NCBI GenBank assembly: GCA_001657315.1
Contig: LYSV01000049.1
Location: forward strand, 1-64,000
Length of the DNA stretch: 64,000 bases
Direction of reading: 5' to 3'
From: Flammeovirgaceae bacterium BBD 1991-12
GTDB lineage: Bacteria; Bacteroidota; Bacteroidia; Cytophagales; Cyclobacteriaceae
The position numbers and the translations under genes were made by a program. Positions within the stretch are counted from its first letter, which is position 1; each line of letters opens with the position of its first letter. The notes beneath the pieces were generated by a model, which saw nothing but the letters and a program-made list of their open reading frames with translations, ran no database searches and had not been told where the DNA came from. This document shows, in pieces, positions 1 through 64,000 of the stretch.

Positions 1-149
1 AGGGTTCGACATTAAGAACAGAACCAAACCCGACAGGAAACTTCATCCACTGAACATTCAAAAGAAAGAAGCTCAAATCATACCTCGTGGGTAAAAAATC
101 GTATGTTTAATATAATCCACAAAATTATACTGAAACATTAACCAAAACC

Positions 150-1568
150 ATGAGAAACTTATCCTTAGCAATTCTCTCCTTACTTTCTCTTTCCCTTACT
201 GTCTCGGCCTCCGGACTCAAACTATCAAAACCAATTTTATACCTTGAAAATAATACAGCCTATACAGTCCTGAACATAAGCTGGGATCATGCGTGGAAAA
301 ACGGCAAAAACCATGATGGAGTCTGGTTATTCTTTAAGTCTCTGCCAAAAACAGGCGGCTATCATCATATACGGGTAGAAAAAGAAGGACACGCTGTGAT
401 ATCTGTTTTTTCACAAAAGGACGTTGATCTGGATTTTCAGATACCGGATGACCAGACAGGACTTTTTATAGCTCCCGCAAATACCTTCAGAGGAGATATT
501 GAAGTATCTGTCAGGATAATGCTGCAGTACAGCAGTTTTGAAAATATTAATGTAAGGAAGGCCGCTTTTAATGCATATGGTATTGAAATGGTGCACGTCA
601 CGGGAGGCAGCTTCAAGGTGGGGGGTACCGATGAGCAATCCCTCAACTACGGCAGTTTTTACAAGCCGGACAAGCGTGGGAAAGCGTCAGGCTGGGTAGA
701 GATCGCTTCAGAAGATCAGGAGCTCGAGGTATCCCAAACCGGTGATCTGTTCTACCGGGCCAATGAAGGCTATGAGGGTGACCAGACCGGGACCATTCCT
801 TCTACCTTCCCAAAAGGATTTGCCCCATTTTATATCATGAAGTATGAGCCCACGGAAGGCCAGTACACCGATTTTCTCAACAGCCTGACCGCAGCTCAGG
901 CCTCGGACAGGATCATATTCAACGAAAAAAACTATTACGAAAGTGGTGGCACCATAGCCGAAAAAGACGGCAGGTACGTCTCGCATCTCCCGGACAAGCC
1001 CTGCGCTTTCATGAGCTGGGATGATGCCATGGCCTATGCAGACTGGGCAGGACTAAGGCCGATGACAGAATTTGAATATACCAAGGCCTGCAGAGGCCCT
1101 TCCGCACCCGTGTCCGGTGAATACCCATGGGGTACGGTCAGCAAGGATAAGATACAGCGCCTTCCCAATGCAGACGGTCAGTTGGTCATGATCAATGGCT
1201 GGGATGAATCAAAGTTAACGGATGAGAACAAAAAATATTTCGGAGCTTCCTGGTACTGGGTGATGGACCTTTCCGGAAGTATGTGGGAAAGACTTGTGAC
1301 CGTAGGTCATCCCAATGGCAGGAACTTCGATGGCACACACGGCGATGGAGCGATCTCCCCGGAGGGGTATGCTAACACGCAAAACTGGCCTGTAGGACAG
1401 GAAGACTCAGGAGGGATTGGCTATCGCGGGGGCGGATTCTATGGATATGACAGGGAGTACCATGAATTCAACCCGTTCAGCCCTGTTGCCTACCGGCCCT
1501 ATGGTGGCTGGCATGGCAGCGGCAGGACAGTCTCCTACGGGACCAGGTTTGTAAGAAGTGGTAACTAA
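150..1568 (+). CDS. Secreted SUMF1/formylglycine-generating-enzyme-like protein, probably non-catalytic
   Basis: 472 residues with a clear N-terminal signal peptide (about residues 1-20, ending VSASG), so probably periplasmic or exported. Residues ~150-470 have the SUMF1/FGE fold signature: a VTGGSFKVGG opening, YIMKYEPTEGQYTDFLN, the MSWDDAMAYADWAGLRPMTE core and a GYRGGGFYGY block near the end. Catalytic FGEs use a C-terminal pair of cysteines. Here the only cysteines are in DKPCAF and TKACRG, and the C-terminal YGTRFVRSGN segment has none, so sulfatase-activating chemistry is unlikely. Many Bacteroidota carry such SUMF1 proteins as structural or lectin-like domains, some in gliding/T9SS machinery (GldK/GldJ type). 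This one lacks a lipobox. It converges on the next gene with 47 bp between stops. The family call is firm; the role is unknown. Confidence 0.85.
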   Translation: MRNLSLAILSLLSLSLTVSASGLKLSKPILYLENNTAYTVLNISWDHAWKNGKNHDGVWLFFKSLPKTGGYHHIRVEKEGHAVISVFSQKDVDLDFQIPDDQTGLFIAPANTFRGDIEVSVRIMLQYSSFENINVRKAAFNAYGIEMVHVTGGSFKVGGTDEQSLNYGSFYKPDKRGKASGWVEIASEDQELEVSQTGDLFYRANEGYEGDQTGTIPSTFPKGFAPFYIMKYEPTEGQYTDFLNSLTAAQASDRIIFNEKNYYESGGTIAEKDGRYVSHLPDKPCAFMSWDDAMAYADWAGLRPMTEFEYTKACRGPSAPVSGEYPWGTVSKDKIQRLPNADGQLVMINGWDESKLTDENKKYFGASWYWVMDLSGSMWERLVTVGHPNGRNFDGTHGDGAISPEGYANTQNWPVGQEDSGGIGYRGGGFYGYDREYHEFNPFSPVAYRPYGGWHGSGRTVSYGTRFVRSGN

Positions 1569-1615
1569 TGGCTCTCTCCGGGCGGGTTCTGCTATGAAGC
1601 CAAATGTAGAAACGA

Positions 1616-3679
1616 TCAAATTAACTCCTTCCTTTCAAACAACACCTTGAGCTCGTTATGATAATTCCAGAATTTGACCTCCATCTCATTTAAGATCGAT
1701 CTGAATTCCGGCAGGTCTTTAATATTGAAAAACAGCGGTTCGATCTCCAAAAACAGAACGATCCAAAAATTATGATGGTCTTCCCGGGAGTAAAGCCTGA
1801 GGTGCTCAAGCGATCTTTTTGGATCACCCTTATATGAATAGTATGCCGCCAGACTTAAATGTTTGTAAACAGACTGATCATTGTCTGCATATTCCTTAAA
1901 ACGCTGAAACAGGCTATCAGATCTGTTGGCCAACCCCAGTTCTGCCAGTACCACAGCGATCTTGGCATCTTCCCCACGGTAAATGTCCAGGTTTTGCGCC
2001 TCTTTAACTTCCATGAATCTCCTGTAGTACTCGTAGGAAGCCCGATAGTCCTGTAAATAGTAGCAGACCTTAGCCACTTCCTGCATGATATCCAGCCTTG
2101 TTGTGTCTTTTTGAAGCGCCTCTATGAGCAACTCCTTCGTCCTCCCAAGATCCCTGTGCTTTGCCAATTGAATGAATGCTTTCAAATACTCGGAAAACAA
2201 ATTTTGAGGATCATATGATAATGACTTGTTTACATACTCTTCAGCTTCATCGACAAATCCTGTCTGCACCAATGCATTGCTTACATGCAAATAAATAAAG
2301 CTTGCCGCTGACGAATCATGAGAAGCGATGTCGAGGGTGATGCCTTTTAATGCATACTCGAGGTACTTTTCGATATTGGGAACATGGTTTACATAAAAAT
2401 CAGAAAGGATATTGATCACCAGGGCTGAGTTTGGATTATACTCCAACGCCTTCTCAAGATGAGGAACGGCCAGATCGTACTCCCGGTTATTCATATAAAA
2501 AAGCGCTTTGGCAATAAGGCTCTGAGGCAGTTTTGAGTCATAAAGCAATGCCTTGTCTGCATAATTGTTGATCAGCGCAGAATACTTTTTTTCTGCTTGC
2601 AGCACATCCAGATAATAATAGGAAATAGCAATAACCGCATAGGCTCTGGCAAATTCATTGTCATGCTCAACGGCTTTCTGCAGATAGGGAATGGCTTCTT
2701 CCAATCCTTCGCGTGTACCTTTATAAAACAGGTCCATTCCCTTTAAAAAATAGTCGTAGGCAACAAGGTCATTTGTGGGGATCTTCGCAATCCTTTCCTC
2801 CTCCTCCGGTGTAATGATCACTTGTATTTGTTCAGCTATATTTTTCGCTACTTCCTGTTGCAGATCAAATATATCGGTGGCTTTCCTGCGGTACCGCTCC
2901 GACCAGATATGTTTGTCAAGCGGAGCCTCGATCAACTGAATATGTAACAGGATCTGATCACCTATTTTTTGACCGCTGCCTTCAAGCAGGTAGCTTACAT
3001 TCAATTCCCCGGCAATTTCAGGAATGGTTTTGCCGGCAGTTCTGTACTTTTCAACAGATGTTCTGCTTATTACCCGCAGGTCTTCCATCTTTTGAAGATT
3101 GTTAAGTGTTGATTCCATCAACCCATTGATGATATGAATGTTGGTTGAATCGCTACTGTTATTTTTAAAAGGTAATACCGCAATGGACTTTTCAAGGTCA
3201 ATCGACCCGGAAGAAGAAGGTTTGAGAAAAACCATCCATACCCCCACCGAAACCAAAATAACAATGGCTGCTACGTAATATACGACAGCCTTTCCTTTCT
3301 TTTTGTGCCGGACAGTTGGACGTACAGGCTCTTCCCTTGCATCTTTTTGCCCTGCCTCTCCTGGTGGAAAACCATAATAATCCCGAAAGCACCTGATAAA
3401 GTATGAGACACTGCTGAATCCAACATTAAACGATATCTCAGAAACATTCAGGGAGGTCTGCCTGAGCATGTCCATTGCCTTCTTTAACCTTATTTGCCTA
3501 ATGAACTGACTTACCGATACCCCGGTGATCTTTTTTATCTTTCTAAGCAGGTTGGAACGGCTCATCCCCATCTCCTCCGCCAATTCAGATACTCCAAATT
3601 GTGCATTGGATATGTTTTCCTCAATGATCTCAGTTGCCTTGCTTAAAAAGTCGCTATGTCTGGCGGTAGATTCCGTCAT
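1616..3679 (-). CDS. Membrane-anchored AraC-type regulator with TolB-like and TPR sensor region
   Basis: 687 residues from the ATG at 3679; an upstream in-frame ATG at 3778 would add 33 residues with no similarity to the family, so I prefer the inner start. Order: AraC helix-turn-helix domain at residues ~10-110 (FGVSELAEEMGMSRSNLLRK and ISFNVGFSSVSYFIRCFRDY), a basic linker, one transmembrane helix at ~128-150, a TolB/adenylate-cyclase-accessory-like domain (SIAVLPFKNNSSD, VISRTSVEKYR), then TPR repeats to the C-terminus. DNA binding at the cytoplasmic N-terminus and TPRs across the membrane suggest a one-component transmembrane regulator. The signal and targets are not visible. It is divergent from the ankyrin lipoprotein gene, a possible target (inference). 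Confidence 0.85.
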   Translation of the reverse strand: MTESTARHSDFLSKATEIIEENISNAQFGVSELAEEMGMSRSNLLRKIKKITGVSVSQFIRQIRLKKAMDMLRQTSLNVSEISFNVGFSSVSYFIRCFRDYYGFPPGEAGQKDAREEPVRPTVRHKKKGKAVVYYVAAIVILVSVGVWMVFLKPSSSGSIDLEKSIAVLPFKNNSSDSTNIHIINGLMESTLNNLQKMEDLRVISRTSVEKYRTAGKTIPEIAGELNVSYLLEGSGQKIGDQILLHIQLIEAPLDKHIWSERYRRKATDIFDLQQEVAKNIAEQIQVIITPEEEERIAKIPTNDLVAYDYFLKGMDLFYKGTREGLEEAIPYLQKAVEHDNEFARAYAVIAISYYYLDVLQAEKKYSALINNYADKALLYDSKLPQSLIAKALFYMNNREYDLAVPHLEKALEYNPNSALVINILSDFYVNHVPNIEKYLEYALKGITLDIASHDSSAASFIYLHVSNALVQTGFVDEAEEYVNKSLSYDPQNLFSEYLKAFIQLAKHRDLGRTKELLIEALQKDTTRLDIMQEVAKVCYYLQDYRASYEYYRRFMEVKEAQNLDIYRGEDAKIAVVLAELGLANRSDSLFQRFKEYADNDQSVYKHLSLAAYYSYKGDPKRSLEHLRLYSREDHHNFWIVLFLEIEPLFFNIKDLPEFRSILNEMEVKFWNYHNELKVLFERKELI

Positions 3680-3911
3680 TGCCTTAAAGATCAGATCGAA
3701 AATAGAAGTTTTTTTCCTAAGACACGAATGGTTGTGAACCAGAGATCGACAGGTCCATTTCCCAGGATGTTGCATCATAATTTACACCCCTGCATCATAA
3801 TTACAACCTCTTCCGCAAACTTTATATGATCAGCGTCATAGGTGATTAGCCGTGCCTGACCGTTTGAATGAACTTTACACCATCAAAACAAAGTCAAGTT
3901 TAAACTACAAG

Positions 3912-4532
3912 ATGATGAAAATCCAAAAAAACCAATCCAGTAACATGGTAGTAAAAGCAATGCTTGCAGCTATTGTCCTGTTGGTATCCGCATGCAATGG
4001 CAAGCAGGATAATGCCGGTGAGCAACAAAGGTCAAATACGGTGTCTCAGACCGCTGTGGATCCTCCTGTTATACCTCTTCATGCAGCTGTTGTCACAAAT
4101 GATCTGGAGGCGATCCGGCAGCACATTGAAGCAGAGTCTGATCTGAATGAAAAAGACCCTGTAGCTGGTTCCAGCCCATTGATCACAGCTGCTGTATTTG
4201 GTAAGGTGAGAGCAGCAAAGGCACTTATTGAAGCAGGTGCCAATGTAAATTTCAAAAACAATGAAGGATCAACACCCCTGCACACGGCCGCATTCTTCTG
4301 CCGCATGGACATTGTAACGATGTTGCTGGAGAACGGGGCTGATAAAACCCTAAAAAACAATGCAGGGTCCACTGCATTGGAATCGGTCACCGTTCCCTTT
4401 GATCATGTCAGGGTCATTTATGATCATTTCAGCAAAGAGCTGGGTCCACTGGGTCTTAAACTGAATTACGATCAAATTGAAAAGACACGCCCTCTGATAG
4501 CCGGAATGTTACAGGATAAGACAGGTTATTAG
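3912..4532 (+). CDS. Ankyrin-repeat lipoprotein
   Basis: 206 residues from ATG 3912 (a second ATG follows at 3915). The frame is open to 3852, but only the inner start puts the lipoprotein signal at the N-terminus: basic head, hydrophobic MLAAIVLLVSAC lipobox, Cys near residue 28. Residues ~55-180 carry about three ankyrin repeats (PLHAAVVTNDLEAIRQHI, SPLITAAVFGKVRAAKALIE, TPLHTAAFFCRMDIVTMLLE), a protein-protein interaction fold. So it is a periplasmic or outer-membrane anchored binding protein. The partner is unknown. It lies 11 bp upstream of the acyltransferase gene, so the two are probably co-transcribed. Periplasmic ankyrin proteins have been tied to oxidative stress or toxin immunity elsewhere; nothing here decides. 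Confidence 0.85.
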   Translation: MMKIQKNQSSNMVVKAMLAAIVLLVSACNGKQDNAGEQQRSNTVSQTAVDPPVIPLHAAVVTNDLEAIRQHIEAESDLNEKDPVAGSSPLITAAVFGKVRAAKALIEAGANVNFKNNEGSTPLHTAAFFCRMDIVTMLLENGADKTLKNNAGSTALESVTVPFDHVRVIYDHFSKELGPLGLKLNYDQIEKTRPLIAGMLQDKTGY

Positions 4533-4543
4533 AATATTATATT

Positions 4544-5647
4544 ATGACAGCGGACAGAAGATATGACATTGACTGGCTGAGAGTGATCGCTATTGGGTTA
4601 CTTCTGATCTACCATATCAGCATAGTATTTCAGCCCTGGGGTGTATTTATTAAATTCATGCAGAGTGATCAATCATTGGAAACCTTATGGATACCCATGT
4701 CCATGCTCAATGTATGGAGAATACCCTTATTGTTTTTTGTATCCGGAATGGGTGTGAGTTTTGCCATGAGGAAAAGGAACCTGAAACAGTTGCTGTTAGA
4801 GAGGACAAGGAGGATCTTTTTACCATTTGTATTCGGGGTCTTCTTCATTGTTCCTATTCATCTTTTCCTATGGCAGAAATACTACTCACAGGATCTTGTA
4901 TACGACCCGGACCCCGGCCATCTTTGGTTTCTGGCCAATATATTTATCTACGTGTTACTACTTTCCCCGATCTTCTATTACCTAAAGAGAAATGAGAATG
5001 GTGTAATTCACAAATGGTTGAAAGTTTTATTCAGTAATCCGTTAACACTACTGCTTATCACTATACCGTTTGTTCTGGAAGCAGTATGGGTGGACCCGGC
5101 GCATTATGAAGTGTATGCGATGACACTTCATGGTTTTTTGCTGGGGCTGCTGGGCTTTCTTTTGGGATTTTGCTGTGTATATGGTGGAAATACCTATTGG
5201 GAAACGGTGCTTAAATGGAGATGGTTATTCCTGTTTATCGCAGCAACACTTTATTCGGTCCGTCTGGTGGAGTTCCAACTAAAAGCTCCCAATTATATCA
5301 TGGCTATCGAATCCGTGGTTTGGATCTTTACAGCATTCGGTTTTGCCTATCGGTATCTGAATAAGCCTGGCAGACTCCTGAATTACCTGAGCGAGGCAGC
5401 CTATCCGGTTTATATCATTCATATGGTCTTTTTGTACCTGGGTGCGTACCTCATTCTACCTCTGGCCATTCCGGTTGTATTTAAATTCGCCCTGGTCATT
5501 GCCTTTACAGCAGCAGGATGCTTTGTTACCTATGACCTTTTCATTAAAAGAATACGGATAATAAGGCCGCTGTTTGGATTGAAGAACATTGATATTGACG
5601 TTTCGGAGGAATTGATCCCTGAGAGAACTACCTCCCGAACAGAATAA
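4544..5647 (+). CDS. Acyltransferase 3 family membrane protein (OpgC-like)
   Basis: 367 residues with about ten hydrophobic segments. The N-terminus (DIDWLRVIAIGLLLIYHISI) is the hallmark of the acyltransferase 3 family: an Asp-Trp-Leu-Arg opening and the catalytic-site His in the first membrane helix. PIHLFLW and HLWFLANIFIY in the middle also fit. These inner-membrane enzymes transfer acyl or succinyl groups onto extracytoplasmic glycans such as periplasmic glucans, O-antigen or exopolysaccharide. The substrate cannot be told from sequence, and no glycan cluster surrounds the gene. It starts 11 bp after the ankyrin lipoprotein gene in the same direction. Family call confident, substrate unknown. 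Confidence 0.88.
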   Translation: MTADRRYDIDWLRVIAIGLLLIYHISIVFQPWGVFIKFMQSDQSLETLWIPMSMLNVWRIPLLFFVSGMGVSFAMRKRNLKQLLLERTRRIFLPFVFGVFFIVPIHLFLWQKYYSQDLVYDPDPGHLWFLANIFIYVLLLSPIFYYLKRNENGVIHKWLKVLFSNPLTLLLITIPFVLEAVWVDPAHYEVYAMTLHGFLLGLLGFLLGFCCVYGGNTYWETVLKWRWLFLFIAATLYSVRLVEFQLKAPNYIMAIESVVWIFTAFGFAYRYLNKPGRLLNYLSEAAYPVYIIHMVFLYLGAYLILPLAIPVVFKFALVIAFTAAGCFVTYDLFIKRIRIIRPLFGLKNIDIDVSEELIPERTTSRTE

Positions 5648-5941
5648 TAAAAATGGCAGATACTATATAGTAAGTTCTGTAGTGGTCAGATCTGTTTTTT
5701 CTCTACCGTTTCAACCAAGACCCCTTTGAAAATTGTTTTGGATCAAAAGCGTCCTCTAAGGTCTTCTTTCGATACTTCAATCATCATTTCTGAAAAAGAA
5801 ACGAAAGAACCTTACCTCCTTATTAGGGAAATGACTCCACAAATTTGACACAAAAATGAATCGAAAGGCAACTTTATGGCTGCCAGTCGTGTCTGGAAAC
5901 AAAACAGATGGAAAGGCCCGGAGATTCCGTTAAATTCAGAC

Positions 5942-6895
5942 ATGATGACAGACCTCATATGTTATATAATACGAAAGCTCGTTGTTGCGGTATCAATCAT
6001 TCTGTTTGGCTGCATGAACCAAAACAGTACAGATCAGACAGATCCCACGGAACTCATGGCCACGATCGGGAACATCAATGACCGGATAGAAAACGCCATG
6101 ATCGAAGAGAGCATAAGTCAGTTAATGGCGGTGTATAACGAGCAGGTCAATTTTATGCCAGAATATAAACCGGCCATCTTTAGTCATGGTAGCTTGGCAG
6201 AATTCTATGAAAACTGGTGGGAGAAAACGGATATTACAGCTTTCAAAAAGCAGGTTCATGAAATACTGGTTTTTACGGGTTTCGCACTTGAGACAGGTAC
6301 CTTTCAAATGAAGTATGCAACAGACAGCAGTTCTGAACGTGAATACAAGGGGAAGTATATGGTGCTGTGGAAAGTTGAGAAAGACAAACCTTCGATTGTG
6401 TCAGAAATATTTGGTGCCGACACCTACCTGGAGCCTTATGATATACCCTATGCATTCGTTCAGGTCAGGCCTGACTCAGGTATTACACCCAGGGTGAGTG
6501 AGGAAATGATGACTAAAGTAAGGAAATGGAATGAAGAGGTCATCAGAGACGTGCGGGCAGGTGATGGTAATGCCAGAGCAGACGGCTTCACGGAGGATGG
6601 TATCTATATGCCACATTTTAATTCCATGATCATAGGCATGGACAGCATAAGAAAATACATGCTAAAAACATACGACCCTGCAGCAAAGGTTTATGTCCAA
6701 CATACATATCAGGCCATATATGATCTTAAGGAGTTTATATTGGTGAACGGACATTTCAAAGGCGGCTGGGGTGACAAGGATAACGGAGGCGCATTTGAGG
6801 GTAATATGTCCAATCTTCGGAAAAAGGGTAAAGGCGGAAAGTTTTTGATGCACCGTCAACTGGCAAACAATGATCGGGGAACTGTGGTATTCTGA
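5942..6895 (+). CDS. Lipoprotein with two SnoaL/DUF4440-like domains
   Basis: 317 residues from ATG 5942 (a second ATG at 5945). The frame opens at 5876, but the lipoprotein signal (basic IIRKLVV, then SIILFGC) only makes sense from the inner start. After the lipobox Cys there are two NTF2-like halves: residues ~35-150 (ENAMIEESISQLMAVYNEQ, then FTGFALETGTFQMKYA) and ~185-310 (MMTKVRKWNEEVIRDVRAGD, GMDSIRKYMLKTY, LVNGHFKGGWGDKDNGG). SnoaL/DUF4440 domains are small cone-shaped binding or isomerase folds; in lipoproteins of Bacteroidota their function is mostly unknown. The 294 bp upstream hold no gene that I can support. Confidence 0.7.
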   Translation: MMTDLICYIIRKLVVAVSIILFGCMNQNSTDQTDPTELMATIGNINDRIENAMIEESISQLMAVYNEQVNFMPEYKPAIFSHGSLAEFYENWWEKTDITAFKKQVHEILVFTGFALETGTFQMKYATDSSSEREYKGKYMVLWKVEKDKPSIVSEIFGADTYLEPYDIPYAFVQVRPDSGITPRVSEEMMTKVRKWNEEVIRDVRAGDGNARADGFTEDGIYMPHFNSMIIGMDSIRKYMLKTYDPAAKVYVQHTYQAIYDLKEFILVNGHFKGGWGDKDNGGAFEGNMSNLRKKGKGGKFLMHRQLANNDRGTVVF

Positions 6896-6993
6896 CAGGA
6901 ACTACAATCCCATAGCCAATTGTAAAAGGGCAACGAAACTCCTTGGGTTGGGGAAATGGACAGTTTGCAGGTTAACAGTAAAATGGACGGATT

Positions 6994-7419
6994 ATGAAGG
7001 AATTTAAAGCAAAAGTGAGCTATGGAATACTCATACCTGCACTTGCAGTCCTGGCTGGTTCAGTGATCTGGCCGATACTGGAGGGCGCTCCTTCTACTGC
7101 CATCATAACCATGTGCGCCATCATTTTACCAACGGCTCTTTTCGTCCTGCACTTATTTTTCAATACCACCTATCGTATCAGTGAAGATAACAGGCTTCAG
7201 GTAAGATGTGGATTTGTTTTCAGGGAAGCTATTGATATCATGAAGGTTACGTCCGTTGAAAAAACAAAAACCCCCGTTGCATCCCCGGCACCTTCCATGG
7301 ACAGAATTGAATTACGATATGGAAAATACGGTTCACTTATAATTTCACCAAGGGACAAGAAAGGACTTGTCAGGGAACTTTTAAGGATAAATCCCGATAT
7401 TCAAAGCTCCATTGGCTGA
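6994..7419 (+). CDS. Membrane-anchored bacterial PH-domain protein
   Basis: 141 residues. Two transmembrane helices at ~10-30 and ~38-58, followed by a soluble domain with the pattern of bacterial PH-like families: a TYRISEDNRLQVRCGFVF strand pair, then IDIMKVTSVEKTKTPVASPA and YGSLIISPRDKKGLVRELLR. The conserved isp(r)-K-ef-l tail is characteristic. These proteins sit in the inner membrane with the PH fold in the cytosol; no biochemical role is known for this subtype. The gene lies 40 bp before the acetyltransferase gene in the same direction and may share its transcript. Confidence 0.75.
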   Translation: MKEFKAKVSYGILIPALAVLAGSVIWPILEGAPSTAIITMCAIILPTALFVLHLFFNTTYRISEDNRLQVRCGFVFREAIDIMKVTSVEKTKTPVASPAPSMDRIELRYGKYGSLIISPRDKKGLVRELLRINPDIQSSIG

Positions 7420-7459
7420 CCATACTGATACCAACTATCCTCAAACCAAAAAAAACAAT

Positions 7460-7945
7460 ATGAGCACTGCAAATACAACGGTATCCATTAAAATACTTAA
7501 TGAGCATGACCCTGAAATATTCAAGGAGGTCATCAGGCTGTTCGAAGATGTTTTTGAAATGAAGGATTTTTCGATGCCAGGGTCCACACACCTGCAAAGC
7601 CTGCTTGGCAAAAGTGATTTTTTTGTTTTTGCGGCACTACTGAACGGCAAAGTGGTTGGTGGACTAACAGCCTATGTCCTTGATCAGTATTATGCGGAAA
7701 AGCCTCTGGCCTACATTTTCGATCTTGCCGTGGATACCCGGCATCAGCGGCAGGGGATCGGCAGGAAGCTGATCAATGAAATGAACCACTATTGTCAGGA
7801 AAAAGGCTTTGAGGAGGTCTTCGTACAGGCGGATAAGGTGGATGACTATGCCATCGACTTTTACCGCTCCACAAAACCTACTGAAGAAGAACAGGTGGTA
7901 CACTTCTACTACACATTGGATAAAAAGAATGGTAAAAAGAAGTGA
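7460..7945 (+). CDS. AAC(3)-I-like aminoglycoside N-acetyltransferase (GNAT)
   Basis: 161 residues from ATG 7460. An in-frame ATG at 7412 lies inside the preceding gene and adds residues unlike the family. The GNAT acetyl-CoA motif A is clear (YIFDLAVDTRHQRQGIGRKL), with the AAC(3)-I features around it: an acidic LFEDVFEM start, the LAYIFDLAV strand, FVQADKVDDYAIDFYRS and a VVHFYYTL end. Members acetylate the 3-amino group of gentamicin- or fortimicin-type aminoglycosides. Environmental Bacteroidota carry chromosomal homologues whose natural substrate is often untested. No integron or transposon is next to it, so it looks like a resident gene. Subfamily call is by motif memory; substrate is inference. 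Confidence 0.75.
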   Translation: MSTANTTVSIKILNEHDPEIFKEVIRLFEDVFEMKDFSMPGSTHLQSLLGKSDFFVFAALLNGKVVGGLTAYVLDQYYAEKPLAYIFDLAVDTRHQRQGIGRKLINEMNHYCQEKGFEEVFVQADKVDDYAIDFYRSTKPTEEEQVVHFYYTLDKKNGKKK

Positions 7946-7984
7946 TTAAAATTTCTTATTTATGCCGTAGCTGATACAGGAACT

Positions 7985-8650
7985 ATGAAACCGGAATTAA
8001 AACGACAAAAATTCATAGAAAAAGCCCAGACGGAGTTTGCCTATCTTCTCAGCGATTTTGGGTATATATTTAAAGGAATAAAAAGCGCTGAACGGGTGGA
8101 TAGGCTAAGTTATGAAAACAAGAAAGCGGACCGGCTGATCATTCTGTCAAACCAGTACCATCCAAGTGATGATGGATTTGAGATTCAACTGTACCGCCCC
8201 TCAGTTTCCACTGATCATGTAGAACGGGAGATGCCGATCCACAGATTAAAGGAGGATCAGGATGAGAATCAGGAGTATCTGGCAGAAACAGCCTTGGAAC
8301 TCAGGGAGAATTATGAAGCTGTGATCACAGGAAAAAGCTGGATGCCAACTCTCAGAGAAAGCTTTGATAAGGAGCTTGAGAAAGTAAGATCAGAAAGCGT
8401 GCTTTCCCCTGAATACCGTAAAAGAAAGACTATACTGTGGACTGTAAGGACTTTACTGGCCGCAGTGCTTTACTTCATTTTCTGGAAATATGAATGGGTA
8501 CGATGGTCACTGGTGGTATACATTCCGTTAAATCTGTTTGGGCTACTCTCCATTTATGGGTGGAATTATATACTGAAAAGAAAAATTGACAAAACCACCC
8601 GCGCTGTGTCTGAAGCAGAAAGAGTGATAAGAGAATCCGATAATGAATAA
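7985..8650 (+). CDS. Hypothetical protein with C-terminal transmembrane hairpin
   Basis: 221 residues, not recognised. Residues 1-145 are soluble and charged (KPELKRQKFIEKAQTEFAYL; many Glu, Lys and Arg). Two transmembrane helices follow at ~147-165 (ILWTVRTLLAAVLYFIFWKY) and ~170-190 (LVVYIPLNLFGLLSIYGWNY), then a short basic/acidic tail. No signal peptide, so the large N-terminal part probably faces the cytosol. It ends 8 bp before the RibD-like reductase gene in the same direction. Confidence 0.65.
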   Translation: MKPELKRQKFIEKAQTEFAYLLSDFGYIFKGIKSAERVDRLSYENKKADRLIILSNQYHPSDDGFEIQLYRPSVSTDHVEREMPIHRLKEDQDENQEYLAETALELRENYEAVITGKSWMPTLRESFDKELEKVRSESVLSPEYRKRKTILWTVRTLLAAVLYFIFWKYEWVRWSLVVYIPLNLFGLLSIYGWNYILKRKIDKTTRAVSEAERVIRESDNE

Positions 8651-8658
8651 CCAACACC

Positions 8659-9192
8659 ATGAGAAAAATAATTTATTACGTAGCCAGTTCGCTGGACGGT
8701 TTCATCTCAGGGCCGGATGACGACATCAGTGGATTTGTTTCTGAGGGCAATGGGATCGACAGGTATTTGAGTGACCTTGCCGACTTCGATACTGTTATAA
8801 TGGGCAGAAATACCTATGAGTTCGGTTATAAGTTTGGTCTGAAGCCGGGACAGCCTGCCTATCCTCATATGACCCATTATATTTTTTCAGGCAGCCTGAT
8901 ACTGGACAACCCTCACCCAAAGATTCAAGTAAAAAACGTTGATCTTGAGTCAATTACTGACATCAGAAATCGACCTGGTTCCGACATTTATTTATGCGGA
9001 GGAGGTGAGTTTGCAGGCTGGCTTTTGGACAATGAGCAGATCGACCTGCTTACGCTGAAACTTAACCCTCTCGTTTTAGGCAAAGGCATACCGCTGTTTG
9101 GAAGCTCACAAAAGTCCGTTCAGTTACATATTATTGATTCCAAAACCTATGACCATGGTTTACAGATCATCAACTATGAAATAGAATACTGA
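8659..9192 (+). CDS. RibD C-terminal / dihydrofolate-reductase-like protein (YyaP type)
   Basis: 177 residues covering one DHFR-like fold: RKIIYYVASSLDGFISGPDD at the start, VIMGRNTYEFG in the cofactor loop, then IYLCGGGEFAGWLLDNEQID and PLVLGKGIPLFG. This is the stand-alone RibD C-terminal-domain family (Bacillus YyaP/YwjB-like), an NADPH-dependent reductase fold. The substrate is unknown, and true folate reduction is not implied. The length matches the family. It follows the preceding gene by 8 bp and closes this run of plus-strand genes. Confidence 0.88.
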   Translation: MRKIIYYVASSLDGFISGPDDDISGFVSEGNGIDRYLSDLADFDTVIMGRNTYEFGYKFGLKPGQPAYPHMTHYIFSGSLILDNPHPKIQVKNVDLESITDIRNRPGSDIYLCGGGEFAGWLLDNEQIDLLTLKLNPLVLGKGIPLFGSSQKSVQLHIIDSKTYDHGLQIINYEIEY

Positions 9193-9417
9193 AAGTAGGG
9201 TGCCCTGAATGGAACTCGATAATTACACAGCCGGACTTCCCGGGCTCAAAGCAGAGAATACTGAACATCTCATACAGGTGAGAGTTTCTTCCCTGATTAT
9301 CAGAACTATCCAAACAGGTTTTTTGTAATTTACGGCTTAGGAATGCTTATCCCGTTCAGCTTTAAAGAATTTTGCTTTCAGTGCCAAAAGTGTTAGTTTC
9401 AGCCCAAACCATACGCA

Positions 9418-11181
9418 ATGGAGCTAGCATTTCCCGATTACATCATCATAGTTATTTTCTTCTTAATTAGTCTGGGCATAGGCCTGAAATTCAGAAAACA
9501 GGCAGGCAAAGACATTTCCCATTTTTTCCTTGGCGGACGTAACCTGCCCTGGTACATCGCCGGTATTTCCATGGTGGCCACCACTTTTGCAGCCGACACT
9601 CCGCTGGCCGTTACAGAGCTGGTAGCCCAAAGCGGTATAGCGGGCAACTGGCTCTGGTGGAACATGCTCGCCGGTGGTATGCTTACTACCTTCTTTTTCG
9701 CACGTTACTGGCGCAGGGCCAATGTACTGACGGATATAGAACTCATTGAACTGCGCTATTCGGGAAAAGCAGCTTCTTTCCTTCGGGGTTTCCGGTCGCT
9801 TTACTTTGGGGTTTTTATGAACGTACTGATCATAGGTTGGGTAAATGTAGCACTGATGTCACTGCTTCAGGTTTTCTTTAACATACCCGAAGATCAGTTG
9901 CTCTGGTATGTAGGTGGCGCCATGTTAATTGTAGTAATTTATTCTGCGCTCTCCGGCCTGTTAGGGGTAGCCTTTACGGATGTGCTGCAGTTTGTCATTG
10001 CCATGACGGGCAGTATTATTCTGGCGGTTATTGTACTGAACTCGGAGAAGATCGGCGGCATGACCAACCTGAAAGCCAACCTTCCTGATGGAGCGCTGAA
10101 TTTCTTCCCAAAGATCGGGGATAAAGGCTCCGGCACCATGCTGGCACTGGGGCTGGGAAGCTTCCTGGCATTTATCGGCGTGCAATGGTGGGCGAGCTGG
10201 TATCCCGGCAATGAGCCTGGTGGAGGTGGATATATCGCCCAGCGCATGATGAGCACCAAAACCGAAAAGGACGCTATCTACGCCACCCTGTTCTTTCAGG
10301 TCGCTCACTACTGCATCCGCCCATGGCCATGGGTGATCGTGGCGCTATGTGCGGTCCTGCTATACCCGGACCTGCCGGCCGGTGACAGTAAGCTCGGATA
10401 TGTTATGGCTATGAAGGAATTCCTTCCCACTGGTCTCAAGGGACTATTACTGGTAGCGTTCTTTGCCGCATATATGAGCACCATCTCCACACAGCTCAAC
10501 TGGGGTGCAAGCTACCTGATCAATGATTTTTACAAACGATTTATTAATACCGAAGCTACCCCAAAACAGTTCGTGATGGCCTCACGCATAGGCACACTGC
10601 TCCTGATGGTTATTGCCTTGTTTGCCACGTCACTCATGGAGACTGTTTCGGGAGTATGGGCATTCCTGATCGAATGCGGGGCGGGACTTGGCCTGGTACT
10701 CATTTTGAGATGGTACTGGTGGCGCATCAGTGCGTGGAGTGAAATTGTGGCTACTGTTGCTCCATTTATCGGATATGGCCTCACCAAATTTGTTTTTGTC
10801 CACTTAGATCCTGCATGGGGAGCTGGCATAGGAGAAGATCCAAGAGGTTTCTTCTTTACTGTAGGATTTACCTCCGTGGCATGGCTGGTGGCCACCTACC
10901 TCTGCCCTACTACTGATAAGACCAGATTAAAGGCCTTTTTCGATCTCATCCAGCCGGACGGTAACTGGCGGCCTTTCAGACAGGGCTACGGCTACGAACG
11001 ACTCATAAAGCTTGTCATCTGCTGGATAAGCGCTATCGCACTGGCCTATTCCCTGTTATTTTGTACAGGCAGTATACTGCTGATCGAACCCATGCAGGCC
11101 ATTGTCTACGGATCAATCGCCGCTCTTTCCTTTATCATACTGCGGTGGGCAGCTTCTCAGGTAAAAATATTTGAAGGATAG
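9418..11181 (+). CDS. Sodium:solute symporter family transporter
   Basis: 587 residues, about 13-14 hydrophobic helices. Opens with DYIIIVIFFLISLGIGLKFR; GKDISHFFLGGRNLPWYIAG and the following ATTFAADTPL block are the sodium:solute symporter signature, with the Na+-site region near YMSTISTQLNWGASYLINDF. Family members cotransport Na+ with sugars, proline, pantothenate, sialic acid or choline. I cannot fix the substrate. The 225 bp upstream hold no convincing gene; a 39-codon frame at 9209-9328 resembles nothing. Downstream, a 10-bp-arm hairpin separates it from the convergent PHP gene. Confidence 0.9.
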   Translation: MELAFPDYIIIVIFFLISLGIGLKFRKQAGKDISHFFLGGRNLPWYIAGISMVATTFAADTPLAVTELVAQSGIAGNWLWWNMLAGGMLTTFFFARYWRRANVLTDIELIELRYSGKAASFLRGFRSLYFGVFMNVLIIGWVNVALMSLLQVFFNIPEDQLLWYVGGAMLIVVIYSALSGLLGVAFTDVLQFVIAMTGSIILAVIVLNSEKIGGMTNLKANLPDGALNFFPKIGDKGSGTMLALGLGSFLAFIGVQWWASWYPGNEPGGGGYIAQRMMSTKTEKDAIYATLFFQVAHYCIRPWPWVIVALCAVLLYPDLPAGDSKLGYVMAMKEFLPTGLKGLLLVAFFAAYMSTISTQLNWGASYLINDFYKRFINTEATPKQFVMASRIGTLLLMVIALFATSLMETVSGVWAFLIECGAGLGLVLILRWYWWRISAWSEIVATVAPFIGYGLTKFVFVHLDPAWGAGIGEDPRGFFFTVGFTSVAWLVATYLCPTTDKTRLKAFFDLIQPDGNWRPFRQGYGYERLIKLVICWISAIALAYSLLFCTGSILLIEPMQAIVYGSIAALSFIILRWAASQVKIFEG

Positions 11182-11197
11182 AACAGGTTTTTAACCC

Positions 11198-11220
11198 TAC
11201 TAAGCCTTGAAGGCTTAGTA
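11198..11220. terminator. Inverted repeat between convergent genes, probable bidirectional terminator
   Basis: Perfect 10-bp arms (TACTAAGCCT and its complement) with a 3-nt loop, placed between the stop of the symporter gene (11181) and the stop of the PHP gene (11250). There is no T-tract directly after it on either strand, though TTTTT precedes it on the plus strand. Position and strength suggest transcription termination for both genes. Confidence 0.6.
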
Positions 11221-11249
11221 AGGTTCTGGCAGCTCTGATTATAATTACG

Positions 11250-13433
11250 TTATTCCTTCACCAGTTTACGAATGACCCTCTGTTTGCCGGTGACCACTGT
11301 TAGAATATAAACCCCACGATCGAGGTCAGTTACATCGAATGTAAGCTCATCCGTGTCAAGGTCCATGGTCCGTACCATTTGACCTCTCATATCATACAGT
11401 GTTACTGACACCCGCTCTTTTTTGGGCAGAAGTATGTTGATCTGATCATTGAAGGGATTGGGATATACCGCAAGATCCCTGTGCTCAACAGACAATGGGT
11501 CTTCGGAAAGGCCTTCAGAAGAAACGGAAGCCACTCTGCCAACTGCCGGAGGCGTAACAGAAGTGGTATATTCTACCACCAGCAGTGGTGCCTGTGATGA
11601 AGAGCCGTCATAGGCTTCGGCCGTTCTTCTTCCCTTACCGCGGATCACAAACGCCATGGCACTCCTGATACTCCACCCCGGTAAGCTTACCACCTCCTGC
11701 ACCACATTCCTGAGCTCTGGGGTCTGCTGCCGGGGTCCGGCTTCCCCTTGGGCAGACCATGATGGGATCGACCATGCCACCTCACTGGTGGTCAGTGGCC
11801 GGCTTGAAATGTTCTGTGCCCCAAAGGACCGGGAATGATCGGACTTCTCCCCTCTTACGGTCACATTAGTGGACCTTGACCCGGTTTCATCACAGGTGAA
11901 CTGTATATGAGCGTGATTAATGGTTGCGTTTTGTGGGATACTCAGGTTTTTGAACCTCATTCCTACCCTTTGGTTGCCATTTTGCCAGCCATCGTTCACC
12001 AGCTCCAGGTCGGAGCTGGTCCGGTACATGATCCCGGTCCATCCCTGTTCCGCGTCGTCATTTTCATGATTTACTCTGGAGCTCACCATCAGTACGGAAG
12101 CCAGATCCACGGTCACCAGAACGGCTTCGGAAGATTTTACGTTGCCACTGTTGTCCGTTGCTTTGGCCACAAGCTGATAAGTTCCGGGGCCAACGTCTGG
12201 CCAAAGAAAGGTGTATGGACTGGTTAGAGACTCCCCTATCTTTTGCATACCGTTGTAAAAACTCACCTTGCTCACGGCACCGTCTTCATCAGAAGCAGTT
12301 GCCGTCAGAACAATGGAAGTACCATTGGTAAAAATACTTCCTTTTTCAGGGGTGGTGAGCATAACCTGTGGAGGGACTCCGCCGGAATTGCCTTCAATGA
12401 ATACCGGTGAAGAGATGGCCTCATCACCATCCTGCTGGGTAACTTTCACATAATAGTACTCACCACTGGTTGTAGTAAGGTCATGCGAAATGTCAACCGC
12501 CGTGGTGTTCATATTCCATGTATAAAACAGGATACCATTCCGGTATAGTTCTGCTCTTGTGAAAAGCTCATTTCCATCAAACGCCTGTATCCTGATCTGC
12601 TGAAGATTTCCACCGGTCACTGTTGATCCCATCTCATTGCCATTAAGCTGGAAGGACAGCGCCATACTACGATCTTCAGTAGAGAAGAATCGCCGGGCCT
12701 TAAACGCATTGTAAATTTCTTCCCTGGACAATGAATTGGCCAGAACCGCCACAGCGCGATCCGTTTCACCCCACGAACGGCCATGATGGTCATGCGCCCC
12801 TGCTGCCCCTATCTTCCATCCCCTGGAAAGCGCCTCATCGTAGTATCCTCTTTCTCCGTCATTACTGTGATAACCATCATTGTAATAGTACTCACTAAAG
12901 CCGGTTCCCTTATTCCACAGTTCTATCCCCACAAAACGGTCTGAAGGGGGGAAATCAAAATGTTCAAACTCCAGTCCGTTGTCCTCCCGGCCGGGGTGAT
13001 TGAAGAAGGCTATCCCTTCCCTTCGGTCAAGCCACGCACTCAGATCTGAGAATTTAAAATCCTTCAGCACCGTGGTATAATCATCGGTATTGACGACCGT
13101 CACATGACCATAGAGGAGATTGCTGCTCCACTCAAAGCCCCAGAAGGTGGCAAACGAACCATCTGCATTGTACTGATTGGCAATACTTTTCAGACTGTTC
13201 CATTCACCCTGTGAAATCATGATACCGTGATCGGATATACCCATGAAATCCAGACCGGCTACATCCCGGGCATGGGCATAGGCATCAGCCGGGGTTCCCT
13301 CACCATCGGAATAGCCGGTATGGTTGTGCAGATGACCGTAGTAAACGTTCCATCCGCCCACAGAGGGGTGTTGCACCTGAGCAACAGAAAAATAAGACAA
13401 CAACAGACAAACAGGGATAAAAATTGTTTTCAT
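11250..13433 (-). CDS. Secreted PHP-domain phosphoesterase with Ig-like domain and type A T9SS tail
   Basis: 727 residues from ATG 13433 (a farther in-frame ATG at 13460 adds nine residues before the signal peptide). Signal peptide MKTIFIPVCLLLSYFSVAQ. Residues ~15-300 are a PHP metal-dependent phosphoesterase of the CehA/McbA type: HLHNHTGYSDGEGTP, GISDHG, FNHPGRED, AGAHDHHG supply the metal-binding His and Asp residues. Then a bacterial Ig-like domain (VMLTTPEKGSIFTNGTSI, ~365-450), a DNRLRE-like beta domain (~455-630), and a type A T9SS sorting domain in the last ~75 residues (YPNPFNDQ, YDMRGQMVRT, GVYILTV). So it is probably exported by the type IX system to the cell surface or medium. 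Substrate unknown; phosphodiester or phosphate-ester cleavage is inferred. Confidence 0.88.
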   Translation of the reverse strand: MKTIFIPVCLLLSYFSVAQVQHPSVGGWNVYYGHLHNHTGYSDGEGTPADAYAHARDVAGLDFMGISDHGIMISQGEWNSLKSIANQYNADGSFATFWGFEWSSNLLYGHVTVVNTDDYTTVLKDFKFSDLSAWLDRREGIAFFNHPGREDNGLEFEHFDFPPSDRFVGIELWNKGTGFSEYYYNDGYHSNDGERGYYDEALSRGWKIGAAGAHDHHGRSWGETDRAVAVLANSLSREEIYNAFKARRFFSTEDRSMALSFQLNGNEMGSTVTGGNLQQIRIQAFDGNELFTRAELYRNGILFYTWNMNTTAVDISHDLTTTSGEYYYVKVTQQDGDEAISSPVFIEGNSGGVPPQVMLTTPEKGSIFTNGTSIVLTATASDEDGAVSKVSFYNGMQKIGESLTSPYTFLWPDVGPGTYQLVAKATDNSGNVKSSEAVLVTVDLASVLMVSSRVNHENDDAEQGWTGIMYRTSSDLELVNDGWQNGNQRVGMRFKNLSIPQNATINHAHIQFTCDETGSRSTNVTVRGEKSDHSRSFGAQNISSRPLTTSEVAWSIPSWSAQGEAGPRQQTPELRNVVQEVVSLPGWSIRSAMAFVIRGKGRRTAEAYDGSSSQAPLLVVEYTTSVTPPAVGRVASVSSEGLSEDPLSVEHRDLAVYPNPFNDQINILLPKKERVSVTLYDMRGQMVRTMDLDTDELTFDVTDLDRGVYILTVVTGKQRVIRKLVKE

Positions 13434-13622
13434 ACGAGAATTAGTTGGGTTCAATCTCAAGGTAGGAAGACAGTATTACTTAGGGGTTAGGGTGGTGTGA
13501 TGAAACCGTTAATCCAGGCTCCTTATGACAGACATATGGCACACAACATTAAGTGCCTTTTTTTGTTTGCACACCCTTCTTTCAGCGTTTAACTTCACAC
13601 CAAATCTTCAAATTAACTCAAT

Positions 13623-14102
13623 ATGACTATGACCCGACTGTTTTTCACCCTGCTGATTCCTGTAATTGTACACCCTGCGTTTTCGCAGCCATTGGACAAC
13701 CACATCACCTATACTAAAGTATTTGGCGGCTATAAATTCGAACAGAATGGCGAAATGCTGAACCCTAAACGTATGCTCGACCTGTTTCAGGGAAATGAAG
13801 AGGCTTATGAGGCTATGAAAAAAGCAAAGGCCAACTATGACCCTGCCATGGTTCTCAGTGTGATCGGCGGCGCTCTCATAGGTTGGCCTTTGGGTACAGC
13901 CATCGGCGGTGGAGACCCAAACTGGGCACTGGCTGGCATTGGGGCAGTATTCGTTGTAGGTACTATCCCATTGAGCAAGGCTTTTAACAGGCACGCGATC
14001 CGGGCTGTTGATATCTACAACGCTAAGCTCCAACCCTCAGCATCTGCCGGGCTCTATTTTGGCGCAACAGGCTACGGAATAGGGATAGGCCTCAGGTTGT
14101 GA
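13623..14102 (+). CDS. Hypothetical exported protein with glycine-rich membrane segments
   Basis: 159 residues, not recognised. Signal peptide at ~1-21 (LFFTLLIPVIVHPAFSQ), a soluble part containing GGYKFEQNGEMLNPKRMLDL, then two hydrophobic Gly/Ala-rich segments (VLSVIGGALIGWPLGTAIGG and LAGIGAVFVVGTIPLS) and a terminal YFGATGYGIGIGLRL that resembles a last beta strand. The start may be ATG 13623 or 13629. A 141-codon frame lies antisense across it and is treated as a shadow. The gene stands alone, 229 bp before the dipeptidase gene. Confidence 0.7.
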   Translation: MTMTRLFFTLLIPVIVHPAFSQPLDNHITYTKVFGGYKFEQNGEMLNPKRMLDLFQGNEEAYEAMKKAKANYDPAMVLSVIGGALIGWPLGTAIGGGDPNWALAGIGAVFVVGTIPLSKAFNRHAIRAVDIYNAKLQPSASAGLYFGATGYGIGIGLRL

Positions 14103-14296
14103 TCAGTAATGAATGTTTTTTAGCACTTTAAAATTTCTTCTGGATCATTCAGACGCATGGATAAGTGTGTGCTATACTCCAAAATTTTCTGAATGAAAAG
14201 TTGTGACTGAAATGAGTTGGCTTTCAGAAAGTCCTCATCCGGGTTCCGATCTTCAGATCCGGAATTCGTCAATGGAACAGAATCTAACAATAGTTT

Positions 14297-14304
14297 TAAC
14301 TTTG
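14297..14304 (+). promoter_or_regulatory. TAnnTTTG-type -7 element upstream of the dipeptidase gene
   Basis: TAACTTTG matches the Bacteroidota -7 consensus TAnnTTTG and lies 27 bp before the GTG start at 14332. I see no good -33 element at the expected distance. Motif match only. Confidence 0.35.
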
Positions 14305-14331
14305 CCGATACACCGCTAACCGTAACAGAAA

Positions 14332-14940
14332 GTGACCAAAAATATTTTTATACTCATTACGTTGTTATCGTCCGGTACCTACGCGCAGTCTGATACTTCA
14401 TTCGTCAGGTTGGCCACACTAAGTACTCAATTCGAATACGATATGCGCTATGCCACCTCCAACAACTTCCTGAAAGAAAAGGTATACTCCTGTGGTGACT
14501 GTCTGCTCAGAAAAGAAGTCGCTCTTGCGCTGGTAGAGGCGAACAGCTACTTTATAAAAAAAGGCTACCGCATCAAGCTGTTTGACTGCTACCGGCCGTT
14601 GGATGTGCAGAAAAAGATGTGGGTGATCATGCCTGATGCCCGGTATGTCGCTGATCCGTCCAAAGGATCCGTCCATAATCGCGGAGGCGCTGTGGACCTC
14701 ACACTTACCGATCAAAAGGGCCATGAACTGGACATGGGGACGGACTTCGATCACTTTGGAAAAGAGGCTCACCATGCGTGGGAGGAGCTACCGGAAGCCG
14801 TACTGCAAAATCGCCAACTGCTAAAAAAAGGGATGGAGCAGGCCGGATTCAAAAGTATCCCTACAGAGTGGTGGCATTATAACTTTCAGTCCTCAGCAGG
14901 CTACCCCGTTTCCAATTTTAAAGTCGAATGCAAAAAGTAA
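14332..14940 (+). CDS. D-alanyl-D-alanine dipeptidase, M15D (VanX/DdpX) family
   Basis: 202 residues starting at GTG 14332; there is no ATG before the signal peptide (NIFILITLLSSGTYAQ), so the GTG is needed. Zn-peptidase motifs of family M15D are intact: FDCYRPLDVQKKMW, SVHNRGGAVDLTLTD (SxHxxGxAxD, first Zn ligands) and EWWHYNF (catalytic Glu and last Zn His). The enzyme cleaves D-Ala-D-Ala. As an exported protein without vanHA genes nearby it more likely recycles peptidoglycan-derived dipeptide than gives vancomycin resistance (inference). It is followed 10 bp later by a barrel-like protein gene, so the two may be co-transcribed. Confidence 0.9.
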   Translation: MTKNIFILITLLSSGTYAQSDTSFVRLATLSTQFEYDMRYATSNNFLKEKVYSCGDCLLRKEVALALVEANSYFIKKGYRIKLFDCYRPLDVQKKMWVIMPDARYVADPSKGSVHNRGGAVDLTLTDQKGHELDMGTDFDHFGKEAHHAWEELPEAVLQNRQLLKKGMEQAGFKSIPTEWWHYNFQSSAGYPVSNFKVECKK

Positions 14941-14950
14941 TACACCCGAA

Positions 14951-15622
14951 ATGAGAAAAATACTGCCAACACTCTGTATCAGTGTCATCCCCTTTCTTCA
15001 TACCATGGGGCAGGAAAGATCACTTAAGATCTTTTCGAATTTTCTGTATGCCAGCGAAAAAAGCTCCCGAGAAAATACCTCAAGCAGTGAACGTGATTTT
15101 AATATTTTCCCGGGCATATCCTTCGCTTTCCATGGTAAAAAGGGTCACTTTCAGGAAGCAGGTCTCGTACGGTTATCTTTTGACAGAAGTGAATTTGAGA
15201 CTATTGATAACGGCATTACCATACGGGGAGCTGTAACAAGGAATTTCGAGGCAAGAGTACGGTATGATTATAATTTCAAGCTTGCAGGTCCTGCTGAGGG
15301 TAAATGGAAACTTTATGTAGGCCCGTCCATATCTCCTTATTACAGAAGGGAAACCAATGAACCGAAGATATCGACCTCCTTTCATCGGATAAGCTGGTCA
15401 TTGGGCAGTTACCTTTCCTTGCTGGCGCGGTCAACCATTGCGTTAAGTCCTAAGGTGCTGCTGGATATCAACATTCCTCTTAATATCGCCAGTCTTGAGT
15501 ACCGACGGTATAGGGTGGACAATCCCAATATTCCCCTAAGTCAACAGCATGCTGACGATTTTGATGCAGAAGCCGTTCCCACTTATCTTGAATTCAGAAT
15601 GGGAATTGGGATAAAACTATAG
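14951..15622 (+). CDS. Probable outer-membrane beta-barrel protein
   Basis: 223 residues. Signal peptide LPTLCISVIPFLHTMGQ, then alternating amphipathic strands typical of small barrels (INSLKF-free reading: SFAFHGKKGHFQEAGLVRLS, YVGPSISPYYRRET, RISWSLGSYLSLLARS) and a last strand TYLEFRMGIGIKL ending in a hydrophobic residue. No family recognised. It follows the D-Ala-D-Ala dipeptidase gene by 10 bp and converges on the DUF4340 gene, with 49 bp between stops. Confidence 0.65.
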   Translation: MRKILPTLCISVIPFLHTMGQERSLKIFSNFLYASEKSSRENTSSSERDFNIFPGISFAFHGKKGHFQEAGLVRLSFDRSEFETIDNGITIRGAVTRNFEARVRYDYNFKLAGPAEGKWKLYVGPSISPYYRRETNEPKISTSFHRISWSLGSYLSLLARSTIALSPKVLLDINIPLNIASLEYRRYRVDNPNIPLSQQHADDFDAEAVPTYLEFRMGIGIKL

Positions 15623-15671
15623 GTTTCATTTAAAGGTGAAGCAGAAACATTTAACCACTGCTTTACTCCAA

Positions 15672-16604
15672 TTACTCTTCTACCTTGGGTTCAAATTTTT
15701 GAGGGGAAACAAAAACCTTATCGAATACGTCCAGGCTGCCTTTTTTGAAAAACGCATTTTCATTCAATGAGGAGTGCAATATCAGATCATCTCCCTCCAT
15801 GTAGCCCTGAACCGCAATATCATTCATATTATTACCACCAACGGTCAACTGGTAGGTGACTACTTTACCCTCGCGCTGAAAATCATCGGCAAATTCCCGC
15901 TGGTTCAGAGTACGGATACCATTGAGGTAGCCCTCTACGGCAGCAGAATCAGCCGGAGAATTGTTCACCTGCCACTTATCTCCCGCTTTAGCCAGAACAA
16001 AACTGCTGTCTCCGGGATAGTTAAACCTGAGAGAAGTAAGGTTACTTTTTTCTGTTTTCAGAAAAGTCTTGTCCCTTAAACTGTTGAACTGCTGATTGAA
16101 GGTGGAGGAAAGAAAGCCATCCACAGAATACACCTCTTCATCTTCACTCAGACGAACAAAGGTGGACATGGACCGGTTAGTCTGCTGAAAACTGAATTTA
16201 CCGATCATCACATCAGCGAGGAGTTCGTCTCCCGCATATACTTTCACCTGTGTGCCCAGTGAATCATTGACCTCATACTGCGCCCACTTGTCCTCTGACT
16301 TTGCTACAAGTCGTTTGGGGGGCATCTTCACCAGGGAAGCGAGCATGCCCCGTACGGTATTTTGATCAGCGTCGTCATTGATATTGCCATCGGTCACGGC
16401 CCATTCCAGGCCGGTTTTCGAGAGTTCGACAGATTCATGATCATTGGCCCTGGAAACCAGAACGATTTTGGTCACTGAGGCCGTGTCCACACTCACCAGA
16501 ACGTCCCTGAAGTTCCTGTTCCCATCAGAACCTAGGAATTTTTTACCCAAAAAAATGGCCAGTAGGCCTGCAAATACAATCAGAAGTATGGTATTCCTAT
16601 TCAT
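15672..16604 (-). CDS. DUF4340 protein, last gene of the Gld-type ABC operon
   Basis: 310 residues. One N-terminal transmembrane helix (NTILLIVFAGLLAIFLG), the rest probably periplasmic, with DUF4340 features: VTKIVLVSRANDHESVELSK, LEWAVTDG, repeated beta units around VLAKAGDKWQVNNSPADSAA and a FDKVFVSPQKFEP end. DUF4340 genes sit next to GldG-like auxiliary transport genes in many phyla. Its start overlaps the gldG-like stop by 8 bp, so translation is probably coupled. A partner of the GldFG complex on the periplasmic side is the likely role, not shown biochemically. Confidence 0.85.
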   Translation of the reverse strand: MNRNTILLIVFAGLLAIFLGKKFLGSDGNRNFRDVLVSVDTASVTKIVLVSRANDHESVELSKTGLEWAVTDGNINDDADQNTVRGMLASLVKMPPKRLVAKSEDKWAQYEVNDSLGTQVKVYAGDELLADVMIGKFSFQQTNRSMSTFVRLSEDEEVYSVDGFLSSTFNQQFNSLRDKTFLKTEKSNLTSLRFNYPGDSSFVLAKAGDKWQVNNSPADSAAVEGYLNGIRTLNQREFADDFQREGKVVTYQLTVGGNNMNDIAVQGYMEGDDLILHSSLNENAFFKKGSLDVFDKVFVSPQKFEPKVEE

Positions 16605-18117
16605 AGCTCACCTCCATTCTCTTAATGCGTTGTACTCTTCTCATTTGCGCTCTTGCTATTCCGTAAAGGATGGCAAGAAGTATTGGCGCTCCAAAATTCA
16701 GCCACTTGAGTGTAGCCTTGGTGCCGTCCTCTAACTGATCGATCGGTCTTGAAGTCACACCCTTGGTCCTCAACTCGATCAGGCCGGTATCATCAGAAAG
16801 CCAGTCGATACTGTTTACAAAAAGGCTTACATTATCCGGTTGAACGGCCTGTGGTTGTCCTCCACCTCTGGAATTAATGGCAAAATCACCATCGCCGATC
16901 ACAACGATCTTACTGTAGGTATCACCTACAAGGTTTCCATCCACTGCCGCAGCCACTACCTGATTGCTCAGCGGAAAATCTGACTCTGTCCATTGTTGCT
17001 GGATATCGAAATAAGCGGGTGCGTTGGACGTGCCGGACTGTTCCGAGGTATAGGCCAGAGGAGTGTAGTTCACCGTGGTATCTCCTGAAAAGATCAACGG
17101 ACTTGCAAACGGCAGGATCACTGACTCAAGGCCCTTGGTAATAGGATGATCGGCAAAAGTACTTAAGATCGGCAAATAGGGGAACTGAACCCGCGACTGA
17201 ACCCTGAAAGGCCCCTGCTGCTGCTGTACTGTGACCGGCGCACAGCTGGCATCAGTCACAAATTTATTTTCCACCGTCACGCCCTTACCCTGCAGCCATT
17301 GGGAAAGACCTGTATATACCGACCGGCCAAAAGCATTTTGAAGGTCGCCATCCACCCGGTTTAGCGCTACCAGAAGTTTGCCTCCTCTTGCCAGAAAGGC
17401 ATCCAGTTGGGCAAGGTGAGTATCAGGAATGGTATCCGCAGGCGCCACAATGGCCAGTGTCCTGAACCTTTCAGAGATCTGGGTAGTATCAGTCACAGGC
17501 ACATCCTCAAAATTGTACAACACGGAAAGCGCCTGCCCGGCCTGCTGCATATCAAAGGTAGAAGGTTCGCCATGCCCCTGTATCAATCCTACAACGGGCT
17601 TGTCTACAACGGAAAGCTTCTTAACGCTCGTTGTCAGGGCATATTCCATAGCCTCACCGGGCTGCATGAACGGGATAACATCCTGCTGCTCGCCCATCTG
17701 TACTACAGCTCCCATAAAAGCCTTTTGTTGCTTCATCTGATCTTTTTCGCGCACGTTGATCATCACCGGGCTAATGCCCGCCTGAGCCGCTTCCTGTTCG
17801 GTTTGCGGATCTTCATTGGGATTCACGAACTCATACACCAGATTACCTCCTGAAAGACTGGCATACTCCACCAGAAGGTCCTGAAAGTCCTGCCTTGTTT
17901 GTGCAATATTGGGTGGAAGATTCTCCGAAAAATAGGCCTTGACGGTTACAGGCTCAACCAATTCCTCCAGTACGTCATCTGTAGCCTGGCTTAGCGTAAA
18001 CCGTTTATTTTCTGTCAGATCAAAACGAATGTAGAAATCTGTTGAAAGGAAATTGATCAACAGCAGTATTCCTATGATCAGTAAAACAGATGTGTAGAAT
18101 GACTTCTTTGTTCTCAT
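16597..18117 (-). CDS. gldG: GldG-family ABC transport auxiliary protein
   Basis: 506 residues: transmembrane helix at ~9-28 (SVLLIIGILLLINFLSTDFY), a large periplasmic region of the ABC_transp_aux family (YIRFDLTENKRFTLS, VTVKAYFSENLPPN, VVGLIQGHGEPSTFDM, GGKLLVALNRVDGDL, IVVIGDGDFAINSRGG), and a second helix at ~475-492 (LNFGAPILLAILYGIARAQM) before a basic tail. This is the architecture of GldG, which with GldF and GldA forms an ABC system required for gliding in Flavobacterium. It starts 5 bp after the permease gene. Whether this organism glides cannot be shown here. Confidence 0.88.
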   Translation of the reverse strand: MRTKKSFYTSVLLIIGILLLINFLSTDFYIRFDLTENKRFTLSQATDDVLEELVEPVTVKAYFSENLPPNIAQTRQDFQDLLVEYASLSGGNLVYEFVNPNEDPQTEQEAAQAGISPVMINVREKDQMKQQKAFMGAVVQMGEQQDVIPFMQPGEAMEYALTTSVKKLSVVDKPVVGLIQGHGEPSTFDMQQAGQALSVLYNFEDVPVTDTTQISERFRTLAIVAPADTIPDTHLAQLDAFLARGGKLLVALNRVDGDLQNAFGRSVYTGLSQWLQGKGVTVENKFVTDASCAPVTVQQQQGPFRVQSRVQFPYLPILSTFADHPITKGLESVILPFASPLIFSGDTTVNYTPLAYTSEQSGTSNAPAYFDIQQQWTESDFPLSNQVVAAAVDGNLVGDTYSKIVVIGDGDFAINSRGGGQPQAVQPDNVSLFVNSIDWLSDDTGLIELRTKGVTSRPIDQLEDGTKATLKWLNFGAPILLAILYGIARAQMRRVQRIKRMEVSYE

Positions 18118-18122
18118 GATCT

Positions 18123-18848
18123 TTAGTTGGTTAAATTCCTTTTGGATAAACTCATCTGAGCCATCAATATGCCGATCGCCACAATGCTCAGGAAGTAGAC
18201 TATGTCTTTTGTATCAATCACCCCACGGGATAGTGACTCGAAATGAGACGAGAGACTAAGGGTATGGAAAAGCTGCCCGAGGAATCCGGTGAAATTGGAT
18301 GACAACACACCAAAAATAATATGGAAGAACAGCCCGATGAAAAGGGCCAGCAAAAATGCCACAATCTGATTATTCGTGATACTGCTGGTAAACAGACCAA
18401 TGCTAACATAGGCCGCGCTCATTAAAAGTAACCCGAGGTACCCGCACCATACCGCTCCATGGTCCACGTTGCCGATATTGGCCAGCGTAATATAGTAGGG
18501 AATGGTAAATGCAATAGCAATAGCCACAAGAAGAAAGCAGGCTATGAATTTCCCCAGTATTACCTGACGATCCGTAACCGCCTTGGTGAGTAATAGTTCA
18601 ATAGTCCCGGTTTTCCTCTCTTCCGCCAGCATTCTCATAGTAATGGCGGGTATAAAAAAGAACAGGGTCCAGAATGCTATATCGAAGAAACCCTGCAGAC
18701 TGGCCTGGCCTACCAGAAAGATATCCGCACCATACAGCCAAGTGAAAAATCCGCTAAAGCCTAAAAAAAGCACTAACATGATATAGGCGATCAGCGAATC
18801 AAAAAACGATTGCAATTCTCGTTTCGCAATAATCCAGATCGATCTCAT
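18123..18848 (-). CDS. gldF: GldF-like ABC transporter permease
   Basis: 241 residues with six hydrophobic helices. Opens with IWIIAKRELQSFFDSLIAYI, the ABC-2 permease/GldF signature; AEERKTGTIELLLTKAVTDR is the conserved cytoplasmic coupling segment. Length matches GldF (about 240). It forms the channel half of the GldA/F/G system. 87 bp separate it from the ATPase gene upstream and 5 bp from gldG downstream, so one transcript is likely. Confidence 0.9.
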   Translation of the reverse strand: MRSIWIIAKRELQSFFDSLIAYIMLVLFLGFSGFFTWLYGADIFLVGQASLQGFFDIAFWTLFFFIPAITMRMLAEERKTGTIELLLTKAVTDRQVILGKFIACFLLVAIAIAFTIPYYITLANIGNVDHGAVWCGYLGLLLMSAAYVSIGLFTSSITNNQIVAFLLALFIGLFFHIIFGVLSSNFTGFLGQLFHTLSLSSHFESLSRGVIDTKDIVYFLSIVAIGILMAQMSLSKRNLTN

Positions 18849-18935
18849 TGTATTAATTGGTTCATTGATTTGAGTTAAATATCCTGCCCGAATAATGCAG
18901 AAAAACTGAAAGAGCCCGATGGCTTCATCTATGGA

Positions 18936-19856
18936 TCAGGTGGTCAGGTCCCGGAAGATATCCTCCAGTTTGGTCTCCGTGGGTGTCATCTCGGTGATTA
19001 CCCATTTATGACTTACGCAACTACTGAACACATCCCGTTTTGCTGACATATCCGGCTTGCTTTGTACTTCAAAACGGTTAGTACCAATTTTCTCTACGGA
19101 AGAAACCGAAGATAATTCACGGATTGTCTTTTGTACCTTATCTTCTTCGCCATCCTCAACAGTAACTGTCAGCAATTCCTGACCCTGCGCCTGTTTTCTC
19201 AAGGTATCCGCTGTGCCGTCAGCCACTATTCGTCCATTATTAATGATCAGTATCCTGTCACACGTAGCTTCCACTTCCGGCAGAATGTGTGTGCTCAGGA
19301 TCACCGTTTTCTCTTTTCCGATCTCCCTGATCAGCCGCCTGATCTCCACGATCTGATTGGGGTCAAGCCCCGTAGTCGGCTCATCAAGGATAAGGATCTC
19401 AGGATCATGGATCATGGCCTGTGCCAGCCCTACACGCTGGCGGTATCCTTTTGACAACTCCCCGATCTTTTTGTGCTTCTCGGCGTTCAGCCCACAGAGC
19501 TTCACCATTTCCCTTACCCGCGCGGCCGTCAAATGACCAGGCACGCCCTGGAGGGCTGCAGAAAACTCCAGATAGTCAATAACCGGCATATCAAGGTAAA
19601 GGGGGTTATGTTCTGGCAAATAACCAATGTACTTTCGAAGGGAGTCACCTTCCGTACGTACGGAATCTCCGCCTATTTTAATATCTCCATGATCCACCGC
19701 TATATAGCTGGTGATCATTTTCATGGTAGTCGTTTTACCGGCACCATTGGGACCAAGAAACCCCAGAATCTCACCTGTTTTTACCTCAAAGGATATGTCA
19801 TCCACTGCTCTTTGAGGTCCATAGGTTTTTGTCAAATTTTCAATCTTAATATCCAT
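18936..19856 (-). CDS. gldA: GldA-like ABC transporter ATPase
   Basis: 306 residues from ATG 19856; the frame runs back to 20078 but those residues are unlike any ATPase and would overlap the marR promoter and start. Walker A GPNGAGKTT at ~37, Q-loop near GYLPEHNPLYLDMP, ABC signature LSKGYRQRVGLAQAM, Walker B ILILDEPTTGLDP, H-loop STH. The C-terminal ~80 residues (VTVEDGEEDKVQKTIREL onward) are the regulatory tail seen in GldA/NatA/CcmA types. It powers the GldF/GldG complex. Its promoter region holds the 35-bp palindrome shared with the divergent marR gene. Confidence 0.9.
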   Translation of the reverse strand: MDIKIENLTKTYGPQRAVDDISFEVKTGEILGFLGPNGAGKTTTMKMITSYIAVDHGDIKIGGDSVRTEGDSLRKYIGYLPEHNPLYLDMPVIDYLEFSAALQGVPGHLTAARVREMVKLCGLNAEKHKKIGELSKGYRQRVGLAQAMIHDPEILILDEPTTGLDPNQIVEIRRLIREIGKEKTVILSTHILPEVEATCDRILIINNGRIVADGTADTLRKQAQGQELLTVTVEDGEEDKVQKTIRELSSVSSVEKIGTNRFEVQSKPDMSAKRDVFSSCVSHKWVITEMTPTETKLEDIFRDLTT

Positions 19857-19954
19857 AAAACTGAAATCTACAACGTTTGTGGTTTTTAAAATATGGATGC
19901 AATAATAACAATTCGTTGATTTTCTGTAAAGTAGGCATGTAAAAATTTTAACAT

Positions 19955-19989
19955 CACAAAAATACTTGACAATATCAAGTATTTTTGTG
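19955..19989. promoter_or_regulatory. 35-bp palindrome with outward-facing -7 elements, candidate MarR operator
   Basis: Perfect 15-bp arms (19955-19969, CACAAAAATACTTGA, and its complement at 19975-19989) around a 5-nt centre, CAATA. Each arm contains TATTTTTG, a match to the -7 consensus TAnnTTTG: on the plus strand at 19980-19987, toward marR (start 20001), and on the minus strand at 19957-19964, toward gldA (start 19856). A protein bound here would block both promoters. The MarR protein encoded next door is the obvious candidate (inference). No clear -33 element was found for either direction. Confidence 0.75.
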
Positions 19990-20000
19990 TATTTTGAGAG

Positions 20001-20438
20001 ATGGAAAAAGAGCAATACATAGGAAAGATCCGGGAGTTTAACCGGTTCTATACCAATGCGATCAATATTCTGAATCAAAGTGTATTGAAAAGCGATTTTT
20101 CCCTTGCTGAGGCACGTGTACTGTATGAAATAAGGAGTATGGAATCCTGCTCCGCACGAAAAATTCTGGAGAAGATCAACATTGATGAAGGTTATCTGAG
20201 CCGTATACTCAACAAATTCGTGTCCGGCGGTCTGGTGATAAAAGTGCAGTCCAAAAGTGACCGGAGAAGGTATTATCTCAGGCTTTCTTCGGACGGTCGC
20301 AAACAGATGGCACAGTTGGATATGTTGATGACAGAATCAATTGGTCAGTGGATTCACCATCTTTCAGCTCATCAGCTATCATCCCTGTTGGAGAGCATGC
20401 AAAACGTTGCTCAATTATTGACCCTATCCAAAAAATGA
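20001..20438 (+). CDS. MarR-family transcriptional regulator
   Basis: 145 residues with the winged-helix MarR pattern: LNQSVLKSDFSLAEARVLYE dimer/helix region, ARKILEKINIDEGYLSRILN recognition helix, VQSKSDRRRYYLRLSSDGRK wing. The start ATG is 11 bp after the right arm of the palindrome, consistent with autoregulation. Its stop overlaps the start of a GNAT gene by 4 bp (ATGA), so the two are translationally coupled. In many bacteria these two domains are fused in one ~310-residue MarR-GNAT protein; here they are separate frames. It is divergent from gldA. Confidence 0.9.
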   Translation: MEKEQYIGKIREFNRFYTNAINILNQSVLKSDFSLAEARVLYEIRSMESCSARKILEKINIDEGYLSRILNKFVSGGLVIKVQSKSDRRRYYLRLSSDGRKQMAQLDMLMTESIGQWIHHLSAHQLSSLLESMQNVAQLLTLSKK

Positions 20439-20908
20439 AGCCAACACCTGAAGACATCCGGATAAGGACCGCGTACAAGCCGGGCGATATCGGTTACATC
20501 ACCTATATGCATGGTCTCCTTTATGACTTTGGCCCCTTTTTTGAAGTTTATGTGGCTGATTCACTGGCAGCCTTCTATAAAAACATGGATAGTTCGAGAG
20601 AGCGGGTCTGGATAGCCGAGCATGATGACAGGATCATTGGAAGTATCGCATTAAAAGATACAGACAATGCAGCACAACTACGCTATTTTCTTATCCACCC
20701 GGATTATCGCGGCATCGGACTCGGGAACAGGATGATGGAGCTATTCACAGCCTTTATGAAACACTGTGAATACACGTCGTCATTCCTGCTGACTGAAAAG
20801 CAACTGGAGGTAGCTGCAAAGCTATACACAAAGTACGGATACCATTATGTTTCGTCACAGGAAACGGATTTTGGTCTGGTAGAGATGCGCTACGAGTTGA
20901 AACTCTAG
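20435..20908 (+). CDS. GNAT acetyltransferase coupled to MarR
   Basis: 157 residues from ATG 20435, overlapping the marR stop by 4 bp; upstream in-frame residues belong to the marR region. The GNAT acetyl-CoA motif is at ~80-105 (LRYFLIHPDYRGIGLGNRMM), with the usual beta-4 before it (RIIGSIALKD) and an ending FGLVEMRYEL. It resembles the C-terminal half of fused MarR-GNAT proteins (TPEDIRIRTAYKPGDIGYIT is a typical start of that half). The substrate is unknown; modification of an amine whose level MarR senses is a reasonable guess. Confidence 0.88.
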   Translation: MKPTPEDIRIRTAYKPGDIGYITYMHGLLYDFGPFFEVYVADSLAAFYKNMDSSRERVWIAEHDDRIIGSIALKDTDNAAQLRYFLIHPDYRGIGLGNRMMELFTAFMKHCEYTSSFLLTEKQLEVAAKLYTKYGYHYVSSQETDFGLVEMRYELKL

Positions 20909-20947
20909 ACTATAGGTGTCAATGCAGGACTTTGTACTCTAAATCGC

Positions 20948-21304
20948 CTATTTCACATTCATATTATTACTGTGCAGCGCCACAATACTGTCCAACTCCT
21001 CATCAGAAAAGCCCAGCTTTCCGCCCACCATTTTTATCAGTTGTAGTTCAGCTTTTGAAAGTTCTCCGTCCACCAGGGCCAGCTTGACCATGTCTTCCAG
21101 TTGTTTTTCCTTGTCCTGTTGATTTTGAGGAATAAAGTAGACATATTCATTTGAGTGATCGAGCATTACACTCAACCGGTCCAACGGAATATCCAACTCA
21201 TAGGCGATCTTGGAAAGGGCTACCCTCTCAACCTCATCAATTTTACCATCTACCCCCACCAGAGAGACAAGATTGCGGAAATGTTCTAACTTGATTAAAT
21301 CCAA
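20948..21304 (-). CDS. TerB-like tellurite-resistance-family protein
   Basis: 118 residues. Two TerB-type repeats with acidic loops: LVSLVGVDGKIDEVERVALS and MVKLALVDGELSKAELQLIK, the xxxxADGxxxxxExxxL pattern that binds metal in TerB. All helical, no signal peptide, so cytosolic. Lone TerB-like proteins are common in Bacteroidota and mostly uncharacterised; no other ter genes are near. It converges on the GNAT gene. Confidence 0.8.
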   Translation of the reverse strand: MDLIKLEHFRNLVSLVGVDGKIDEVERVALSKIAYELDIPLDRLSVMLDHSNEYVYFIPQNQQDKEKQLEDMVKLALVDGELSKAELQLIKMVGGKLGFSDEELDSIVALHSNNMNVK

Positions 21305-21501
21305 CGTATTATGATATTTGTTTTTAATCTATAATAAATTTTATTCTACTCCAATTTTTTACCCCGGTTTTGTGACGATCTCTGAGCGGGAAAGACCGGA
21401 CAGGAAAAGTCAGAAACAGAGAATCAGGAACATGGATCAAAACAATTTTAAGTTAAAAAGTCAAACTCCTATCCTATAATTACGTTATTTCGCAGGCACA
21501 A

Positions 21502-22521
21502 ATGCAGTTGCTTGAAAATATATCCCTAAAGCCCTATAACTCCTTTGGTATAAATGTGGAGTCCTCCCTGTGGGTGGAAGTAAATAGTCTGGAAGAGTTG
21601 CAGGAAGCCCTTGGCAATGACAAAATCCGTCATGGAAAAATAATGATACTGGGGGGAGGGAGCAATATACTTCTTACGGCGGATTTCAACGGAGTAGTGA
21701 TCAAAATAAACATTTTGGGCAAGGAGATCCTGGAAGAGACTGAAAAAGAGGTATTGGTAAAAACAGGTGCAGGAGAAAACTGGCATGAATTTGTGTTATA
21801 TGCACTGGACCAGGGCTGGGGAGGTATTGAGAATTTGTCCCTGATCCCCGGTACGGTAGGCGCTGCCCCCATGCAAAATATTGGGGCTTACGGTGTAGAA
21901 ATACGTGAGGTATTCGATCATTTAACGGCCGTCCACCGGGAAACAGGCAAAGCGGAAAAATTTGACAACAGGGATTGTAAGTTCGGGTACAGGGAAAGTG
22001 TGTTTAAAAATATTTACAAGGAACAGTACGTCATCACCCATGTAGCGCTTCGCCTGACCAAAAAGGATCATCCTATCAACACCTCCTACGGAACCATCAG
22101 TCAGGTACTTGAGCAGAACGGCATTAAAGACCCTACGATCCGGGACGTGAGCAATGCTGTGATCGGTATACGTCAAAGCAAGTTGCCTGACCCGGAAAAA
22201 ATTGGCAATGCTGGCAGTTTCTTTAAGAACCCTACTATTGACAAAATAGATTTTGAGGGATTAAGGGCGGAGTTCTCATCGATACCGGGTTATGAGCTTC
22301 CCGGTGATCAGGTGAAGATACCTGCGGCGTGGCTGATAGAACAGAGCGGCTGGAAGGGTATTAAAAGAGGTAACATTGGTGTACATAAAAAACAGGCACT
22401 CGTGTTGGTCAACTATGGAGGTGGCGAGGGTGCAGAACTCCGGGACCTTGCACTGGAAATCCAGAAATCAGTGGCTGACAGGTTCGGTATTGTACTTACA
22501 CCCGAGGTGAATATTATTTGA
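21502..22521 (+). CDS. murB: UDP-N-acetylenolpyruvoylglucosamine reductase
   Basis: 339 residues, the usual length for a type I MurB. FAD-binding and active-site motifs are present: ILGGGSNILLTADFNGVVIK, NLSLIPGTVGAAPMQNIGAY, FGYRESVFK, NAGSFFKNP (catalytic Ser region) and IPAAWLIEQSGWKG. It reduces UDP-GlcNAc-enolpyruvate to UDP-MurNAc in the cytosol with NADPH and FAD, the second committed step of peptidoglycan synthesis. It stands alone here; 197 bp precede it, and its stop is 8 bp from that of the convergent vapC gene. Confidence 0.97.
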   Translation: MQLLENISLKPYNSFGINVESSLWVEVNSLEELQEALGNDKIRHGKIMILGGGSNILLTADFNGVVIKINILGKEILEETEKEVLVKTGAGENWHEFVLYALDQGWGGIENLSLIPGTVGAAPMQNIGAYGVEIREVFDHLTAVHRETGKAEKFDNRDCKFGYRESVFKNIYKEQYVITHVALRLTKKDHPINTSYGTISQVLEQNGIKDPTIRDVSNAVIGIRQSKLPDPEKIGNAGSFFKNPTIDKIDFEGLRAEFSSIPGYELPGDQVKIPAAWLIEQSGWKGIKRGNIGVHKKQALVLVNYGGGEGAELRDLALEIQKSVADRFGIVLTPEVNII

Positions 22522-22529
22522 CCTGCTTC

Positions 22530-22898
22530 TTACTTTTGGATAAGATCTATGGCAGCCAGAAGCTTTTTGTCCAGCGTCCAGAGGGCCATGTCATTCTCCA
22601 ATGAAGCCGCAAGGATATAACAGTCTATGAGTCCTACGCCCCTGGCATAGAATTTATGTTCATTGGACAACTCCCCTCCCCTGATAAAGAGGTGCCGCTC
22701 TTCAACTTTAGGCAGATATTCCCAAAGTTCCCGCAGTACGGAACGTTCCCGCTTATTTCTGGCACCCTGAAAAAGCTCCCCAAAAATGGCGCTCATGGTA
22801 TAGATATGTCCTTTTCTCAGATAAGGACTGAACATGACCGAAATTTCTTCATTGCCCCTCAGAAATTCTATCCATACGGAGGTATCTGCAATGATCAT
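22530..22898 (-). CDS. vapC: PIN-domain toxin, VapC family
   Basis: 122 residues. PIN-fold acidic residues are intact: IIADTSVWIEFLRG at the N-terminus (first Asp and Glu), a mid Glu in MSAIFGELFQG, and GLIDCYILAASLE (third Asp), ending in LWTLDKKLL. VapC toxins are Mg2+-dependent RNases, often cutting tRNA. The start overlaps the stop of the antitoxin gene by 4 bp, the usual vapBC coupling. Target not predictable. Confidence 0.92.
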   Translation of the reverse strand: MIIADTSVWIEFLRGNEEISVMFSPYLRKGHIYTMSAIFGELFQGARNKRERSVLRELWEYLPKVEERHLFIRGGELSNEHKFYARGVGLIDCYILAASLENDMALWTLDKKLLAAIDLIQK

Positions 22899-23110
22899 CG
22901 GTTTTTGTTGATCTTACGAATACCATAGGCAGTGAAATCTTCATTGAACTGTAATGGCTCTTTGGAAACCTCATCAATAAGGTAGTTTATTTTTTTGTTG
23001 GCAATGTAGTCTTTAAGGGCGATGATCACACTTTCGGTGATATTTTTACCTCCGGTAAGTTCCATTACTTCCTTTATCAGTTCATCGGGTATTAGTGCGG
23101 TTACTTTCAT
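22895..23110 (-). CDS. vapB: VapB-type antitoxin
   Basis: 71 residues. The N-terminal ~40 form a ribbon-helix-helix-like segment (MKVTALIPDELIKEVMELTG, then NITESVIIALKDYI), followed by an acidic/aromatic tail (EVSKEPLQFNEDFTAYGIRK) that would wrap the toxin. Members of this short antitoxin family bind DNA as dimers and autorepress. A palindrome at 23133-23151 sits just upstream. Overlaps vapC by 4 bp. Confidence 0.88.
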   Translation of the reverse strand: MKVTALIPDELIKEVMELTGGKNITESVIIALKDYIANKKINYLIDEVSKEPLQFNEDFTAYGIRKINKNR

Positions 23111-23132
23111 TGGGTGCTTCTTTTCCTCTAAA

Positions 23133-23151
23133 ATACGATATTATATCGTAT
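23133..23151. promoter_or_regulatory. Palindrome upstream of vapB, candidate VapB operator
   Basis: Perfect 8-bp arms ATACGATA / TATCGTAT around TTA, 22 bp upstream of the vapB start codon. Size and place fit autorepression by a ribbon-helix-helix antitoxin. Binding is inferred. Confidence 0.6.
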
Positions 23152-23350
23152 CATAAAATATATCTAATACCTTTTACAAAACAATAACCTCAAGGTTCTA
23201 CGTCCCGGCCCCAACCCGTTACCGGTATCCAGTCACAAGGGACCGGTTAACAGCATGGTGTATCCGATATATCAAAAGATTTTTTACTCTTTAGATTAAA
23301 CCTTAATATATTGTCAAAGTCTATCGGACCAGGAACAATCAACCAATTCT

Positions 23351-23890
23351 TTGGAAGACAAGGAGCTACTGTCACGTTTACTGAACGACGAAAGTAAAAA
23401 CTTCGGGTTCAATTTGCTGGTAAAAAAGTATCAGGAAAAGACGTACTGGCATATCCGAAAGATGGTCATAGATCATGATGATGCAGATGATCTTGTCCAG
23501 GAGGTATTCATCAAAGTCTACAATAACATTGATAAATTCAGGGCAGATTCACAGCTTTACACATGGATATATCGTATAGCTACCAATGAATGCCTTACCT
23601 TTTTGAACAAAAAAAGAAGGCGTTTTTTTCTCCCACTTGGGGATGTGGAAAAAGAGCTGAATTCAAAACTGGATCACTCCCCTCACATTGACGGAGACGA
23701 AATACAGCTCAGACTTCAAAAAGCACTGCTCAAACTACCCGACAAGCAACGAATGGTTTTCAATATGAAGTATTTTGACGAAATGAAATACGAAGACATT
23801 TCAGAGATCACTGATACAAGTGTTGGGGCATTAAAAGCCAGCTATCACCACGCAGTAAAAAAAATTGAAGAATATTTAGACAAGGATTAA
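23351..23890 (+). CDS. ECF sigma factor (sigma-70 family)
   Basis: 179 residues starting at TTG 23351. The frame is closed by a stop at 23297 and has no ATG or GTG before the conserved region, so TTG is the best start. Region 2 is clear (LVKKYQEKTYWHIRKMVIDH, DADDLVQEVFIKVYNNID, YTWIYRIATNECLTFLNKKR), and region 4 follows (LLKLPDKQRMVFNMKYFDEM, YEDISEITDTSVGALKASYH). It directs RNA polymerase to a stress or envelope regulon. The next genes, a one-pass membrane protein and a Spy-like exported protein, look like its anti-sigma and periplasmic sensor. Confidence 0.92.
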   Translation: MEDKELLSRLLNDESKNFGFNLLVKKYQEKTYWHIRKMVIDHDDADDLVQEVFIKVYNNIDKFRADSQLYTWIYRIATNECLTFLNKKRRRFFLPLGDVEKELNSKLDHSPHIDGDEIQLRLQKALLKLPDKQRMVFNMKYFDEMKYEDISEITDTSVGALKASYHHAVKKIEEYLDKD

Positions 23891-23920
23891 ACCATCTGAA
23901 TAAAAACAGGTCAAACCCAT

Positions 23921-24358
23921 ATGTCGCGCAAATTAGAAGATATTGACAAGAAGAACATCCATACAGTGCCGGAAGATTATTTCGAAAAGCTTCCGGGAAT
24001 TATACAGTCCCGGGCTGTGGAGAGCGCAAAGGTACGTGGATCAAACCCGGTATTTACAAGGCTGAAACTGGTACTGCCAGCTGCCATGGTGGTATTGGTG
24101 GCCGTCTATTTCGCAGTTTTCAACAACTCTTCCATAGCTGACGCTTCTCCCGGAGACCTGCTGGCGGAAGTAGAAACAGAAGCCCTTGTGGCATATCTGG
24201 CTTCATCTGACATTACCACAGAGGAGATCATTGAGAACATAGATCTGGCAGCTATTGAATTCGAATTTGAAACAGAGAATTCCCTGTTGTTTGAGGATAG
24301 TGATACAGAAGCCCTGGAAGAATTTGCCGACGACTATTTTGACATAAGTGAATTGTAA
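23921..24358 (+). CDS. Putative anti-sigma factor with one membrane helix
   Basis: 145 residues. A soluble cytosolic part of ~48 residues (SRKLEDIDKKNIHTVPEDYF; Bacteroidota anti-sigma proteins commonly contain a similar vPxgYFe motif), a transmembrane helix at ~49-66 (LVLPAAMVVLVAVYFAVF), then a very acidic periplasmic tail with many Glu and Asp. No zinc-binding HxxxCxxC motif. Position 30 bp behind the ECF sigma gene supports the anti-sigma role; this is inference from context and layout. Confidence 0.7.
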   Translation: MSRKLEDIDKKNIHTVPEDYFEKLPGIIQSRAVESAKVRGSNPVFTRLKLVLPAAMVVLVAVYFAVFNNSSIADASPGDLLAEVETEALVAYLASSDITTEEIIENIDLAAIEFEFETENSLLFEDSDTEALEEFADDYFDISEL

Positions 24359-24381
24359 AGAAATTATAAATTTTCCATACC

Positions 24382-24885
24382 ATGAAAAAGGTAATGATTG
24401 TAATGATAATAACCTTGCTGTTGGGTGTGATGGGATTGCAGGGTCAGGACAGATCTTCTGAGCAAAAAATACAGGCCGCACGCATAGCACTGATCACGGA
24501 AAGATTGGGTCTTACGCCGGAGCAGGCTGAAAGATTCTGGCCTTTGTACAATGAATTCGCTCAAAAAAGAAAGGAACTCCGCCAGGAATACAACACCGAA
24601 AAAGCCAGACTCAATATGGCTACCGCCACCGAAGAGGAAAAGAAGGCCTTGCTGGACCTGGGACTCCGGCTGAAAGAAAGATCCGTACAAATGGAACGGG
24701 ATTACTCTGACCGGATGCTGAATGTGATCACCGCCCAGCAGATCATGTCGTTACGAAAGGCAGAGGACGATTTTCGAAAAATGATACTCGATCAGATACA
24801 GAGAAGGAGAATGCAGCGACAGGAAAGAAGAGAGCAAATGCGGGACCGCACAAACGAACGACAACAACGGAAAAGGAATAACTGA
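24382..24885 (+). CDS. Spy/CpxP-like exported protein, putative sensor for the ECF sigma system
   Basis: 167 residues: signal peptide MIVMIITLLLGVMGLQGQ, then a long helical, charged protein with the LTPEQAERFWPLYNEFAQKR motif that corresponds to the LTxxQ repeat of Spy/CpxP, a second half AQQIMSLRKAEDDFRKMILD, and an Arg/Gln-rich tail. Bacteroidota homologues are found regularly behind ECF sigma and anti-sigma genes. A periplasmic chaperone-like sensor of envelope damage is the likely role. It follows the anti-sigma gene by 23 bp. Confidence 0.82.
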   Translation: MKKVMIVMIITLLLGVMGLQGQDRSSEQKIQAARIALITERLGLTPEQAERFWPLYNEFAQKRKELRQEYNTEKARLNMATATEEEKKALLDLGLRLKERSVQMERDYSDRMLNVITAQQIMSLRKAEDDFRKMILDQIQRRRMQRQERREQMRDRTNERQQRKRNN

Positions 24886-24895
24886 GTAGTTTATT

Positions 24896-24953
24896 GTTCG
24901 AAGTTCTATGTTTACAGCTCTCACGTTTTAACTTTAAACGTGGAACTTTGAAC
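24896..24953. repeat. Nested intergenic inverted repeat
   Basis: Outer arms GTTCGAAGTTC (24896-24906) and GAACTTTGAAC (24943-24953) pair except for one G-T position. An inner 7-bp stem CACGTTT / AAACGTG (24922-24928, 24936-24942) abuts the right outer arm. It fills most of the gap between the Spy-like gene and the outer-membrane protein gene. A related word set (AAGTTCTATGTT) recurs at 51762-51829. Confidence 0.6.
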
Positions 24954-24961
24954 CTAATCAT

Positions 24962-25930
24962 ATGAAAATAGCTCTTGCTGTAGGGGTATGCATATTCTTT
25001 CTGATTTCGGCCAACCAGGCACAGAGTACATTGGACGAGGAGCTGGCAGCATTGGAAAGAGCACTGGATGAGCTGGATTCAGCTTCCATATTATCGCTTC
25101 TTGATAGCCTCATCAGGTTGGAAGAAACTGATGAGAATACATCACAGCTGGCGCTGAGGTTAAGTTATACCAGTCAGGTCGTAAGTGCCGGACGTGACCT
25201 CGGACTGGATCAGTTTGGCTTGTCCTATGGCTTTTCTTATTTCCATAAGTCGGGCATATTTGCCGATTTTACAGGATATTCAAATAGTCAGATCAATCCT
25301 CAATACTATCTTAACATGGCTTCACTGGGGTACCTGGGCAGTATTGGAAAAAACTGGACATGGATGGTCAACTATGACCGCTACCTCTACAACCGGCAAC
25401 AGGAAAGCACAGCAAATACCTTGTTTGAAAATGGTTTTAGCCTTTCGATATATGCCGGCAACGATCATTTCGATTCCGGTTTCGACTATTCCGTAATACT
25501 GGGTGATACTACGGCTGCTCACCGGATCAACTGGACCACCAATGCTGTGGTGAAATTTGACAAGTTCCTTTTTTTTGACAAGCTGATGCTGATGCCATCG
25601 TTCAGTATGCTGTTTGGAAACGGTATCAGCTATCTTCAGCCTTTTACACAAACAGATGTTGAGGCTCTTCGAGCAAGATTGATCCAGTCCAATACACGGC
25701 TCAGAGATCTGATCAATGACCCGGAACGATTAAGAAGAGAGATTGAAGAAATAAACACCTTTGGCTTACTGAATTACGGCCTTTCCATCCCCGTAAGCTT
25801 AAGATTAAAGAATTTGAATGTGCTTTTGATCTATCAGTACAATATACCTGTGGAATTGCCAGGCCAGAGCGAAGATCTTGAACCCAGCAGTTTCGTCAAT
25901 GCCACTGTATCATATTTCATTCAATTATAG
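24962..25930 (+). CDS. Hypothetical exported protein, probably an outer-membrane barrel
   Basis: 322 residues. Signal peptide IALAVGVCIFFLISANQAQS, a short acidic helical part (LDEELAALERALDELDS), then repeated aromatic-rich beta strands (QFGLSYGFSYFHKSGIFADF, WTWMVNYDRYLYNRQQES, INWTTNAVVKFDKFLFF) and a last strand FVNATVSYFIQL ending in Leu after aromatic residues, as in outer-membrane barrels. No family recognised. It may be the effector end of the sigma/anti-sigma/Spy-like cluster upstream, from which it is separated by the inverted repeat. Confidence 0.68.
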   Translation: MKIALAVGVCIFFLISANQAQSTLDEELAALERALDELDSASILSLLDSLIRLEETDENTSQLALRLSYTSQVVSAGRDLGLDQFGLSYGFSYFHKSGIFADFTGYSNSQINPQYYLNMASLGYLGSIGKNWTWMVNYDRYLYNRQQESTANTLFENGFSLSIYAGNDHFDSGFDYSVILGDTTAAHRINWTTNAVVKFDKFLFFDKLMLMPSFSMLFGNGISYLQPFTQTDVEALRARLIQSNTRLRDLINDPERLRREIEEINTFGLLNYGLSIPVSLRLKNLNVLLIYQYNIPVELPGQSEDLEPSSFVNATVSYFIQL

Positions 25931-25987
25931 AGACCTCTTTATTTCCTGGCAGTGATATCATCGGATAGTAAATAACAGATTATTGGA

Positions 25988-25995
25988 TAATTTTG
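25988..25995 (+). promoter_or_regulatory. TAnnTTTG-type -7 element upstream of xseA
   Basis: TAATTTTG, a full match to the Bacteroidota -7 consensus, 10 bp before the xseA ATG. If used, the transcript would be nearly leaderless. No -33 element seen. Confidence 0.35.
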
Positions 25996-26005
25996 CCGAT
26001 CTGTG

Positions 26006-27247
26006 ATGGAGCACCTTTCCCTTTTCGAATTAAACCAGACCATAAGGCAAACCCTGGATAAAAATCTTGAGGCCAGCTATTGGGTAGTTGCTGAAATTGG
26101 TGAGATGAGATTACACCAGAGCGGCCACTGCTATCTCGAGTTGGTGGAAAAAAAAGAAGATACAGTAGTTGCCCGGATGCGAGGGACGATATGGGCCTAT
26201 ACTTTCAGGAACCTTTCGTTGTGGTTTGAAAACGTCACCGGCCAATCCCTGAAAAAGGGATTAAAAATACTTTGCAATGCGCAGGTACGCTTTCATGAAC
26301 TATACGGCCTTAGCCTGAATATAAAAGATATTGATGCCAGCTTTACTCTGGGTGAACGCGCCAGAAGAAGGCAGGAGATCATAGAGAAACTAAAGGAAGA
26401 GGGTGTGTTTGACCTGAACCGGGAACTTGTCCTGCCAGAGGTGTCCCAACGCCTTGCTGTGGTCAGCTCTCCTTCGGCAGCGGGATTTGGTGATTTCATG
26501 GACCAGCTCGAAAACAATACCAGAGGCTATCGCTTCCATGTAGAACTATTCAAGGCCACCATGCAGGGGGAAAAAGCAGCTGGTTCAATTATCAATGCAC
26601 TACTAACCATCGCCGGTAAGGCGGAACAATACGACGCTATGGTTGTCATAAGGGGTGGAGGCTCTCAGCTTGACCTTGATTGCTTTGATGACTATGAGCT
26701 GGCGGCACATGTAGCTCAGTTTCCTCTCCCTGTCCTTACAGGTATTGGCCATGAAAGGGATGAAACCATTACTGATCTGGTGGCACATACCCGATTAAAA
26801 ACACCCACGGCCGTAGCCGAATTTCTACTGGGAGGTATGAATGCCTACGAAGAAAAGCTGGACATCTGCTTTACGCGGTTATATCAAGGTACAAACGCAC
26901 TTATCAGGCTGCATGAACAACAGTTGATCAACTATCACAAGCAATTGCATGCTTCAGCAAAAAGTCTGCTTGTACAACGTAACCATAGCCTTGAATTGCT
27001 CCTGAACCACCTTAAAAACGGAATAAAGGAGAACCTTGCCCATCACAGCAGCAAAATTGACCTTCTTGAAAAAACACTCGAGTTACTCAACCCGGAGATC
27101 ATCATGGAAAGGGGGTATACGATTACCACAGTCAACGGAAAAAGACTAAAGGCAGGGATGGCCAAAAAGGGAGATGAACTCAGGACCTACCTGACGGGAA
27201 GTATAGTAAGCAGCAAAGTAGAAAAGATTGAAGAACTGAAAACATGA
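26006..27247 (+). CDS. xseA: Exodeoxyribonuclease VII large subunit
   Basis: 413 residues from ATG 26006 (a GTG sits just before, at 26003). N-terminal OB fold (LSLFELNQTIRQTLDKNLEA, YWVVAEIGEMRLHQSGHCYL), then the catalytic domain with RLAVVSSPSAAGFGDFMDQL, YDAMVVIRGGGSQLDLDCFD and the TGIGHERDETITD motif, then a long helical region and a C-terminal IIMERGYTITTVNGK segment. With XseB it degrades single-stranded DNA from both ends. The stop overlaps xseB by 4 bp. Confidence 0.95.
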   Translation: MEHLSLFELNQTIRQTLDKNLEASYWVVAEIGEMRLHQSGHCYLELVEKKEDTVVARMRGTIWAYTFRNLSLWFENVTGQSLKKGLKILCNAQVRFHELYGLSLNIKDIDASFTLGERARRRQEIIEKLKEEGVFDLNRELVLPEVSQRLAVVSSPSAAGFGDFMDQLENNTRGYRFHVELFKATMQGEKAAGSIINALLTIAGKAEQYDAMVVIRGGGSQLDLDCFDDYELAAHVAQFPLPVLTGIGHERDETITDLVAHTRLKTPTAVAEFLLGGMNAYEEKLDICFTRLYQGTNALIRLHEQQLINYHKQLHASAKSLLVQRNHSLELLLNHLKNGIKENLAHHSSKIDLLEKTLELLNPEIIMERGYTITTVNGKRLKAGMAKKGDELRTYLTGSIVSSKVEKIEELKT

Positions 27248-27447
27248 GTAAAAAGCAATATTCCTACAGCGAAGCCCTTAAGGAGCTTGAAGCTCTGATC
27301 GATAAAATAGAAAACGGGGAATCCGATGTGGACGAACTATCCGATATGGTCAAAAAAGCTACGGAACTTATAAAGCGCTGCAAGGAAAAACTCAGAAACA
27401 CGGAGGCCGATCTTAACAGGTTTTTGAATACTCCGGACACTGAATAG
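27244..27447 (+). CDS. xseB: Exodeoxyribonuclease VII small subunit
   Basis: 67 residues, all helical: YSEALKELEALIDKIENGES (the family signature), DVDELSDMVKKATELIKRCK, KLRNTEADLNRFL. Several XseB chains bind one XseA through the large subunit's helical region. The start ATG overlaps the xseA stop (ATGA), the standard coupled arrangement. Confidence 0.93.
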   Translation: MSKKQYSYSEALKELEALIDKIENGESDVDELSDMVKKATELIKRCKEKLRNTEADLNRFLNTPDTE

Positions 27448-27502
27448 ACCAGTTGTAATATCCCATTTGATTAACCGGACAGCTTTCTATAATTTCGACC
27501 TT

Positions 27503-27510
27503 TAATTTTG
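27503..27510 (+). promoter_or_regulatory. TAnnTTTG-type -7 element upstream of the M1 peptidase gene
   Basis: TAATTTTG, a full consensus match, 62 bp before the ATG at 27573 in the 125-bp gap after xseB. A weak T-rich -33 candidate lies around 27484. Motif match only. Confidence 0.4.
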
Positions 27511-27572
27511 GGCGCCTGATAAGTACATACACATCGGGTGCTCTGTCACCGCAAAAGTTAAAAAACCTGAAC

Positions 27573-29456
27573 ATGATCAAAAGCAGAATAGTCATCACGT
27601 TACTGATTGTTGCCTCTGCATCAATCACAACCCTTTCCCAACCCCAATCATCTCATTACTGGCAGCAGCATGTAGACTACCGGATGGACATTAACATGAA
27701 TGTACAAACCCATCGTTTTACAGGTACGCAAAAGCTGGTGTATACGAACAACTCCCCCGATACACTCACAAAGGTCTTCTATCACCTGTATTTCAATGCC
27801 TTTCAGCCCGGCAGTATGATGGACATGAGATCACTGACCATAGAAGACCCTGACAGGCGTGTCGGCAGCAGGATCTCCAGGCTAAAAGAGGATGAGATCG
27901 GTTTTCAGCACATCACCAGTCTGAAGCAGGATGGCAAGGCGGTAAATCACCATACTGAAGGTACCATTCTGGAAGTTTCACTCGACCAGCCCATTCTACC
28001 CGGCAAAAAGGCAACATTTGACATGGAATTCAATGGTCAGGTGCCTTTGCAGATACGAAGATCGGGGCGTGACAATACCGAAGGTATCTCCTACTCCATG
28101 TCACAATGGTATCCTAAAATGGTGGAGTACGATTATATGGGCTGGCATGCCAACCCCTACATAGCCCGGGAATTCCATGGCGTTTGGGGAGATTTTGATG
28201 TAAAGATCACTATTGACCCTACCTATACCATCGGTGGCACGGGTTATCTGCAAAATGCCGATGAAATAGGGCATGGTTACGAAAAAAAGGGCGCAACAGT
28301 CAAAGGATCAGACAAACCCATCACATGGCATTTCAAAGCCCCGAATGTGATTGACTTTATGTGGGCGGCTGATCCCGATTATGAACATACTACTGCTCAG
28401 GTACCCAATGGACCTACACTGCACTTCTTTTATCAGAAAAACGAAAAAACCGAAGAGAACTGGGGTAAGCTGCCTGAGCAGATGGTAAAGGCTATGCAGT
28501 TCATGAGCCTGAATTTTGGAAAGTACCCCTATGAGCAGTATTCCTTTGTTCAGGGAGGCGATGGAGGTATGGAATATCCCATGGCCACGCTGATCACCGG
28601 CAACAGAAATTTCAGAAGTCTTGTAGGTGTTTCCGTTCATGAGATGATCCATAGCTGGTATCAGGGCATACTGGCTACCAATGAAAGCCTGTTTCCATGG
28701 ATGGACGAAGGTTTCACCTCTTATGCCACTTCCGTGACCATGCAGTTTTTGTTCAATCCTGAAAGCAATGAGAACCCACACACCCGGTCTCAGAGCGGGT
28801 ACTTTTTCATGGCCTCAAGTGGCAGGGAAGAACCCATGACCACGCATTCCGATCATTACGCATCCAACCGTTCCTACGGTGTAAATGCCTATTCAAAAGG
28901 AGCTGTTTTTCTGGATCAACTGAGTTACATCATCGGTCAGGAAACCTTCATGAAAGGGATGAGAAATTACTACAACACGTGGAAATTTAAACACCCAACA
29001 TCCATTGATTTCGTGAGGATCATGGAAAAAACATCTGGTCTTGAGCTGGATTGGTATCTGGAGCACTTTATTTATACCACAAAACAGCTGGACTATGGCA
29101 TAAAGTCCGTTATAGGATACGGCGGTGCCACCTACATTACCCTTGAAAGAATAGGTGAAATGATCATGCCCGTAGACCTTTATGTAGAATACAATGACGG
29201 ATCAAAAGAGATCATTTATGTACCGCTTCGTATCATGCGTGGTGCAAAGGCCGTAGAGGATACAGAAATAGAAAGGACCACCAGGGAGCCGTGGCCATGG
29301 ACCAACCCCACCTACACCCTGAAACTCAGCAGAAATCCATCAGAGATCAAAAACCTCGAGATAGATCCGTCACTGAGGATGGCAGATATAGAACGGTCCA
29401 ACAATTCCTTTAGCTTCGCAGAGAACCTTAAGGAATATCAGGACCCAACAAGGTAA
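27573..29456 (+). CDS. M1-family zinc metallopeptidase, exported
   Basis: 627 residues. Signal peptide (IVITLLIVASASITTLSQ). N-terminal beta domain typical of M1 (VDYRMDINMNVQTHRFTGTQ, VFYHLYFNAF), then the gluzincin site HEMIHSW with His356, Glu357 and His360, and the third Zn ligand Glu379 in WMDEGFTSY. GGMEYP, close to the aminopeptidase GxMEN motif, gives substrate N-terminus recognition. It is a periplasmic or outer-membrane-facing aminopeptidase; the exact specificity is unknown. No T9SS tail. It stands alone between xseB and ligA. Confidence 0.92.
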   Translation: MIKSRIVITLLIVASASITTLSQPQSSHYWQQHVDYRMDINMNVQTHRFTGTQKLVYTNNSPDTLTKVFYHLYFNAFQPGSMMDMRSLTIEDPDRRVGSRISRLKEDEIGFQHITSLKQDGKAVNHHTEGTILEVSLDQPILPGKKATFDMEFNGQVPLQIRRSGRDNTEGISYSMSQWYPKMVEYDYMGWHANPYIAREFHGVWGDFDVKITIDPTYTIGGTGYLQNADEIGHGYEKKGATVKGSDKPITWHFKAPNVIDFMWAADPDYEHTTAQVPNGPTLHFFYQKNEKTEENWGKLPEQMVKAMQFMSLNFGKYPYEQYSFVQGGDGGMEYPMATLITGNRNFRSLVGVSVHEMIHSWYQGILATNESLFPWMDEGFTSYATSVTMQFLFNPESNENPHTRSQSGYFFMASSGREEPMTTHSDHYASNRSYGVNAYSKGAVFLDQLSYIIGQETFMKGMRNYYNTWKFKHPTSIDFVRIMEKTSGLELDWYLEHFIYTTKQLDYGIKSVIGYGGATYITLERIGEMIMPVDLYVEYNDGSKEIIYVPLRIMRGAKAVEDTEIERTTREPWPWTNPTYTLKLSRNPSEIKNLEIDPSLRMADIERSNNSFSFAENLKEYQDPTR

Positions 29457-29471
29457 TAGTTATATGCCTTA

Positions 29472-31574
<2,103 letters not shown>

Positions 31575-32087
31575 ATGTTGAACAGCACATTCCTGGAGCT
31601 TAAGACCCGTAAGTACCTGAAAAAAAACCTTGTACCCAGGGCTAATCAGGCATATGGTACAGCCAGCACGGCAGGGATCATTTTCAGCACGGAAGATCTT
31701 AAAAAGCACCGGCTGGTAAAGGGGTTCAAAAAACAACTGGAGCAGGATGGAAAAAAGGTAAACGTATTGACCTACCTTCCCAAAGGCCATCAGAACTTCG
31801 AATTTATGTTCGACTTTTTTACGATAAAAGAACTGAATTTCTGGGGTATTTTTAATTCCGAAGCTGTGGTGCGTTTTGCCTCTCAGCCGTTTGATTATTT
31901 GTTTTATCTGGACCAGGAAGGAACTCCTCTCATCAGAAACATATTGGCAATGAGCAAAGCCAAATGCCGTATTGGCAGCTACGAAGAGGGAAATGCCAGC
32001 TTCTGTGAAATGATGGTCCAGGCGTCCAATGGTTCTTTGCAAAGCCTGCTGGATGAAATGTATAAGTATACAAAACAGCTCACCTGA
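31575..32087 (+). CDS. DUF6913-family protein between ligA and dapA
   Basis: 170 residues. No signal peptide and no membrane helix. Recognisable pieces are NQAYGTASTAGIIFSTEDLK, VNVLTYLPKGHQNFEFMFDF and PFDYLFYLDQEGTPLIRNIL. It matches a small cytosolic family of Bacteroidota regularly found at this spot in Cytophagales; function unknown. Its ATG touches the ligA stop, and its stop shares one base with the dapA start (TGATG), so the three genes are coupled. Confidence 0.8.
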   Translation: MLNSTFLELKTRKYLKKNLVPRANQAYGTASTAGIIFSTEDLKKHRLVKGFKKQLEQDGKKVNVLTYLPKGHQNFEFMFDFFTIKELNFWGIFNSEAVVRFASQPFDYLFYLDQEGTPLIRNILAMSKAKCRIGSYEEGNASFCEMMVQASNGSLQSLLDEMYKYTKQLT

Positions 32088-32977
32088 TGGTTCAGAATAA
32101 ATTACACGGTACCGGTGTGGCCCTGGTCACACCGTTTAAAGCTGATGGCAATATAGATTTTGCAGGTCTGGATAACCTGCTCAAATTCACTGCCGAAAAA
32201 GGGGTTGATTACTACGTCGTAATGGGCACCACAGGGGAGTCGGTCACATTAAGTGGCAAGGAGAAAAGGCAGATACTGGAGCACGTCCGTTCCACCAATG
32301 AAAACGGCCTGCCCGTGGTTTACGGTATCGGGGGGAATAACACCGCTGATATCCTTGATCAGATCAGAAGCACGGATCTGTCCATGGTAGATGCCATACT
32401 TTCGGTGAGCCCTTATTACAATAAACCTTCTCAGGAAGGTATTTTCAGGCATTATACACACATTGCAGACGGCAGCCCGTTGCCGCTGATCCTCTACAAC
32501 GTGCCGGGCAGGACAGGTTCCAACCTTTCCGCAGAAACTACGCTCAGGCTAAGTGAACATGACAATATCCTGGGGATAAAGGAGGCCTCAGGCAACCTGG
32601 AGCAGGCTTTACGGATCATAAAGCACAAACCAGAGGACTTCATGCTTATTTCCGGAGATGATCTGCTTACTGTACCGTTGTACTCCATTGGCGCCGTAGG
32701 AGTGATTTCCGTTCTGGCCAACGCTTTTGCCGACATCTTCAAAAGCATAAAGGAATATGTCAACGCCGCTGACTTCCATAGCGCAACTACGGAACTCATA
32801 AGACTAACAGATATCAATCCGCTCATGTATGAACAAAGTAACCCTGTAGGGATTAAGCAGGTGTTGAGCGAATTTGGCGTATGTCAGAACTATGTGAGAC
32901 TCCCCCTCGTACCGGCCTCCGACGAGCTTCAGGGCAAAGTCAGAAAGGCACTGGAGTTTATGAAACAGTATTCCTGA
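32087..32977 (+). CDS. dapA: 4-hydroxy-tetrahydrodipicolinate synthase
   Basis: 296 residues, normal for DapA. Catalytic residues visible: Schiff-base Lys165 in ILGIKEASGNLEQ, Tyr in LPLILYNVPGRTGSN, Thr pair in MGTTGESVTLS, and the triad Tyr in SPYYNKPSQEG. It condenses pyruvate with aspartate semialdehyde in the lysine and diaminopimelate pathway, needed for peptidoglycan crosslinks. Coupled to the DUF6913 gene by a one-base overlap. No attenuator is visible before it, as expected inside an operon. Confidence 0.96.
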   Translation: MVQNKLHGTGVALVTPFKADGNIDFAGLDNLLKFTAEKGVDYYVVMGTTGESVTLSGKEKRQILEHVRSTNENGLPVVYGIGGNNTADILDQIRSTDLSMVDAILSVSPYYNKPSQEGIFRHYTHIADGSPLPLILYNVPGRTGSNLSAETTLRLSEHDNILGIKEASGNLEQALRIIKHKPEDFMLISGDDLLTVPLYSIGAVGVISVLANAFADIFKSIKEYVNAADFHSATTELIRLTDINPLMYEQSNPVGIKQVLSEFGVCQNYVRLPLVPASDELQGKVRKALEFMKQYS

Positions 32978-33130
32978 AGTGAGTAGTAAGCCAGGACCAA
33001 AAGACAAAAGCCCTGAGCAGACTTAGGGGACTTGTGGAGATCTTTTCTCATAGTTTGTTGCTGAGGTTCTATCCTGAAACACCGCCCACCGTCATTTGCG
33101 AACCTGTTACTCTCATCAGAATGTCAGAGA

Positions 33131-33538
33131 CTAATATTTTTCACCCAAAAGCTTTTGTAGTAGCGTTACTTTTTCACGCTCGCTTTTAAGCAGTTCTTCA
33201 TATAGTTTTTTAATTTCTTCCAGTGAATGGATCCATTTTTCGAGCAGGTTAAATGTAGATTCATAATTGATCCCAGCCAGGCCCTGGTTTGCTACAATAT
33301 TGTATACCGTGGCCTTATCATCCAGGTTCTTAATAGATTCAACACTTACACCTAAAGCTTTTGCGGCTCTGGTAATTGTGGCTTCATCTACATTTTCCTT
33401 TTGCTCTATCCTGGATATGGCCTGTTGGCTTATTCCTAATCTTTCAGCCACAGTGTCCTGTTTAATACCCAGCAATTCACGCATTTGCATTAGCTTTTTG
33501 CCGAGGTGTTTTGAATTCTGGCTAGTTGTCCTTTGCAT
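33131..33538 (-). CDS. XRE-family transcriptional regulator
   Basis: 135 residues. HTH at ~12-68: LGKKLMQMRELLGIKQDTVA, RLGISQQAISRIEQ, ITRAAKALGVSVESI. Residues ~70-135 form a second, helical region (YESTFNLLEKWIHSLEEIKK, LLKSEREKVTLLQKLLGEKY) with heptad spacing, probably for dimerisation. A 17-bp palindrome lies 22 bp upstream of the start. It marks the left border of an AT-rich, gene-poor stretch. Target genes unknown. Confidence 0.85.
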   Translation of the reverse strand: MQRTTSQNSKHLGKKLMQMRELLGIKQDTVAERLGISQQAISRIEQKENVDEATITRAAKALGVSVESIKNLDDKATVYNIVANQGLAGINYESTFNLLEKWIHSLEEIKKLYEELLKSEREKVTLLQKLLGEKY

Positions 33539-33560
33539 AGATCGGGTACATTATATATAT

Positions 33561-33577
33561 CACAATTTATTATTGTG
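33561..33577. promoter_or_regulatory. Palindrome upstream of the 33538 XRE gene
   Basis: CACAAT / ATTGTG arms with a 5-nt AT centre, 22 bp upstream of the start codon of the minus-strand XRE gene. Candidate autoregulatory operator; short arms, so modest confidence. Confidence 0.4.
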
Positions 33578-34098
33578 TCGTTTTTCTTGAAACTATCCTG
33601 ACATAAGGGTTAGTCTGTCTGCCTGACAGTAATCATAAGCCACCGGGTATTGTTAATTAATTTTTACTTTTACAATTTGCCATGCATGTCTTTCAAAATC
33701 CGATGTTTCCATGGCCTTTCGAAGGTTATCAATCGCAGCAGGAGAACAGTAAAAAAACATCTCCCTAAGCCTAGGTTTTTACAGGAAATGAATGATGCCT
33801 TTGAGTTACCATAAGATAATCCAATGAGTGATATAAAAAAATACACTTCGAGTCAATGCCACCATACTCTCGTTTTTTTAGTTTCTTCAACCTGGTTACT
33901 ACGATCAATCCTTAACATCCGTATATTCCCTTTCATTACCTCGTGCGTTACCCGGTACATTCGGAGTATAATCCTCCTGCCTTCGATCAGAAGCGACACG
34001 AATAAAACAATAACTACGCAAAGCATCATTCGGCAAATCAAGGAAATATTCTGCATTGGACGTAGATACTTTTGGTTCAGTTATATATCGTTAACAAA

Positions 34099-34116
34099 TA
34101 TAGCATATATGCTATA
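34099..34116. promoter_or_regulatory. 18-bp perfect palindrome upstream of the 34150 XRE gene
   Basis: TATAGCATATATGCTATA is a perfect 9+9 palindrome, 33 bp before the GTG start of the small XRE gene. XRE dimers bind such sites, and small controller proteins often autoregulate this way. Binding is inferred. Confidence 0.55.
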
Positions 34117-34149
34117 ACAAAACAATCAATATTTCACTACTTTTAGTTC

Positions 34150-34374
34150 GTGCAGAATGTAAGGAGTGAAGAGGTGTTGAGAAAATTTGCTGAAAACGTC
34201 AGGTCAAACAGGAAAAAAAAAGAATTAACACAGGAACAATTAGCTGAAATATCAGGCTTGTCTCTAAGTCAGATAGCCAGAATAGAAACAGCTCGATTGA
34301 ATAGTACTATTTGTACAGTAGTAATACTGGCACGAAGTATGAACATAAGTCCTTCCCAGTTATTGGACCTTTAG
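34150..34374 (+). CDS. Small XRE-family HTH regulator
   Basis: 74 residues from GTG 34150; there is no in-frame ATG ahead of the HTH. One complete XRE domain: FAENVRSNRKKKELTQEQLA, EISGLSLSQIARIETARLNS, VVILARSMNISPSQLLDL. Nothing else is in the protein, so it resembles restriction-modification controller proteins and similar minimal regulators, but no restriction or methylase gene is next to it. AT-rich compared with the housekeeping genes. Possibly a remnant of an accessory element. Confidence 0.82.
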   Translation: MQNVRSEEVLRKFAENVRSNRKKKELTQEQLAEISGLSLSQIARIETARLNSTICTVVILARSMNISPSQLLDL

Positions 34375-34858
34375 CCTTTTAGCAATCTGCAAAACTTCGA
34401 CACCTTAGTAAAGATTGTCTAAAAATTGATCTCCCCCTTTTTACCTGTAACATCCATAAAAATTTGTCAGGGTTAGTATCGGTGCGTCTGTTCATTTGGT
34501 CTTTTACCCTTCAATACATTGTTGTTATACTGACGTTGGATCGATTGTTTCTTGCCAGGAAAACAGTAGTCATGTTAAGCAACGGAATATGATCCTGACC
34601 AACTCGCTGCCATGTTGAAAACGACATTCGTTCAGGTTATACCCAGGCTTTGGTCTTCGGATAATTCTGTTCGAAGAGAGCAAATTCATGTTGTTTTTAT
34701 CCACGTGTAAAACAAACCTTGCAAGACGCAAGTGACATTTTATGATAAAAATGTCCGGAAGGCAGGCAGCAGACGCTTGGTAAAAATACAACCAAAAGGT
34801 TGTGACATTACAACTTCAGCAAGTTGAATACAACTTGCTTTTTCTCCTCCTTTACGTC
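34375..34858. other. 484-bp region without a supported gene
   Basis: Holds several small hairpins: GACATTTT / AAAATGTC at 34734-34755, ACAACC / GGTTGT with an AAAA loop at 34788-34803, and CAACTT / AAGTTG at 34811-34826. A 73-codon minus-strand frame at 34570-34791 has no recognisable content. The stacked hairpins just before the next gene suggest that its start is 34859 or later, not the GTG at 34802. Confidence 0.45.
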
Positions 34859-35503
34859 ATGTTAAAAAAGATGGGGATTTACCTGTCTTTATTCAAATTC
34901 AAAAATGATACAATGAGTGTTGCGGGATTATATTTTCGATTTTTGGGAATATTGGATAAGCGTATTCCGGGCACGGTTATCCAGCCCCGGAGCAACAAAG
35001 ATAGTAAGAAATTACACCCCTATTTAAGAGCAACGATCTCAATAACCAACTTCTTTACGATCAAATTTCTAGTAAGCCCTTTATTAAAAGAGTACGGATT
35101 GGCTCATGCTGTGGCATATCATTGTGCTGAATTAAACCGTAAAGTTAAAAGGACGTTCGTTTCTGTTTCAGTAAACGGAGATGTTGAGGAGATCAACAAA
35201 GTTGTAAAAAGCCGATTGTTCTTTACCATCATACATTTGTGTCACTATGCCCGGATAAAGCATACGGACTTCATTCTACTATATCTATCATTTGAGAAAA
35301 ACAGGATATTGGTTACTTTTGACACGAACACTCCGGTCTTTAAGGACATGGATAACTCCAAAGACATTACTCTCCAACTGGCGTTGGATCATATTCGTCA
35401 AATGAAGAGTGAGCTAAAAAGAGATTGTATTGGGTTAAAGAACCAAACATTCAGGCTGACGCTGGTTGTAGATGCAGGCGCTTCAGAAATAATGGAAAAG
35501 TGA
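34859..35503 (+). CDS. Unrecognised protein in the AT-rich accessory stretch
   Basis: 214 residues from ATG 34859 (another ATG at 34871; the frame reaches a GTG at 34802, but that lies in hairpins). No signal peptide. A basic N-terminus is followed by SVAGLYFRFLGILDKRIPGT, FVSVSVNGDVEEINKVVKSR, LFFTIIHLCHYARIKHTDFI, and a last strand QTFRLTLVVDAG. The C-terminal ~120 residues have a strand-helix order loosely like a GHKL ATPase domain of a sensor kinase, but the N, G1 and G2 box residues are missing. I would treat that as a hint only. Function unknown. Confidence 0.55.
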   Translation: MLKKMGIYLSLFKFKNDTMSVAGLYFRFLGILDKRIPGTVIQPRSNKDSKKLHPYLRATISITNFFTIKFLVSPLLKEYGLAHAVAYHCAELNRKVKRTFVSVSVNGDVEEINKVVKSRLFFTIIHLCHYARIKHTDFILLYLSFEKNRILVTFDTNTPVFKDMDNSKDITLQLALDHIRQMKSELKRDCIGLKNQTFRLTLVVDAGASEIMEK

Positions 35504-35650
35504 TGATCCCGGACTTACTTCTACTGGTCATCAGTAGAAGCCGATTTGAAAAAAATCTTCCATACATCCCACCGGTAGTGTTAATGGCTTTGCCCTCTGG
35601 CTACAATATTCACGGATGGGACAAGGCCTGTTCAGCTGACCTGGCCTTAC

Positions 35651-36506
35651 ATGACGAGAGACATCATAGAAATAAATGACTTCCTTGTTTTAATAGAGCA
35701 ATCCAACGAGGAAGAAGCTATCGTTGATAAGTGTGGTTTTGACGAACCGGTCGTTGGATTCTCTTTCTATGGCTCAGGAAATGTAGCGTTAAGCATTAAT
35801 CACCTAAAAGGAACACGGAATTTTCAAAATACCAAAGGGTTTGCCATGTCCTTCTCTGCCAATGAGAAGGTGGAATTCGTTCATGCCATTTCAAACGAAA
35901 AACCATTGCAGTGCATCTGCATTGTTTCCTCCCTTAAAAACCTGTCAAAGCTTCCCGATCAGGAGGGCGAAATATTCTCTGAATACCTGCGTGAACTGAT
36001 AAATCCGGAAAAGGATTATGTCGAGGGGCCCAATTTTTATATGACGCATGACATGCAAAGTGCCGTGGACAAGATCTTTAATATCCGTTACAGCGGAAAA
36101 ACCCGGATGATGTTCCTGAAAAGCCAGGTAACGGAACTGCTGTCTCATTTTTTCGCACTGATCTCCGACCCTGAGCCACAGGCCGTGAATAAACAGGAGA
36201 GAGAAAAACTTTATCAGGCCCGGGAGATCCTTTTCAGCAATATGGACAAGCCACCTTCTCTGGATGAACTCTCCAGACTCATAGGGCTGAACAGCTTCAA
36301 ACTCAAAAAGAATTTCAAGGAGCTTTTCGGAGTACCGGTTTTCAAGTACCTGCAAAATGAACGACTGAACAAGGCTCATGACCTCCTTCGGGATGGTAAT
36401 GTCAGCATTCAGGAAGCTGCGTGGTTAGTAGGATACGAATGTCAGCTCTTTCTCCAATGCCTTTACCATGAAATTCGGTTTCCGCCCAAGTGAGATAAAA
36501 AAGTAA
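35651..36506 (+). pseudogene. AraC-family regulator with a frameshift in the HTH domain
   Basis: The frame from ATG 35651 reads a cupin-like sensor half (EPVVGFSFYGSGNVALSINH) and an AraC HTH (PSLDELSRLIGLNSFKLKKN, FKELFGVPVFKYLQNERLNK, VSIQEAAWLVGYE), then loses similarity at 36437-36440 and stops at 36493. From 36438, another frame gives NVSSFSNAFTMKFGFRPSEI then KK and stop at 36506, exactly the missing end of the second HTH motif. Restoring AA after GAA at 36437-36439 would join them (net loss of two bases). So either a real mutation or a sequence error in a short A run. The DUF1772 and NmrA-like genes downstream are likely targets of the intact protein. Confidence 0.85.
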
Positions 36507-36661
36507 TCCTTTCCGAACATATCTCACTCCCTTTCAGACAAATCGTTGTAATAAGGCGCTCCTAGCTTTGCCTTATCAGTAACCGGAAAACGGCGTAAAA
36601 CAAATAAGACTGTCTTCACCGGCCCGGATACCTGAATATTAAATACACCAAACATAAAACC

Positions 36662-37174
36662 ATGGATAACAATCTGAAGGGAGCCGTATTGTTTCTGACT
36701 ATTCTAACTACCGGTCTGTCTGCTGGTTTATTTTATGCCTGGGCTGTTTCGGTGATCCCGGGAATAAAGCGTATTCCCGACAAAAGCTACCTGGAAGCTA
36801 TGCAGGCTATAAACAGGGCTATTCTCAACCCGGGCTTTTTCATCATCTTTTTTGGGGCTCTTCTGCTGATGATATGGAGTGTCTATCTCCAGTATAAGGT
36901 AAGCTCAGGTCTGTCATTTTGGATGATAGCACTCGCCACGGTGACTTATCTCACAGGCAATATGGGGGTAACCATATTTGGGAATATCCCTCTTAACGAA
37001 ATGCTGGACCAGATACAGCTGACCACTCTCAGCCTGGAAGAGCTGAAAAGCACGAGGCATGCCTATGAGCGCCAATGGAATGCCTTTCACCGGATCAGAA
37101 CCATCTTTTCGGTCGTCTCATTCCTGTTGCTGCTGCTGGCTGTCCGCATGGGACATCATTCCGGCATGATGTAA
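36662..37174 (+). CDS. DUF1772 (anthrone oxygenase-like) membrane protein
   Basis: 170 residues, four transmembrane helices: AVLFLTILTTGLSAGLFYAW, ILNPGFFIIFFGALLLMIWS, LSFWMIALATVTYLTGNMGV, FSVVSFLLLLLAVRMG. The pattern (GLSAGLFYAWAVSVIPG, VTIFGNIPLNEMLDQ, YERQWNAFHRIRTIFSV) is the DUF1772 family, related to fungal anthrone oxygenases. In bacteria it usually sits with AraC or TetR regulators and NAD(P)H-binding reductases, as here. Substrate unknown. It lies 42 bp upstream of the reductase gene. Confidence 0.87.
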   Translation: MDNNLKGAVLFLTILTTGLSAGLFYAWAVSVIPGIKRIPDKSYLEAMQAINRAILNPGFFIIFFGALLLMIWSVYLQYKVSSGLSFWMIALATVTYLTGNMGVTIFGNIPLNEMLDQIQLTTLSLEELKSTRHAYERQWNAFHRIRTIFSVVSFLLLLLAVRMGHHSGMM

Positions 37175-37216
37175 TGACCACATACTGTAGAATACATATT
37201 TAAAAACAATAAGATC

Positions 37217-38047
37217 ATGACAGAGAAAAAGATCCTTGTATTGGGAGGAAAGGGAAAAACCGGCCGCAAAGTGGCTGAAAGACTGACAAAAAAGGGAATA
37301 ACCGTTCGCATCGGTTCACGAACTGAAAAGCTGCCGTTCGACTGGGAAGATCCTGGAACATGGGCTGCGGCCATGGAAGGAATGGATGCCGTTTATGTTA
37401 CCTTTCAGCCAGACCTGGCTGTTCCGGGAGCGGTTGAGGTCATTGAGCGATTTACCGCTCAGGCCGTAAAAAGCAGAGTACAGAAACTGGTCCTGCTCTC
37501 CGGAAGAGGTGAAAAGGAAGCTCAGGTTTGTGAGCAGTTGGTGATGAACGCAGGATTAGACTGGACCATTGTACGGGCAAGCTGGTTCAACCAGAATTTC
37601 AACGAAAGCTTTTTGCTGGATCCGATCCTCGCCGGCCATGTATCACTGCCCAGGGCTGAAGCTCTTGAACCTTTTGTCGACACAGATGATATTGCCGATG
37701 TAGTGGTGGCATCACTCCTGGATAGCAGTCATAACCAACAGGTCTACGAACTGACCGGCCCACGACTAATGTCCTGGCAGCAGGCCATCGAAGAGATCTC
37801 TGCAGCCACTAAAAGGGACATTCGGTTTGAACCGATCAGTATCGATGAATATATAAAAATGCTGAGAGAACATCAGGTACCGGAGGATTTCCTATGGTTG
37901 ATCAATTATCTCTTCACGGAGGTGCTGGATGGCCGAAATTCAAGTATCACCGAAGATATTGAGAAGGTTCTGGGCAGAAGACCCAAGGATTTCACCGAAT
38001 ATGTCAGAGAGACTGGCGAAACAGGAGTATGGGGTCCGGCCGGGTGA
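37217..38047 (+). CDS. NmrA-like NAD(P)-binding protein
   Basis: 276 residues. N-terminal Rossmann motif VLGGKGKTGRKVAERLTKKG, then VYVTFQPDL, LVLLSGRGEKEAQVCEQLVM, WTIVRASWFNQNFNESFLLD and FVDTDDIADVVVASLLD, all typical of the atypical-SDR NmrA/HSCARG branch (ergot-alkaloid reductase-like proteins in annotation). It lacks the YxxxK catalytic pair, so it may sense redox state or reduce a small molecule. Paired with the DUF1772 gene, probably one transcript under the AraC regulator upstream. Confidence 0.87.
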   Translation: MTEKKILVLGGKGKTGRKVAERLTKKGITVRIGSRTEKLPFDWEDPGTWAAAMEGMDAVYVTFQPDLAVPGAVEVIERFTAQAVKSRVQKLVLLSGRGEKEAQVCEQLVMNAGLDWTIVRASWFNQNFNESFLLDPILAGHVSLPRAEALEPFVDTDDIADVVVASLLDSSHNQQVYELTGPRLMSWQQAIEEISAATKRDIRFEPISIDEYIKMLREHQVPEDFLWLINYLFTEVLDGRNSSITEDIEKVLGRRPKDFTEYVRETGETGVWGPAG

Positions 38048-38112
38048 CCCGGAATCCACAACAGAAGAACGGGTGACTCACACTGTCAGTCCGTTCCGGA
38101 TATTTCAAATAT

Positions 38113-38141
38113 TGAGCCGAATAATTCGTATATTCGGCTCA
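38113..38141. promoter_or_regulatory. Inverted repeat just upstream of the ankyrin gene
   Basis: Perfect 11-bp arms TGAGCCGAATA / TATTCGGCTCA with a 7-nt loop, ending 10 bp before the ATG at 38152. It may be an operator, an RNA hairpin near the ribosome site, or the terminator of the NmrA-like gene (no T-tract follows). The sequence alone does not decide. Confidence 0.5.
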
Positions 38142-38151
38142 TACTGCCATC

Positions 38152-38904
38152 ATGGAAACCCAAAAAATCCTCGAATATATAGCCCGGGGCAGAACTGACC
38201 TCATTTTCCATCTACTCGAAAAACCTGAATGGAAGGAGGCGCTGCAACAAGGGGCTGTAAAACCCCTGCAGTGGTTGGTTTATTACAACGATGTCACTGC
38301 GTTGCGGGCCGTGTTGAGAGAAGGTGGGGATCTGAGTAGTATTGACCTTAATGATGAACTGGGAAATGCCGCATTTTTTGGACATTGGAAAGTTTGCGAT
38401 CTCCTGATCCGGCATGGAGCCAATGTCAACGCATTGGTAGATAAAACCGGCGAAACTCCGCTACACAATGCGCTGGCCAAGGCAGGCCGTCCCTACTACC
38501 TGTACGTGGTGAAATTACTGGTACAAAATGGCGCTGATGTAAACGTAAAAACCGTTCCCGGACTGGAAACCGGTGCTTTCATGCGGGATGTACGAACCAG
38601 AGGAGAAACACCCCTTCACCGCGCGGCTGCCTATGCCGACGAAGAGACCATTCGGTTCCTGCTTGAACATGGTGCCGACAAGGAAGCCATGGATGCCCAT
38701 GGTAATTCTCCCCTAAGCTGGGCCAGCGAACACCTGCGTCCGGGGGCCATTCTGGCGTTACTTGCATTTGGCGAACACCGAATAGGTGAGGCTCACAAGA
38801 TCAAAAATGTAAGCGACCATGGCCACGGTTGGGGAAATGCCATGGACTGGAATCTTTTGGGGGATTATCTGCCGGAAGAACCAGATCCTGCCTCTGGCAA
38901 TTGA
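38152..38904 (+). CDS. Cytosolic ankyrin-repeat protein
   Basis: 250 residues without signal peptide. About five ankyrin units: PLQWLVYYNDVTALRAVLRE, GNAAFFGHWKVCDLLIRHGA, TPLHNALAKAGRPYYLYVVK, TPLHRAAAYADEETIRFLLE, SPLSWASEHLRPGAILALLA. The last ~30 residues (VSDHGHGWGNAMDWNLLGDY) fall outside the repeats. Binding role; partner unknown. Preceded by a strong inverted repeat; converges on the cupin gene. Confidence 0.85.
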   Translation: METQKILEYIARGRTDLIFHLLEKPEWKEALQQGAVKPLQWLVYYNDVTALRAVLREGGDLSSIDLNDELGNAAFFGHWKVCDLLIRHGANVNALVDKTGETPLHNALAKAGRPYYLYVVKLLVQNGADVNVKTVPGLETGAFMRDVRTRGETPLHRAAAYADEETIRFLLEHGADKEAMDAHGNSPLSWASEHLRPGAILALLAFGEHRIGEAHKIKNVSDHGHGWGNAMDWNLLGDYLPEEPDPASGN

Positions 38905-38942
38905 TCATACCCACAAAGGCTCGTTAAGATCAAAAAAACTGA

Positions 38943-39320
38943 TCATATCCATTGCTGATCATGCACCGTTTTCTCGTGTTCAACCTCTCCGGTATGCCTG
39001 GTATCCGCCGGTTCAAACAGAAGTACCCATACCTCTTCGCCATTTTCGGTCCTTGGGTTATGCTCCACTCCTCTGGGCACAATGATCATCTCCCCTTCCC
39101 TTACTTTTTCAACCTTGTCCCTGAATTCCATGATCAGTGTTCCCTTGAATACGAGGAACAGCTCATCTTCATTTTCATGACTGTGCCAGACAAAACTATC
39201 CTTGAGCCTGGCCAGCTTTACCTGCTGCCCGTTCAACTCCCCTATGATCTTCGGTGTCCAGTGCTCGCTGAATTTCTCAAATTTTTCGAAAATGTTAATA
39301 GCATTCATGTCTCTGTTCAT
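38943..39320 (-). CDS. Small cupin-domain protein
   Basis: 125 residues from ATG 39320; the frame is open to 39386, inside the epimerase gene, so the inner start is preferred (39308 is also possible). One cupin 2 barrel: LKDSFVWHSHENEDELFLVF supplies motif 1 (HxHxxxDE) and GEMIIVPRGVEHNPRTENGE motif 2 (PxGxxH), so metal binding is expected. The acidic/aromatic end is family-typical. The start is 10 bp after the epimerase stop on the same strand. Substrate unknown. Confidence 0.88.
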   Translation of the reverse strand: MNRDMNAINIFEKFEKFSEHWTPKIIGELNGQQVKLARLKDSFVWHSHENEDELFLVFKGTLIMEFRDKVEKVREGEMIIVPRGVEHNPRTENGEEVWVLLFEPADTRHTGEVEHEKTVHDQQWI

Positions 39321-39330
39321 TAATTCTACT

Positions 39331-40251
39331 TCAGAAGGAGAACCTGGACCGGAATGTCTCGATCTCCTCCTTGAAGGTCTGATCATCCCCTATTCCCAGC
39401 CGCTCTTTCAATACATCGCTTGGTTTCACCTTCAACTCCCGTAATTTCAAATGCTGATTGACGAAAATGAACTCAAGATCCGGAATAAGCTGTTTCAGTG
39501 CATCTACGATATCCAGCACCTGCAGATCGCGGTCCACAAGATTGTAAATACCGGAATCCAGCCGGGTATCAAGGATCCTCTCCAGCGCCCGGGCCACATG
39601 ATCTATGTGAATGAATGACCGGTGCTGCTTGCCATCTCCGTGTATGGTGAGCCGCTTGTTGAAATGGGCTTCGAAGACGAACTTGTTGATCACAGCATCA
39701 AAGCGCATACTACGGCTGTATCCGTATACATTGCCGCAACGGAAAATATAGGTCTCCATACGGTCTTTAAGACGGCTGACATGGTCTTCCGCCCTTAGCT
39801 TGGAAATACCATAAAATGTCTTCGGATTGGGTTGTACGCCTTCATCCACCGATTCCCGGGAAGAGCCGTAAACCCCTGTACTGCTGGTAAAAATGATTTT
39901 TTTCACACTGCTTTCCTCTATGGCATAGACCAGCTCAGCCGTGCCCCAGTGATTCACCTGCTCATAGAAATGTGGATCCGTATTCGCAAAAGGCGTAGTC
40001 ACCTTGGCAGCAAGATGATATACCACCTCAACATCCTTCAGCACCTTTTTAAGGTGCCGTGAATCCAGCAATTCGCCGGGCTCAAACCTTACCTTTTCAG
40101 CATTGGGAAAGGTATGACCAATGAACAGATTGTAATTTGTCCGGCTCAGATTGTCATAGACCACGATCTCATCGACATCTTCCCTGGTGACCAGCAGCTT
40201 GGTAAGTTCAGTACCTATGTACCCGCCGCCACCCGTGATCAGAATTTTCAT
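39331..40251 (-). CDS. NAD-dependent epimerase/dehydratase (extended SDR)
   Basis: 306 residues. Rossmann motif ILITGGGGYIGTELTKLL, Asp for the adenine ribose in VYDNLSRTN, IFTSSTGVYGSSRESVDE (Ser), and YGISKLRAED (YxxxK catalytic pair), then FRCGNVYGYSRSMRFDAVIN and SFIHIDHVARALERIL. It is a nucleotide-sugar epimerase or dehydratase of the GalE/RmlB group; the substrate is not predictable. Probably co-transcribed with the cupin gene 10 bp downstream. Confidence 0.88.
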   Translation of the reverse strand: MKILITGGGGYIGTELTKLLVTREDVDEIVVYDNLSRTNYNLFIGHTFPNAEKVRFEPGELLDSRHLKKVLKDVEVVYHLAAKVTTPFANTDPHFYEQVNHWGTAELVYAIEESSVKKIIFTSSTGVYGSSRESVDEGVQPNPKTFYGISKLRAEDHVSRLKDRMETYIFRCGNVYGYSRSMRFDAVINKFVFEAHFNKRLTIHGDGKQHRSFIHIDHVARALERILDTRLDSGIYNLVDRDLQVLDIVDALKQLIPDLEFIFVNQHLKLRELKVKPSDVLKERLGIGDDQTFKEEIETFRSRFSF

Positions 40252-40375
40252 ATATAATTAAGTTAGTCTTGGGCAAAGAGTGGTTAATCCAGTGTTCATG
40301 CAATGACAAAGCCGGCAACCAGCAACTTAAAGTCAACAAACCGATGACCTGAACTACCAACCGCAAAAAATCAAC

Positions 40376-41032
40376 CTATTTCCCCGCAAGGTCCGTATGC
40401 AATCCACATTCTACCTTGTTCATACCAAACCAGCGGGCCTCCCGCTCCATCATGTCAGGGTCCACCTTTCTTGTGCAAGGCTCGCAGCCTACACTAAGAT
40501 AGCCATTGGACTCCAGCGGATGTTTGGGCAGGTCAAATTCCTTCTGATAGTCATAGATCATTTTTGCTGTCCAGTCCAGCATAGGGTGGAACCGAACGCT
40601 ATCATGGGGGGCTTCCTGTTCCACCTTCATGGCCTTGCGAACAGCACTCTGGTCACCTCGCACGCCATTGATCCATACGTCATACCGCATCAGGAGACTG
40701 TCAACAGGCTGTACCTTATTGAGATAGCAGCAATGGTCCGGATCAGAGGTAAACAGCAGTCGACCGTCAAGCCCGCGTTGCATGAACTTGGGAACATCTG
40801 ACTTCAGATCGGTGACTTCCAGTCCAAACAATTCAGCAATATGATCCTTAAACTGCACGGTTTCAGGGAAGTGATATCCCGTGTTAATGAAAACCACAGG
40901 TATATTCCGGTCTATTCTACTTAGTATATGCAGCAGGACCAGGCTGTGCGATTGAAATGAGGAAGTAGTGAAAAGTCTCTTCCCTGCATCCCTGTATTCT
41001 TCGATCTGCTTTTTGGTTTCTTCAAAAGTCAT
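40376..41032 (-). CDS. cysH: Assimilatory adenylyl-sulfate reductase (4Fe-4S type)
   Basis: 218 residues from ATG 41032; a farther in-frame ATG at 41158 would add 42 residues before the conserved FTTSSFQSHSLVLLHILSRI domain, so the inner start is more likely, though not certain. The PP-loop-like fold (SSFQSHS, FINTGYHFPETVQF) is followed by HCCYLNKVQPV and GCEPCTRKVDP. That CC plus CxxC set ligates a 4Fe-4S cluster and marks the APS-reducing form. The catalytic Cys is in the terminal ECGLH. It makes sulfite from APS with thioredoxin. No other sulfate genes are adjacent; the cysteine operon lies 19 kb downstream. Confidence 0.92.
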   Translation of the reverse strand: MTFEETKKQIEEYRDAGKRLFTTSSFQSHSLVLLHILSRIDRNIPVVFINTGYHFPETVQFKDHIAELFGLEVTDLKSDVPKFMQRGLDGRLLFTSDPDHCCYLNKVQPVDSLLMRYDVWINGVRGDQSAVRKAMKVEQEAPHDSVRFHPMLDWTAKMIYDYQKEFDLPKHPLESNGYLSVGCEPCTRKVDPDMMEREARWFGMNKVECGLHTDLAGK

Positions 41033-41588
41033 CTGCCTGATGTTGAACGACGCCCCAAAGTTATTTAATTCGTACCCATAAAGAAATAAATTTGGAATGG
41101 TTGTCGGGACATGGACCTTTGCTGCCTTCGCTTCCCTGAACAATAACCGAAGTTGCATGAAACTACTTGCTACTTTGTATCTGTGCCGACTCTCCTGACC
41201 TGTTTGAATTATTCACAAAAACAATGTAGAAAAGGTCTGCAATGTAAAGATATTACCGGAACCCAGAAGACCTGAACATCCTCGGTCATGAAAAGAACGG
41301 GCGCCGACTGGCCCTGATCACACATGAAGGGACCGGGTGAGCAAACCCTGCAATTGCACGACAATAAGAAGGTTTTCCTTTACAAACGCCCTGAAAATGA
41401 GGCGTATTTACACGATCCAATGAAAGTCGGGATCAAAACTATGCTTTTAAATTTCAACAAAAAGAAATATATTACAAGTTGGATGACACCCGATCATATG
41501 CCAAGTCATAATAAGTTGTAAGCTTATAACTTACCCTCACAGCTTTATAAAAATAAGGAGATAAAATATAAAATCTGTATATCCCATC
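41033..41588. other. 556-bp region, possibly containing a coding remnant
   Basis: No intact gene supported. At 41264-41340 one frame reads protein-like EDLNILGHEKNGRRLALITH before a stop, and a shifted frame continues with EQTLQLHDNKKVFLYKRPEN up to about 41520. Together they look like a decayed gene with a frameshift, without a recognisable family. The rest is plain AT-rich upstream sequence of the large surface-protein gene. Confidence 0.3.
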
Positions 41589-44500
41589 ATGTCACCTAAT
41601 CTGCGGACACTGTACCAATCCACATTGGAAAAGTACAGAAAGTTCAAAAAAAGACTTGACACAAGCCAGGCCAGCGGTCAGTTCGATCTCTACTCGACCC
41701 GGAGGCAAAACACTATGCTGCAACGCCTGGATAGGTTGTACAGGCGGCTCAGGGAACTACAAACACAGCTCAGGCTGGCAGCCGTAGGTGGTGTACTGGC
41801 ACTTACATTGAATACAGCCGGGGCGCAACAGCTCGGGCCATTTGTTCCTAATGAAGGCAACAACCCCCTAAGAGCACCTATTGTCGATAATGACATTAAA
41901 CCTGTATTGGTAGACATAGATGGGGACGGTGACCTCGACCTGTTTTTTGGAGAAGGGAACGGTACAGTAAGATATTTTGAAAACAAAGGCACACCGGAAA
42001 AAGCAAAATTCAGGGAAAGGACAGGTAGTGACCACCCTTTGGAAATTGCCATTGTCGCTTCAAGTGCCGCGCCTGCTTTTTCTGATTTGGACGATGATGG
42101 AGATCTGGACTTTATTTTAGCACAACAATCGTACCTGGCGACAGTAAGATATTTTAGAAACAATGATAGTGATGATGGTGTTATCAACAAACCGGATTTC
42201 ACTGAAATAAGCGGAACCGGTACACTTTTTGAGAATGTAGCATCTGGTGGTAATGATGCGCATCCCATTTATGTGGATATAGATAACGACGGAGACCTTG
42301 ACTTATTTATAGGACACGACACTAACAGTATCAACAGTGACTATGATGCTTTGACTTTTTATGTTAATAACGGGTCGGTCAATTTACCATCATTTGTTCG
42401 CTCCTTCGCCTTACCCTCAGACCTTGGCAACCTAGTAGACGACTTCAGCAATACTCAACAAAACATAGCACCTGCGTTCGTGGATTTCGATGGTGACACT
42501 GACCCGGATCTCGTGGTTGGAAATGCCGCTGGAATACTAAGATATTTTGAAAATACAGGCTCACTTGGCAGCCCTGTTTTCACTGAAAGAGTTGGAGCCT
42601 CCAACCCTTTTAATGGCTTCAACCTTGGAGGAAATAGTGTTCCTACCTTTGCCGATATCGATAATGACGGTGATAAAGACGCCATAGTAGGCTCTCAATT
42701 CAATAATATCCGGTTATTTGAAAATATCGGAGGAACCTTTACTCTTGTAACTGGAGTGAATGATCCCTTCGACGGAGTAGATGTTGGTAACCATTCCAAT
42801 CCTGAGTTCGTGGACCTCGATGCAGACGGCGACCTCGATGTCGTAATTGGCGGGAACCTTACATCTTCTCCGAACACAGGTTACATCCAGTACCACGAAA
42901 ATACAGGTGACGGCTGTTTTGAAGAGAAACAAGGCACAGACAATCCTTTTAATTCGTTATTCGCAAATGTCAACCATCAGGTACCGGAATTCTCAGATCT
43001 CAACAACGACGGTGCGCCTGATCTGCTTCTGGGGCTCGAGGGGAATACATTCCTATATCTGAATACCGGAACAAACACCGATCCCTCCTTCGGGCCTTCC
43101 AGCACACCTCTTACACTACCGGGCAGTGTTTCCAGATTTGCTCCTACTTTTTCCAGGGTAGATGCGGATAATGATATAGATGTGGTATTGGGGCATTCGC
43201 AGATCACTTTTGAAAACCTGATCTATTACAGGAACACGGGCACAGTCAACAGTTTCAATTTTGATGAGGTGACTGTTAGCAGCCCTTTCGAGACGGAAAA
43301 CATCAGTAACCTCCCCGTTCCGGAGTTTGTGGATATTGACCATGATGGTGACGAGGATATGTTTGTCGGTATTTCAGGAGGTACTTTCCGATTCTATGAA
43401 AAAACAGCTCCGGATACATTTCAGCGATTCCTGACCACCGGAAATCCCCTGGACGGACTGGATGCAGGGCGTGATGCCTCGCCGGCCTTTGCAGACATTG
43501 ACCTGGACGGCGATCTGGACGCATTTGTAGGAACCGGAGACGGAACAATTGTTTACTTTGAAAATCAAAATGAACCACCAATAATTAACCGTTCGATCAC
43601 CACTCTGATCAGTATAAATGAAAACAGTTCCATACAGATCGATAACAACCTGAGCGTAGAGGACGACACCAGCGATGATATCATTATGGCCGAGATCAGT
43701 ATCGGTAATTTCGAATCTGGCTCAGACTTACTCACTTTCAACCCACTTGCAGGTATTTCAGGTAATTTCGATGCTTCCTCAGGAGTACTGAGTCTATCCG
43801 GCAGGGCTGTTATTTCGGACTATACAACGGTGTTGAGGTCAATCCGGTACAGTACTACCACCGATGATCCGGTAACTTCCAAAACGATCACCTTTAAGGC
43901 GTATGACTTTGACGCCACAGACCCCAATACCAATCCGCTTTCCGTGGTTAGTTACAATATAGAGATCCGGCCTGTTAATGACGCTCCTGTGCTCACGGTA
44001 AACCCATCTGCTCAGGTCAGTTATGTGGAAAACGATCCTGGTGTTCCTGTAGCGCCGGAACTGACCATTACCGATCCTGACCACAGTGTCTTGCAGCAGG
44101 CTACGATCACCATATCACAGAACTATAATCCGGCTCAGGACATACTGGAGTTTACAGATCAGAACGGGATCACCGGGGCGTTTGACAGCACAAATGGTGT
44201 ACTGGTTCTTACAGGGGCTGATATCCCGCTTTCCGATTATCAAAGTGCACTGCGAAGTGTTACCTACAGGAACAATTCAGAGCAGCCCACTACGGAAATC
44301 CGCACCCTGACGTTCGTGGTCAACGACGGAGTGGACGATAGTCCTGTAGCTACAAAGGATCTCGAAGTCATACCGGTGAACGATCCGCCTGTGCTCACAG
44401 TAAACTCATCCGCTCAGGTCACTTATATAGAAAATGAGCCTGGCGTACCGGTAGCCCCCGAACTAACCATTACTGATCCTGACCACAGTGTTTTGCAGGA

Positions 44501-45428
44501 GGCCAGGATCACCATATCACAAAACCACGATCCGGATCAGGACATACTGGAGTTCACGGATCAAAATGGAATTACCGGGGCGTTTGACAGCCAAAATGGC
44601 GAGATGGTCCTTACAGGGGTTAATATCCCACTTTCTGATTATCAGAGTGCACTGCGAAGTGTTACCTACAGAAATAATTCAGAGCAACCTACTACGGAAA
44701 TCCGCACCCTGACGTTTGTGGTCAATGATGGAGTAGATGATAGTCCTGTAGCTGTCAAGGGTCTGGAAGTTGTATCGGTGAACGTTCCGCCCGAGCTAAA
44801 TTCCCCGAACAGCGGCACGGACCTGGAATACACATCCATATCCACCCCTCTGGTAGTGGATGAAAGTATAACCGTGGAGGACATAGATGATGATGACATG
44901 GAAAGCGCAGAGGTAAGCATTGGCAACTATGTAACGGGAGATGAACTGGATGCAACTTCAACCGGTTCAGTCAATTCAGATTTCAACACACTGACCGGTG
45001 TACTGACCCTGACAGGTACAGCTTCAAAGGACAACTACGAACAGATACTTCAGTCCGTGACCTTTACTTCCGACAATAGTTTCAGCACCCGAACCATAAC
45101 CTTCGCGGTAAATGATGGAGAGGACAACAGCGTGCCATATACACGGGCCATAACGGGAAGGGAAGGTATTGAGGTATTCAACGCTCTTTCACCCAATGGC
45201 GATAACAAAAATCAATTCCTGGAGATTGCCGGTATAACCTCGCCCAACAGAGTGGAGATCTATAACCGATGGGGCGATCTGGTATTTGAAACCAATGACT
45301 ACGATAACATCACCAATCGCTTTGAAGGGGACTCAGACGGTGGCAAGGAACTGCCATCGGGTACCTATTACTACAAAATAAAAGTGCAAAACGAGGAATA
45401 CACCGGGTATCTGGTCATTAAAAGGTAA
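41589..45428 (+). CDS. Large FG-GAP/VCBS surface protein with type B T9SS C-terminal domain
   Basis: 1279 residues. The first ~60 are basic and helical (YRKFKKRLDTSQ, LDRLYRRLRELQTQLRLA) before the hydrophobic signal VGGVLALTLNTAGAQ, so the signal peptide has a long N-terminal extension. Residues ~90-660 contain ten FG-GAP/VCBS-type units with the Ca2+-binding DxDxDGDxD loop (for example DIDGDGDLDLFFGEGNGT). Residues ~670-1190 are cadherin/VCBS-like beta domains, two of them an almost identical 134-residue repeat. The last ~85 (FNALSPNGDNKNQFLEI, RVEIYNRWGDLVFETNDYD, PSGTYYYKI) are the gliding-motility-associated type B T9SS signal. Probably a surface adhesin exported by T9SS with the PorP/SprF protein encoded next. 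Confidence 0.9.
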   Translation: MSPNLRTLYQSTLEKYRKFKKRLDTSQASGQFDLYSTRRQNTMLQRLDRLYRRLRELQTQLRLAAVGGVLALTLNTAGAQQLGPFVPNEGNNPLRAPIVDNDIKPVLVDIDGDGDLDLFFGEGNGTVRYFENKGTPEKAKFRERTGSDHPLEIAIVASSAAPAFSDLDDDGDLDFILAQQSYLATVRYFRNNDSDDGVINKPDFTEISGTGTLFENVASGGNDAHPIYVDIDNDGDLDLFIGHDTNSINSDYDALTFYVNNGSVNLPSFVRSFALPSDLGNLVDDFSNTQQNIAPAFVDFDGDTDPDLVVGNAAGILRYFENTGSLGSPVFTERVGASNPFNGFNLGGNSVPTFADIDNDGDKDAIVGSQFNNIRLFENIGGTFTLVTGVNDPFDGVDVGNHSNPEFVDLDADGDLDVVIGGNLTSSPNTGYIQYHENTGDGCFEEKQGTDNPFNSLFANVNHQVPEFSDLNNDGAPDLLLGLEGNTFLYLNTGTNTDPSFGPSSTPLTLPGSVSRFAPTFSRVDADNDIDVVLGHSQITFENLIYYRNTGTVNSFNFDEVTVSSPFETENISNLPVPEFVDIDHDGDEDMFVGISGGTFRFYEKTAPDTFQRFLTTGNPLDGLDAGRDASPAFADIDLDGDLDAFVGTGDGTIVYFENQNEPPIINRSITTLISINENSSIQIDNNLSVEDDTSDDIIMAEISIGNFESGSDLLTFNPLAGISGNFDASSGVLSLSGRAVISDYTTVLRSIRYSTTTDDPVTSKTITFKAYDFDATDPNTNPLSVVSYNIEIRPVNDAPVLTVNPSAQVSYVENDPGVPVAPELTITDPDHSVLQQATITISQNYNPAQDILEFTDQNGITGAFDSTNGVLVLTGADIPLSDYQSALRSVTYRNNSEQPTTEIRTLTFVVNDGVDDSPVATKDLEVIPVNDPPVLTVNSSAQVTYIENEPGVPVAPELTITDPDHSVLQEARITISQNHDPDQDILEFTDQNGITGAFDSQNGEMVLTGVNIPLSDYQSALRSVTYRNNSEQPTTEIRTLTFVVNDGVDDSPVAVKGLEVVSVNVPPELNSPNSGTDLEYTSISTPLVVDESITVEDIDDDDMESAEVSIGNYVTGDELDATSTGSVNSDFNTLTGVLTLTGTASKDNYEQILQSVTFTSDNSFSTRTITFAVNDGEDNSVPYTRAITGREGIEVFNALSPNGDNKNQFLEIAGITSPNRVEIYNRWGDLVFETNDYDNITNRFEGDSDGGKELPSGTYYYKIKVQNEEYTGYLVIKR
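43989..44792 (+). repeat. Two tandem 402-bp repeats inside the surface-protein gene
   Basis: Unit 1 is 43989-44390 and unit 2 is 44391-44792, each 134 codons beginning GTGCTCAC and containing ITDPDHSVLQ, LEFTDQNGITGAFDS and YQSALRSVTYRNNSEQPTTE. The DNA is nearly identical over long stretches, pointing to recent duplication or gene conversion. A third, diverged unit follows. Repeat number could vary between strains. Confidence 0.85.
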
Positions 45429-45475
45429 TCCCAAAAGCGAAAAACTGAATCATTGAAGGTTCTAAAGGCATAAAA

Positions 45476-46384
45476 ATGAAAAAACTCTACTTCCTGATCC
45501 TCATACTGATCTCCCAGATTGACATAGCAAACGCCCAGCAGGATCCCCTGTATGCACAGTACATCAATAATCCTATGGTCATCAATCCTGCCTACACAGG
45601 GATAAATAACCTGCTCAACGCCTCATTAAGCTACAGAAGGCAGTGGAGTGGCTTCAATGATGCCCCCACTACTACAGCTTTGAGCGCTCATTCTTCCTTT
45701 TTTGACAATAAGATAGGGGGAGGTTTGTTACTGGTACGCGATCAGTTGGGTTCCACGGTCAATACCCAGTTCAATGTTACCTACGCCTATAAAATAGAAT
45801 TTACAGAACATACACTGTCCTTTGGATTGCAAACAGGTGTGCTGAACCTGAGGGAGGATAATAGTGAGCTTAATCCTAAAGACGCTGATGATGATGTTTT
45901 TACCAATGATCAGAATATTACCAAATTCAACTTCGGCGCCGGTGTGATCCTCAAGGGAGATGATTTCTTTCTGGGACTGTCCATACCAAGGCTGGTGAAT
46001 AACCAGGAACAGTTCGGCACCCTCCAATCAGAAGTATACAAACGGCATTTGTACCTTTCCGGAGGTTACATTTATCATCTTGGTACCGGTCTGGCGCTGA
46101 AAATGGCCGGCCTGTTAAAATCAGTATCCGGCTCACCACTGTCCATGGACTACAACGCGGCCATTGTACTGAGGGATAAATATACATTTGGTGTACTGTC
46201 CAGAAACTTTCAGACCTACGGCCTGCTGGCACAGCTGAATATTAGCGACAATCTGCGCTTCGGCTATGTTTTCGAAGTACCTACCAACAAGTCCGTAGGA
46301 ACGAGCTTTACCAGTCATGAACTTACCCTTACGGTTGATTTTGCCGTACTTGACTTTCACTTTTTGAACGAGCGGTATTTCTGA
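45476..46384 (+). CDS. PorP/SprF-family type IX secretion membrane protein
   Basis: 302 residues. Signal peptide YFLILILISQIDIANAQQ, then the family start QDPLYAQYINNPMVINPAYT, YRRQWSGFNDAPTTTALSAH and barrel strands to a last DFAVLDFHFLNERYF. PorP is an outer-membrane T9SS component; SprF paralogues act as partners for one large adhesin, encoded directly upstream, such as SprB. The 47-bp gap from the 1279-residue surface protein fits that pairing. So I infer a dedicated export or anchoring partner. Confidence 0.92.
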   Translation: MKKLYFLILILISQIDIANAQQDPLYAQYINNPMVINPAYTGINNLLNASLSYRRQWSGFNDAPTTTALSAHSSFFDNKIGGGLLLVRDQLGSTVNTQFNVTYAYKIEFTEHTLSFGLQTGVLNLREDNSELNPKDADDDVFTNDQNITKFNFGAGVILKGDDFFLGLSIPRLVNNQEQFGTLQSEVYKRHLYLSGGYIYHLGTGLALKMAGLLKSVSGSPLSMDYNAAIVLRDKYTFGVLSRNFQTYGLLAQLNISDNLRFGYVFEVPTNKSVGTSFTSHELTLTVDFAVLDFHFLNERYF

Positions 46385-46401
46385 TCGTCAAGTCCAATGA
46401 T

Positions 46402-46424
46402 CATCATCGTTGTAAACGATGATG
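46402..46424. terminator. Hairpin downstream of the PorP/SprF gene
   Basis: Perfect 10-bp arms CATCATCGTT / AACGATGATG with a GTA loop, 17 bp after the stop codon. No strong T-tract follows (a TTT occurs 14 bp later), so it is a probable rather than classic terminator. Confidence 0.5.
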
Positions 46425-46587
46425 CCCGAGGGCTGCGTTTGTAACACAGGGTCCTGTTCCTTCAATTATCCGCTTGTGCATTAAGAATTGCCCACAAAAT
46501 ACGCCTTCATTGGTTGACATAAAAACCTCAACCTTACATACCAGACCTTAGCAATGCTGGGGAAAGGAAAAGGAGACAACTGGCGTT

Positions 46588-47799
46588 TTACTTTTTCCTG
46601 GGTTTTCTTTTTCTGCCGGTAGGCGGCCTCCCTGATCTTCTTCTTTTTCCGGGCTCGTAGCTGGGACCTTCACCTAGCTCAGCCGGCAGTTTAGCCTTGG
46701 GAACAGGACTTCCCAGCAGTTCTTCTATTTCGAGAAAGTTACGCTGATCCTTCTCATTGACAAAAGTGAAGGCCACGCCGGTAGAAGCGGCCCGGGCCGT
46801 ACGTCCTATGCGGTGAATATAATCCTCACCATCGTTGGGTACATCATAATTCACCACCAGATCGATATCCTCCACATCAATTCCTCTGGACAATATATCC
46901 GTGGCAACGAGAATGTTCAGCTTCCTGTTCTTGAAATCCCGGAGCACATCTTCCCGCTCGGATTGCAGCAGGTCAGAATGGATCTCTTCGCAAACAAAAT
47001 CAAGTCCTTTCAGCTCCCTGTTCAACTGTTTTGCACTGCTCTTTGTGCTACAGAAAATTATAACACTTTGCAGCTTCTTGGCCTGCAGGAGATACTTGGC
47101 CAGCGCTATTTTCTGAGTGTCATACACCACAAAAGCCGCCTGGAATATTCTTTCAGCAGGCTTTGAGACGGCAATTTTTACTTCCAGCGGGTCATTGAGT
47201 ACCTTATCGGCCATCTTACGCATTTTGGGGGGCATAGTGGCAGAAAATAACAGATTCTGCCTTTTCTCTGGCAGGTAGGAGACTATTTTCATGAGATCAT
47301 CGTGAAATCCCATATCCAGCATACGGTCCGCCTCATCCAGTATCAAATGCGTCAGCTGATCCAATTTCACATAACCCATATTCAGGTGGGCGATCAGCCT
47401 CCCCGGCGTACCAATGATCAGATCAACACCGCTGGTAAGCGCGGTTTTCTCTCTGGAAAATGATGAGCCATCACCACCTCCGAAAACAGCTATGGAACTC
47501 ACTCCGGTAAAGTACGATAGTCCCTCCATCTGCTGATCTATCTGCACTGCCAGCTCACGTGTAGGCACGACGATAAGCCCTCTGGTACTACCATTGTGTT
47601 CAGAGCGCATTATCAGGTCTATTACCGGAAGTAAAAATGCGGCAGTCTTCCCCGTTCCGGTCTGGGCGGAGCCTATGATATCTTTTCCTTCTAGTATGGG
47701 AGGTATGGCCTGTGCTTGTATTGGGGTGGCTTCTTCATAGCCTATGGCATGTATCCCTGCGAGCAGCCGCTCGTCAAAACAGAAATCTTCGAACTTCAA
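46588..47799 (-). CDS. DEAD-box RNA helicase, RhlE-like
   Basis: 403 residues. All core motifs: Q motif region YEEATPIQAQAIPPILEGKD, Walker A SAQTGTGKTA, PTRELA, TPGRL, DEAD in LILDEADRMLD, SAT, and in the second domain ILVATDILSRGIDVEDIDLV and YIHRIGRTARA. The last ~30 residues are very basic (KRRRSGRPPTGRKRKPRKK), an RNA-binding tail. ATP-dependent RNA unwinding in ribosome assembly or decay is typical; the RhlE subgroup is the best match. Confidence 0.94.
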   Translation of the reverse strand: MKFEDFCFDERLLAGIHAIGYEEATPIQAQAIPPILEGKDIIGSAQTGTGKTAAFLLPVIDLIMRSEHNGSTRGLIVVPTRELAVQIDQQMEGLSYFTGVSSIAVFGGGDGSSFSREKTALTSGVDLIIGTPGRLIAHLNMGYVKLDQLTHLILDEADRMLDMGFHDDLMKIVSYLPEKRQNLLFSATMPPKMRKMADKVLNDPLEVKIAVSKPAERIFQAAFVVYDTQKIALAKYLLQAKKLQSVIIFCSTKSSAKQLNRELKGLDFVCEEIHSDLLQSEREDVLRDFKNRKLNILVATDILSRGIDVEDIDLVVNYDVPNDGEDYIHRIGRTARAASTGVAFTFVNEKDQRNFLEIEELLGSPVPKAKLPAELGEGPSYEPGKRRRSGRPPTGRKRKPRKK

Positions 47800-47904
47800 C
47801 GTATTCCTCTTCTCTTTTTTTGCTGCAATTTAACCAAAATTAAACAGAACTGAGTGACCATGCCTGACATAGATCACTTAACATTGCAACATATAAACAA
47901 AAAA

Positions 47905-48555
47905 ATGATCAGCCAAATAATTTTTGATTGCGACGGGGTTTTGGTAGATACCGAAATCGTAGCTGCTGAAGTGATGATAGATATGCTCTCAGGTATGGGA
48001 ATAAAGATGGATATAGAGCAATACATTGATGAGTTCACCGGAAAAACATTCTCCGACATCATAAAACATTTTGATATCACCCCGGAAACCGGCAAAAGCA
48101 TCGAATCCATGGCCAGAGATTCGGAGCAGGCCATTTACAATAGCCTGAGGTCTGTTAACGGCATGCCAGAGCTCGTAAAATCGCTGAAACTGCCTGTGGC
48201 TGTAGCCTCCAACAGCAACATATGGCAGGTGGAAAAAGCGATCCGTTTTCTGGAGATAGAGAACATAGTGAATGGACACTACTTTTCTTCAGAAATGGTC
48301 GCTCACCCCAAACCTTTCCCTGATGTTTATCTTCTGGCAGCGGAACGCACCCGCCAGCTTCCTGAAAACTGTCTGGTAGTAGAGGACAGCTACAGTGGAG
48401 TAAAAGCCGCAAAAGACGCCGGCATGAACGTGATCGGCTTCTGTGGAGGTAGCCATATCAGGAATGGACATGCTATGCGGCTGCAGTCTCTTGGTGTGTC
48501 AGCGATCGCATTTAATGCGGAAGAGCTTGACAATGTGATATCCTCTCTACTTTGA
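47905..48555 (+). CDS. HAD-superfamily hydrolase, beta-phosphoglucomutase-like
   Basis: 216 residues from ATG 47905; an in-frame ATG at 47854 adds residues ahead of the conserved start. HAD motif I is IIFDCDGVLVDTE (nucleophile and acid Asp), motif II PVAVASNSNIW, Lys in VAHPKPFPDVY, motif IV CLVVEDSYSGVKAAKDAG. The helical cap (SGMGIKMDIEQYIDEFTGKT) puts it in the beta-phosphoglucomutase/phosphatase branch. Substrate unknown. The last 9 bp overlap the 3' end of the convergent sensor gene. Confidence 0.9.
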   Translation: MISQIIFDCDGVLVDTEIVAAEVMIDMLSGMGIKMDIEQYIDEFTGKTFSDIIKHFDITPETGKSIESMARDSEQAIYNSLRSVNGMPELVKSLKLPVAVASNSNIWQVEKAIRFLEIENIVNGHYFSSEMVAHPKPFPDVYLLAAERTRQLPENCLVVEDSYSGVKAAKDAGMNVIGFCGGSHIRNGHAMRLQSLGVSAIAFNAEELDNVISSLL

Positions 48556-50508
48556 TTTTGCTTCTACATCACCTTCTACCACATCATGATACTTGGTGAT
48601 ATCAAAGGCAAATTTCATGACCTTATTAATACTACCATCCCGTCCCCGGATTATCGTATAGTTACCAGCCAGGTATTTGATCTCTCCTGATTTGGTTATT
48701 CTTTTGAACTCTCCCTTTCTGGCCATACCGGCACCAAGATCTTTCCAAAGCTGCTTGTAGTCATCTGAAGCCCGGTCTTCCCGGGGCACAAAAATTCTGT
48801 GATGCTCCCCAACTATCTCGTCCTTGGTATATCCCATCAGGTCAAGGAAATTGATGTTGGCATTAAGAATAGTGCCGTCAGCGTCAAACTCAATAACGGC
48901 TACTGCATCATTGATGGCATCCATCGTGTTCTCAGCTTCTGACTGGCCTCGTTGCATTTCTTCCTGGGTAGCCTGCAGCTCTTCCATGTTCTGTCTCATC
49001 TCCTCTTCCTGTGACCGCATTTGTTCCGTCATTTGCTGTGATTCCTGAAGAAGCTTCTGAGTTTTTGCGTTGATCTTCACAGATGATACGGTAGAGGCTA
49101 TACTTTCTGCTATTTTCTCTACAAACTCTATTTCATAATCCTCAAACTCCTTAAAGGATGCAATCTCCACCACGCCGTAAATCTCCTCATTCACTTTAAG
49201 GGGCACGATGAGAATGCTCTTTGGATTAGCATCCCCAAGACCCGATGTTATTTTTATGTAATCATTTGGAACATCTGTGATATATACCTTGTCCTTCTCC
49301 TGCCATACCTGACCGGCAATACCTTCTCCCCTATGGATCTTCTGATCGACATATTTCTTTTTATCCCATGCATAGCATGCCAGTAGTGTCATGTAAGGGT
49401 CATCCTGGTCCGTATCTTCAATAATATAAAGTCCTCCCTGATTGGCCTCAAGATACTTCACCAGGTTACGGATGATATCATCGCTCAGCTTTTCCAGGTT
49501 ATCATTATTGCTCCTGAGAATGTCCCCAAACTTCGCCAGCCCTTCGGTGGACCAGTTTCGTTTTTTGTCTTCCTCAGCAACGCTGGCCAGGTTATTTCTC
49601 ATTTCAATGAGTGCATTACCCAGTACATCCTCTTCACTCAAAGGCTGGAACTCGGAATCATAACTTCCCTTTCCGATATTTTCAGCGAAGATGGTAGTAG
49701 ATCTCAATCCCTGGATCAGGCTTTCCATGGCCTGGGCCATCTCACCGATCTCATCCTTATTGAATCTTTTACTCTGATCATCCACAAGCTCTCCCTTACC
49801 CAGCTTCACCACCACATTTTTGATGTAGTTAATGGGTCTGGTCATGGATCTGGCCATGAAGTAGGCGAACAATAGTCCAATGACCACTGTAATGAGCCCC
49901 AATATAATGGTAATGTTCCTCAGCCTGCCTGTCGAGGCGGTAAGTTCATTATCAGATTGCTCGGTAACATTTTCCTGGGTCTGGGCCACGTCATTCAGGC
50001 GGTTGATGATCGTGTTGGTCATGGGGATCACCTGACTTTCAATGGCATCTTCGGCGAGCAATTTGGTCAGCGGGTCCTCATAGTTCTCAAAGGTGACCAA
50101 CTGATCCATAATGTCCTGTTCCACAGCCAGCAGTTTTTCAAATTCTGCAAATACCGAATCCAGTTCCTGCTTTTGACTGTCCAGTTCCCATGATTCCCTC
50201 AATTGGGTAAGATTATCCTTCAGCTGAGGATACTCGAAGTTATGAAGGTCTTTCAATGCTTCCTTGTCATCGGTATTGCTTTGTACATACACCCAGTTAA
50301 TGACCAGCATTTTCGACCGGGTGACCAGTAGGATAAAGTCATTGATGATCTCCTGAGAAGGTCGTATAATCTCTCCCGACTTGTTAACGACGTCATCTAT
50401 TTTATTGCCGTTGTAAAAAATGGTAGCAGCGTTCACCACGAATAAAATGATGAGTACCAGAAATCCTCCAAATATCTTGTTACCAATAGAAAACCTTATC
50501 TTGCGCAT
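48547..50508 (-). CDS. Membrane sensor: periplasmic helical domain, HAMP, GAF, PAS, no output domain
   Basis: 653 residues. TM1 ~11-31 (IFGGFLVLIILFVVNAATIF), a helical periplasmic domain ~33-200, TM2 ~197-217 (IIGL-type stretch ending AYFMARSMTRP), HAMP ~218-270, GAF ~320-465 (GEGIAGQVWQEKDKVYITDV), a coiled coil rich in Gln and Glu (~470-520), and a PAS/PAC at ~525-640 (FDADGTILNANINFLDLMGY, KGEFKRITKSGEIKYLAGNY). No kinase, cyclase, EAL or methyl-accepting domain follows; it ends a few residues after PAC. It must signal through another protein. It is 23 bp downstream of the YfiR-like gene on the same strand, so the two probably act together. Confidence 0.85.
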   Translation of the reverse strand: MRKIRFSIGNKIFGGFLVLIILFVVNAATIFYNGNKIDDVVNKSGEIIRPSQEIINDFILLVTRSKMLVINWVYVQSNTDDKEALKDLHNFEYPQLKDNLTQLRESWELDSQKQELDSVFAEFEKLLAVEQDIMDQLVTFENYEDPLTKLLAEDAIESQVIPMTNTIINRLNDVAQTQENVTEQSDNELTASTGRLRNITIILGLITVVIGLLFAYFMARSMTRPINYIKNVVVKLGKGELVDDQSKRFNKDEIGEMAQAMESLIQGLRSTTIFAENIGKGSYDSEFQPLSEEDVLGNALIEMRNNLASVAEEDKKRNWSTEGLAKFGDILRSNNDNLEKLSDDIIRNLVKYLEANQGGLYIIEDTDQDDPYMTLLACYAWDKKKYVDQKIHRGEGIAGQVWQEKDKVYITDVPNDYIKITSGLGDANPKSILIVPLKVNEEIYGVVEIASFKEFEDYEIEFVEKIAESIASTVSSVKINAKTQKLLQESQQMTEQMRSQEEEMRQNMEELQATQEEMQRGQSEAENTMDAINDAVAVIEFDADGTILNANINFLDLMGYTKDEIVGEHHRIFVPREDRASDDYKQLWKDLGAGMARKGEFKRITKSGEIKYLAGNYTIIRGRDGSINKVMKFAFDITKYHDVVEGDVEAKSK

Positions 50509-50531
50509 GTTCTGCTGTTATGATTTATTAT

Positions 50532-51029
50532 TTATATAATTATTGCCAACCTGGTAAGCTCTGAAGAGACCTTTAAATTCTCCCGTTCCATCGCAGCCCT
50601 GTTTAATTCAAAGGCTAGTTTCCCTTCTCTTTCCACAAAATTTATATTACTACCTTCTTTTCCTTTTCCTTCACCTTCACTGATGATCAGAATATTTGAA
50701 CCGCCAATCCGGCTGATCACCTCAGTGACCTGATCAGACATTTCATCAGATATAAACAGCATGTTCAGTCCTGAGGAACCGCTCAGGTCTGTAACCTCCC
50801 TGATCACAATTGGTTTATCTCCGGCTTTTTTTACTGAGGCCATCTTTTCCAAATGCTCCGTAACCGGTGACTCGCCATACACACCTATGACAAATTCCGT
50901 CCCTTTCTGCTCAGGCCACTGAACATATTTGATAAAACTGTACATGTAAACGGAATGAAGTTGATAGTTCTGACTCCTGCAAGGCACCAACCAAACACAC
51001 ATAAACAGGACTAAAAATAGCTTCCTCAT
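50532..51029 (-). CDS. YfiR-family (DUF4154) periplasmic protein
   Basis: 165 residues from ATG 51029; the open frame to 51080 adds residues ahead of the signal peptide (KLFLVLFMCVWLVPCRSQ). YfiR/DUF4154 pattern: SVYMYSFIKYVQWPEQKGTE, FVIGVYGESPVTEHLEKM, GLNMLFISDEMSDQVTEVIS, NINFVEREGKLAFELNRAAM, KVSSELTRLA. In Pseudomonas YfiR restrains the membrane diguanylate cyclase YfiN. Here its likely partner is the membrane sensor encoded 23 bp downstream, which has no cyclase domain, so a different output is implied. Confidence 0.87.
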   Translation of the reverse strand: MRKLFLVLFMCVWLVPCRSQNYQLHSVYMYSFIKYVQWPEQKGTEFVIGVYGESPVTEHLEKMASVKKAGDKPIVIREVTDLSGSSGLNMLFISDEMSDQVTEVISRIGGSNILIISEGEGKGKEGSNINFVEREGKLAFELNRAAMERENLKVSSELTRLAIII

Positions 51030-51239
51030 ACATCCAAATTTAATGAAATTAACATTTCCCGGGTGCGGAAAGCATTTCATTCGAATCCAATTTCAAAAAA
51101 TAACCCCAAAATAGCAATTTATCCGTCAATATCACTCTTTTGATAAAAGAACTCCATCAAAATTGTCTGACATTCGACATTCTTCCGGCAATGATAACCT
51201 TAACATAAACCTTATTCTGTAAAATCAGTTTAAATCATT

Positions 51240-51758
51240 ATGGACAAAAGCATATATATGATAAATGCACGATTAAAATGCGGGCTTATCTTAGCGTTGA
51301 GTCTGATAATATTTTCATGTAGTAAAAGCCAGGAACCAAAAAAAACCATAGTAAAGGACATGAGCGATAAAATTGTCAAGTCGGAAAGTGACTGGAAAAA
51401 AGAGCTGAGTACTGAAGAATATCATATTTTAAGGGAAAAAGGCACGGAGAGGGCTTTTACAGGGGAGTTCTGGAACAACCACGATGAAGGCACCTACTAC
51501 TGTGCGGGCTGTCATCAGAAATTGTTCAGTTCTGCCACAAAATTTGAGTCAGGCAGCGGATGGCCCAGCTTTTATGAGCCTATTGATGAGGAAAACGTAG
51601 AGGTGGAAAAGGATACCAGCTTCGGCATGGTAAGGGAAGAAGTACTTTGCTCAAAATGTGGGGGGCATTTGGGTCATGTTTTTCCTGACGGTCCGGAACC
51701 TACCGGCCTGAGATATTGCATCAACTCCGTGGCGTTGGATTTTGAGAAGGAACAATAG
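51240..51758 (+). CDS. msrB: Peptide-methionine (R)-S-oxide reductase, lipoprotein form
   Basis: 172 residues from ATG 51240 (51258 also possible). Lipoprotein signal [12 protein letters not shown] puts it outside the cytosol. MsrB fold: [20 protein letters not shown] and [14 protein letters not shown] give the two CxxC zinc pairs, [13 protein letters not shown] the substrate loop, and RYCINS holds catalytic Cys160. It repairs R-methionine sulfoxide in envelope proteins. The resolving Cys of some MsrBs is not obvious. It stands alone; downstream is a nested inverted repeat. Confidence 0.94.
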
Positions 51759-51761
51759 CTA

Positions 51762-51829
51762 AAAGTTCTATGTTCAGGGTTCAAAGTTTTATGTTGCGGC
51801 TAAACTTTGAGCGCTGAACTTTCAACATT
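51762..51829. repeat. Nested intergenic inverted repeats after msrB
   Basis: Three complementary pairs: AAAGTTC / GAACTTT (51762-51768, 51816-51822), TCAAAGTTT / AAACTTTGA (51781-51789, 51802-51810) and ATGTTG / CAACAT (51791-51796, 51824-51829). It shares AAGTTCTATGTT and AACTTTGA words with the element at 24896-24953. Possible dispersed hairpin family or terminator. Confidence 0.55.
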
Positions 51830-51873
51830 GCATTTTCTTACCTTAATTTGGCGGCGAAATTGGTCGTCCGATT

Positions 51874-53073
51874 ATGGTGAAATACGATATTGTTGTCATT
51901 GGGGCCGGAATAGTGGGGCTGGCCACTGCCCTGAAAATAAAGGAAAAGGCGCCCTCGCTCAGGCTGCTGGTGCTGGACAAGGAAGGGGAAATAGCTGCAC
52001 ACCAGACCGGCCACAACAGCGGTGTGATCCATTCAGGACTTTACTATAAACCCGGCAGCCTAAAAGCCATTAACTGCATCAGAGGATATGGTATGCTGGT
52101 GGAATTCAGCAGGGAGCATGGGATACCCTTTGAGCTTTGCGGCAAGGTGGTCGTAGCTACATCAGAAGCTGAAAGACCACTTTTACACAATTTACTAAAA
52201 AGAGGCACTGAAAATGGCCTGAAAAACCTTAAGCTCATAGGTAGAGAAGAATTAAGGGAACACGAACCTCATGTCAGCGGCCTGGAAGCCATTTTCGTAC
52301 CGCAAACCGGGATCATCGACTATACTGAGGTAGCCCGTAAATATGCAGAGATCATTGAGTCTGCGGAAGGAGAAATAGCCCTGAATGAAAAGGTGCTGGA
52401 TATAAAACCCAACACCACAGGCAGCACGGTAGTGACTGCCAAAAGATCCTGTGAGACAAAACTTGTGATCAATTGCTCCGGCTTGTATTCTGATAAGATC
52501 GCCCGGTTGACGGAGCAGAAAATGGATGTGAAGATCATTCCATTCAGAGGCGAATATTATGAGCTTGTACCTGAAAAGCAGCATCTTGTTAAAAACCTGA
52601 TCTATCCGGTGCCGGATCCTAATTTCCCGTTTTTGGGTGTCCACTTCACCAGAATGATAAAGGGGGGTGTAGAAGCAGGTCCCAATGCCGTACTGGCCTT
52701 CAGACGCGAAGGTTACCGTAAAAGCGATGTACACCTCCCGGAGCTGGCCGAATCCCTCGCATGGCCGGGATTTCGTAAGGTGGCCTACAGGTACTGGCAA
52801 ACAGGCCTGGGTGAAATGTACCGGTCTTTTTCAAAATCCGCCTTTACCAGGGCCTTGCAAAGACTTATGCCTGACCTGAAGGAAGATGACCTGAAAGCAG
52901 GCGGATCAGGAGTACGTGCACAGGCCTGTGACCGCACAGGAGGGCTCATCGACGATTTTCTGATCCTGGAAAATGCTTCTGTTATCAATGTTTGCAATGC
53001 ACCATCTCCAGCCGCTACTTCATCCCTGTCGATAGGTGATACAGTCGCAGAGCTGACGCTGAAGAGGTTTTAA
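51874..53073 (+). CDS. lhgO: L-2-hydroxyglutarate oxidase family FAD protein
   Basis: 399 residues. FAD-binding VIGAGIVGLATALKIKEK at the N-terminus, then HQTGHNSGVIHSGLYYKPGS, the strongest LhgO signature, CGKVVVATSEAE, PFRGEYYELVPEKQHLVKNL, and GVRAQACDRTGGLIDDFLIL near the end. Length matches the family (~400). It oxidises L-2-hydroxyglutarate to 2-oxoglutarate, a metabolite-repair role, passing electrons to oxygen or the quinone pool. Stand-alone gene behind the inverted repeats. Confidence 0.93.
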   Translation: MVKYDIVVIGAGIVGLATALKIKEKAPSLRLLVLDKEGEIAAHQTGHNSGVIHSGLYYKPGSLKAINCIRGYGMLVEFSREHGIPFELCGKVVVATSEAERPLLHNLLKRGTENGLKNLKLIGREELREHEPHVSGLEAIFVPQTGIIDYTEVARKYAEIIESAEGEIALNEKVLDIKPNTTGSTVVTAKRSCETKLVINCSGLYSDKIARLTEQKMDVKIIPFRGEYYELVPEKQHLVKNLIYPVPDPNFPFLGVHFTRMIKGGVEAGPNAVLAFRREGYRKSDVHLPELAESLAWPGFRKVAYRYWQTGLGEMYRSFSKSAFTRALQRLMPDLKEDDLKAGGSGVRAQACDRTGGLIDDFLILENASVINVCNAPSPAATSSLSIGDTVAELTLKRF

Positions 53074-53165
53074 AGAAACCAGAATAGAACCATCAGCAAT
53101 ACAATGATGAACAGCAACAGCCTTATCCTTAGCTTTTTCAGTGCCTGATTATTTTTAGCCTCCAT
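53070..53165 (-). CDS. Possible 31-residue membrane peptide
   Basis: ATG 53165 to TAA 53070-53072. The peptide has a charged N-terminus (MEAKNNQALKKLRIRL) and a single hydrophobic helix (LLLFIIVLLMVLFWFL), with positive charges before the helix as for an inserted membrane protein. It is on the same strand as the PAS kinase gene, starting 84 bp after that gene's stop, and its stop overlaps the lhgO stop. Too short to recognise; could be chance. Confidence 0.35.
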   Translation of the reverse strand: MEAKNNQALKKLRIRLLLFIIVLLMVLFWFL

Positions 53166-53249
53166 TTTTCACACAGTTTACAGGGTCATTGGGGATAGGC
53201 TGACAAATGCAACAATGCCTTGTGATGAGGCAGGTGTGTTTTAACGGAC

Positions 53250-55622
53250 TTACGCTTCCAACGGAATGATTATCTTAAAGGTGGTACCCTTGTTTATCCT
53301 GCTTTGAAATGAAATATTTCCGCTCAGCTTTTCCACTGCACTTTTAACAATATACAGGCCAAGGCCGGAGCCAGATACTTCATCATTGGCCCGGAAAAAC
53401 ATGTCATAGATCTGATCATGGAACTGCGGATCAATACCTACGCCATTGTCAGATACCTCAAGTAAAATACGATTATTGTTCATCCTTTTCACATCAATAT
53501 TCACATAGGACGGAATATTGGACCGTGAATACTTAATGGCATTCTCGAGCAGGTTCTGCAGGATAGTATTCCAAAGGCTTTGGTCTGAATTCACAGGTTT
53601 ATCGATATCAATACATTTAATGATGTCAATATCGTCGGCATTGGGCATATACTTCAATGCCTCAATACAGTCATCAGTGATGGATAAGAAATCGACGGGC
53701 TCTTTTTTCAGGCTTTGTTCCTTTATCCTCGTCAGGTCGATCAGACTAAGTACTATATTATTGAGCCTTAGGATCTGCTGGTTATAAAGCTCGATGTAGT
53801 TGAGCGCATGCTGATCTTCCAGCTCCATGGAAGCCAGATTGTAAAGCCCCATCAATGAAGCTATGGGTCCGCGAAGATCATGTGAAACCTTGTATACAAA
53901 GTTGTCAAGCTCCCGGTTTTTCCTTATCAAGGATTTTTCAACTTTCTTAAGATGAGTGATATCCCGGTAAATGATGGAGACAAACTCAAGCTGTCCTGCT
54001 TCATCCTTATGCGGAATGATCACCTGAGATACCGGGAGCCGAGTCTTATCCGGTCGCACCAGCGTATTTTCCCCGGACCAGATGCCATGCTTTAACGCCT
54101 GACGTAGTCCTGCACTGCTGATCCTTGAGGCGGACAGAAAGCTGGAAGGCACCTCAGTAAGTTTAGCGTCATCACTCAGACCGAAAAATCGTAAAGCGGT
54201 CGTGTTGAGATATATCAGTTTTTCATTTTTATCGAGTATCACCACCAGATCAGAGGTGGACTCAATGATCTTGGACAGTCTGTTTTTTTCATTCTCAGAC
54301 CTTTTTAGCTCCCCAAGATCCTGAACGGTACCATAATACTTGAACGGATGCCCCTTTTCGTCAAGATATGCTTTAAAGGTGAACCGAAGCTTTGTATTTC
54401 GGTTGGGCGAAACCAGAAAATGACCTACCTCTGTTTCCGTGCTGAGATTGCCGGTGAGCTTTTCAATCTGTTTGAACTGACTTCTTACCTTACTGTTCAT
54501 CAGTTTCTTCAACTCATTGATATGGATATGGCCATTGAAGGAGGCGGAGGATCCGGTAATTCTTTGTACTATGGATGGTGCAATGCTCAGGTATCCGCTG
54601 GCAAGGTCAAACTCCCAGAAAAGCATACCTGTTTCTTCGGACATCGATCCGAACCTGGAAAAGGTGACACCACCCTCTGCCAGTGACCCCTGATACCTTG
54701 CCAGTTCAATATTCTTTCTGCGCATTTCGGTGAGGTCCTGAAAGACTCCATTGCAGGCAGTCAGTTGTCCTTCAGCATCTCTCTGACACATGGCCAGCGA
54801 CAGCAGGCTCATTACCTCTCCCCTGTCATTTTTGATCCTGTATTCAAACGTATGTCTCTCCGAGGTACTGCTCTTCACCTCTTCGCAGAAGTTCAAAAAG
54901 ATCGTTTTGTCCTCAAGAATAACGAACCGGTCAAAATACTCCTCCTGTGTTAGTTTTAATCCCTTATCATCCTCAGCATTGATCCCGAGAAGCTCACAGG
55001 TCTCAGGCGGGAAGTAGAGAACGTTGGAGATATGGTCAAACCTCCAAAGACCTAATTTACCTATGTCCAGGATCTCCTGCAGGCTACGTTGCGTCACCCG
55101 AAAAAGAGATTCTATACTGCCGAACCGTATTAGTTCACTTCTGAGGTGACTATTCTTTAAAATCAGGTTTTTAATGGTCTGATTCGTAAATGACTCTATA
55201 TTATGACCTGCCAGTTCCAGAGCAGGATCTACCAGGCCATCGTCCATTTCCACTAACCCCCATACAGTAAAGTAGATAGGTTCCTCATTGAATATGGCAA
55301 AGGGTGTAACCCGCAGGTGAAAACATTTGATGCGATTGCTGGCTGTTTTACAGAAGGCGTAGATCCTGTTGTGTCCTTCCTTACGGGCGAGAGCGAGCAT
55401 GGAAGACAGATCGCCATTCTCAGAAGGGTATTCACTGTAAGCGCGGATGATCATATCGGTTAGCAGTTTTCCGCGCAGAAATTCCCCCTCATTCAACTCC
55501 AGCAGATCGGCAGCAGACTTGTTGTGATCCAGTATGACTCTGTCATTGATTACAAGTACAGGTCTTTTGGTTTCATTGAAGGCTTTGTTGTAATCAATAT
55601 GGTTCGAAAAAAAAGTTGCCAT
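53250..55622 (-). CDS. Cytosolic multi-PAS sensor histidine kinase
   Basis: 790 residues, no membrane helix. PAS-like units at ~15-125, ~195-300 (FEYRIKNDRGEVMSLLSLAM), ~325-430 and ~435-550 (ESTSDLVVILDKNEKLIYLN, then EFVSIIYRDITHLKK). The HisKA domain has phospho-acceptor His581 in VSHDLRGPIASLMGLYNLAS. The ATPase domain has NLLENAIKYSRS (N box), DNGVGIDP (G1) and SGSGLGLYIVKSAVEKLSG (G2). No receiver domain in the protein and no adjacent response-regulator gene, so its partner lies elsewhere. A terminator-like hairpin ends 15 bp before its start codon. Confidence 0.92.
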   Translation of the reverse strand: MATFFSNHIDYNKAFNETKRPVLVINDRVILDHNKSAADLLELNEGEFLRGKLLTDMIIRAYSEYPSENGDLSSMLALARKEGHNRIYAFCKTASNRIKCFHLRVTPFAIFNEEPIYFTVWGLVEMDDGLVDPALELAGHNIESFTNQTIKNLILKNSHLRSELIRFGSIESLFRVTQRSLQEILDIGKLGLWRFDHISNVLYFPPETCELLGINAEDDKGLKLTQEEYFDRFVILEDKTIFLNFCEEVKSSTSERHTFEYRIKNDRGEVMSLLSLAMCQRDAEGQLTACNGVFQDLTEMRRKNIELARYQGSLAEGGVTFSRFGSMSEETGMLFWEFDLASGYLSIAPSIVQRITGSSASFNGHIHINELKKLMNSKVRSQFKQIEKLTGNLSTETEVGHFLVSPNRNTKLRFTFKAYLDEKGHPFKYYGTVQDLGELKRSENEKNRLSKIIESTSDLVVILDKNEKLIYLNTTALRFFGLSDDAKLTEVPSSFLSASRISSAGLRQALKHGIWSGENTLVRPDKTRLPVSQVIIPHKDEAGQLEFVSIIYRDITHLKKVEKSLIRKNRELDNFVYKVSHDLRGPIASLMGLYNLASMELEDQHALNYIELYNQQILRLNNIVLSLIDLTRIKEQSLKKEPVDFLSITDDCIEALKYMPNADDIDIIKCIDIDKPVNSDQSLWNTILQNLLENAIKYSRSNIPSYVNIDVKRMNNNRILLEVSDNGVGIDPQFHDQIYDMFFRANDEVSGSGLGLYIVKSAVEKLSGNISFQSRINKGTTFKIIIPLEA

Positions 55623-55632
55623 TCACAAGCTT

Positions 55633-55663
55633 AAAAAGTAAGGCGACCTCTCAGCCGCCTTAC
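55633..55663 (-). terminator. Terminator-like hairpin 10 bp upstream of the PAS kinase start
   Basis: Read on the minus strand, GTAAGGCG / CGCCTTAC (8-bp arms, 55638-55663, 10-nt loop) is followed directly by TTTTT (55633-55637), a Rho-independent terminator layout. The kinase start codon at 55622 is only 10 bp further. It may end the hybrid regulator transcript (stop at 55934), or act as an attenuator or translation control for the kinase. The remaining 270 bp up to 55933 show no gene. Confidence 0.65.
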
Positions 55664-55933
55664 AATCATCAACCTTTGATTGCACAAAAGTCAACCTAAA
55701 CCTGAAATCAAATTTAGCCGGCTATTTCGTGGGGAAATAGGAATTATGTACCAAAGAGTGGTAAATTGGTAACCCGTACAGCTCCAAAACCCTCTACAAT
55801 TGGTCTACATTAGCTCTTATTTGGAGACAACATGAAAAAAATACCGTAAATCGGGGGATATGCTCCGAGCAGCAGTAAATTGCAACCTTTTAGTGGTCAT
55901 TCCCATGCAGAACAGCAGTTGAGTTAATATTCT

Positions 55934-58900
55934 TTAACTCAGGTGGGCATCTGTATCTTTTACCGCTTTGTTGGCCACTTCCGAGGGTGTAAACTTAAAG
56001 TAGGCTTTAAAACACTTGGTAAAATAAGAGGGGTCAGTAAATCCTACCTGATAGGCTACCTCGGAAATGTTGATATCGTCTGCCTTCTGGAAGATGTCCA
56101 GTGCCCTTTTCATACGCATGGCCCGGATAAACTCTCCTGCTGACTGCCCGGTCAGAGCCTTAAGCTTACGGTGAAGCTGCATCCGGCTCATTCCCATCTG
56201 ACGCTGAAACTCTGTGACATTGAACTGATGATCGGAAATATGCTCTTCAACGATCCCGGATACTCTCAGTAGAAATTCTTCTTCACGGTTTTCAACGATC
56301 GCCTCACTGGGCTCGGTTAATATTTCCTTTCTCAGTCTCGACCGGATTTTTACCCTCTGCCCTATCAGGTTGGAGATCCTGAGCTCCAGTTCATTCATAT
56401 CGAACGGTTTGCTCACGTATTCGTCAGCGCCAACGTTCAATCCCTCCATGCGCGACTCGTCATCTGCCCTTGCAGTAAGCATGATCACCGGAATATGACT
56501 GGTCTGTTCATTTTGCTTTATCCTTTCAGTAAACTGCATACCATCCATTTTAGGCATCATTACATCCGTAACAATGATATCCGGGATAAGCTCAAATGCC
56601 AGTTGCTCACCTTCCTGGCCATCAGCAGCTATTAATATATCATATTTATCCGAAAGGCATTCCCTTATATAATTCCGTAGTTCGGCATTGTCTTCCACCA
56701 CCAGTATCAGGTGCCGGTTTTCATTTCTTACCCCGGTCAGGTCGCGCACCAGTTCATGGCTCACTGACTCATTGGTATCAGCGCCTGCAGATAACGGATT
56801 CAACAGTTCTATGGGTATTTCAACAGTAAAGGCTGAACCTCTGCCCTGCTCACTTTCCACATTGATGGTGCCATTGTGCAGGTCAATCAGCTCTTTTGTT
56901 AAGGCGAGACCGATGCCACTTCCTTCGTTCTCCTTTGTAGTGGATGAATCAACCTGGTAGAACCGGTCAAACAGCTTTTTCAGACTCTGACGCGGAATAC
57001 CTGAACCGGTGTCGGTAATGGATACCTTGAGCATGTGAGTGTTGTGGTCAGAAGCAAAACTTATAGCCGCTTTCATGGAAACCTCTCCGCCCTTTGGCGT
57101 GAATTTAAAGGCATTGGACAATAGATTATACACTATTTTTTCAAGCTTCTCCTCATCAAAATACACCTGTGCCTTTTCTGTAACATCAAAGCTGAAGTCA
57201 ATTGACTCCTTCTCGGCCAGTTCTGAAAATGATTTGGCGATCCTCCTGAAAAAATGACCTATATCACCAATATCCACCTTCAGTTTCATTTTACCAGCCT
57301 CCAGTTTGGCAAGGTCCAGCAACTGATTGATAAGGTCCAGCAGACGTTTGGCATTCCTTCTCATAAGGTCCAAATCCTGCCGTTCCTTCTCATCGATATG
57401 CTCATCCCTTGCCAGCTTTCTTTCCAAAGGGCCAAGAATTAGGGTAAGAGGTGTACGAAATTCATGGGATACATTGGCAAAGAACCGGGACTTCAGTTTA
57501 TCCATTTCCCGTAATTTTTCTGCCTGGATGGCCAGTTGTTTGGCCTGCAGGGATAGTTCGCGGGTTTGGTTCTTGATCTCTTCGGTCCGGTCTTCCACGG
57601 CTCTTTCCAGTCGCTCCTTATCCCTTGTCAGTTGATGTGAACGCCACTTGACGATCAGGAAGATCCCAAAGCCGACCAGGCATGTGTACAGGGAGTAGGC
57701 CCACCAGCTTCTGTACCATGGCGGCAATACCGTAAAATGGTAAAGGGTTTCATTGGTTACATTGCCATAGGCATCCCTTGCCTTTACTTTAAACGTGTAA
57801 TTCCCTTCCCAAAGGTTGTTGTAACCCACGGAGTTATTACGGGTCCAGTCAGACCAATATTCGTCAAAGCCATCAAGCCGGTACTGGTATTCATTATTCT
57901 CAAGGTAATCATAGGAGGGGATACTGAAGTTAAAGCCCAGAGAGTTTTGTTGAAAGGTAAGGGGTTCACCCTTCCCGGAGCCTGCACCGTTGCTCACACC
58001 CTTGTGCCGAACCTGGGTGATCAGTACCTCCGGAGCAGTTTGGGTCAGGGGAATACTCTTGTCATACCTTATTAGCCCTGAGGGTCCGCCAAACCATACG
58101 ATGTCACCTTCAGAATAGATATCATTAAAGGTGCTTTTGCATAATTCAAGCAGTTTCGTGTTTTGCCAGTGATAATCCCCGTTTTCAAAAACACCATATT
58201 CAAATACCCCGGCATTATCAGAATATATCCAGATATTCCCATTCTGTTCTTCTTTCAGACCGGCTACACGCATGTCCAGCTTTTTGTTGTTCAGGTATTC
58301 TACCTGATACATGATATCCTCACATTTCCACAAAGCACCTTGTGAAACTACATACGTACCGGTTTGGGTGGTATAAATACGGCTGCGCGAGATCTCAAGA
58401 CCCGGGGGCAGTTCCAACCTGCGTATTCCTTCGAAGGACAGCGTATCGTTATGAATCTTCCTGCCGGATACCTGAAACAGCCCCCCTGCTCCCGCAATCC
58501 AGATATTGCCGCTATCATCCTCAGCCAGTGCATAAACCTCCCCGAATTTTTCAACATCCCTGACCTTCAACCATTTCACCTCTTTATCACCTATTTTCAT
58601 AGCCATCAGGCCTCTGAAGCCGCCTGCCACTACCAGATTGGGAGTAAACCTTGAGCTGACCATATCCATGATATTGACAAAAGCTGAGGTGATCGGCTTC
58701 AGGCTGGTGTGATGTAAAACATAAAAACTGTAAGGACCTCCTATCAGTAGCTTGTCACCGGCGCGTATCATGGCCGAACAGCCCACCTTTACTTCTTCCA
58801 TGCGCCTGAATGTGGGGTGGACCCCTCCCTCAAGGCGAAAGAGACCTGTAGAGGTGCCTACATAAAGTTTTTCTTCATAGCGGGCAATCTTCTGCACAGA

Positions 58901-59917
58901 TCCATCAATGCCAAGGTCATTGGACATAAACGAAACACCACTGTTTATTTCTATCCTTGCTATTCCGTTCATGGTCAGGACCCACAGTCCGTCCTGATTG
59001 TCCACAAACAATTGCAGGGTTTCATTGGTAGGAAGGCCATTGGAGGTATTAAAATGATTGAGAATACGGCCTTTTTTGTTGAGAACAAAAACACCATTTT
59101 TTCTGGTAGCTATGGCATATTTGTCAGTCCCGATCTTTTGAGCTGAATATACCTGACTCTTTCCCAGTAGTGTATCGGCGTCGTTCGTAAAGGGTGTCAC
59201 CTCAACCCCGTCAAACAACAGTAATCCTTTAAAAAGGTCTGCTACAAGTATCCGCTGTTCATCAAACTGCATTATTCCACGGACGATATAGTCGGCCAGT
59301 TTATCTCCGTTATCCAGCGGCTGGAACCTACCATCGTAGTAGCTTTGCAGGCCTTTTCTGAATTGCCACAAATAGATCTTCTGATCCGTTTCGAATGAAA
59401 AAAAACCTCCAGCATCTGCTTTGATTGATTCGCCAGGCTTATCATGAATGAAAACCAAAACGCGGAGCTCAGTAACAAAATAGACCCTGTCATCCCTGAA
59501 GTGAATGGCGCTAACAAGTCTGAATTTATCCTTCTGATGATTTATGCTGTCCGACAGGGAAGTATACTGATAATCTCCTGAAGGGGTGACACTCAGATAA
59601 CCGAACTCCTTCTGTCCACCCACATAAATTCGTCCATCAGAACGAACCTTTATGCAATGAGCCGGAAGCTTTCCAGGAAGCTCTATAATCTGCCATTGGG
59701 AACCGTCAAAGATCAAAACACCATTTTCATTGGCAATATAGATCACCCCATCCTCTCCCTGATCAATATCCGTACTTTTTGAATGGCCATTATATTCACC
59801 AGGTGTAAAGACTTTAATATGCGGAACACCCATCTCGGATCTGCCGGGCGGCACGCTGTAGAGATAACCAAAGCTCAGCAGCAGCCAACTAAGTAGTATA
59901 CAGGATTTTGGGATCAT
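55934..59917 (-). CDS. Hybrid two-component system regulator (propeller sensor, kinase, receiver, AraC)
   Basis: 1327 residues from ATG 59917 (frame open to 59989; a -7 element at 59949-59956 supports the inner start). Signal peptide SCILLSWLLLSFGYLY, a periplasmic two-propeller sensor ~35-650 (many GLWVLTMNGIARIE-like repeats), Y_Y_Y domain ~665-730 (YRLDGFDEYWSDWTRN), TM ~740-760, HisKA with His818 in NVSHEFRTPLTLIL, ATPase (NLLSNAFKFTPKGGEV, GSGIGLALTKEL), receiver with Asp1118 in IIVTDVMMPKMDG, and AraC HTH at ~1215-1315 (VAYQVGFTDPSYFTKCFKAY). Such proteins sense glycans or other ligands and act on genes without a separate regulator. No polysaccharide-utilisation genes are adjacent. Confidence 0.93.
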   Translation of the reverse strand: MIPKSCILLSWLLLSFGYLYSVPPGRSEMGVPHIKVFTPGEYNGHSKSTDIDQGEDGVIYIANENGVLIFDGSQWQIIELPGKLPAHCIKVRSDGRIYVGGQKEFGYLSVTPSGDYQYTSLSDSINHQKDKFRLVSAIHFRDDRVYFVTELRVLVFIHDKPGESIKADAGGFFSFETDQKIYLWQFRKGLQSYYDGRFQPLDNGDKLADYIVRGIMQFDEQRILVADLFKGLLLFDGVEVTPFTNDADTLLGKSQVYSAQKIGTDKYAIATRKNGVFVLNKKGRILNHFNTSNGLPTNETLQLFVDNQDGLWVLTMNGIARIEINSGVSFMSNDLGIDGSVQKIARYEEKLYVGTSTGLFRLEGGVHPTFRRMEEVKVGCSAMIRAGDKLLIGGPYSFYVLHHTSLKPITSAFVNIMDMVSSRFTPNLVVAGGFRGLMAMKIGDKEVKWLKVRDVEKFGEVYALAEDDSGNIWIAGAGGLFQVSGRKIHNDTLSFEGIRRLELPPGLEISRSRIYTTQTGTYVVSQGALWKCEDIMYQVEYLNNKKLDMRVAGLKEEQNGNIWIYSDNAGVFEYGVFENGDYHWQNTKLLELCKSTFNDIYSEGDIVWFGGPSGLIRYDKSIPLTQTAPEVLITQVRHKGVSNGAGSGKGEPLTFQQNSLGFNFSIPSYDYLENNEYQYRLDGFDEYWSDWTRNNSVGYNNLWEGNYTFKVKARDAYGNVTNETLYHFTVLPPWYRSWWAYSLYTCLVGFGIFLIVKWRSHQLTRDKERLERAVEDRTEEIKNQTRELSLQAKQLAIQAEKLREMDKLKSRFFANVSHEFRTPLTLILGPLERKLARDEHIDEKERQDLDLMRRNAKRLLDLINQLLDLAKLEAGKMKLKVDIGDIGHFFRRIAKSFSELAEKESIDFSFDVTEKAQVYFDEEKLEKIVYNLLSNAFKFTPKGGEVSMKAAISFASDHNTHMLKVSITDTGSGIPRQSLKKLFDRFYQVDSSTTKENEGSGIGLALTKELIDLHNGTINVESEQGRGSAFTVEIPIELLNPLSAGADTNESVSHELVRDLTGVRNENRHLILVVEDNAELRNYIRECLSDKYDILIAADGQEGEQLAFELIPDIIVTDVMMPKMDGMQFTERIKQNEQTSHIPVIMLTARADDESRMEGLNVGADEYVSKPFDMNELELRISNLIGQRVKIRSRLRKEILTEPSEAIVENREEEFLLRVSGIVEEHISDHQFNVTEFQRQMGMSRMQLHRKLKALTGQSAGEFIRAMRMKRALDIFQKADDINISEVAYQVGFTDPSYFTKCFKAYFKFTPSEVANKAVKDTDAHLS

Positions 59918-59948
59918 TATACCTTTCTGGATCAATGTAAAAGTATAA

Positions 59949-59956
59949 CAAATGTA
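59949..59956 (-). promoter_or_regulatory. TAnnTTTG-type -7 element for the hybrid regulator gene
   Basis: On the minus strand this is TACATTTG, a full match to the -7 consensus, 31 bp before the ATG at 59917. No convincing -33 element. It would give a short leader and argues for the inner start codon. Confidence 0.4.
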
Positions 59957-60097
59957 ACGTTTCCTGCGGCTGCAGGTTTGAAATTGCATCCCAACTACTG
60001 GTAGTTATGTAACACATCATAGCGTATCACCAGTCCCGGCAATAATTTTTATCCCATTTTATGGAACCTGAACAGGCACCGGCCCGTTTAAATACAT

Positions 60098-60151
60098 ATG
60101 AGTTACAATTATCCTATATTCGTCTGTTGTTGTACTTGTTACATAGATTAG
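60098..60151 (+). CDS. Cysteine-rich leader peptide of the cysM operon
   Basis: 17 codons from ATG 60098 to TAG 60149-60151, peptide MSYNYPIFVCCCTCYID. Codons 10, 11, 12 and 14 are all TGT (Cys), in a protein too short to fold. It is followed 45 bp later by a terminator hairpin and 107 bp later by the first gene of a cysteine-synthesis operon. A ribosome short of Cys-tRNA would stall at 60125-60139; one that is not would reach the stop codon and cover the antiterminator strand at 60154-60161. This is how amino-acid leader peptides work. Known families: trp, his and leu leaders in Proteobacteria and polycysteine leaders in mycobacteria. Expression here is inferred. Confidence 0.75.
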   Translation: MSYNYPIFVCCCTCYID

Positions 60152-60203
60152 GCGAAAGGTCATTGTAATAGATTTAGGTTATTGAAAAAAGTCTGGGCCT
60201 TTC
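60137..60203 (+). promoter_or_regulatory. Competing RNA pairings of the cysteine attenuator
   Basis: Two mutually exclusive pairings can be drawn. Antiterminator: GAAAGGTC (60154-60161) with GGCCTTTC (60196-60203), 8 pairs including one G-U; it would use up the 5' arm of the terminator. Protector: TGTTACA (60137-60143) with TGTAATA (60164-60170), 7 pairs with one G-U, enclosing the antiterminator strand in its loop. Drawn by eye; no energies were computed. Confidence 0.6.
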
Positions 60204-60223
60204 CATTCGGGAAGGCCTTTTTT
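60196..60223 (+). terminator. Rho-independent terminator in the cysM leader
   Basis: 9-bp stem (60196-60204 with 60209-60217, one G-U pair) with an ATTC tetraloop, followed directly by six T (60218-60223). It lies 35 bp before the cysM ATG, and the only plus-strand reading frame before it is the Cys-rich leader peptide. So it terminates transcription within the leader, not after a gene: an attenuator. Confidence 0.85.
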
Positions 60224-60258
60224 AGTCTCCCCGGATCCGGACAGGTCTTTTTTGGATC

Positions 60259-61194
60259 ATGATTACAACAGCATCAACACTCCGGCAAGAGATTGAAAAC
60301 ATAGGAAGCTTCATTGGAAATACTCCCCTTTTTCCTCTGAGCAGCCTCACCATGAAAACAAGCGTAAAGCTTTTCGCAAAACTCGAATGGCAGCAGTTTG
60401 GCGGAAGTGTAAAAGCACGGCCTGCTTTCAACATTTTCAAAAATGCAGTTGAAAAGGGTCTTCTTTCCGAGGATAAAACACTTTTGGACGCATCCAGTGG
60501 AAATACAGCTATTGCCTACGCTTCCATTGGAGCAGCGCTAAATATACCCGTAACCATTTGCCTTCCCGCCAATGCTTCCCACGAAAGGAAAGATATGCTA
60601 AGGGCACTCGGTGCCGCGATCATTCTCACTTCGGAGTTTGGTTCCACTGATGAGGCTCAGGAGACTGCTCTTGAATTGTACCGGTCCGACCCGGAAAAAT
60701 ATTTTTATGCGGATCAGTACAACAATTCCGATAACTGGAAGGCTCACTATCACGGAACCGCCGAGGAGATCATTGAACAAACGGAAGGTCAGATCACACA
60801 TTTTGTGACGGGGCTTGGCACCACAGGCAGCTTCACGGGCATTGGAAAAAAACTGAAGGAACGCATCCCGGAAATAGAATTGATCGCGTTGCAGCCCGAC
60901 TCCGCTCTTCACGGAATGGAAGGCTGGAAACACCCCGAGACCGCCCGGGTACCGGGTATTTTTCAACGTGACCTCGCCGATCATTACCTGGAAATTGATT
61001 CCGACGAGGCCATGAACATGCTTAAGCTCTGCGCACGAAAACAAGGACTGATGATCAGCCCCTCTGCCGCAGCCAACCTGACCGGAGCTCTCAAAATAGC
61101 TGAAAAAATCGACCAGGGTGTAGTGGTCACTTTATTCCCGGACAATGCCGAAAAGTATTCCGACGTACTAAAAAGCCTTTTCGCCAATGACTGA
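60259..61194 (+). CDS. cysM: PLP-dependent cysteine synthase of the CysM/CysK family
   Basis: 311 residues, normal for the family. PLP Lys52 in FGGSVKARPAFNIFK; phosphate and substrate loops DASSGNTAIAYASIG and VTGLGTTGSFTGIGK; the C-terminal SPSAAANL motif holds the Ser that binds the PLP ring. Context decides the role: the next three genes encode a JAMM protease, a ubiquitin-like sulfur carrier and its activating enzyme, the mycobacterial CysM-Mec-CysO-MoeZ set in which CysM uses O-phosphoserine and thiocarboxylated CysO. I infer the same here; use of free sulfide with O-acetylserine is the alternative. The stop overlaps the next start by 8 bp. Confidence 0.92.
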   Translation: MITTASTLRQEIENIGSFIGNTPLFPLSSLTMKTSVKLFAKLEWQQFGGSVKARPAFNIFKNAVEKGLLSEDKTLLDASSGNTAIAYASIGAALNIPVTICLPANASHERKDMLRALGAAIILTSEFGSTDEAQETALELYRSDPEKYFYADQYNNSDNWKAHYHGTAEEIIEQTEGQITHFVTGLGTTGSFTGIGKKLKERIPEIELIALQPDSALHGMEGWKHPETARVPGIFQRDLADHYLEIDSDEAMNMLKLCARKQGLMISPSAAANLTGALKIAEKIDQGVVVTLFPDNAEKYSDVLKSLFAND

Positions 61195-61621
61195 TATGGT
61201 CAAAAGCATAGAGATCAGTTCTTCAGCATGGAACGTAATGAAGGCAGATGCTGAATCCCGCTTTCCCAATGAATGTTGTGGCTTTTTCTATGGCATGGAA
61301 GGAAGCATCAGAAAAGTGGATCGTGTACTGGTTGTAAAAAACAGCAAAAAAGGTGACCAGCGAAGGAGATTTGAAATATCGCCTGAAGATTACCTCAAAG
61401 CGGAATTGTATGCCGTGCAGCATGATACTGATCTTTTGGGAGTGTATCATTCCCATCCCAATCACCCGGCCAAACCTTCCACACATGACCTGGCACAGGC
61501 GGCACCTGTCTTTTCCTATATTATAATAAGTGTGGTAAACGGAAAAGTGGATGAGATCACTTCATGGCAGTTGAACGACCAGTCAGTATTTGACAAAGAA
61601 GAAATAACGATAAGTAAATAA
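61187..61621 (+). CDS. mec: JAMM/M67 metalloprotease, Mec-like
   Basis: 144 residues from ATG 61187 (overlapping cysM by 8 bp; ATG 61196 is also possible). JAMM active site complete: Glu29 in FPNECCGFFYG, and the HxHx7SxxD motif His88, His90, Ser98, Asp101 in HSHPNHPAKPSTHD, which binds Zn2+. In mycobacteria Mec frees cysteine from the CysO-cysteine adduct; related proteases (QbsD, HcyD) trim residues after the GG of their sulfur carriers. Both jobs are possible here because this operon's carrier has a seven-residue extension. Cytosolic. Confidence 0.92.
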   Translation: MTDMVKSIEISSSAWNVMKADAESRFPNECCGFFYGMEGSIRKVDRVLVVKNSKKGDQRRRFEISPEDYLKAELYAVQHDTDLLGVYHSHPNHPAKPSTHDLAQAAPVFSYIIISVVNGKVDEITSWQLNDQSVFDKEEITISK

Positions 61622-61629
61622 ATTTCAAA

Positions 61630-61923
61630 ATGGCAAAAGTAATTATCCCAACTCCGCTGCGTAAATTTACCGGAAATCAACGGTCACTGGCAACCAGTGG
61701 TGTCACAGTAAAAGAAGCTATAACCGATGTAGCCTCCAGTTTTCCAGATCTGCAAAAGCATCTGTTCGATACGAACGGAAACATCAGGGATTTCGTAAGG
61801 ATCTATGTGGGTGAAGAAGACATCAAGGTACTCGACAACGAGTCCACGAGACTATCCGAAGATAGTGTGGTCAGCATTATACCGGCCATTGCCGGGGGAT
61901 CAGACAAAAACCTACAGCAGTGA
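61630..61923 (+). CDS. cysO: Ubiquitin-like sulfur carrier protein, CysO/MoaD/ThiS family
   Basis: 97 residues. Beta-grasp sulfur-carrier features: VIIPTPLRKFTGNQRSLATS, TVKEAITDVASSFPDLQKHL, FVRIYVGEEDIKVLD, DSVVSIIPAIAGG. The GG that is adenylated and thiocarboxylated is at residues 89-90, but the chain continues with SDKNLQQ; typical CysO, MoaD and ThiS end at GG. So cleavage is needed before activation, probably by the JAMM protease encoded upstream. The stop overlaps the GTG start of moeZ. The gene lies 8 bp after mec. Confidence 0.92.
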   Translation: MAKVIIPTPLRKFTGNQRSLATSGVTVKEAITDVASSFPDLQKHLFDTNGNIRDFVRIYVGEEDIKVLDNESTRLSEDSVVSIIPAIAGGSDKNLQQ

Positions 61924-63059
61924 TAAATTTCAGTAAAGCCGAGCTGGAAAGATACAGCCGGCATCTCATTATACCGGACTTCAATATTGAGGGCCAGCGC
62001 AGGCTCAAGGAAGCCCGGGTACTCGTCGTAGGCACCGGTGGGCTTGGCGCTCCCCTGCTGCAGTATCTAACGGCTGCGGGAGTCGGAACCATAGGCATCG
62101 TGGATTTTGATATAGTGGATGAATCCAATCTGCAGCGGCAGGTATTGTTTTCAGTGAATGATGTGGGCTCTTCCAAAGTGGAAGCGGCCGTAAAACGGCT
62201 CAGAGCGCTGAACCCCCATGTTCAGTTCAATATCCACAATGTTCGACTTACTTCAGAAAACGCTTTGAACATCCTGCGGAATTACGATGTAGTAGCCGAT
62301 GGTACTGACAACTTTCCGACACGCTATTTGGTCAATGACGCATGTGTAATTCTGGATAAGCCGAATGTCTATGCCTCCATTTTCCGTTTTGATGGTCAGG
62401 TATCTGTTTTCAACTATGTGAATGAAGATGGTGAACGTGGACCCAACTACCGGGACCTCTTTCCGGCCCCTCCTCCTCCCGGACTGGTACCCAGTTGCGC
62501 CGAAGGGGGTGTGATAGGGGTCTTGCCAGGGATAATAGGTAGCCTGCAGGCCAATGAGGTTATCAAGGTTATCACCGGTATAGGAGACCCTCTGACGGGC
62601 CGGTTATTCCTTTTTGACGCCCTTACGTTTGAAACCAGAACCGTCCGGCTGGTGAAGGACCCGGACCAAAAGCCAATCACTGCACTGATAGACTATGAGA
62701 TCTTCTGTGGTATGAATGGCGAAGAAAGCGAGGAGGATCCTGTGAAGGAAGTGACTGTATCAGAGCTGGCGGCCCTGCAAAAGGAAAGCAACAGCTTCCA
62801 ACTGATCGATGTCCGTGAACCTTACGAATTTGAAATTGCGCAAATTGGAGGCACACTTATTCCTTTGGACCAGATTGAGGAGCATGTAAATGACATCTCA
62901 TCTGATAAAAAGGTGATCATACACTGCCGTAGTGGAGTAAGAAGCGCACGCGCCATTCGCACCCTCGAGAAAAAGTACGGCTTCAACAATCTCTACAACC
63001 TGAAGGGAGGCATACTGGCCTATGCGGAAGAAATAGATGATAGTTTGGCGAGATATTGA
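61920..63059 (+). CDS. moeZ: ThiF/MoeB-type activating enzyme fused to rhodanese, MoeZ-like
   Basis: 379 residues from GTG 61920, overlapping the cysO stop by 4 bp (GTGA). N-terminal E1-like domain: ATP-binding VVGTGGLGAPLLQYLTAAGV, NLQRQVLFS, DNFPTRYLVND, and Cys193 in VPSCAEGGVIG. C-terminal rhodanese ~280-375 with active Cys336 in IIHCRSGVRSARAIRTL. No CxxC pairs, so no structural zinc site, as in the mycobacterial MoeZ group and unlike E. coli MoeB. It adenylates the carrier GG and transfers sulfur to form the thiocarboxylate. It may serve several carriers. Last gene of the operon. Confidence 0.94.
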   Translation: MINFSKAELERYSRHLIIPDFNIEGQRRLKEARVLVVGTGGLGAPLLQYLTAAGVGTIGIVDFDIVDESNLQRQVLFSVNDVGSSKVEAAVKRLRALNPHVQFNIHNVRLTSENALNILRNYDVVADGTDNFPTRYLVNDACVILDKPNVYASIFRFDGQVSVFNYVNEDGERGPNYRDLFPAPPPPGLVPSCAEGGVIGVLPGIIGSLQANEVIKVITGIGDPLTGRLFLFDALTFETRTVRLVKDPDQKPITALIDYEIFCGMNGEESEEDPVKEVTVSELAALQKESNSFQLIDVREPYEFEIAQIGGTLIPLDQIEEHVNDISSDKKVIIHCRSGVRSARAIRTLEKKYGFNNLYNLKGGILAYAEEIDDSLARY

Positions 63060-63136
63060 GGAATTCACCGATCGGTTTCCCAAACAGACCGGTTGGCTCT
63101 ACATAGAATTGATTATATTTGAAAAAAGCTGAAAAA

Positions 63137-63412
63137 ATGTCAAAATTCACAATAACGGTGGATGACGCTCAAATAGAGAGATTTATTCTTAACATGTTAA
63201 GTCTTTTGAAGAATAATCCCGGAATAAATTTCAGGAAAGAAGGAAATAACTTCGTGATTACCACTGATGTTGAAAAAGAAAATCTGATGCTGGCCGGTGA
63301 GCCTTTGACATGGGAGGAACTAGTGGCAGACATCACTAAATCGGAGGAACAATATCAAAAGGGCGAATTCCTTACTTCACAGGAATTAAAGGACAATGCC
63401 AAAAGCTGGTAG
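63137..63412 (+). CDS. Antitoxin-like small protein paired with a RelE/ParE toxin
   Basis: 91 residues from ATG 63137 (an in-frame TTG at 63119 is less likely). A short N-terminal segment (FTITVDDAQIERFILNMLSL) and an acidic end (PLTWEELVADITKSEEQYQK, GEFLTSQELKDNAKSW) that resembles the toxin-wrapping tails of RelB/ParD-type antitoxins. It is called by context: the next gene, overlapping by 17 bp, is a RelE/ParE toxin. Confidence 0.75.
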   Translation: MSKFTITVDDAQIERFILNMLSLLKNNPGINFRKEGNNFVITTDVEKENLMLAGEPLTWEELVADITKSEEQYQKGEFLTSQELKDNAKSW

Positions 63413-63734
63413 AACTGTTTACCAGACTGTCTGGAATAAAACCCCTCAAAAGAGACTTAAGCAGATACACGATTATATCAAGTACAAAAAACTTGAACCA
63501 TTGAGCGCTGAGCGATTGACAAATGAACTAATCAGCTTTGGTGATAAGCTATGTATTTCACCCGGCAGTCGCCTGATCATTAAAGAACTTTCAAATGACC
63601 GGTTTACATACAGAACTGCAACGTATAAAAAAGTATATCGATTCATTTTCAGGATCAATGAAAAGCGTAGGCAAGTAATAATTACCAACCTGTTTCACAA
63701 TAAAAGAGACCCTGCCAGATTAAGGAAATATTAA
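63396..63734 (+). CDS. RelE/ParE-family toxin
   Basis: 112 residues. RelE/ParE fold pattern: VWNKTPQKRLKQIHDYIKYK helices, then strands LIIKELSNDRFTYRTATYKK, VYRFIFRINEKRRQVIITNL and the end FHNKRDPARLRKY. Toxins of this family cleave mRNA on ribosomes (RelE) or poison gyrase (ParE); the branch is not clear. Overlaps its antitoxin gene by 17 bp, the typical coupling. Confidence 0.85.
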   Translation: MPKAGRTVYQTVWNKTPQKRLKQIHDYIKYKKLEPLSAERLTNELISFGDKLCISPGSRLIIKELSNDRFTYRTATYKKVYRFIFRINEKRRQVIITNLFHNKRDPARLRKY

Positions 63735-63762
63735 GGCTTTCCAATTAATTGAAGCTACAAAG

Positions 63763-64000
63763 TCAAAGCCCGGGACGTACCTGCTCTCCATAATACAGGT
63801 CGTCAGCTTCACCATCCTGATCCCAGTCAATATAACCGGTGAACGAAGCGGTGTCGTTCCTGATCTTAAGATGGTAGGCATTCAAAACTCCATGCTCCTC
63901 CATGTATAAAGAATCCTTGTCCAACCACCATACACCGGTACTTGTCATAAACAGTGAATCGCCCAGATTACGATACTCCGATATGAATGTACTGTCATCC
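63763..64000 (-). CDS. C-terminal part of a protein cut by the window edge
   Basis: The minus-strand frame ends at 63763 and stays open through base 64000, so the gene starts outside the window; an ATG at 63948 is probably internal. The 78 visible residues (SEYRNLGDSLFMTSTGVWWL, IDWDQDGEADDLYYGEQVRP) contain a Ca2+-loop-like DWDQDGEADD near the end. Resembles small lipocalin-like or exported proteins of Bacteroidota, but the family is not recognised. Converges on the toxin gene. Confidence 0.6.
   Translation of the reverse strand, partial: DDSTFISEYRNLGDSLFMTSTGVWWLDKDSLYMEEHGVLNAYHLKIRNDTASFTGYIDWDQDGEADDLYYGEQVRPGL

Follow-up and report, generated by a model that had tools for sequence, protein, structure and literature searches.

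Introduction

Attenuators of the trp/his type have a leader in which codons for the end-product amino acid abound, 2:3 and 3:4 helices that exclude each other, and a terminator before the first gene. Cysteine sensing in the Bacteroidota is, to our knowledge, largely undescribed. Poly-Cys leader peptides of Actinobacteria were reportedly treated by Canestrari et al. in 2020. In Actinobacteria, Cys runs lie near the end of short frames before cys genes and are described as being without conserved terminator hairpins (PMC1262725); these leader peptides are also treated in two further papers (PMC9094748; PMC13236596). In the Rhodobacterales, one report describes the uORFC-8-2 motif of cysS, in which a terminator comes after two tandem Cys codons in a short upstream frame, and proposes cysteine-dependent attenuation (PMC8632094). 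Within the Bacteroidota, leader-peptide attenuation before amino-acid operons has been described for Flavobacterium psychrophilum (PMC9723704).

Here we analyze a 64,000-nt stretch of DNA from Flammeovirgaceae bacterium BBD 1991-12 (GCA_001657315.1, contig LYSV01000049.1, positions 1-64,000, forward strand), referred to as the window. An earlier note on this DNA had proposed a cysteine-responsive attenuator before an operon of cysteine genes. We likewise predict a ribosome-mediated, cysteine-responsive transcription attenuator of the trp/his type, and put the probability of this reading at roughly 0.87.

Results

Organization of the locus

The operon comprises four genes, whose names were given by gene arrangement; the best NCBIfam names of the products agree in kind and mostly fall under the NCBIfam cut-offs.

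60259 to 61194, plus strand: cysM-like cysteine synthase of the PALP family, first operon gene (Pfam PF00291; best NCBIfam match cysM, below the model cut-off)
61187 to 61621, plus strand: mec-like JAB metalloprotease (Pfam PF14464)
61630 to 61923, plus strand: cysO-like sulfur-carrier protein of the ThiS family (Pfam PF02597)
61920 to 63059, plus strand: moeZ-like adenylyltransferase with a rhodanese domain, ThiF-rhodanese (Pfam PF00899 and PF00581)

The 5' neighbor of cysM is a divergent two-component hybrid gene on the minus strand, whose longest frame spans 55934-59989. By eye, it is likely to start at an internal ATG (59917), which would widen the intergenic gap from 269 to 341 nt. Since this gene is divergent, no transcript from it would need termination at 60195-60223. 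Directly 3' of moeZ, on the plus strand at 63119-63734, are two small overlapping frames of 97 and 112 aa that resemble a toxin-antitoxin pair by eye and have no Pfam or NCBIfam match.

The leader and RNA features upstream of cysM are as follows.

60098 to 60151, plus strand: leader reading frame of 17 codons, translated as MSYNYPIFVCCCTCYID and a stop, the predicted leader peptide
60113 to 60128, plus strand: strand 1, pairing with 60146-60159 in the predicted ribosome-free fold
60125 to 60139, plus strand: Cys codons 10-12 and 14 (TGT TGT TGT ACT TGT), proposed stall site, from the sequence and Cys enrichment in relatives
60154 to 60161, plus strand: strand 2, antiterminator 5' strand (duplex with 60196-60203, -9.5 kcal/mol; matched-versus-swapped test over 74 elements)
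60195 to 60204, plus strand: strand 3, terminator 5' arm, common to the antiterminator (hairpin; in an alignment of 54 elements, all 10 column pairs show compensatory changes)
60209 to 60223, plus strand: strand 4 (3' arm, 60209-60218) and T run, predicted intrinsic terminator (-16.6 kcal/mol)

Much of this had been described in the earlier note and was borne out, namely the 17-codon frame with Cys at codons 10, 11, 12, and 14, the 8-bp pairing of 60154-60161 with 60196-60203 (8 pairs, duplex -9.5 kcal/mol), and an operon beginning 35 bp past the terminator, with cysM at 60259. The terminator itself is also present, but its stem, given as 9 bp, is slightly longer, with 10 pairs from 60195 to 60218 around a loop at 60205-60208 and a T run up to 60223. 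The leader stop codon lies 12 nt beyond the last Cys codon. The element before cysM in the window is single and of the early-stop type.

Runs of TGY are common in this genome, with 37 CCCxC-type and 51 CCCC-type matches (18 and 4, respectively, in reversed-pattern controls). Among the TGY-run loci examined here with terminator loops of up to 8, only the window frame combined a short frame with a terminator after it. A rescan with loops of up to 15, to which loci L239, L272, and L273 were added, returned the window frame and, on contig C194, the leader of sulfite reductase; it also gave three weak matches having no TGY run in the tail of the frame. No Bacteroidota-type promoter match was found within 110 nt before the leader ATG in the window, and a cmscan of 59800-60500 against Rfam (up to E 5) gave five matches, all far under gathering scores, with no T-box or riboswitch among them.

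Alternative folds of the leader RNA

The segment 60098-60225 folds better than all 200 of its dinucleotide shuffles (z -4.27), and its ribosome-free fold contains the terminator together with a 1:2 hairpin (60113-60128 with 60146-60159) unmentioned in the earlier note. We then folded only the RNA downstream of a modelled ribosome, up to strand 3. With the edge of the ribosome placed 9 nt beyond the last Cys codon, the antiterminator formed (-11.7 kcal/mol as a hairpin including its enclosed stem), and with the ribosome at the stop codon it did not (-3.2). Equilibrium folding was rejected as a test of the switch: once strand 4 is present the terminator beats the antiterminator in every state, and when pairing across the ribosome is allowed the modelled antiterminator probability in the window is at most 0.03. 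Since the terminator always wins at equilibrium, the switch must be kinetic and dependent on the order of synthesis, as in other attenuators. The folding energies asked for in the earlier note are -16.6 kcal/mol for the terminator and -11.7 kcal/mol for the antiterminator hairpin.

Conservation upstream of cysM

A search of 148 genomes of the same family with CysM as query (threshold 1e-60) gave matches in 26 genomes: the window's own, 18 that hold 19 loci of close homologues at 55-65% identity, and 7 at about 39% identity, which are paralogues. No CysM match was found at 1e-60 in the three same-genus genomes examined, and the distribution of the operon is therefore patchy. Upstream regions were scored by a rule calling for a short frame with 3 Cys in 6 residues within its last 30 codons, followed at most 110 nt after the stop by a terminator stem of at least 7 pairs and at least 4 G-C, all within 500 nt of cysM. 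The window passed, as did 17 of the 18 close family loci with enough upstream sequence (L011 failed; L024, which ends at a contig edge, was left out, and L022 and L023 are nearly identical). The 10 cysK-like paralogue loci (7 in relatives, 3 in this genome) all failed the rule; two of them (L029, L031) have Cys-rich frames without a terminator.

For the phylum, the best 80 loci among the matches listed (more exist) were taken; removal of six same-genome duplicates (L112, L119, L121, L122, L130, L176) left 74, which with the 19 family loci made 93. A poly-Cys short frame with a terminator occurred within 500 nt upstream in 69 of these 93 cysM loci, against 0.51 expected from a control of 1.03 Mb from the same loci (cysM and beyond, reverse strand), which is mostly coding sequence. 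By itself, a Cys-rich frame is not uncommon (15 expected in the control); what is rare is its pairing with a terminator. When 4 of 6 residues had to be Cys, 63 of 93 loci retained frame and terminator (0.14 expected). The earlier note had named missing conservation of Cys codons and hairpins in relatives as grounds for dropping its reading; both are conserved in these 69 loci. One positive, L190, is doubtful by eye, and L140, at first doubted, has a good leader 458 nt upstream. The 24 negative loci include six with a leader further upstream, four from Balneolales, and eight titled outside the Bacteroidota or just "bacterium"; in the six Bacteroidota loci that remain (L011, L123, L124 with only 79 nt upstream, L132, L162, and L186) no element was found under the rule.

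RNAalifold applied to 54 elements hand-chosen from the 75 reference elements, several divergent or redundant ones being left out, found the terminator helix alone, with compensatory changes at all 10 of its pairs. A covariance model of the element was rejected as a genome-wide finder, as it mainly scores a common terminator type: it gave a match at 0.01 in 232 of 392 phylum genomes, and about 6 of 30 inspected loci had a clear poly-Cys leader (L192, L193, L196, which is the window, L197, L203, and L218). Two of its matches, named by eye as lying at a beta-carbonic anhydrase-like gene (L194, CTCC) and a branched-chain aminotransferase-like gene (L195), are doubtful.

The cysM leader on a contig titled Rhodopirellula (Planctomycetes; L178) resembles those of two Flavobacteriales loci (L179, L182), and we suspect a mis-binned contig. 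In an Acidobacteria MAG (L181), a frame ending in CCCCC directly before its stop lies 26 nt before the cysM match; no terminator was found there, and this leader could be translational.

Reading frame of the leader

In a matched control, other residues scored in the same way over the same upstream regions each passed at no more than 4 of 93 loci, except Val and Leu (39 each). The apparent enrichment of these two arises because both are the other frames of TGY runs. For the frame test, 75 of the 77 elements were used (L023 and L032 dropped). In 72 of the 75, the Cys frame offers an ATG within 30 codons, is uninterrupted across the cluster, and reaches its stop ahead of the terminator; the other two frames do so in 3 and 18, and we therefore rejected the Val and Leu readings of the run. 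In 52 elements the Cys frame is the sole one that qualifies; in the window a Leu-type frame qualifies too. Clusters hold 3 to 9 Cys codons, a mixture of 312 TGT and 92 TGC over the elements.

With a TTTG/TAnnTTTG-like sequence as the promoter consensus that we assumed for the relatives, a site ends within 30 nt before the leader ATG in 22 of 58 loci, where 200 rounds of shuffling gave 5.2 on average and 13 at most; its end lies either 4-9 or 17-25 nt before the ATG. Nine of the 58 have a site 46-78 nt before the ATG, and the window, also one of the 58, has none. For the closer group, the promoter positions would mean leaderless or nearly leaderless translation of the leader.

Complementarity and spacing of the antiterminator

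Pairing, spacing, and capture were evaluated on 74 of the 77 elements, with L023, L032, and the far copy of L129 dropped. Strand 2 paired with its own strand 3 at a mean of -10.9 kcal/mol, versus -8.25 (sd 0.25) for permuted arms; none of 10,000 permutations was as good, a figure that overstates certainty as related loci are not independent. Compared to shuffled strand 2 sequences, the mean z was -2.3, with 42 of 74 elements under -2 and 60 of 74 better by at least 1 sd. Terminators of the CTCCAC type showed hardly any gain of matched (-8.74) over within-type swapped arms (-8.66), whereas the other types were clearly better matched. Strand 2 is poor in some elements (L009, the downstream copy of L120, L126, and L188).

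In the 59 of 74 elements with pairing at -8 kcal/mol or better, the median distance from the last Cys codon to the start of strand 2 is 14 nt (IQR 12-15, sd 4.4). Relative to the stop codon the position of strand 2 is far more scattered (sd 10.9; random placement, 15.0), and over all 74 elements the corresponding values are 5.8 and 11.7. The constant design feature is thus the distance from the Cys codons to strand 2, not to the stop codon. A ribosome on the last Cys codon would leave strand 2 wholly free in 55 of the 59 (47.7 at random), and a ribosome at the stop would mask it at 0.64, which is not clearly better than the 0.56 (sd 0.058) of random placement. The earlier note had a ribosome at the TAG covering strand 2. 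This suits the window, with its stop 12 nt past the Cys codons, but not the 49 of 77 elements in which the stop lies at least 30 nt past the last one; in these late-stop elements the leader frame usually runs through the antiterminator strand.

Folding of the ribosome-downstream RNA alone gave a mean probability of strand 3 capture of 0.68 with the ribosome stalled at the last Cys codon, 0.14 with it at the stop, and 0.40 with shuffled spacers, the stop-state value being low partly through less free RNA. Capture reached at least 0.5 in 60 of 74 elements when stalled (and fell below it in the other 14), in 1 of 74 at the stop, and in 11 of 74 with shuffled spacers.

Tandem units and loci without a terminator

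Two leader-terminator units stand in tandem in 14 of the 93 cysM loci.

0-500 nt before cysM: tandem loci L114, L115, L117, L120, L125, L126, L127, L129, L145, L149, L155, L159, L184, and L016

In the 13 loci where the copies could be compared, the stop of the upstream copy is closer to its Cys codons in 11, equal in one (L120), and farther in one (L126).

Four Balneolales cysM loci (L134, L142, L154, L166) have frames with at least six consecutive Cys codons, after which no intrinsic terminator was found. All four show, by eye, an ACCGG...CCGGT pairing after the stop, with pyrimidine-rich sequence, and the output of these leaders is perhaps through Rho or translation. On the minus strand of L134 and L142, about 840 and 620 nt before cysM, respectively, divergent MCMCCC leaders with terminators lie ahead of a rhodanese-led operon (the rhodanese identity was tested for L134); their codons suggest joint sensing of Met and Cys.

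Leaders upstream of other genes

In six cysM-negative loci (L133, L137, L150, L158, L160, L165), the leader stands ahead of a same-direction upstream gene, the first of the apparent operon, which encodes a peroxiredoxin in L133 and L137 and an EamA transporter in L160. In L165, L150, and L158 it precedes a sulfite/nitrite reductase-like gene and then a tetrapyrrole methylase (tested in L165, by eye in the others). These upstream leaders often mix Met and Cys, e.g., MMCMCCC in L165.

The genome of the window itself has a second leader, on contig C194 (loci L272 and L239), with a GTG start (VKTRIHIRPVCCNCICCCPGDDFVRKT, then a stop), a 10-pair hairpin, and a T run before sulfite reductase. Further up, a frame ending in CCCCCCC lies before a ferredoxin-like gene (by eye) and a PLP gene of Cys/Met metabolism; no clear terminator was found after this frame. 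Among 22 sulfite-reductase loci including this one, four more have leader and terminator (L225, L229, L240, L242), with MMCCC-like runs in L229 and L240 and MCSCC in L225, and L241 is doubtful. Among 28 cysK loci, leader and terminator are clear in L257, L263, and L267 and perhaps present in L245 and L249. In L263 and L267 the leader precedes the gene upstream of cysK, with a match of serine-acetyltransferase type in L263. Poly-Cys frames for which no terminator was found stop 47-66 nt before cysE (L244, L246, L253, and L259, all of one family) or cysK (L250, L255, L256); these are weaker cases, since Cys frames alone are not rare. Covariance-model matches included a leader before cysK (L192), the same site as L257 (L203), and a leader before an ABC-transporter ATPase (L218), which we guess, from resemblance, belongs to a transporter of a sulfur compound.

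Discussion

Computationally, the locus shows what defines the trp/his type: a short frame enriched in Cys codons, a terminator between leader and cysM, and an antiterminator freed by modelled stalling. The reading rests on these elements, their conservation, the frame, the complementarity of the strands, and the ruler from Cys codons to strand 2, from which we infer leader translation, stalling, readthrough, and the link to cysteine. In the proposed mechanism, a ribosome would translate the 17-codon frame as RNA polymerase proceeds along the leader. When charged tRNA-Cys is scarce, the ribosome would stall on the Cys codons with its leading edge just short of strand 2 (60154-60161), which, being free, would pair with strand 3 (60196-60203) once that is made; no terminator would form and cysM-mec-cysO-moeZ would be transcribed. 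When cysteine is plentiful, the ribosome would reach the stop and mask strand 2, and strands 3 and 4 would terminate transcription at 60195-60223, 35 nt before cysM. If the leader is not translated, strand 1 would hold strand 2 and the terminator would form as well.

The leader might instead act at the level of translation, with a stalled ribosome affecting either reinitiation or how accessible the cysM start is, and with an incidental hairpin. Such an output has parallels: poly-Cys frames occur without a found terminator at the four Balneolales cysM loci and at several cysE/cysK loci (stop about 47-66 nt before), the mycobacterial cysteine case is termed translation attenuation in PMC13236596, and PMC1262725 reports no conserved terminator hairpin for mycobacteria. 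Yet a T-run terminator separates leader from gene in the window and at 69 of 93 loci, its stem covaries, and strand 2 matches strand 3. Moreover, 60219-60290 folds no better than shuffled sequence (z +0.36), and therefore gives no sign of a structure sequestering the start site. We consider this explanation unlikely for the window. Stalling might also answer to a signal other than low charged tRNA-Cys, for instance thiol oxidation or a metal or antibiotic that acts on Cys decoding. This would fit the leader before a peroxiredoxin gene at two loci (L133, L137), but it is quite unlikely, as most of the genes that such leaders precede serve cysteine synthesis or are part of sulfite-reductase operons.

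That the hairpin is a plain terminator or insulator for upstream transcription, and the poly-Cys frame chance or the shadow of a TGY repeat, gains something from the frequency of TGY runs in this genome and from the covariance-model matches, which mostly lack a Cys run among the 30 inspected and so point to a common terminator type. Against it stand a co-occurrence of 69 loci observed versus 0.51 expected, a start and stop specific to the Cys frame, the mixed use of TGT (312) and TGC (92), and the divergence of the upstream gene, and we regard it as very improbable. With 3 to 9 Cys clustered in each leader, the frame might be kept for its product, a functional Cys-rich micro-peptide (e.g., binding a metal or persulfide), but this is hardly credible, as the peptides differ by eye in nearly everything but Cys, the spacing from Cys to strand 2 is fixed in RNA terms, and the leaders precede several cysteine and sulfur genes.

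With attenuation of transcription as the preferred reading, the survey supports the proposal of the earlier note as right and understated. We lean toward a regulon of cysteine attenuation, in places including methionine, that would extend across the Bacteroidota without a dedicated regulator protein. Separate poly-Cys leaders would stand before cysM-mec-cysO-moeZ, cysE-cysK, cysK, sulfite reductase, and possibly transporters, with a ruler of about 12-15 nt from the last Cys codon to the antiterminator. Tandem attenuators, the upstream one usually of the early-stop and the downstream one of the late-stop type, would compound termination, making the response steeper or splitting it into two steps, and a Balneolales branch would have kept the leader while another output replaced the terminator.

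If true, cysteine sensing in a major phylum of gut, soil, and water sits in an RNA leader and can be read from sequence, and the poly-Cys tag marks sulfur-assimilation operons throughout the phylum, hinting at what uncharacterized genes downstream of it may do. Because single, tandem, early-stop, late-stop, and terminator-less forms all occur naturally, the rules by which attenuators are designed become testable, and this also suggests that poly-Cys leaders have been joined to different outputs in different lineages. To a specialist the mechanism would be no surprise; its breadth, the fixed ruler, and the tandem arrays would be.

The mechanism, and cysteine attenuation elsewhere, are already known; the phylum, the gene set, the poly-Cys version with a conserved terminator, and the tandem form appear to be new. 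In the open-access papers searched, no cysteine attenuator was described for the Bacteroidota, although an example may be listed in the appendix of PMC9723704. The statement in the earlier note that the phylum had no described example may hold for cysteine at most, but not for attenuation in general, given the amino-acid attenuation reported for F. psychrophilum (PMC9723704). Those attenuators share the phylum and the general mechanism with the window, and the main-text passages of that paper name no cysteine case. The uORFC-8-2 motif likewise has Cys codons in a short upstream frame and then an intrinsic terminator; it has two Cys codons, is confined to cysS, and belongs to the Alphaproteobacteria, whereas the present elements have 3-9 Cys per cluster, precede cysM and sulfite-reductase genes, and occur in Bacteroidota. 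With trp/his-type attenuators the window shares a leader rich in codons for one amino acid, here Cys, the 2:3 versus 3:4 helices, a predicted 1:2 hairpin, and a terminator just before the first gene. The Bacteroidota element differs from them in that it is proposed to sense cysteine, in a stop that trails the last Cys codon by at least 30 nt in 49 of 77 elements, and in its tandem form in 14 of 93 loci. As in the window, the poly-Cys leaders of Actinobacteria are short frames ahead of cys genes, with runs of Cys codons toward their ends. The terminator-less loci of Balneolales are closer in kind to these, whereas the other Bacteroidota elements combine the leader with a conserved intrinsic terminator and a matching antiterminator.
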